A program made the position numbers and the translations under genes. A DNA stretch of 20,436 nt, from positions 1 to 20,436 of the IMG/VR virus record IMGVR_UViG_3300009136_000046. One strand, given 5' to 3'. This document shows positions 1 through 20,436 of this stretch, one piece after another. The stretch comes from a virus. The notes under the pieces are model-generated. The model did not search any database. It was not told the origin of the DNA and saw only the letters and a program-made list of their open reading frames with translations. Each line of letters starts with the position of its first letter. Within the stretch, counting starts at the first letter, position 1.

Positions 1-366
1 GTCCCATTCATAACCAACACCATAACTAGAGGTTAGCTCATAGTTTATTACTGCACCCTGAACACTGCTAATAGTTAACGGACTGGTTATTGAAGGTAGA
101 TTAGTTGTCGAAGTCCCAGAGCTAGAAAATATAGCGTTTAAAGCGTCACAAGTTTCTACAGCTGTAGCACCATATAGCGTATCAGACTCATCAACGTACT
201 CAGCAAAGTCTATCCCTGTCGTTATATCTAAACTTTTAGCTGTGTCACTTATTGAACATGTGTCACCATTAACTGTAGCATGTAAAGAGTTTAAAAACTG
301 CGCACCGTTTGAGTCCTCTATAAATATAGCGTTAGCTGAGCTATCTTTATATACTTTTATAGTCAT
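1..366 (-). CDS. Tail fibre/spike protein, N-terminal part (runs off the window)
   Basis: An open frame starts at an ATG at 364-366 and has no stop for 122 codons to the first base, so the 3' part lies outside the window. The start overlaps the stop of the upstream 186-aa gene as ATGA. The product begins MTIKVYKDSSANAIFIEDSN, continues through a region near residues 50-80 (GIDFAEYVDESDTLYGA) and reaches a beta-rich segment around 93-122 (SPLTISSVQGAVINYE, then SSYGVGYEWD). That last part resembles the Ig-like putative repeats seen in large podophage fibres, where a phrase such as YEW precedes a 'LPSGL' loop. Isoleucine is written ATA in 9 of 10 cases, unlike the capsid genes. Role inferred: host-recognition fibre or spike. 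Gene and coding strand are clear; the exact function is not. Confidence 0.75.
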   Translation of the reverse strand, partial: MTIKVYKDSSANAIFIEDSNGAQFLNSLHATVNGDTCSISDTAKSLDITTGIDFAEYVDESDTLYGATAVETCDALNAIFSSSGTSTTNLPSITSPLTISSVQGAVINYELTSSYGVGYEWD

Positions 367-923
367 TGTTTTATCACCTGAATAGCTGAACCTGCGTTTA
401 CTAAAGTACCGCCAGCACTTAGCCTAACCTCTAAACCTATCGGGTTGTCCCTCGTGTTCAAATCTCCCATGTATATTAAGTCTGGTACTAGAGACCTTCT
501 ATATCCAACACCTGAACCACTATCTAAACGGCCTACTATTTTTTCAAGTGTATAAGAACCTGCCCCAGTGCCTAGCGTGTACCTAAACTCTAACAATGTG
601 TTATTAGTGTTTGGAGTTACAGTAAAATCATTCCTAATAAGTATACTCGACCCCAAGGATAGTTCGGTTGTATCTAACTTTCCCGTACTTGTGTCCATTA
701 ACTCTGTAACACCACTGGGTGCATATGTTTTATTAGTAAAAGCACCTAGTCCGTCATTAGGTATAACTGTCCATGTATCTTCCAGTAACGTTATTGGTGT
801 TGTCGAAGTTGATGTGTCATTGTAGTCAATGAATCCATTAGTCCCCGTATTCCCCGGTAACGTACCTTCCAGCGCCTCCTTGTAATACCTATACTCCAAA
901 CCGTTCAGACTTTCTAAAGACAT
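363..923 (-). CDS. Beta-rich virion protein, probable fibre or jelly-roll appendage (186 aa)
   Basis: The ATG at 921-923 shares TAATG with the stop of the upstream 39-aa gene, and its own TGA shares ATGA with the next fibre gene, so the three are likely translated in coupled fashion. The first ~25 residues (SLNGLEYRYYKEALEGTLPG) look like a short docking segment. Residues ~40-186 are rich in Ser, Thr, Gly and alternating hydrophobics, with a GLGAFTNKTYAPSGV stretch and a C-terminal strand pattern compatible with a C1q/TNF-like jelly roll. There is no signal peptide or membrane segment. Seven of ten Ile codons are ATA. Likely a trimeric fibre, fibre-connector or decoration protein; no catalytic motif is visible. 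The fold is inference from composition and strand pattern. Confidence 0.78.
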   Translation of the reverse strand: MSLESLNGLEYRYYKEALEGTLPGNTGTNGFIDYNDTSTSTTPITLLEDTWTVIPNDGLGAFTNKTYAPSGVTELMDTSTGKLDTTELSLGSSILIRNDFTVTPNTNNTLLEFRYTLGTGAGSYTLEKIVGRLDSGSGVGYRRSLVPDLIYMGDLNTRDNPIGLEVRLSAGGTLVNAGSAIQVIKQ

Positions 924-1042
924 TATAGCACCCCCAATTTAGTCTTGTAATAGAGTGAAGCTAACTTACCAGTACTTAACTCCGAGCTTGTTAGAGAGAG
1001 TTCCTTCAGGAAGAAGGCCCTCTTAGCCTCATTGATTGTCAT
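923..1042 (-). CDS. Small protein, 39 aa, possible virion docking module
   Basis: A frame of 39 codons starts at ATG 1040-1042 and ends in TAA at 923-925, with TAATG joining it to the next gene. A GAGGGTAAGAT leader gives a Shine-Dalgarno just upstream. The product reads MTINEAKRAFFLKELSLTSS and ends LASLYYKTKLGVL. It resembles the short 'NDxKRxFLxxxG...xLNDLxxxYY' modules found at the ends of phage minor structural proteins, and its LASLYYKTKLG is similar in spacing to EYRYYKEALEG at the start of the next gene. It could be a stand-alone connector piece or one half of a split protein. Tight spacing on both sides and full coverage of an otherwise empty gap support it as a real gene. Confidence 0.6.
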   Translation of the reverse strand: MTINEAKRAFFLKELSLTSSELSTGKLASLYYKTKLGVL

Positions 1043-1051
1043 ATCTTACCC

Positions 1052-1213
1052 TCACTTCTTTTTAGTTATCCTTCCGGCATTGCCCATATGTTTCTTAATC
1101 ATGTTAGTGTCAACATTCATAATACCTTTTGGGTTCTCTTTAGTGGCACCCTTAGGGATACCCCCCTTCTTCTTCTGGGGAGCTTTCCCCAGCTTAACCT
1201 TCACGTCTGACAT
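1052..1213 (-). CDS. Small basic hypothetical protein (53 aa)
   Basis: The ATG at 1211-1213 overlaps the stop of the spanin-like gene as TAATG, and the frame ends in TGA at 1052-1054, nine bases before the start of the 39-aa gene. The protein is highly basic: KVKLGKAPQKKKGGIPKGA at residues 5-23, a middle IMNVDTNMIKKHMGNAG and a KKK terminus. It has no membrane segment and no cysteine. Its place at the end of the lysis cassette and before the fibre genes gives no clear role; a nucleic-acid or capsid-interior protein is possible from charge alone. I do not recognise a family. The tiling of stops and starts is the main evidence. Confidence 0.6.
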   Translation of the reverse strand: MSDVKVKLGKAPQKKKGGIPKGATKENPKGIMNVDTNMIKKHMGNAGRITKKK

Positions 1214-1542
1214 TATTTCTTAACCTTTATCTCTGTAATCTTATTACCTAACAACTCAAGCTTGTCACCTAAGTTGTCCATTGTATCAATCAGCCTATCA
1301 TAGTTCTTAGACTGACCTTCCATTTGCGCCTCAAGACGGATAATCCTAGCCTTATTCTCACCCATGTTCTGCTGGAGTAGGATGTCATACTTATCTAGGT
1401 CTACTATCTTCTCAGCCAGTACTTTTACCGCCGTGGTCTGTGAAGCCAACTCTGTTTTTATGCCTGCGTACACTCCTACGCCAGCACATACAAGAGTAGC
1501 AACACCTATGACCGTGCGGATAGTTTCCTGACTTAAGCTCAT
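1213..1542 (-). CDS. Membrane-anchored coiled-coil protein, i-spanin-like (109 aa)
   Basis: Residues ~10-28 (TVIGVATLVCAGVGVYAGI) form one N-terminal transmembrane segment. Residues ~35-105 are a hydrophilic, heptad-like helix with KVLAEKIVDLDKYDILLQQN and DRLIDTMDNLGDKLELLGNK. One N-terminal TM segment plus a periplasmic coiled coil is the build of Rz-type inner-membrane spanins, which join inner and outer membrane in the last step of lysis. The gene follows the M15 peptidase and a small holin candidate and starts on the TAATG of the latter. No lipobox is seen (T-L-V-C is a poor match), and I found no embedded or adjacent Rz1-like lipoprotein. Alternatives are a second holin or an antiholin. 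Confidence 0.72.
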   Translation of the reverse strand: MSLSQETIRTVIGVATLVCAGVGVYAGIKTELASQTTAVKVLAEKIVDLDKYDILLQQNMGENKARIIRLEAQMEGQSKNYDRLIDTMDNLGDKLELLGNKITEIKVKK

Positions 1543-1712
1543 TATCCATTTTCCTTCCTAACAGTCTGGATAGTCCCAGCAATCATACCTGCCCCTGACA
1601 CAATAACTTCAATGTGTTCTGGTGCAATCACTACACCACAAGAACCTAATATAATACTAAGACCAATATAAGTAGACTTCTCTTTAAGCCTATCCATTAA
1701 CCATTCTTTCAT
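1542..1712 (-). CDS. Candidate holin (56 aa)
   Basis: ATG at 1710-1712 begins one base after the stop of the M15 peptidase (TAACATG), and the TAA at 1542-1544 shares TAATG with the next gene. The protein starts MKEWLMDRLKEKS, then has a hydrophobic stretch at ~15-30 (YIGLSIILGSCGVVIA), a short polar turn PEHIE, a second hydrophobic stretch ~36-49 (VIVSGAGMIAGTIQ) and a charged tail VRKENG. Two short membrane spans with charged ends next to an endolysin without a signal peptide fit a small holin that lets the endolysin reach the cell wall. Function rests on topology and position; there is no diagnostic motif. It is short enough for a length cutoff to skip. Confidence 0.7.
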   Translation of the reverse strand: MKEWLMDRLKEKSTYIGLSIILGSCGVVIAPEHIEVIVSGAGMIAGTIQTVRKENG

Positions 1713-1713
1713 G

Positions 1714-2067
1714 TTACCACCTCGCCTTTTTAGTACGTGTATCTATATGCGTAAAATCATCATAAGCACCTAACCCGTATTGGTCAGGGTACTTCCAGTT
1801 TAAGTATTGGGCCACCTCATCCGGGGCTATACCACTAACTACAATGTCAGCAGCCCTCCCTCTAATGTGATAGGACTTATCAGAGCCACCAACCTTACGG
1901 TTGTAAGTAGGGCACCTATTACCAGAGGTGACAGTGATGGAAGCCTGATAGGCCTCCCTCAACTCTTGTAACACCTTTACCAATTCCGCATCAACTGTGT
2001 CATAATCACAGTCTCCGCAGTTACACTTAAACTCTTTCCTGCTGAAGTTCTTACTCAGCTTTGTCAT
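1714..2067 (-). CDS. M15-family peptidase endolysin (L,D-/D,D-peptidase type)
   Basis: This 117-aa protein matches the Peptidase_M15_3 build used by many phage endolysins that cut peptidoglycan peptide stems. The zinc-binding layout is visible: SYHIRGRAAD supplies H67 and D74, and FTHID supplies H107 with D109 beside it. SGNRCPTYNRKVGG (48-61) is the usual substrate-groove segment. The N-terminus has C15, C17 and C20 in KCNCGDC, plus C52, a cysteine set common in this subfamily. There is no signal peptide, so export needs the neighbouring holin candidate. The start overlaps the end of the 556-aa virion gene by 17 nt. It could also serve in the virion during entry, since the large ejection protein shows no obvious muralytic motif. 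Family call is firm; exact bond cut is not known. Confidence 0.93.
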   Translation of the reverse strand: MTKLSKNFSRKEFKCNCGDCDYDTVDAELVKVLQELREAYQASITVTSGNRCPTYNRKVGGSDKSYHIRGRAADIVVSGIAPDEVAQYLNWKYPDQYGLGAYDDFTHIDTRTKKARW

Positions 2068-3721
2068 CTTGCTCTACTCCGAAGATAGCTATAAATTTTT
2101 CATCAAATGTTTTCTTATAGTTAGTATGTCCCTCTAAGTGCGCACCCATACGTACAAGCCTATTAAGCATAGCACCCGCCTTGGCGTTCAGTGCCCTCAG
2201 ATCAGACGTAGCAGCATTACCTAGCCTAACCCCTTGCTTGGGCTTAAACACCACACCACCGCCTTGGAAGACAGGCTCAAACAGGTCTGTAGATTTAGCA
2301 TCAGTGCCTGAGCTTGTAACACCAGAGATGTTAACTTGCTCATACTCTTTCTTAATGGCAGGCAGTACACGGTTAGTATACAAGTCCTTCATCACACTAT
2401 CAGCGTCAGCCAATACCGCAGCAGGTACACCACCCTGTGTAGTTACTAGTGTTCCCACCTCAGGGCTAGCTAAGAAAGCACTCACCTCGTTGAACTCTTT
2501 AGGGTTCTTAACACTACTAGCGTAATCAGAAACACCGATCAACGTAGACTCAAGCTGTGTATTCATAGCTTGTACTAAGTCCTGTGGATTGTCTGCTTGG
2601 TTAGAGTTCTTAACATTATCCTTAATGAACTTAAACCTACCACGTAGCGCCTCAGTTTGACTGGCATTCTTAGCTGTAACACTTGCTGGGGTAAACTCTT
2701 CACCCTCACCTAAACCTGCTTGAGTGTTGTTAGTAATACTCTCTAGGATTTTAGATGTGTGCTCATTAAGTGTAGGCAGCATAACAGTGTTAGGGCCTAG
2801 GATTTTAGTTAAAGCAGACAGCCTAGCTGTGGTATCATCCATCATGTAGCTGTATTCAAAGCCTGTACGAATGTGATCTACCTTACGCTTAAGTGTATCT
2901 AACTTAATCTTCCCTGTGATAGCGTCCTCATAAGTTTTCTTAAGGTCACCTAGTGGGGAAGAAATACTACGTAGTACATCACTACCAGCCCTAGCACCCA
3001 CTTGGTTTACAGCAGCAGCCGTTGGGCCAAACTGAGTTTCAAGAGCTTCTAGTGCTTGTGCCTCTGTTATAGTACCCTCTTGGAATTGATCTAGCGTAGA
3101 GCCAAACTCCTTACCAAGCTTGTAATATTGAGACTGCCCTAGGTTGATTACAGCAGTCTTAGCTGTAGCCACCTTGGTAGCTTCACCAACTGTAAGAGAT
3201 TGTTGAGAGAAGCTTAAGTCAGACTCAGCTTTCTGGCGTAGTTGCCATGCCTCTAGTCCCTTAGCTTTCTCCTCATCACTATCCCCCGCATTAATAAAGC
3301 CATTCTGTGCAGCCTTATTCTCTAGGTCTATCCTTAGCTGTTCTTCCTCTGTACCTTCCGAAACAACCTTGCCTAAACCAACAGTGCCTTGAAGCTTAGT
3401 CATGGTCTTAGACATAACGTCAAAGGAACCACCATCAGCTAAATACTTCTTAGCGTTATTCCTCCAACGCCTAGCACCCTCAGATTTAGTCATTGATCCT
3501 GTAGCTACAGCATCTGCAATATTCAATTGCTGTGAGGCAAAGCCTGAAGGGTCTTCACTCTCAGGTGAGAATACAGCTTCCACCCCTTGTGCAGCTACTC
3601 CTAGGGCCTTACCAATATTACTAATAGTAGAGGCCCCAGAGGTGTCTTGGACACCCCCAGTGCTAGGTGTAGATGATTGAGTATCGAAAGCTACATTGCT
3701 TGTGTCAAATACTCCTGCCAT
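2051..3721 (-). CDS. Virion protein, probable internal core/ejection component (556 aa)
   Basis: The start shares TAATG with the stop of the 1562-aa gene. The protein is mostly hydrophilic and Ala/Gln/Thr-rich with long predicted helices. A low-complexity N-terminus (residues 1-60, Ser/Thr/Gly) is followed by helical stretches such as QLRIDLENKAAQNGF and GLEAWQLRQKAESDLSF. No signal peptide, catalytic motif or membrane span stands out. Placement after gp14-like and giant ejection genes, as T7 gp14-gp15-gp16 form one block, makes an internal virion protein the best guess. In T7 the largest protein is last; here the largest comes first, so direct equivalence to gp15 is unsure. Mass spectrometry of virions would settle its status. 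Confidence 0.82.
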   Translation of the reverse strand: MAGVFDTSNVAFDTQSSTPSTGGVQDTSGASTISNIGKALGVAAQGVEAVFSPESEDPSGFASQQLNIADAVATGSMTKSEGARRWRNNAKKYLADGGSFDVMSKTMTKLQGTVGLGKVVSEGTEEEQLRIDLENKAAQNGFINAGDSDEEKAKGLEAWQLRQKAESDLSFSQQSLTVGEATKVATAKTAVINLGQSQYYKLGKEFGSTLDQFQEGTITEAQALEALETQFGPTAAAVNQVGARAGSDVLRSISSPLGDLKKTYEDAITGKIKLDTLKRKVDHIRTGFEYSYMMDDTTARLSALTKILGPNTVMLPTLNEHTSKILESITNNTQAGLGEGEEFTPASVTAKNASQTEALRGRFKFIKDNVKNSNQADNPQDLVQAMNTQLESTLIGVSDYASSVKNPKEFNEVSAFLASPEVGTLVTTQGGVPAAVLADADSVMKDLYTNRVLPAIKKEYEQVNISGVTSSGTDAKSTDLFEPVFQGGGVVFKPKQGVRLGNAATSDLRALNAKAGAMLNRLVRMGAHLEGHTNYKKTFDEKFIAIFGVEQDDKAE

Positions 3722-6700
3722 TATTTATACTCCAATAAAAATTCATATGTTGAATTAAGTTGTTCTTTAGTGTAGTTCATAGACTCAGGTAAGTTATCAA
3801 TCAACATCTTAAACTCTGCATTGTCAGTGTGACCTGACACATTCATTACAGTTTTGTATAAGCGTAAATCTTTACTTTCCACATCCTTCTTAATCATTCG
3901 ATCTAAGTGTTTACGTGCAACTTCTTCCGTAGGGCCTTTCCAAACCCTCCAAGCCTCATTATACATACGTATAACATGATCTGACTCAGATGGTGTTAGT
4001 CCGTCACGGAACAGTTGCTTCTTATAGTCACCGTACCATTGAGCCACATCATCCTTAAGTGCTTTAGATTCCCTGTAGGTCTTATCAGCTACCCACCTAG
4101 ACATAGTCTCAGTGGCTGTAGGAAAGCCTAGGGAAGCCATTAGGGCCTCACTCTCACTCACGTTAAGGTCTAAGCCATTGGCTGTCTTACCAGCCTCCAT
4201 AGCGTAGGACGCCTTCATGAAGTTTGAGTAACCAGAAGATAACTTAAGGAAGTCATTAGCAACCATTGTAAAGGTTGTTGGTGTCTCTGTGTAGTCATCT
4301 GTAAGGTTGAAGAACCTACCAGCAGTCTTAGCTAAGTTAGTTACACGAGGGTTATACCCAAAGAATAACTGACCTGATGGAGTTGAGGCTACCATCTTAC
4401 CAATGTCTGTAGTGAACAGGCCATGGATGAACTCAGCAGTGCCGTACATATCAACAGGGGCTAAGCCACTGAAGTCTACTGTAGCAGTACCATCAAAGGT
4501 TTGATTTAGTAGCGCATTAAAGAACACACCTTCTAAACCATGCACAATAGCATTACGTGCTAACTCATCTTCTGGAAGTTCTAGTCCCATGTCAGATACA
4601 ATCTCATACATTGCAGCAGGAGGTAGTGTATACATAACTGAGTTGAACAGAGCTAGCTTAGCCCTCTCAGCTTTAGACAAGTTACGGTTGAACAGCATTT
4701 GTGTTACAGCTTTATGTGGAACCTGCATGAACTGGAACAAGGCAGCAAAGCTATCTTGATTATATTTCATATCCCCAGCAGCATTCATGTTGTAGGTGTA
4801 GTTCCTAGCTAAGCCAGTAACCCTATCAGCCACTTCCGCATCAGCCATATCTAAACCTTCATCTACAGCCTTGTAGCGTTGTGCTAGCCAAGCTGTCATC
4901 ATGTTCACGTTCTCACCAGCATCAAAGCCAATCTTACGTAAGCCAGATAAAGTCATATCAGTAACTTTACCACTACCATGAGTAACCTTGTTTAACACAG
5001 GTACATCCTTAGTAGCGTCCCTTACAAGTCCAGTCTTAGTCGATAGTTCATCAGCCAAGTCACCTAAGGCACCCCTCACTAGGTTCTGCTTATCAATGGA
5101 AGCAACCAAGCCACTACGCTTAAACTGCTTGAACATTGTCTTAGCTTCACTAGCTGTCATATCTAATGACTTAAGTAACACCTTGCTAGGTTGTAGACCC
5201 ATCTGTAGATTGGTTAACAGCACCACCTCTAATGGAGCACGTCCACTAGCTACATACTTAGGGAAGTTAGCTGCAAGCTGTACGGCCTGATGGCTCTGTA
5301 CAATGAACTGACGTGCTGGGTTAGAGGCTAGGTACATATTAAAGGCAGCGTTCTTACCTGCTGCTGTAGGGCCTCTACGCTCTGATAAATCACGTAGCCC
5401 TTTCTCTGCACCTTCACTATACTTACCTAGGAAGTTAGCCATACCATTGAGGATAGATTTGTAACTATCATCAATCATATTAGCGTAACCACCTTCAAGG
5501 TAGTCAATGTATTCCCACGTAGCCCTAGCGTCTGCTAGACGTTTACTGTCCTGAGTGTTCTTACCTTGGTAAGCTACATTCTCAATGGAGGAAGGGAACA
5601 CCCTCATACCCATATCATTAGTTGGCAGGAACTCCGCAAACTGATTCATGAAGCGTTGCTTAGACGTCTCTAACACTCCACGCATACTCACCCTATTAGC
5701 TGTAGACCTAGCTGAATGAATCATACTATCAACTGGGTTAAGGATAGGTGTCTGTGAAGGGTCTAGTCCACCACTCTCATGGTTAGAGCCTAGGCGTTCC
5801 CCACGAGCACGTTGTGTACTACGTCCAGAGTTCATAGCTACGTCCCAGCGATCATCCATACTCTGCCTAGTACCTTTCATATCTAGTCGTGTGAAGTATT
5901 CGCCCTCAGGGTCGTTAGCCTGAATACGCTTAAGTAGTAGTTCCTTGTCCTTAATTGTACCAGCCGTAGCAACAGCCCTCGTCATCTCCTTACCCCCGAC
6001 CAACTCCTTCTTAATGATGAAGTGAGGGTCTGTGTAGTTTACAGTGTAGTAACCTTCCCTATAGTGTAACGCCTGACTGTTGTCAGTAAGTCCACGTAAG
6101 TAACCACCCTCCTGTGTGTTCTCAACTAGCATCTGCCTAGCTTGTCGTCCACTAACATTCATTGGGTCTTTCAGGATTGCCACACTACTGCCCTTTGAGT
6201 AGATAGCTTCTAACTCGTCGGGGGTAAGGGTTTTAATCGTACCGGAAGTTACGTCATACACTGACAAATCTTCCACATCTTGTTTACGTAAAGGCTTAAC
6301 AAACAGTTGTGTGTCAGCCCCTTTGTTAACATACTCTTTGAAGCCTTTATTCTGTAAAGACCTTACGGCGTCAACATTCTCTAACGCGTATGTAGTGTCC
6401 CAGTAGTTAGACCACTCATTCAATACTTCTCTCTCACTTGCACTAATACCTTGAGCATTAAGCTCAGTATCAGTTAAGCGCTTGCCTTTATGGTTCTGCT
6501 CTTTGATAATACTATCTAGTACAGACTGACGTTCTTTAGGCAGCTTTAAGAAGTTATTACCAAATCCACTACCAAGTTCTAGAAGCTTCTTCTCCAACTC
6601 AGCAGCCTTATCCACAGCTACGTTAGCAGCCAGCGTTAAGTGTCCATCTAGCATGGACTGTGGGTCTAACGCATAACGTTGTACACCAGAGGCAAAGCCA

Positions 6701-8409
6701 GCCAACTTACCTGTACCATCCATAGCACCAATACGGTTGAATAAGTTATTAGTAACTGTTAACTCATCCCACTTACCCATATCCATTGGGTTAAACTTAT
6801 ATTGGTAGTCAAAGCCTACTAGGAAGTCTGGCCTACCAGCTTGGTCTGCTACTGTCTCAATGGCCTTAACCTCTGCTACAGTGGAGGGTACATACTCATC
6901 CCCATCCCTACGTAACACAGTTAGTTGATCTTTAGATACGCCATAGTCTCGTAGTGCCCACTCAGCTAGGTCTAGTGAATCATCTACACTACCCCAACCA
7001 CCTTCAGTAGGGCCATAGATTGCCCTCACCTTAACACCATCTGCCACAGGATCAACTGAGAACATCTCTTTACGTGCAGACATGCCACTAACTTTCTTCA
7101 AGTCATTAACAGCATCAGCTCTTAATTGCGTCTTCTCATTCTTAGTATACTGAATAGCGCCATCATTACCAAAGGCTTCATCTACAATGTTTAAGTCTGG
7201 ATTACCAACCTTGTTGTTAACACTGCCATCAGTCTTGCCAATCTCTGGCATCATATCTCCAGAGATTGCATCAGCTCTACTAGTTCCGTACATAGCCTCA
7301 GCAGCTTCACCAGTTTCATCCAATGAAATCATCTCATGAGAGGTACGGTACTTCTCTGTGTTAGTCTCCTTGAACACTTGGCTGGTGGATGAAGGGGCAA
7401 CCTCTGATCGTGCAGCATCCCTTGTAGCGTTGGATAGGTCGTCAGCTTGAACCCTAGACAGCCTACGTAAACTCTTAACACCTGAAGCAATAGGGCCACC
7501 TAATACAGTCATGTCTAGTACAGATACAATATTATCTAACCATACATCTGAGTCAGTGTAGTAGCCATCCTCTAAGAATGTACGCAAGAAGTTAACCTTC
7601 GTGAAGTCATTCTGATCTTTCATTACAAGAGAAGAGTTCGTACTAACAACATCGGCAATCTTCTGGGCAAACTCTAGTTGTTGATCCACTGGAGCTGAGC
7701 GTAGCTTATCAATGATGTCTTGCTTAGCACTACCTAGAAGGGCCAACCCCTCCATTGTGAACTCATCATCTAGTGAGGTTTGAATCTTAGATGCCATAGT
7801 ACCTTCTACAAAAGGTAGTACAGCTTGTAAGAAATCTGCTGTAGCTGTAACACCATCTGATGTAGAGCCAGCCACTGCACGGTTAAGGATGTCCTGCTTA
7901 GCCTTCTTAAGGGCCTGTACTTCCCCCAGAGAGTCGATCATGTTAATCCTACCCACTTCCCTCTCTACAGTCTCATTACGTCCCTCAGGAGCTTCTACGG
8001 CCTCTGTAGCTAGGATGGTATTAGGATCGTACAGAGAACTCTCAGGATTCATAACAACCTCTGAGGCTGCTAGCTTTTGTTCATCTGAATACTGAGGATC
8101 AGCTAAGAACTTAACTAGCTCATTACGAGCATCGGCGAAGGCTTCTTTCCTTACGCTATCAACAATGTTCTTAGCTGCATCTGACTCAAGCTCTACATCA
8201 AGTTGTGAACTAACAACCCTGTAAGATTCAACAACTCCTTCTACATCTTTCTGTAGAAGGGCTGCCTGCGAGGCTGCATTCATATTAGACTTACGGTTGT
8301 TAATATGTACAGAGTCCTTTACTTCAAAGTCATCCATACTATATGCGTCTTGCTCCAGCTCATCTAGTGTGAACTCAGGAGCTTCTAATACAATCTCTTC
8401 TTCTGCCAT
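3721..8409 (-). CDS. Giant internal virion (ejection) protein, 1562 aa
   Basis: This is the longest gene of the window. It starts with an acidic stretch (MAEEEIVLEAPEFTLDELEQ) and overlaps the gp14-like gene by 25 nt. The body is largely helical and polar. Hydrophobic helices appear near residues ~1020-1055 (FNMYLASNPARQFIVQSHQA) and ~1240-1280 (FNSVMYTLPPAAMYEIVSDM), as might insert into a membrane during ejection. Its size and place match the T7 gp16 class (1318 aa) of proteins that leave the head and build a channel across the cell envelope. Unlike T7 gp16, I see no N-terminal lytic transglycosylase motif, so wall degradation may fall to another protein. Not clearly an RNA polymerase: no such motif was seen. 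Class is well supported by synteny; detailed homology is not shown. Confidence 0.88.
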   Translation of the reverse strand: MAEEEIVLEAPEFTLDELEQDAYSMDDFEVKDSVHINNRKSNMNAASQAALLQKDVEGVVESYRVVSSQLDVELESDAAKNIVDSVRKEAFADARNELVKFLADPQYSDEQKLAASEVVMNPESSLYDPNTILATEAVEAPEGRNETVEREVGRINMIDSLGEVQALKKAKQDILNRAVAGSTSDGVTATADFLQAVLPFVEGTMASKIQTSLDDEFTMEGLALLGSAKQDIIDKLRSAPVDQQLEFAQKIADVVSTNSSLVMKDQNDFTKVNFLRTFLEDGYYTDSDVWLDNIVSVLDMTVLGGPIASGVKSLRRLSRVQADDLSNATRDAARSEVAPSSTSQVFKETNTEKYRTSHEMISLDETGEAAEAMYGTSRADAISGDMMPEIGKTDGSVNNKVGNPDLNIVDEAFGNDGAIQYTKNEKTQLRADAVNDLKKVSGMSARKEMFSVDPVADGVKVRAIYGPTEGGWGSVDDSLDLAEWALRDYGVSKDQLTVLRRDGDEYVPSTVAEVKAIETVADQAGRPDFLVGFDYQYKFNPMDMGKWDELTVTNNLFNRIGAMDGTGKLAGFASGVQRYALDPQSMLDGHLTLAANVAVDKAAELEKKLLELGSGFGNNFLKLPKERQSVLDSIIKEQNHKGKRLTDTELNAQGISASEREVLNEWSNYWDTTYALENVDAVRSLQNKGFKEYVNKGADTQLFVKPLRKQDVEDLSVYDVTSGTIKTLTPDELEAIYSKGSSVAILKDPMNVSGRQARQMLVENTQEGGYLRGLTDNSQALHYREGYYTVNYTDPHFIIKKELVGGKEMTRAVATAGTIKDKELLLKRIQANDPEGEYFTRLDMKGTRQSMDDRWDVAMNSGRSTQRARGERLGSNHESGGLDPSQTPILNPVDSMIHSARSTANRVSMRGVLETSKQRFMNQFAEFLPTNDMGMRVFPSSIENVAYQGKNTQDSKRLADARATWEYIDYLEGGYANMIDDSYKSILNGMANFLGKYSEGAEKGLRDLSERRGPTAAGKNAAFNMYLASNPARQFIVQSHQAVQLAANFPKYVASGRAPLEVVLLTNLQMGLQPSKVLLKSLDMTASEAKTMFKQFKRSGLVASIDKQNLVRGALGDLADELSTKTGLVRDATKDVPVLNKVTHGSGKVTDMTLSGLRKIGFDAGENVNMMTAWLAQRYKAVDEGLDMADAEVADRVTGLARNYTYNMNAAGDMKYNQDSFAALFQFMQVPHKAVTQMLFNRNLSKAERAKLALFNSVMYTLPPAAMYEIVSDMGLELPEDELARNAIVHGLEGVFFNALLNQTFDGTATVDFSGLAPVDMYGTAEFIHGLFTTDIGKMVASTPSGQLFFGYNPRVTNLAKTAGRFFNLTDDYTETPTTFTMVANDFLKLSSGYSNFMKASYAMEAGKTANGLDLNVSESEALMASLGFPTATETMSRWVADKTYRESKALKDDVAQWYGDYKKQLFRDGLTPSESDHVIRMYNEAWRVWKGPTEEVARKHLDRMIKKDVESKDLRLYKTVMNVSGHTDNAEFKMLIDNLPESMNYTKEQLNSTYEFLLEYK

Positions 8410-8852
8410 TTCTTATTACCACTCTGTTGGAAGCCAAAGCTGGCTCCTTGGAAAGCCAAGTTAGCTAAGGCTTGGTGTTCACCAGCATCACTCATAGCGT
8501 CTGCTGCAAACTGATTAAATTGTGAAACATTCAAACTGGTAGCTTGTGAACCCCTGATAGCTGCATTAGCTGTGGCTACACCTGTGGTTAATGCACTCTG
8601 TGCACCAATCTCACCTGAACTACCTTCTGTGCCTTGAGCTTGGGAAGCCTGTAACACTTGTGCCCTACGTATACGTTCCTTACGCACGTTGGCCCTACGC
8701 TTAGCAATATCATCTGCTTGCCCTTGGGCTGTAGATATTGCATTGGCCTTCTTCTGTGCTCTGTTAGCCTTACGTTGATCCTTAGCAGCCTCTTGCGACT
8801 CATAAGCTCCATACGCAAGTAGGCCAACTGCAACCGCTGTCATGACTGCCAT
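8385..8852 (-). CDS. Internal virion protein, T7 gp14-like (155 aa)
   Basis: A hydrophobic N-terminus (MAVMTAVAVGLLAYGAY) is followed by a basic helix with repeated Arg/Lys (KDQRKANRAQKKANA, then KRRANVRKERIRRAQVLQAS), a Gly/Ser turn at ~74-80 (GTEGSSG) and an Ala/Gln-rich C-terminal half ending in KKWQKKRLY. This layout is typical of gp14-like internal core proteins of T7-type phages, which are ejected and reach the outer membrane. It sits between the GNAT gene and the giant ejection gene and starts on a TAATG shared with the former. No signal-peptidase site is evident, so the N-terminal helix is probably used after ejection. Good confidence in class. Confidence 0.85.
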   Translation of the reverse strand: MAVMTAVAVGLLAYGAYESQEAAKDQRKANRAQKKANAISTAQGQADDIAKRRANVRKERIRRAQVLQASQAQGTEGSSGEIGAQSALTTGVATANAAIRGSQATSLNVSQFNQFAADAMSDAGEHQALANLAFQGASFGFQQSGNKKWQKKRLY

Positions 8853-9298
8853 TATCCTAACCTCTTCCTGTAAACAGTTTCAGTCTTAACATAACCCTTA
8901 GGTATCTTGTGTTCGTAGCCTTCCTTGAACATTATAAGGCTTTCATAAACACCACGCTTACTGAACTCTTCTTCTGCTTTATCTAGTAAGGACTTAAACA
9001 CGCCCTCACCCCTGTATTCTTTTTTAACGTACATGCCTATCTCTTGTGCTTTAACGCTGTCAGAGATTAGGTCTGGTACAATACTACTACACACATACCC
9101 AATAAGAACCTCCTCATCAAATGCTGCTACACAAGATATTAGAGAGGCACTTATCATGCCCCCCAACAAATCCATATTAACTTGGTATGGGAGGCCGGAG
9201 AATTCCTTCTCCACCTCCTCATAGTGTAGCTCACCTAATGAGAAACAATCCTTAATGTCTTCTGCGTCTGTCAATACTTCAACATTAAACATTACCAT
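8852..9298 (-). CDS. GNAT-fold N-acetyltransferase-like protein at the T7 gene-13 position (148 aa)
   Basis: The core GNAT strand and acetyl-CoA loop are visible: EIGMYVKKEYRGEGVFKSLL (residues 86-105), in which R96-G97-E98-G99 form the pyrophosphate loop, with F101 where many members have Gly/Ala. A preceding strand is EEVLIGYVCSS (62-72), and a C-terminal GYEHKIPKGYVKTETVYRK fits the final beta strands. The gene overlaps the nozzle gene by 14 nt and abuts the gp14-like gene. T7 gp13, at this same place, is also a short GNAT-like protein needed for core assembly. The product may be an assembly factor or virion protein, with or without enzyme activity. The substrate is unknown. Start is the first ATG of MVM, after a GGGAAT leader; the third codon is an alternative. 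Confidence 0.8.
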   Translation of the reverse strand: MVMFNVEVLTDAEDIKDCFSLGELHYEEVEKEFSGLPYQVNMDLLGGMISASLISCVAAFDEEVLIGYVCSSIVPDLISDSVKAQEIGMYVKKEYRGEGVFKSLLDKAEEEFSKRGVYESLIMFKEGYEHKIPKGYVKTETVYRKRLG

Positions 9299-11699
9299 TA
9301 ATTCCCAATACCATGGACATACCTATTAGTTGCATATCCTTCTTAGGTTCAGTTCTCATCCTAACTGATAGTGCCCTACCCTTACCCCTAATCTTATTCT
9401 TAGAGATAACAACAGAGTTACCATCATCATAGCCATCACCAGTACCCTCAGGCATGTACACCCTGCGCTCCCTGTAAGCTTGGAATTCCCTAGTCCACCT
9501 ATTGGAGAACTCTAGGTTAGTCCAGCCCCATTGAACTTGAGTCAAACACGAAGACTCATTCAGAGGGATAAGGTCACCATCAACCTCTTCAAAACCAGTC
9601 TCAGTCTTATTGAACAACATAGTTAAGTAGGGCATTGACTTGTAGCGTTGAGTGTCACCACCTGTTAGGTAGCCTGTGATAAGCTCTGATGCTGCATCCA
9701 CTGGTGTTGGCACCACCCACTCAAAAATAGTGGACGGAACAGGGAAGGTCTCCCAGTCTGTAAAGGTTGGGTCTGACAATAAACTAAACCCATATGTTGC
9801 AGTGTAGTCCTCATTAGGGTTGTCCTCCAAGGCCAACTGCCCAATGGTGTATATGAAGTCAGCAGTCTGATCTACTATAGCTGCGTCCTTAATAATCACA
9901 TTGTCGCCTGATACAGTTACATTGTCTGCACCAACAATCACACTATTTGATAACTCAAACTGAGCGCTAGTTGGTAGGGCTAGTACACCCAATACAGTGA
10001 CATCCCCACCTGTAATACCACCTTGGACTAAGTGCTTGTAGAAAGCTCCCACCCTAGTATTGATAGACAATATCTCTGTACCAGCTTGGGTAGGTATTGT
10101 CCACTGGACTAAACCTTTTACATTAGATGCAGCGCCTACTGACAAGGATAGGGAGTTGAAACCCAACCCTTCAAAATGCTTGTCCAACACTCCAGCACTA
10201 ACTAAGTTATGTTGTAGCTCACCGTATTGGTTACGACTAATAGAGTTTACTCCCTCTTCACTCAGGTACATAACACTGTCACCAATGTTAACAATTGAGT
10301 TAGAGAAGTTACTTATCCTATCAGTCACCTTAGTAACCTTGTACGAGGTTGCTGTAAAGCCTGTATTGTCTGTACCACTGATAGCCCACACACCTTTAGA
10401 TGTGAACACTAACAAGGATTGACCAAAGGCTTTAAGGCCAGTCACCTCATTAATACCTTCAATGTTTACAAAGCCACCGTCTGTATCAACTACACCAGCG
10501 CTATCTACACTGTTAGGGTCGTCTTCTTGATAACACTTGAAGAGGGACGCGTCATCAACATTCAGTTGGCTGAACAGTATCATACTCTCCAAGTTAGGAG
10601 AGCCGCTCCAAGGGTTAACCTCTTGACCATTAAATCCAGCAAACCACAACCTGCCTGCAAAGAACTCAGTGTGCTTAGCATCCTCTTCTGGCCCTGCGTC
10701 ATCCATAACATTATCTGAGGGGTATAGTCCATTCCCTATCCAAATGTTAGTCACTGGGTTATTATCATAAGTCCTCTCTAAAGACTCCACCCTAGTACTT
10801 CTACGATTTAACAACTCAATTATGTAAGACCCTTTTGGCCTTAACAAACTGAAGGGTGTAGAGTTCAGTAGGGTAGTGTAGTGAAACTTATCTGCTGATG
10901 GCTCAAATGTATCATCAGTCTTAGGGTATGTGTAGTCATTTAAACTATCCCCCGGTGCTGGCAGACTTGTAGCTATGTTAGGCCACAGTGGGTCGTACTT
11001 AGCTGCTAGAGTTGCTGGGATACCAGCCTTAGCCCAACCAGTGTTCCTAAGATTGTATATGTAACTAGGGGCATCAGGAAATGCTGTCAGGTTGAATATA
11101 GGGCGCACATAGGAGTTTGAGTCTTGTGTCAGGTCTAGCCCATTATATATGGCGCTTAATCCCCACAAGTCCCTCACTTTTAAGGGGTAGGTCTCCTCAG
11201 TGATTAATGTCCTATTCACCTCATCATATGACAGGGTGGCAAACTCCCCTTGTACGTCATTGGGTACTACTAACTTCTTACCAACCTGTATAGGGTTAGC
11301 CCTACCACCTAATGTAAAGTTAAGAGCTACTCGGATTAGCCCAGTGCTTGTAATAAGGAAGAAGGCTGCTGTCCTCGATGGGTCAGTAATCCTGCTACTA
11401 TTACCCCTCACTAGGACTAGTAGGTTAGACTCACCAGAGGCCCCTGCACCCTCCCAAATGGATGTATGTAAAACCTTAGCACCAAAGCTTAAGTATTCCT
11501 CTAAGGTGTTCTGTGGAGCAGATGCATCCCCACCATCCACCTTAGCCATACCTAGCCTACGCCTAACACTACCATCTTGTTCTATACTGAAGTTTGTTAT
11601 GTCAATTGCACTATCTGGTTGATAGTTTAAAGGGCCAGCATCAGTGTTCCAACCCTTTGCAAAAGAACTAATCTCTATTGGACTACTTGCTCTCGCCAT
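9285..11699 (-). CDS. Tail tubular protein B / tail nozzle (T7 gp12-like), 804 aa
   Basis: Length is close to T7 gp12 (794 aa), and the start is typical of this class: SPIEISSFAKGWNTDAGPLN followed by DITNFSIEQDGSVRRRLG, the segment in which each subunit meets the tail tube. The remainder is beta-rich with loops, including FAGRLWFAG and FTSKGVWAISGTD (seen in nozzle beta-propeller blades) and an IGDSVMYLSEEGV segment. The C-terminal 100 residues hold strands such as LTQVQWGWTNLEFSNRWTR and end LSVRMRTEPKKDMQLIGM. It assembles as a hexamer below the tail-tube protein to close the channel. It overlaps the 69-aa gene by 17 nt and the GNAT gene by 14 nt. Confident. Confidence 0.9.
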   Translation of the reverse strand: MARASSPIEISSFAKGWNTDAGPLNYQPDSAIDITNFSIEQDGSVRRRLGMAKVDGGDASAPQNTLEEYLSFGAKVLHTSIWEGAGASGESNLLVLVRGNSSRITDPSRTAAFFLITSTGLIRVALNFTLGGRANPIQVGKKLVVPNDVQGEFATLSYDEVNRTLITEETYPLKVRDLWGLSAIYNGLDLTQDSNSYVRPIFNLTAFPDAPSYIYNLRNTGWAKAGIPATLAAKYDPLWPNIATSLPAPGDSLNDYTYPKTDDTFEPSADKFHYTTLLNSTPFSLLRPKGSYIIELLNRRSTRVESLERTYDNNPVTNIWIGNGLYPSDNVMDDAGPEEDAKHTEFFAGRLWFAGFNGQEVNPWSGSPNLESMILFSQLNVDDASLFKCYQEDDPNSVDSAGVVDTDGGFVNIEGINEVTGLKAFGQSLLVFTSKGVWAISGTDNTGFTATSYKVTKVTDRISNFSNSIVNIGDSVMYLSEEGVNSISRNQYGELQHNLVSAGVLDKHFEGLGFNSLSLSVGAASNVKGLVQWTIPTQAGTEILSINTRVGAFYKHLVQGGITGGDVTVLGVLALPTSAQFELSNSVIVGADNVTVSGDNVIIKDAAIVDQTADFIYTIGQLALEDNPNEDYTATYGFSLLSDPTFTDWETFPVPSTIFEWVVPTPVDAASELITGYLTGGDTQRYKSMPYLTMLFNKTETGFEEVDGDLIPLNESSCLTQVQWGWTNLEFSNRWTREFQAYRERRVYMPEGTGDGYDDGNSVVISKNKIRGKGRALSVRMRTEPKKDMQLIGMSMVLGINGNV

Positions 11700-11892
11700 C
11701 CTTTACTGCTCCTTTCTTAGCAGGTTTAGAAGCCTGAATTGCCAAGAAGCGGTCAATGGCCAACTCTGCTTGTTTAGAGTTGGTGAATGAACCACGTAGC
11801 TCTAAATGTACGCTACCTTTACCTGTAGCCTTAACTTGTTTATAACCAAAACTGCCATCACCTACAATCTGATAGCCTTTATATTCTAACAT
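11683..11892 (-). CDS. Small conserved-looking hypothetical protein (69 aa)
   Basis: The gene fits exactly between tail tube A and nozzle B, with ATG at 11890-11892 directly next to the upstream stop. The protein begins MLEYKGYQIVGDGSFGYKQV, has an alpha/beta build with LELRGSFTNSKQAELAIDRF and ends in a Lys-rich tail (KPAKKGAVKDGESK). It is soluble, without signal or membrane segments. Its context suggests an assembly factor or minor tail part. I do not recognise a named family; the short beta-strand/helix pattern (YKGYQI...SKQAELAIDRFL) is reminiscent of small proteins that carry one helix packed on a sheet, but no function follows from this. Confidence 0.8.
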   Translation of the reverse strand: MLEYKGYQIVGDGSFGYKQVKATGKGSVHLELRGSFTNSKQAELAIDRFLAIQASKPAKKGAVKDGESK

Positions 11893-12681
11893 TTAATTTC
11901 CACTCCGGAAGGTTGGGTCACGGTGATAGGTTCTTCCACGTCTACCGTAATCTGGGTATTTAATTCCACCTTTAACTCTCCATGCTTTCTGAGAGAGGAA
12001 TCGGTGTTGTCGTTGTGCTTCTTGTTCAGACTTAATATCTTGTACCTGACGTAGCTTCATTGAAGCCCTACTCTTAGCTTCCTCCACTAAGGCCATGAAT
12101 GCCTCTGAGGGAAGGTCAGGGATGAAACTGTCACTCATACTCCACTGAGGCATAACAAAGGCTTGTGCCTGTACGTTAGAGCCTTGTAGCGTAGATTCCA
12201 CTGCTGAATCATAGCTATCAAATACAATAGTGTCATCATCAAAGGAAGTGTAGTAGGTTGGGCCTTTATCATTATAGATAAATAACTCAATACCCGATGT
12301 ATCAATAATAGTATCTACGTTAGCATTGTCACTACGCCTATTATTCAATACACGTAAGAAGTCATCAGGCTCTAACCATGTCATACGCACATAGTTCTTA
12401 TTATCCATGTCAAGACGCTTCTTGTCATAGTTAATAAAGGAGAGTTGTTTAACCTCCTCAGCCAGCTTCATGTGTGTAGGCAGAGCTGTAGTGGTAGACG
12501 CTATTAACTGTACTGCCCTGTTCAGGTGAGGCCAGTTACGATTACTCATCATAGCAAAATAGGTAGACTTAATAATCTGCGCTATCTGTAATGACTCCAC
12601 TGTATCATCAATACTATTAAACTCATCTGAGTCTAAGTCATTGGCAATGTCCTGTGCAATATCTAGTAAACTAAGCTTCAT
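11893..12681 (-). CDS. Tail tubular protein A (T7 gp11-like), 262 aa
   Basis: The N-terminus is typical for the class: LSLLDIAQDIANDLDSDEFN, then VESLQIAQIIKSTYFAMMSN and NWPHLNRAVQLIA, a helical domain that docks on the portal. Next comes a beta domain with LPTHMKLAEEVKQLSFINYD and a central region with RMTWLEPDDFLRVLNNR. The C-terminal helix is basic (KSRASMKLRQVQDIKSEQEA) and ends RRGRTYHRDPTFRSGN. It forms the dodecameric ring between portal and nozzle. At 262 aa it is longer than T7 gp11 (196 aa). The start overlaps the stop of the 209-aa gene as ATGA, a sign of translational coupling. Confidence 0.9.
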   Translation of the reverse strand: MKLSLLDIAQDIANDLDSDEFNSIDDTVESLQIAQIIKSTYFAMMSNRNWPHLNRAVQLIASTTTALPTHMKLAEEVKQLSFINYDKKRLDMDNKNYVRMTWLEPDDFLRVLNNRRSDNANVDTIIDTSGIELFIYNDKGPTYYTSFDDDTIVFDSYDSAVESTLQGSNVQAQAFVMPQWSMSDSFIPDLPSEAFMALVEEAKSRASMKLRQVQDIKSEQEAQRQHRFLSQKAWRVKGGIKYPDYGRRGRTYHRDPTFRSGN

Positions 12682-13307
12682 GCGCCTACAATCCTATCAA
12701 TGGTTATAGATGCGGAAGGTGCGAAGTTCCAACCAGCTACAGTTGGAGTTGCTGAGAATAGTCCTCCAGCATTAGTGCCAGAGCTGTCCCTAACCAACTC
12801 ATACTCAAGCTCAGCTCCTGCTGGCAATACAACCCAAGACTCGATGGAGCTTGAAATTAGTATACCTGCTGTATCAACCGCTGCGCCTACAGAGTTGCCA
12901 ATTTGTGCACCATTGACAATCGCCCTAGCGAACAAGTCTGCTTGAGAAGTACTGCCAGTACGTCCATACTGGAATATTGCCCTGACACGGTATGCACCTG
13001 CTTCATTAAACGTAAGCTTACCAGCCACATCTAACTGAACTGGTGATGACACTGTACCTTGTGCTGCACCAAACTCAACCTTAATTGGTGAGTCTTGTGA
13101 AGCTGGTTGTTGTGAAGAGGCTGTACTAAATCCCGTTAGTTGGGTATCAAATGTGAGATTACCCACATCTACCAACCCATTAGGGTCTTTAAACTCTGTT
13201 GTACCATCTCCATTGGAGGTTAAGACATGATTAATTATAGCAGACCCAGCGCCCTTAGGCTCATGTCTTTGCGCGTCTACTATATCTTTGTGCTCTATAT
13301 CAGCCAT
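12678..13307 (-). CDS. Head-fibre/decoration-like protein with C1q/TNF-type jelly roll (209 aa)
   Basis: The first ~40 residues carry an AQRHEPKGAGSAIINHVL motif followed by TSNGDGTTEF, a capsid-anchoring segment seen in phage head-fibre and appendage proteins ('HEPKGA...V...ADGxGS'). Residues ~55-209 show the strand order of a C1q/TNF-like trimer domain: AGKLTFNEAGAYRVRAIFQY, DLFARAIVNGAQIGNS, ESWVVLPAGAELEYELV and ASITIDRIVGA. It is the first gene after the capsid terminator and so may be made in smaller amounts than capsid. Its ribosome binding site GGAG at 13315-13318 lies in a short palindrome. It may bind host surface or capsid; the receptor is unknown. It could alternatively be a tail-linked fibre. 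Confidence 0.8.
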   Translation of the reverse strand: MADIEHKDIVDAQRHEPKGAGSAIINHVLTSNGDGTTEFKDPNGLVDVGNLTFDTQLTGFSTASSQQPASQDSPIKVEFGAAQGTVSSPVQLDVAGKLTFNEAGAYRVRAIFQYGRTGSTSQADLFARAIVNGAQIGNSVGAAVDTAGILISSSIESWVVLPAGAELEYELVRDSSGTNAGGLFSATPTVAGWNFAPSASITIDRIVGA

Positions 13308-13309
13308 CT

Positions 13310-13325
13310 ATTATCTCCAGATAAT
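13310..13325 (-). promoter_or_regulatory. Palindrome that contains the ribosome binding site of the 209-aa gene
   Basis: On the coding strand the sequence ATTATCTGGAGATAAT is a perfect inverted repeat; a stem of six A/T-rich pairs with a TGGA loop can form. The GGAG Shine-Dalgarno lies across the loop and the start of the stem, seven bases before the ATG. The same ten bases GGAGATAATA precede the ATG of the 120-aa capsid accessory gene, there without the palindromic arm. The stem is weak, so control of translation is only a possibility. Confidence 0.35.
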
Positions 13326-13357
13326 AAAAAAGGGCGGGCCATTTCTGACCTGCCCTT
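13324..13357 (-). terminator. Strong intrinsic terminator after the capsid cluster
   Basis: On the coding strand AAGGGCAGGTCA, GAAA loop and TGGCCCGCCCTT form a 12-position stem with one A-C mismatch and one G-T pair, capped by a GNRA-type GAAA tetraloop and followed at once by a run of six T (TTTTTTATT). It begins seven bases after the stop of the 120-aa gene and ends before the start of the 209-aa gene. The + strand lacks a T run on the other side, so it acts in one direction. T7 has its late terminator (T-phi) at the matching place after gene 10. Confidence 0.87.
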
Positions 13358-13364
13358 AGTTAGA

Positions 13365-13727
13365 TTAAGCTACAACGTTACCTGCTGGGGCAACCTTATA
13401 CTTAACTACGATGTTACCTGCTGTACCACCTGTCTGGGTAAGTACACCAGTGTTAGCTGGCGTAATACCTACAGGAGCTGCTTCAGTGGCTGCGATTACA
13501 TCTACACCACCAACAGTCAAAGCTGTCACATCACCTGTAACAAATGTCTCATCAACACCAATTACTTCCACATTACGTGGGAACAAGACATCTAGGTTCT
13601 CACCATCTAAGTTATAAACGAATTCACCTTCATAACCTTCAGTCTTGTAACTACCCTGAGTACCACCAGAGTCACGAGGGCCGTAATGGTTATTTACATT
13701 AAGACCTGCACTATCTTCAAAGCTCAT
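13365..13727 (-). CDS. Capsid accessory protein, probable decoration protein (120 aa)
   Basis: The gene is 13 bases downstream of the major capsid gene, has a strong AGGAGAT leader before the ATG at 13725-13727 and is the last gene before the terminator. The N-terminus SFEDSAGLNVNNHYGPRDSG is extended and polar, then comes a beta-rich body: GEFVYNLDGENLDVLFPRNV, ETFVTGDVTALTVGG and a C-terminal GNIVVKYKVAPAGNVVA. There is no cysteine, membrane segment or signal. High expression together with the capsid protein and small beta fold favour a decoration or cement protein on the shell. Family not recognised with certainty; role inferred from position and composition. Confidence 0.78.
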   Translation of the reverse strand: MSFEDSAGLNVNNHYGPRDSGGTQGSYKTEGYEGEFVYNLDGENLDVLFPRNVEVIGVDETFVTGDVTALTVGGVDVIAATEAAPVGITPANTGVLTQTGGTAGNIVVKYKVAPAGNVVA

Positions 13728-13740
13728 ATATTATCTCCTA

Positions 13741-14697
13741 TTAAGCAATTGCTGTTGCGTTAGTTGGAAGACAAGCCATTGTATCAAGACGTTGGATACC
13801 TAAACCATAACGGGCACGTACTACGAACTCATCACGAGCACGGTCTTTATTACGTTCACCTTCTGCCTTCGGCATACGACGCCATGCACCCATAACAGGT
13901 TTACATTGGTCATCTAGAATACACATTGCCAAGTTACCAACACCACCTGTAATAGCAGTAGTGCCATCAGTGTAGTCTGCAATATGTAGACGGTTAGAAG
14001 TGATGATGTCGAAGCCATATAAGTTCATAATGAACTGTTGGCCACGAGCCATACCTTCTTCAAGAATACGTTGACCGAAAGGTGTAACGTCGTGAGTGAT
14101 CTGAACTAAGCTGTTAAGAGTAGCTTCAACCACTGGGTCACAAACAAACACACGGCCTGTATCAGGTACGTTAGCCTTGTTGAAAGACAGACGGGCTTGA
14201 ATCAACTGAGACAACTCAAACACATTGTTAGTTGCAGTTGAAGGGATCAAGTGAGGCTGACTATTGATGTTGTTAGGTGAACTAGCACCTGCACCACCAG
14301 CAGCGTAGTATTCCGCACCAGTCTTTAAGAAGTCAGACTCAAAGGTCTCTTGAATAGCACGAGTGGACTCAGCAGAGCGTTCAGCCATTAAGCGATCAAT
14401 GTCAGTACCATCTTCACGAAGGTCGTCAGTAACGTACCAAGCATCACCTTTATATTCAGTGATTTGGAATGTGATCTCACCAGTCTCAATTGGGTTGTAA
14501 ACTAGTGGAGTATCTTCAGCGGCTTCTTGTAAAGTTACAGAACCAACTGTTTTAATGTGTAAGGTATCACCTGAACCGAAGTCTTTAACATCTCGGTAGA
14601 AGGTACCCGGTAGTAAACCATCATGTAGGTTTAAAAGGATGAAGCTAGAATATTGTTCCGCTTCAACGAAAGCGCGTGTATTACTTGTAAGTTGCAT
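13741..14697 (-). CDS. Major capsid protein (318 aa)
   Basis: This is an HK97-fold type coat protein by synteny and sequence pattern. The N-arm (MQLTSNTRAFVEAEQYSSFI) leads into the E-loop/P-domain region with FYRDVKDFGSGDTLHIKTVG and QEAAEDTPLVYNPIETGEIT, then the spine helix with ETFESDFLKTGAEYYAAGG, and an A-domain with VFVCDPVVEATLNSLVQITH and FIMNLYGFDIITSNRLHI. The C-terminal part is RARYGLGIQRLDTMACLPTN. Leader AGGAAATATAA precedes the ATG. It lies between scaffold and accessory protein. All 20 isoleucines use ATT or ATC and none ATA, as expected for a highly expressed gene. Confident. Confidence 0.94.
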   Translation of the reverse strand: MQLTSNTRAFVEAEQYSSFILLNLHDGLLPGTFYRDVKDFGSGDTLHIKTVGSVTLQEAAEDTPLVYNPIETGEITFQITEYKGDAWYVTDDLREDGTDIDRLMAERSAESTRAIQETFESDFLKTGAEYYAAGGAGASSPNNINSQPHLIPSTATNNVFELSQLIQARLSFNKANVPDTGRVFVCDPVVEATLNSLVQITHDVTPFGQRILEEGMARGQQFIMNLYGFDIITSNRLHIADYTDGTTAITGGVGNLAMCILDDQCKPVMGAWRRMPKAEGERNKDRARDEFVVRARYGLGIQRLDTMACLPTNATAIA

Positions 14698-14706
14698 TTA
14701 TATTTC

Positions 14707-15465
14707 CTATTGCACTACGCCAAACTTAGCGTAAACATCTGCCTTAACCTTCTGCATAAACTCTCTCTGCTGTGCAGATGAAGCACCTGACAAGAGAGAC
14801 TTCTCTGGGCGAGCTAGAGGCTCACGATCCATAGGAGCAGTTGGTGGGATGTTAATACTACCAGTGGTAGCAGATACGCCAGAAGTGGCTTGAGTATTGA
14901 ATAACGCTAGAACCATCTTAGGGTTCTTAGCTGCCATTTGTTCTAAATCCTGAGGAGTTGTACCTAAAGCTAATGCTTTCTCACGTACTACGTCTCCGGC
15001 TTTGTCCCCAAACTTGCTCACCAATTCAGCATTCACTTGTTGCTTATTAGTCACTTGGTTAGCTTGTACTTGGGTTTGTGCTAGCTGTTGCTGCACTAGG
15101 GTGGCTACCTGTTCTTCACTCAAGCCTTGACTTACTTGCGGGGTTTCCGCAACAGCAGGTGCTTGGGGTGTGGAGGTGAGCCGAGATACGACATCTTCGA
15201 CTGATTGTCTTTGTTCTAGCTCTGCTTTTAGTTTAGCAATTTCCGCCTCTTGTGAGTTAACCTGAGTCTTTAAATGCGGAATGTAATCTTGTGCATGAGC
15301 TAAGCCGTCTAATGCTTTCTCGATAGTGTCGTACTTCTGCTTGCCTTCTTCCGTCTTAATACCCGATAGCTGGTCTGCAAATGGGTTCGTTGAATCTGGC
15401 TGTGGGGCGGCTGGTTGGCCACCCTCATTATTCTGTTCGTTAAATACATTTGTCTGGTCAGACAT
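14707..15465 (-). CDS. Capsid scaffolding protein (252 aa)
   Basis: The protein is Gln/Ala/Glu-rich and has no cysteine. A polar, disordered N-terminus (residues 1-40) precedes a coiled coil at ~64-96 (LKTQVNSQEAEIAKLKAELE), a Pro/Ala/Gln linker at ~98-145 with QQQLAQTQVQANQVTN and a helical C-terminus (REFMQKVKADVYAKFGVV) that would bind the coat protein. That is the build of podophage scaffolds, which organise the procapsid and leave before packaging ends. It lies directly before the coat gene and is the first gene after the promoter-like gap, with AAAGGAACAGTAC ahead of the ATG. Confidence 0.92.
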   Translation of the reverse strand: MSDQTNVFNEQNNEGGQPAAPQPDSTNPFADQLSGIKTEEGKQKYDTIEKALDGLAHAQDYIPHLKTQVNSQEAEIAKLKAELEQRQSVEDVVSRLTSTPQAPAVAETPQVSQGLSEEQVATLVQQQLAQTQVQANQVTNKQQVNAELVSKFGDKAGDVVREKALALGTTPQDLEQMAAKNPKMVLALFNTQATSGVSATTGSINIPPTAPMDREPLARPEKSLLSGASSAQQREFMQKVKADVYAKFGVVQ

Positions 15466-15614
15466 GTACTGTTCCTTTATTCTGTTATAGATACTATTAG
15501 TATACTTACTCCATTCGATAACCTTACCGACTTCGTCTTACTAATAACTATCGTTATGTTTATTATCTCTTTACGTAAGTAATATATACATTAAACGCAT
15601 ATATGTCATTAAAG
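15466..15614 (-). promoter_or_regulatory. AT-rich intergenic leader ahead of the capsid cluster
   Basis: This 149-bp gap is by far the longest non-coding stretch inside the gene series. It has a sigma70-like site (15581-15609) and two perfect small dyads downstream in the leader: ATAAC-TATC-GTTAT at 15544-15557 and ATACT-ATT-AGTAT at 15491-15503 (plus-strand reading). It ends in a strong Shine-Dalgarno, AAAGGAA, for the scaffold gene. No ORF longer than about a dozen codons is found in it. The AATAAAGGAA ten-mer here recurs upstream of the TerS gene at 19751-19760. Confidence 0.5.
15581..15609 (-). promoter_or_regulatory. Candidate sigma70-type promoter for the scaffold-capsid cluster
   Basis: On the minus strand ATGACA (plus 15604-15609) and TATATT (plus 15581-15586) are separated by 17 bases. 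Each hexamer matches the sigma70 consensus at five of six positions. The expected transcript start near 15573 would leave a leader of ~110 nt to the scaffold ATG. The region is AT-rich, so a chance match is possible; position before the most highly expressed genes and the terminator after them support it. Confidence 0.45.
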
Positions 15615-15854
15615 TTATTTCACTAAATCCATTATCTCGTGCAGAGCACGTTCATAACCCTTCTGATCGGCTTGTAAGTAAGCCCAATTGGGGTTATCAT
15701 AAGATGTTTTAGCTCTAGACGCAGTAAGAGACGTATCAATTTTATCTTTAAGTAGGAGATCAAGGCGTTGTCGTAGAAGAAGGGAGGCCACAAAGGCCCC
15801 CTTTACATCCTTGGCAGCCTGAGGGTCTAACCCTTTAGTCCAAGAAGTCTTCAT
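15615..15854 (-). CDS. Small portal-linked hypothetical protein (79 aa)
   Basis: The start shares TAATG with the portal stop, so it is probably translated by the same ribosomes. The protein is helical and charged: TSWTKGLDPQAAKDVKGAFV, then ASLLLRQRLDLLLKDKIDTS, and a C-terminal NPNWAYLQADQKGYERALHE-like stretch (with DNPNWAYLQADQKG) that ends IMDLVK. There is no membrane span or signal. Small helical proteins between portal and scaffold are common in podophages and probably act in head assembly. I cannot assign a family. Confidence 0.8.
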   Translation of the reverse strand: MKTSWTKGLDPQAAKDVKGAFVASLLLRQRLDLLLKDKIDTSLTASRAKTSYDNPNWAYLQADQKGYERALHEIMDLVK

Positions 15855-17614
15855 TATAACATACCCATACCAGTAGTATCTACTTGTGACTCAACCTCTA
15901 AGTCCTCTTGCGCCTGTTCAGCTAGAGACTGCGTCTCCTTCTGCTCATTGATAGCTACATTAGGTTTAAAGATTTCATAGCCCTTAAGGTTAGTTACATC
16001 ATCTACAAACTTAGTCAATTGAATAGAGCTTGTGTGCGGTGCAATCATCTGACCAATAGGGGAGTTGAAGATACCAATAACATTCTGTAAGTCTTGAGTC
16101 TGTTGTCCAAAGTGTCTAGCCCCAATAGGTCTTAACTTACCTTTAGCGGTAATATCCTCTTTGGTAATAGACATGAACACTTCAACACCTAGGTCATTAT
16201 CCATCACCCTAAGAATCTCTGAGCCATCCATATTACGTCTAGCAACTTCTAGCATGTCATTAAGTACAGGCTCTAACAGCTCAATCTCAAAGGATGTGAT
16301 CTTCTCTTGGAAGATACGTCCAGCAGCATTCTGCAACTGACCCACCTCAAAGGCTGTCTTCTCACCCGGTGTACGGATGCCCATAGCCTCCCTAGGTGCG
16401 CCTGCCATAAGCTCCATCTTATCCTCAATAAGCTGGACATCTTGTGTAGCTGCGATAATACCTTGCATACTCTTAGAGACTTCTTGGATGTCACCAGCTT
16501 CATCAATCTGAATAGCTTCACCCGGCCCCCAAGCAAACTCATCTACATCACCCAATATCTTCAGCGGTGGATGAACTACTAAGTCCATAGCATCAGCCTT
16601 AAGGTTCTCTAGGTGGTCAATACGGTATTGCATACCCACTAGGTTATCTAACGGCCCCATGGCCCACAGGTTGTCAGGACGGAACCTCCAGCCTACATGA
16701 CGGATAGGAGCTTCACCAAACCAGCTAGGGATGGACTCATTACGCACCATAAGGGATCGGTCAGCAACTGTTACAATGCGGTTAGTACTTAACTCACCTG
16801 TAGCTTGGTTGTGGAAGTCCCCATAGAACTCTAGGATTTCTACGTAGTCAGACTGGTAGTATTCATGTAAGTTACCAAAGCCGTCTACAGAGTACCCTGC
16901 TGCCTTATCGAAGTCTTCTACAGAGTAACCCCCTAGGCCATTCCTAAAGTTCTCCCTACGGTCAACCACGTCCTTCCAAAAGGCTTGATCTGGGTCTACT
17001 TGAGCTAGACGCTTAAGTTCACCAATGGTCTTAACAGAACGTACAATCTTAAAGCTATCCTCAAAGGTACGAGCTAATGGATTGAATACCACATCCATCG
17101 GACTAATACGTTTAGGTACTGGCCCTGTGAAGTCAGATACTAGGGAGCCATCCTCAAGCTCTCTGACGTGGCTTTCATACGACGTGGTACAGAAGGCATT
17201 GCCATAGTCGATATAGTCATACAGGAGCTTAGAGAACTCTGTACGTACACGGCCTTCCCTCACCTTGTTAGACATATAAGACTGGATAGCATCTCGCTTA
17301 GCAATAACACTATCATCCTTAGAATAGCCCATCCAACGTAGCCAATCATCATTAGGGAACAATGAGCTTAGGTAGTTAGAATGTAAGTTGTCTCGGATTT
17401 GACATAGCTTAGGTGTTGTAGTTGTATTCTTCCACGGGAGCGTCTGGTTAGTCGTTGTGGTAGTGTCCGTAGCAAATACATAGTTACGTAGCTCTTTCCA
17501 CTCCTCAATCTTACCATGGCGCTGTTGATTAAACTTATCCCAAAGGTATACAACCCACTTACTCTCATCATCCTGCTGTAATATGCTGGTCAGCTCAGCT
17601 ACTATTTCTGACAT
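15854..17614 (-). CDS. Portal protein (head-tail connector), 586 aa
   Basis: The portal forms the dodecameric vertex ring for DNA entry and tail docking. Early segments are typical: KWVVYLWDKFNQQRHGKIEE, EWKELRNYVFATD and QIRDNLHSNYLSSLFPNDDW. The middle has FTGPVPKRISPMDVVFNPLA and the wing/stem region VGWRFRPDNLWAMGPLDNLV; MELMAGAPREAMGIRTPGEK and TAFEVGQLQNAAGRIFQEKI match the helical stem and crown part of podophage connectors. Two Thr runs at residues 51-55 and 64-67 flank QTLPWKN. The C-terminus is Gln/Glu-rich (QKETQSLAEQAQEDLEVE). It starts directly on the TerL stop. Confident. Confidence 0.93.
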   Translation of the reverse strand: MSEIVAELTSILQQDDESKWVVYLWDKFNQQRHGKIEEWKELRNYVFATDTTTTTNQTLPWKNTTTTPKLCQIRDNLHSNYLSSLFPNDDWLRWMGYSKDDSVIAKRDAIQSYMSNKVREGRVRTEFSKLLYDYIDYGNAFCTTSYESHVRELEDGSLVSDFTGPVPKRISPMDVVFNPLARTFEDSFKIVRSVKTIGELKRLAQVDPDQAFWKDVVDRRENFRNGLGGYSVEDFDKAAGYSVDGFGNLHEYYQSDYVEILEFYGDFHNQATGELSTNRIVTVADRSLMVRNESIPSWFGEAPIRHVGWRFRPDNLWAMGPLDNLVGMQYRIDHLENLKADAMDLVVHPPLKILGDVDEFAWGPGEAIQIDEAGDIQEVSKSMQGIIAATQDVQLIEDKMELMAGAPREAMGIRTPGEKTAFEVGQLQNAAGRIFQEKITSFEIELLEPVLNDMLEVARRNMDGSEILRVMDNDLGVEVFMSITKEDITAKGKLRPIGARHFGQQTQDLQNVIGIFNSPIGQMIAPHTSSIQLTKFVDDVTNLKGYEIFKPNVAINEQKETQSLAEQAQEDLEVESQVDTTGMGML

Positions 17615-19218
17615 TAAAATCTCCCACCAAACCTACTCTTAGGTTGTTCTGTTGTAAAAAAGTCTTTCATAGCTGTGCCCATACTCTTCGATGGGGCAAC
17701 AGCAATCTCAACTGCTGAAGCTAACGCATCCTTACAGTCATCGTGTGCTGGACGGGCTTTGATAAGCTCCTCCTCTAACACAGCAGTCCAGCCACCTTCT
17801 TGGTGCCAAACCTCTAAGTTATCATAACGATGTTCTAGTGCGGCTGCAATACGCTCTTCCTTTGTACCTTCTGCCCTAGATGGTCTGAACTCATCCACAG
17901 AGAGCCTCATACCGTCCTTACGGACATAATCCTTAATAGCATTCACAATCACCTTCTGAGCTACGGAAACCTCTGCACGGAGCTTAGAGAATACCCACTT
18001 AGCATGAAGGGCCTTGATGTGCTTGAAGTAGTCTAAGGTCTTATCAGACTTAAACCTGTCTATGTCAACAACGTAAATGTTACCATCACAGTCTACACCG
18101 ATAACCACAATAGCCGTGTAATCGGCTGTCTTAGAGAGGCTGAATGCAAAGTCAACTGCTGCATAGATGTTTAGTTTACGCCCATTATAGAACCACTTAC
18201 TACCTTCCTTCTTAAGCTTACGTACATCAAAGTATTGGAACTTGTCCCTACTGATGCGGTCACTGGAGGGGTCATTAGGGTCGTTGTAGTACTGAGAGAA
18301 GAACTGCACTCTGTCTGAATACTCTGCACGGATACGTGCTAGTATCTGCAAGTCAAACCCGTATGCCTTACCATCACCACGTACCACCCTAGGCCAGATA
18401 AAGATGTTGTCCGTCTCTACCTTATACTCCTTACTAGCCCACACTGGCGCTTGATCTACCTTAACACCATCATCATTGTACACATCGTACACCTGATTCT
18501 TCCAAGTGTCGTAGATGTCTGATGGGTGATAGCGTGTACCACAAGCCATTGTAAAGCCACCAGCATTACGGATGGAGGTGAACTGAGAAGCCTTCTTACT
18601 TACAGCTTCCCTGCCATCTTCTGTGTATGCATTCTCTGGAACCACCAAGTCATCCGCTAGGACGATGTCAGCGTGCCAACCTGTGGTGTTAGTTGTTAAG
18701 CCTGCTGTTGATATGGTAGCATCTCGAATACCCTCTTCAGAGCGCCTAGGGTGGTCTATACTCACCTTAGTAGATGACCACTTCTCCCGCTTACCTTCTT
18801 GAGGCTGTACATACTCAGGGAAGTAACGACGGTACACCGTACTGCCTAATACATTCTTGATAGCGTACAACTGTGTGATTGCTAATTCTGCTGTTGCAGA
18901 TACATACAGCATTGTCACTTCTGGGTGACGTGTAATAATCCACGCACACCATGTAGCTACCATGTGGCTCTTTAAGTGAGCACGAGGTAGCATGATTAAT
19001 TTATTAGAGGTAAGCCCTTCACCTTGCCCATATAAGGAGTAGTCCTGCATCCACCGGAATATCTCCTCATGTACTTTACCATACATGTAGCCGGGGTTGA
19101 CAAGGCGAGCGAAGAGGAACAAATCCTCTTTCGCTGCTTCCCTGATTTCCTTGGCTTTCTCTGGCATTACTTTGAGCTTATGGTTAGCTTCCTCTAGCCA
19201 ATCCAACTCTTCAGCCAT
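17614..19218 (-). CDS. terL: Terminase large subunit (ATPase and nuclease), 534 aa
   Basis: This motor packs DNA into the procapsid and cuts concatemers. The ATPase domain shows a variant Walker A, LPRAHLKSHMV (77-87, K83 and S84), and Walker B ADIVLADDLV (183-192, D189/D190), with coupling motif GFTMACGTRYHPS (221-233). The RNase H-like nuclease domain has IYAAVDFAFSLSKTADYTAI (351-370, D356), the strand GNIYVVDIDRFK (379-390) and AHDDCKDALASAVEIA (491-506, D494 and D497). The gene starts right at the end of TerS and ends on the portal start. Order TerS-TerL-portal differs from T7, where terminase genes lie after the ejection genes. Confidence 0.95.
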   Translation of the reverse strand: MAEELDWLEEANHKLKVMPEKAKEIREAAKEDLFLFARLVNPGYMYGKVHEEIFRWMQDYSLYGQGEGLTSNKLIMLPRAHLKSHMVATWCAWIITRHPEVTMLYVSATAELAITQLYAIKNVLGSTVYRRYFPEYVQPQEGKREKWSSTKVSIDHPRRSEEGIRDATISTAGLTTNTTGWHADIVLADDLVVPENAYTEDGREAVSKKASQFTSIRNAGGFTMACGTRYHPSDIYDTWKNQVYDVYNDDGVKVDQAPVWASKEYKVETDNIFIWPRVVRGDGKAYGFDLQILARIRAEYSDRVQFFSQYYNDPNDPSSDRISRDKFQYFDVRKLKKEGSKWFYNGRKLNIYAAVDFAFSLSKTADYTAIVVIGVDCDGNIYVVDIDRFKSDKTLDYFKHIKALHAKWVFSKLRAEVSVAQKVIVNAIKDYVRKDGMRLSVDEFRPSRAEGTKEERIAAALEHRYDNLEVWHQEGGWTAVLEEELIKARPAHDDCKDALASAVEIAVAPSKSMGTAMKDFFTTEQPKSRFGGRF

Positions 19219-19709
19219 TACTTAAACAACCTCACATTATCTTCTTCAAATTCTGCATTAAGAGCTTCCTTAACACGTTGATCTTTCTTGGCTTCCACTT
19301 GGCTAGGACGACCTGCTGCCTTCTTATCCCAACCCCTGTCAGCTAACCACTTAGAAGCTTGAAAGCTACCCTTGTCCACTGACTGGTCTATCATGTCACG
19401 TACAGCTTGGGAGCGAAGCTTAAGCTCCAACTCCTCCCGCCATTCTTCTACATGCTTAAGGATTTGCCTATTACCACATATCTTCTGCCAATGCTTCCAG
19501 CCTAGTAGGAACTTATTGGCAAAGTCATACTCGGTGGGGTCTTCATGCTCTAGGTAGAGTTTCTTAAGGGAAGGATAGACCTTCCCCTTGTAAGTGTAGT
19601 CATCCTCTTTGAGCGTGTAGTACGAATAGTCCGTATACCCAATCTCTAGGAAGAGACTTTGTGTTAGGGGAAACCCCCTATCATCTGTAAGTTTTGATTT
19701 ATCAGCCAT
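19218..19709 (-). CDS. terS: Terminase small subunit (163 aa)
   Basis: TerS recognises the viral DNA and loads TerL. A helical N-terminal half includes FANKFLLGWKHWQKICGNRQ, then a coiled helix VEEWREELELKLRSQAVRDM that fits the oligomerisation region. The segment ASKWLADRGWDKKAAGRPS (118-136) is the characteristic end of many phage TerS proteins ('AxKxLADRGWxKxxAGRPS'), followed by a charged tail. It is followed directly by TerL. The ATG at 19707-19709 has GGAAG eight bases before it, inside a possible 14-codon leader ORF. Confidence 0.88.
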   Translation of the reverse strand: MADKSKLTDDRGFPLTQSLFLEIGYTDYSYYTLKEDDYTYKGKVYPSLKKLYLEHEDPTEYDFANKFLLGWKHWQKICGNRQILKHVEEWREELELKLRSQAVRDMIDQSVDKGSFQASKWLADRGWDKKAAGRPSQVEAKKDQRVKEALNAEFEEDNVRLFK

Positions 19710-19746
19710 CCGCTGTACTTCCTTCTATATAAAATAGTTTACTCAT
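19702..19746 (-). CDS. Possible 14-codon leader ORF overlapping the TerS start
   Basis: ATG at 19744-19746 follows an excellent Shine-Dalgarno (AAAGGAAGAAC) and encodes MSKLFYIEGSTADG before TGA at 19702-19704. It overlaps the first codons of terS in another frame. The ten bases AATAAAGGAA ahead of it are identical to the leader of the scaffold gene. It may couple or tune TerS translation, or may be a chance frame; too short to judge by content. Confidence 0.28.
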   Translation of the reverse strand: MSKLFYIEGSTADG

Positions 19747-19758
19747 GTTCTTCCTTTA

Positions 19759-19854
19759 TTAGGTTATTCTGTGCAAGTGGCAGCCATAAAATGCTACTGA
19801 GTCACCAACATCTGCAAGCTCTGCGGTTACCGTTATGTCTGCGTCAATGGTCAC
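19759..19854 (-). CDS. Possible short ORF or gene remnant (31 codons)
   Basis: Between the appendage gene and terS a frame reads, from a GTG at 19852-19854, V/M-TIDADITVTAELADVGDS and ends VAFYGCHLHRIT before TAA at 19759-19761. The composition looks like real phage beta-strand protein, and the frame stays open a few codons above the GTG, but no good ribosome binding site or ATG is present. Its stop lies just before the AAAGGAA site of the next ORF. It may be a small protein or the frame-shifted end of a longer virion gene. Confidence 0.28.
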   Translation of the reverse strand: MTIDADITVTAELADVGDSVAFYGCHLHRIT

Positions 19855-19882
19855 ATCTGCCGTCTTGCTCTAGAGTAGTGCA

Positions 19883-20436
19883 CTACGTCACCACTAGACT
19901 ACCAGCGTCATCTACTGTCACTGTGTATAGCGTACCATTTGGTGACTTCATTACCATGGCATGTGTGTACACCTTTGACCAGTAATTTGAACCACCGCCA
20001 AGCTCTTGTACATTGTTACCACCCGGCCTAGTCCTAGTCAGGTCAGATAACAATGCTGTCGCGCCTCCCTCTCTAAGGCGTACACCCGCCCCCGTACCTC
20101 TGATGTCACCCTCTGCGTCTGCAATCAGGGCACCTGTTAAAGCTAGCTCCCCGTCTACGTCTAGGTCAGACCTAGTTCGCACCGTCCCGTCAGTACTTAA
20201 GCGTAGTGCTTCAACATTGTCGTATTTAACTGATAGTACGTCAGCATTACTAGTGTCCTTCCTAAGCGTCCACTGGCTTGTTCCATCAGTAAGGTCGTTA
20301 GTTATCTGTATTACACCATCTTCCCCACCTGTCAACCTAACAGCACTCACACCCTTAGACACCACTATCTCATCATTACTTTCCCCACCTAGTGAGATAA
20401 GAGTCCCTGACATGCTAGAGGCTAATGCGTTTATAC
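19883..20436 (-). CDS. Virion appendage/tail fibre protein, C-terminal part (start outside the window)
   Basis: The frame ends in TAG at 19883-19885 and is open to the window edge. An ATG at 20411-20413 would give 176 aa, but it has no ribosome binding site and codons above it (INALASS) remain open, so the true start is probably beyond 20436. The protein is beta-rich with VSAVRLTGGEDGVIQITNDL, a DGTVRTRSDLDVDGELALTG repeat-like segment and a C-terminal SPNGTLYTVTVDDAGSLVVT, a closing phrase common in phage fibre and baseplate-side proteins. No peptidase S74 chaperone domain is visible. It lies upstream of terS. Four of seven Ile codons are ATA, as in the fibre genes at the other edge. Role inferred. 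Confidence 0.75.
   Translation of the reverse strand, partial: INALASSMSGTLISLGGESNDEIVVSKGVSAVRLTGGEDGVIQITNDLTDGTSQWTLRKDTSNADVLSVKYDNVEALRLSTDGTVRTRSDLDVDGELALTGALIADAEGDIRGTGAGVRLREGGATALLSDLTRTRPGGNNVQELGGGSNYWSKVYTHAMVMKSPNGTLYTVTVDDAGSLVVT

Follow-up and report, generated by a model that had tools for sequence, protein, structure and literature searches.

In phage T7, gene 13 (internal virion protein A), a poorly understood assembly gene, lies between the nozzle gene and gene 14, and the locus described here raises the question of what a protein with the features of an acetyltransferase might be doing in the same place. The window, by which we mean the whole stretch of viral DNA that was analysed (20,436 nucleotides), carries on its minus strand a gene for a 148-amino-acid protein (8852..9298). 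An earlier note had pointed to this reading frame, without its strand, as lying at the T7 gene-13 position; the frame is real, and it does stand between a nozzle/tail-appendage gene and a gene in the place of gene 14. In transcription order, the window encodes terminase (17614-19218), portal (15854-17614) and scaffold, all three named from position and relatives, then capsid (13741-14697), the tail tubular A protein or adaptor in the gp11-like place (11893..12681, minus strand; phrog_7592, 1.1e-98), a 69-aa ORF, the nozzle or tail appendage in the gp12-like place (9285..11699, minus strand; phrog_8094, E 5.5e-143), the GNAT-fold protein, a small protein of 155 aa in the gp14 (IVP-B) place (8385..8852, minus strand; phrog_8168, 1.1e-17), a large protein of 1562 aa in the place of internal virion protein D (3721..8409, minus strand; phrog_18427, E 0), and a further internal-module protein of 556 aa (2051..3721, minus strand; phrog_18587, 3e-63). 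The gene order of Vibrio phage ICP2 is the same, and its annotated "internal virion protein" is placed like the 1562-aa protein. The GNAT gene has 14 bases in common with the nozzle gene, and its stop codon shares one base with the start of the gp14-place gene (TAATG). From this operon, late expression of the GNAT would be expected, and the relatives of the record suggest that it is of Zobellviridae type. At the far end of the module, the gene for a probable endolysin (1714-2067; Peptidase_M15_3, 4e-27) overlaps the end of the gene for the 556-aa internal protein.

The description of the product as a GNAT-fold protein was borne out by both profile and predicted structure. The protein matched Pfam Acetyltransf_1 (PF00583) with an E of 6.9e-10 and 39.7 bits, above the curated cut-off of 20.7, and its residues 13-126 were matched by the profile of phrog_1249, a family of phage acetyltransferases (3.6e-12). 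The AlphaFold2 model, made from an alignment of 8 sequences (pLDDT 87.1, pTM 0.82), has the GNAT fold, with AAC(3)-I (1bo4) as the best Foldseek match (1.9e-9) and meta-AAC0020 (5f47) as the best VIA-align match (Z 16.2, rmsd 2.4, 134 aligned); among solved structures, the nearest folds are those of aminoglycoside acetyltransferases, including AAC(3)-Ia and meta-AAC0020. Matches in a viral structure library include proteins of VpV262 and Roseobacter phage CRP-4. The fourth-helix region of the model is irregular, with three helical residues and a pLDDT of about 75-81. By profile and by predicted fold, the window protein is a GNAT.

T7 gp13 had been taken in the earlier note to be a short GNAT. 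When gp13 was modelled (pLDDT 93.0, pTM 0.83; 14 sequences), its 138 residues formed seven strands with helices in the usual GNAT order, so that, as predicted, it is not a truncated GNAT. The best Foldseek match for this model was at 2.3e-5, and it aligned with the GNAT domain of S. lividans PAT with Z 12.2 and rmsd 2.5 over 127 aligned residues. One solved structure, 3f0a, was matched nearly full length by both models, with Z 15.3 for the window protein and 11.1 for gp13. The earlier note would have been refuted by the lack of a structural match to gp13; such a match was found, in the sense that the two models, each compared separately with GNAT chains, share one fold. Sequence comparison gave a different picture: a Pfam search with the window protein, read down to an E of 1, did not list the gp13 family PF11090, hhalign of the window GNAT family against the gp13 family returned a Prob of 0.5 percent, local hhalign of the full GNATs against gp13 gave P 0.11, and the gp13 profile found no match among PDB sequences at E up to 10. 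On the two hhalign values, homology to gp13 by sequence was rejected, and as no link between the families is seen by profile, the window protein and gp13 are plausibly, but not demonstrably, of common descent.

Among nine other IMG/VR loci with a relative, the same layout of ORFs around the GNAT, judged by ORF sizes and not by homology, was seen in all eight that were examined (seven distinct cases, since L045 and L046 are near-identical), indicating that placement of the GNAT gene is not a matter of chance. A GNAT is found in the same place in 13 named Zobellviridae. In Vibrio phage 1.034.O (L041), where a gene annotated as head closure lies upstream of the adaptor gene, the GNAT is still beside the gp14-place and large internal genes. 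The nozzle region of the Vibrio 1.208.B-type group (L038, L040, L042, L049) is made up of two ORFs, each of about 320-410 aa, in place of a single ORF of about 800 aa.

We then scored the content of this slot in 24 Zobellviridae-type records (23 so classified and one IMG/VR contig), of which nine had been chosen by GNAT similarity, two by DNA similarity and 13 by their nozzle, the last picked for diversity, with annotations in view, among 60 listed of 116 records. The slot held a GNAT in 14 records, each with a single phrog_1249 match, at the slot gene. In eight it held a protein of 95-109 aa, and none of these eight records had a GNAT match elsewhere or in the slot at an E of up to 0.01. One record has a 230-aa protein of seemingly low complexity there, and one has nothing. 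When only the 15 records not chosen by GNAT similarity are counted, the numbers are five GNATs, eight short forms, one empty slot and one other protein. The empty slot belongs to phage T5S1-18163, which also had no GNAT match, and the job done by the slot protein is accordingly not universal. Replacement of one form by another is best seen in the record closest to the window by megablast, T2S2-k141_370465. Its proteins are identical to those of the window at 77% (terminase), 65% (portal), 73% (capsid), 53% (tubular A), 30% (nozzle), 42% (gp14-place) and 21% (large protein) of positions, and between these still-homologous flanks its slot holds a 95-aa protein without similarity to the window GNAT. 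Elsewhere in the same pair of records, the protein encoded at 12678-13307 of the window matches its T2S2 counterpart over 36 residues only, at 64% identity, and has a separate PHROG match over residues 1-41; it is perhaps a conserved N-terminal anchor with a variable body.

The short slot proteins, one of which (Klyazma) is annotated "IVP-A-like", were compared with the GNATs and with gp13. Those of PA11 and T2S2 had no Pfam match at E up to 10, an HMM of the short forms matched only its eight founding members among 55 records, and we make no claim that these proteins of about 100 aa are GNATs. In local hhalign, the eight short proteins aligned with gp13 over 76 columns in a sensible register with P 0.027, short against full slot GNATs gave P 0.092, and other pairs gave P 0.31-0.69; the gp14-place protein against T7 gp14 gave P 0.041 on 3 columns, which is no profile link. 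A search of IMG/VR with the short form returned three partial matches, and one with the large internal protein returned none. P22 gp14 (gene 14, DUF2824, L067:8911-9366) was also considered as a slot GNAT, and nothing is claimed for it, its sole PDB match being a glyoxalase at 0.008. Gene 14 of P22 lies directly before gene 7 (the IVP-B place), which is the same slot, and its sequence is GNAT-like by eye.

The reading that we prefer, and to which we give about an even chance of being right, is that the window gene encodes a structural-operon protein built on the GNAT fold, with the task that gp13 has in T7. In favour of such a role are the almost constant place of the gene, the GNAT fold predicted for both the window protein and gp13, the distribution of gp13 and of GNATs across phage groups, the change of slot protein between homologous flanks, and the lack of a canonical loop in the slot GNATs. 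By analogy, considering where its gene lies and the function proposed for gp13, the window protein would act in assembly, and its place there is probably that of T7 gene 13; a slot GNAT may help the gp14-place and large internal proteins to fold or to assemble into the ejection core. That the GNAT of this phage group "could correspond to gp13 from T7" is already in print, in a 2019 paper on cobaviruses whose relevant passage bases the proposal for SIO1 and the cobaviruses on the GNAT domain and its position and suggests a role in morphogenesis (PMC6775973). The slot survey and the complementary distribution described below are what the present work adds. Against the assembly reading, conserved residues of the slot GNATs would fit an enzyme too.

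The earlier note had described the acetyl-CoA loop of the window protein, R96-G97-E98-G99, as intact-looking. The canonical GNAT pyrophosphate loop is Q/RxxGxG/A, a motif that is common but not universal. The residues named are present, and in the model they form the loop between the strand at 82-91 and the helix at 100-114, which is the right place (beta4-alpha3; R96 to F101, 8996..9013, minus strand). However, the word "intact" did not hold, because the complete stretch reads RGEGVF, in which the arginine and the fourth-position glycine fit the motif and the sixth residue, F101, does not. Among 21 different slot GNAT sequences (two of them close), the arginine is invariant, the fourth-position glycine occurs in five and G or A at the sixth position in seven, and the full motif is found in none. 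As a control, the full loop was read in 11 of 12 distinct solved GNATs whose alignment was readable over the loop (9mgs with 1bo4, 3jvn, 1s3z, 5kga with its variants 5kf1 and 5kgh, 3lod, 7ypu, 2bei, 5c82, 1vkc, 1tiq, 4j3g and 1yr0); both sets are made up of relatives, and so no probability is attached to 0/21 versus 11/12. The exception, 3lod, reads RGQQLG, and failure of the motif therefore does not exclude membership of the GNAT fold. Elsewhere, the complete loop is found in 0/9 SP6-like GNATs and in 3/7 Rac proteins. Since the motif is incomplete across the slot GNATs, the loop of the window protein is, on its residues, to be read as a variant and not as plainly intact. T7 gp13 itself has RLSGKA at residues 70-75, in the right loop and in agreement with the motif, but this holds for only 1 of 14 gp13 proteins, T7's own, and we treat the fit as chance. 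It does count against describing T7 gp13 as having lost the loop or as a plainly dead form, and we do not adopt that description.

The slot GNATs keep several residues but not the glycine signature. E28, in the HYxEVE stretch of the first helix (9215..9217, minus strand), G67 and R96 are present in 21/21 sequences, and E86 on beta4 (9041..9043, minus strand), which we take to be the candidate general base by analogy with Gcn5, is present in 16/21; HYxEVE and FKxG(H/Y) are typical of the window protein's own subgroup. Conservation of E28, G67, R96 and E86 would fit an active acetyltransferase, one that uses its variant loop to bind acetyl-CoA and whose substrate is either a host protein or a protein of the virion, perhaps one of the internal proteins encoded next to it. 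Such an enzyme would also agree with a Pfam score over the GNAT cut-off, with aminoglycoside acetyltransferases as the closest solved folds, and with the purifying selection seen in one pair, GP100 and a close IMG/VR relative (pN 0.024, pS 0.61). Nor is the motif a strict test, as 3lod and the Rac protein of LUZ19 illustrate; the latter reads RNSGVV, lacking G or A at position 6, and Rac is reported, in the part of the source available, to need its acetyl-CoA pocket (PMC7552054), so that a variant loop can accompany reported activity. The lack of a full loop in every slot GNAT, and the eight related phages that make do with a protein of about 100 aa, argue in the other direction, and we consider catalysis as the function of the window protein possible but somewhat unlikely.

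To ask whether the GNAT has diverged together with its neighbours, pairwise distances were compared by Spearman correlation, with the large protein represented by its first 430 residues and, in three Vibrio-type genomes, the nozzle by only the second of its two ORFs. Correlations of the GNAT were 0.275 with the nozzle (13 genomes), 0.128 with the gp14-place protein (14) and 0.231 with the large protein (14), and were reached by 28, 196 and 77 of 1000 shuffles, respectively. Among themselves, these three proteins gave 0.40-0.60, with at most 1 in 1000 shuffles as high. Co-divergence this weak is not as expected of a tightly co-evolving partner; saturation may add to it (the median GNAT distance is 0.86), and replacement of the slot gene fits it as well. 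In a tree of 37 GNAT proteins without an outgroup, a group supported at 100/99 unites the SP6 GNATs with the slot GNATs of P12053L, CRP-4, KZY1-1027853 and T4S1-502596; the other 17 slot GNATs, including that of the window, and also Rac lie outside this group. Several branches were flagged as long, those of T4S1-502596 and CRP-4 included.

The distribution of gp13 and of GNATs was then scored across 52 records, covering 13 of 29 gp13 loci, 8 of 9 SP6-like loci and 7 of 8 Rac loci besides the Zobellviridae-type records. PF11090 gp13 was found in 13/13 T7-like, 0/8 SP6-like, 0/7 phiKMV-like and 0/24 Zobellviridae-type records, and phrog_1249 GNATs in 0/13, 8/8, 7/7 (weak, 1e-6 to 1.7e-5) and 14/24, respectively; as the T7-likes were picked by gp13 and the SP6- and phiKMV-likes by their GNAT, only the absences are informative. 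The Zobellviridae were picked by GNAT, nozzle or DNA similarity. No record had both genes. PF00583 agrees with phrog_1249 for the T7-likes, apart from a single match, which in G003 falls within a frame of 1654 aa, and it misses T2S1 (W08). In the phiKMV-like records (G022-G028, loci L160-L166), a second PF00583 match besides Rac was present in 7/7, over the cut-off in 3/7; it lies at 6.9-7.7 kb in six and at 36 kb in G023, a record that starts elsewhere. In SP6 and LUZ19, there is no annotated gene, and no room for one, between the nozzle and the next internal protein, and the GNAT is instead followed by one small gene and then the connector/portal gene, annotated as head-tail adaptor. By ORF sizes, a GNAT precedes a connector/portal ORF of about 515 aa in 9/9 SP6-like loci, and Rac precedes one of about 510 aa in 7/7 phiKMV-like loci; a published table for Vp670 likewise places a GNAT before the connector/portal gene. 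New here are the observations that the slot holds a full GNAT, a protein of about 100 aa, another protein or nothing, and that SP6- and phiKMV-like phages, which lack gp13, carry a GNAT near the portal gene; no statement of the slot survey or of the complementary distribution was found in the literature searched, with most subscription papers outside it.

Weak co-divergence, variable slot contents, related GNATs at the portal gene of SP6-like phages, the host target reported for Rac in the accessible part of PMC7552054, and the host-metabolism roles suggested for the CRP-4 and CRP-5 GNATs in a passage of PMC6918029 would all fit an exchangeable cargo gene that belongs to the late operon, acts on the host in a way comparable to that of phiKMV Rac and takes no part in assembly, but a gene of that kind would be expected elsewhere and beside gp13, so that the nearly fixed place next to the core genes and the lack of any record with both genes make cargo a quite improbable explanation.

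Assembly by a gp13-like protein, the reading we prefer, can be extended. One functional family of GNAT-fold virion-assembly proteins might take in gp13 of the T7-likes, the slot GNAT and, in SP6- and phiKMV-likes, a copy that has moved close to the portal gene; catalysis would have been lost or reshaped several times within it, and the host activity of Rac would be a side-branch. Many T7-type and Zobellviridae podoviruses would then retain a single protein of this fold in association with their structural genes; we regard the family and this scope, taken together, as unlikely. If the fold of gp13 is that of an acetyltransferase, as modelled, and relatives have GNATs or proteins of about 100 aa in its place, then the choice between scaffold and enzyme for this gene becomes testable, and one may ask whether a single gene family has given both Rac and gp13. 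Caution is also advised in calling a slot GNAT a host-metabolism gene, as was suggested for CRP-4 and CRP-5, because the CRP-4 GNAT is in the slot; the passages that note GNATs in CRP-4 and CRP-5 (PMC6918029) and in ZP6 draw no link to gp13.

Among the closest known systems is the slot GNAT of the cobavirus/SIO1 type (pc40); the phages that carry it belong to the same family, and in them too the gene stands next to those for internal virion proteins. Its P12053L member differs in its loop (RKTSAG versus RGEGVF) and lies across the 100/99 branch from the window protein, on whose side are 16 further slot GNATs. The GP100 slot GNAT and gp8 of Vibrio phage ICP2 share with the window protein both the phrog_1249 family and the neighbouring genes, at 34% (GP100) and 27% (ICP2) identity, and their loops read RGGRVF and RGGTVF, respectively. 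T7 gp13 (PF11090) has the gene place and the predicted GNAT fold in common with the window protein, whereas its family shows no sequence similarity to it that we could find and no conserved acetyl-CoA motif. The SP6 gp28 acetyltransferase belongs to phrog_1249, as does the window protein, and its group is the one that joins four slot GNATs, but its gene lies two genes before the connector/portal gene, its loop reads RGSLAG, and the slot is empty in SP6. Finally, Rac of phiKMV and LUZ19 resembles the window protein in being a GNAT that a phage encodes at a border of its structural module, and the LUZ19 loop shares the missing G or A; Rac differs in its weak match to phrog_1249, its very long branch, its published effect on the host, where it is reported to trigger cleavage of RNA polymerase alpha, and its place just before the connector/portal gene, where the window gene instead follows that of the nozzle.
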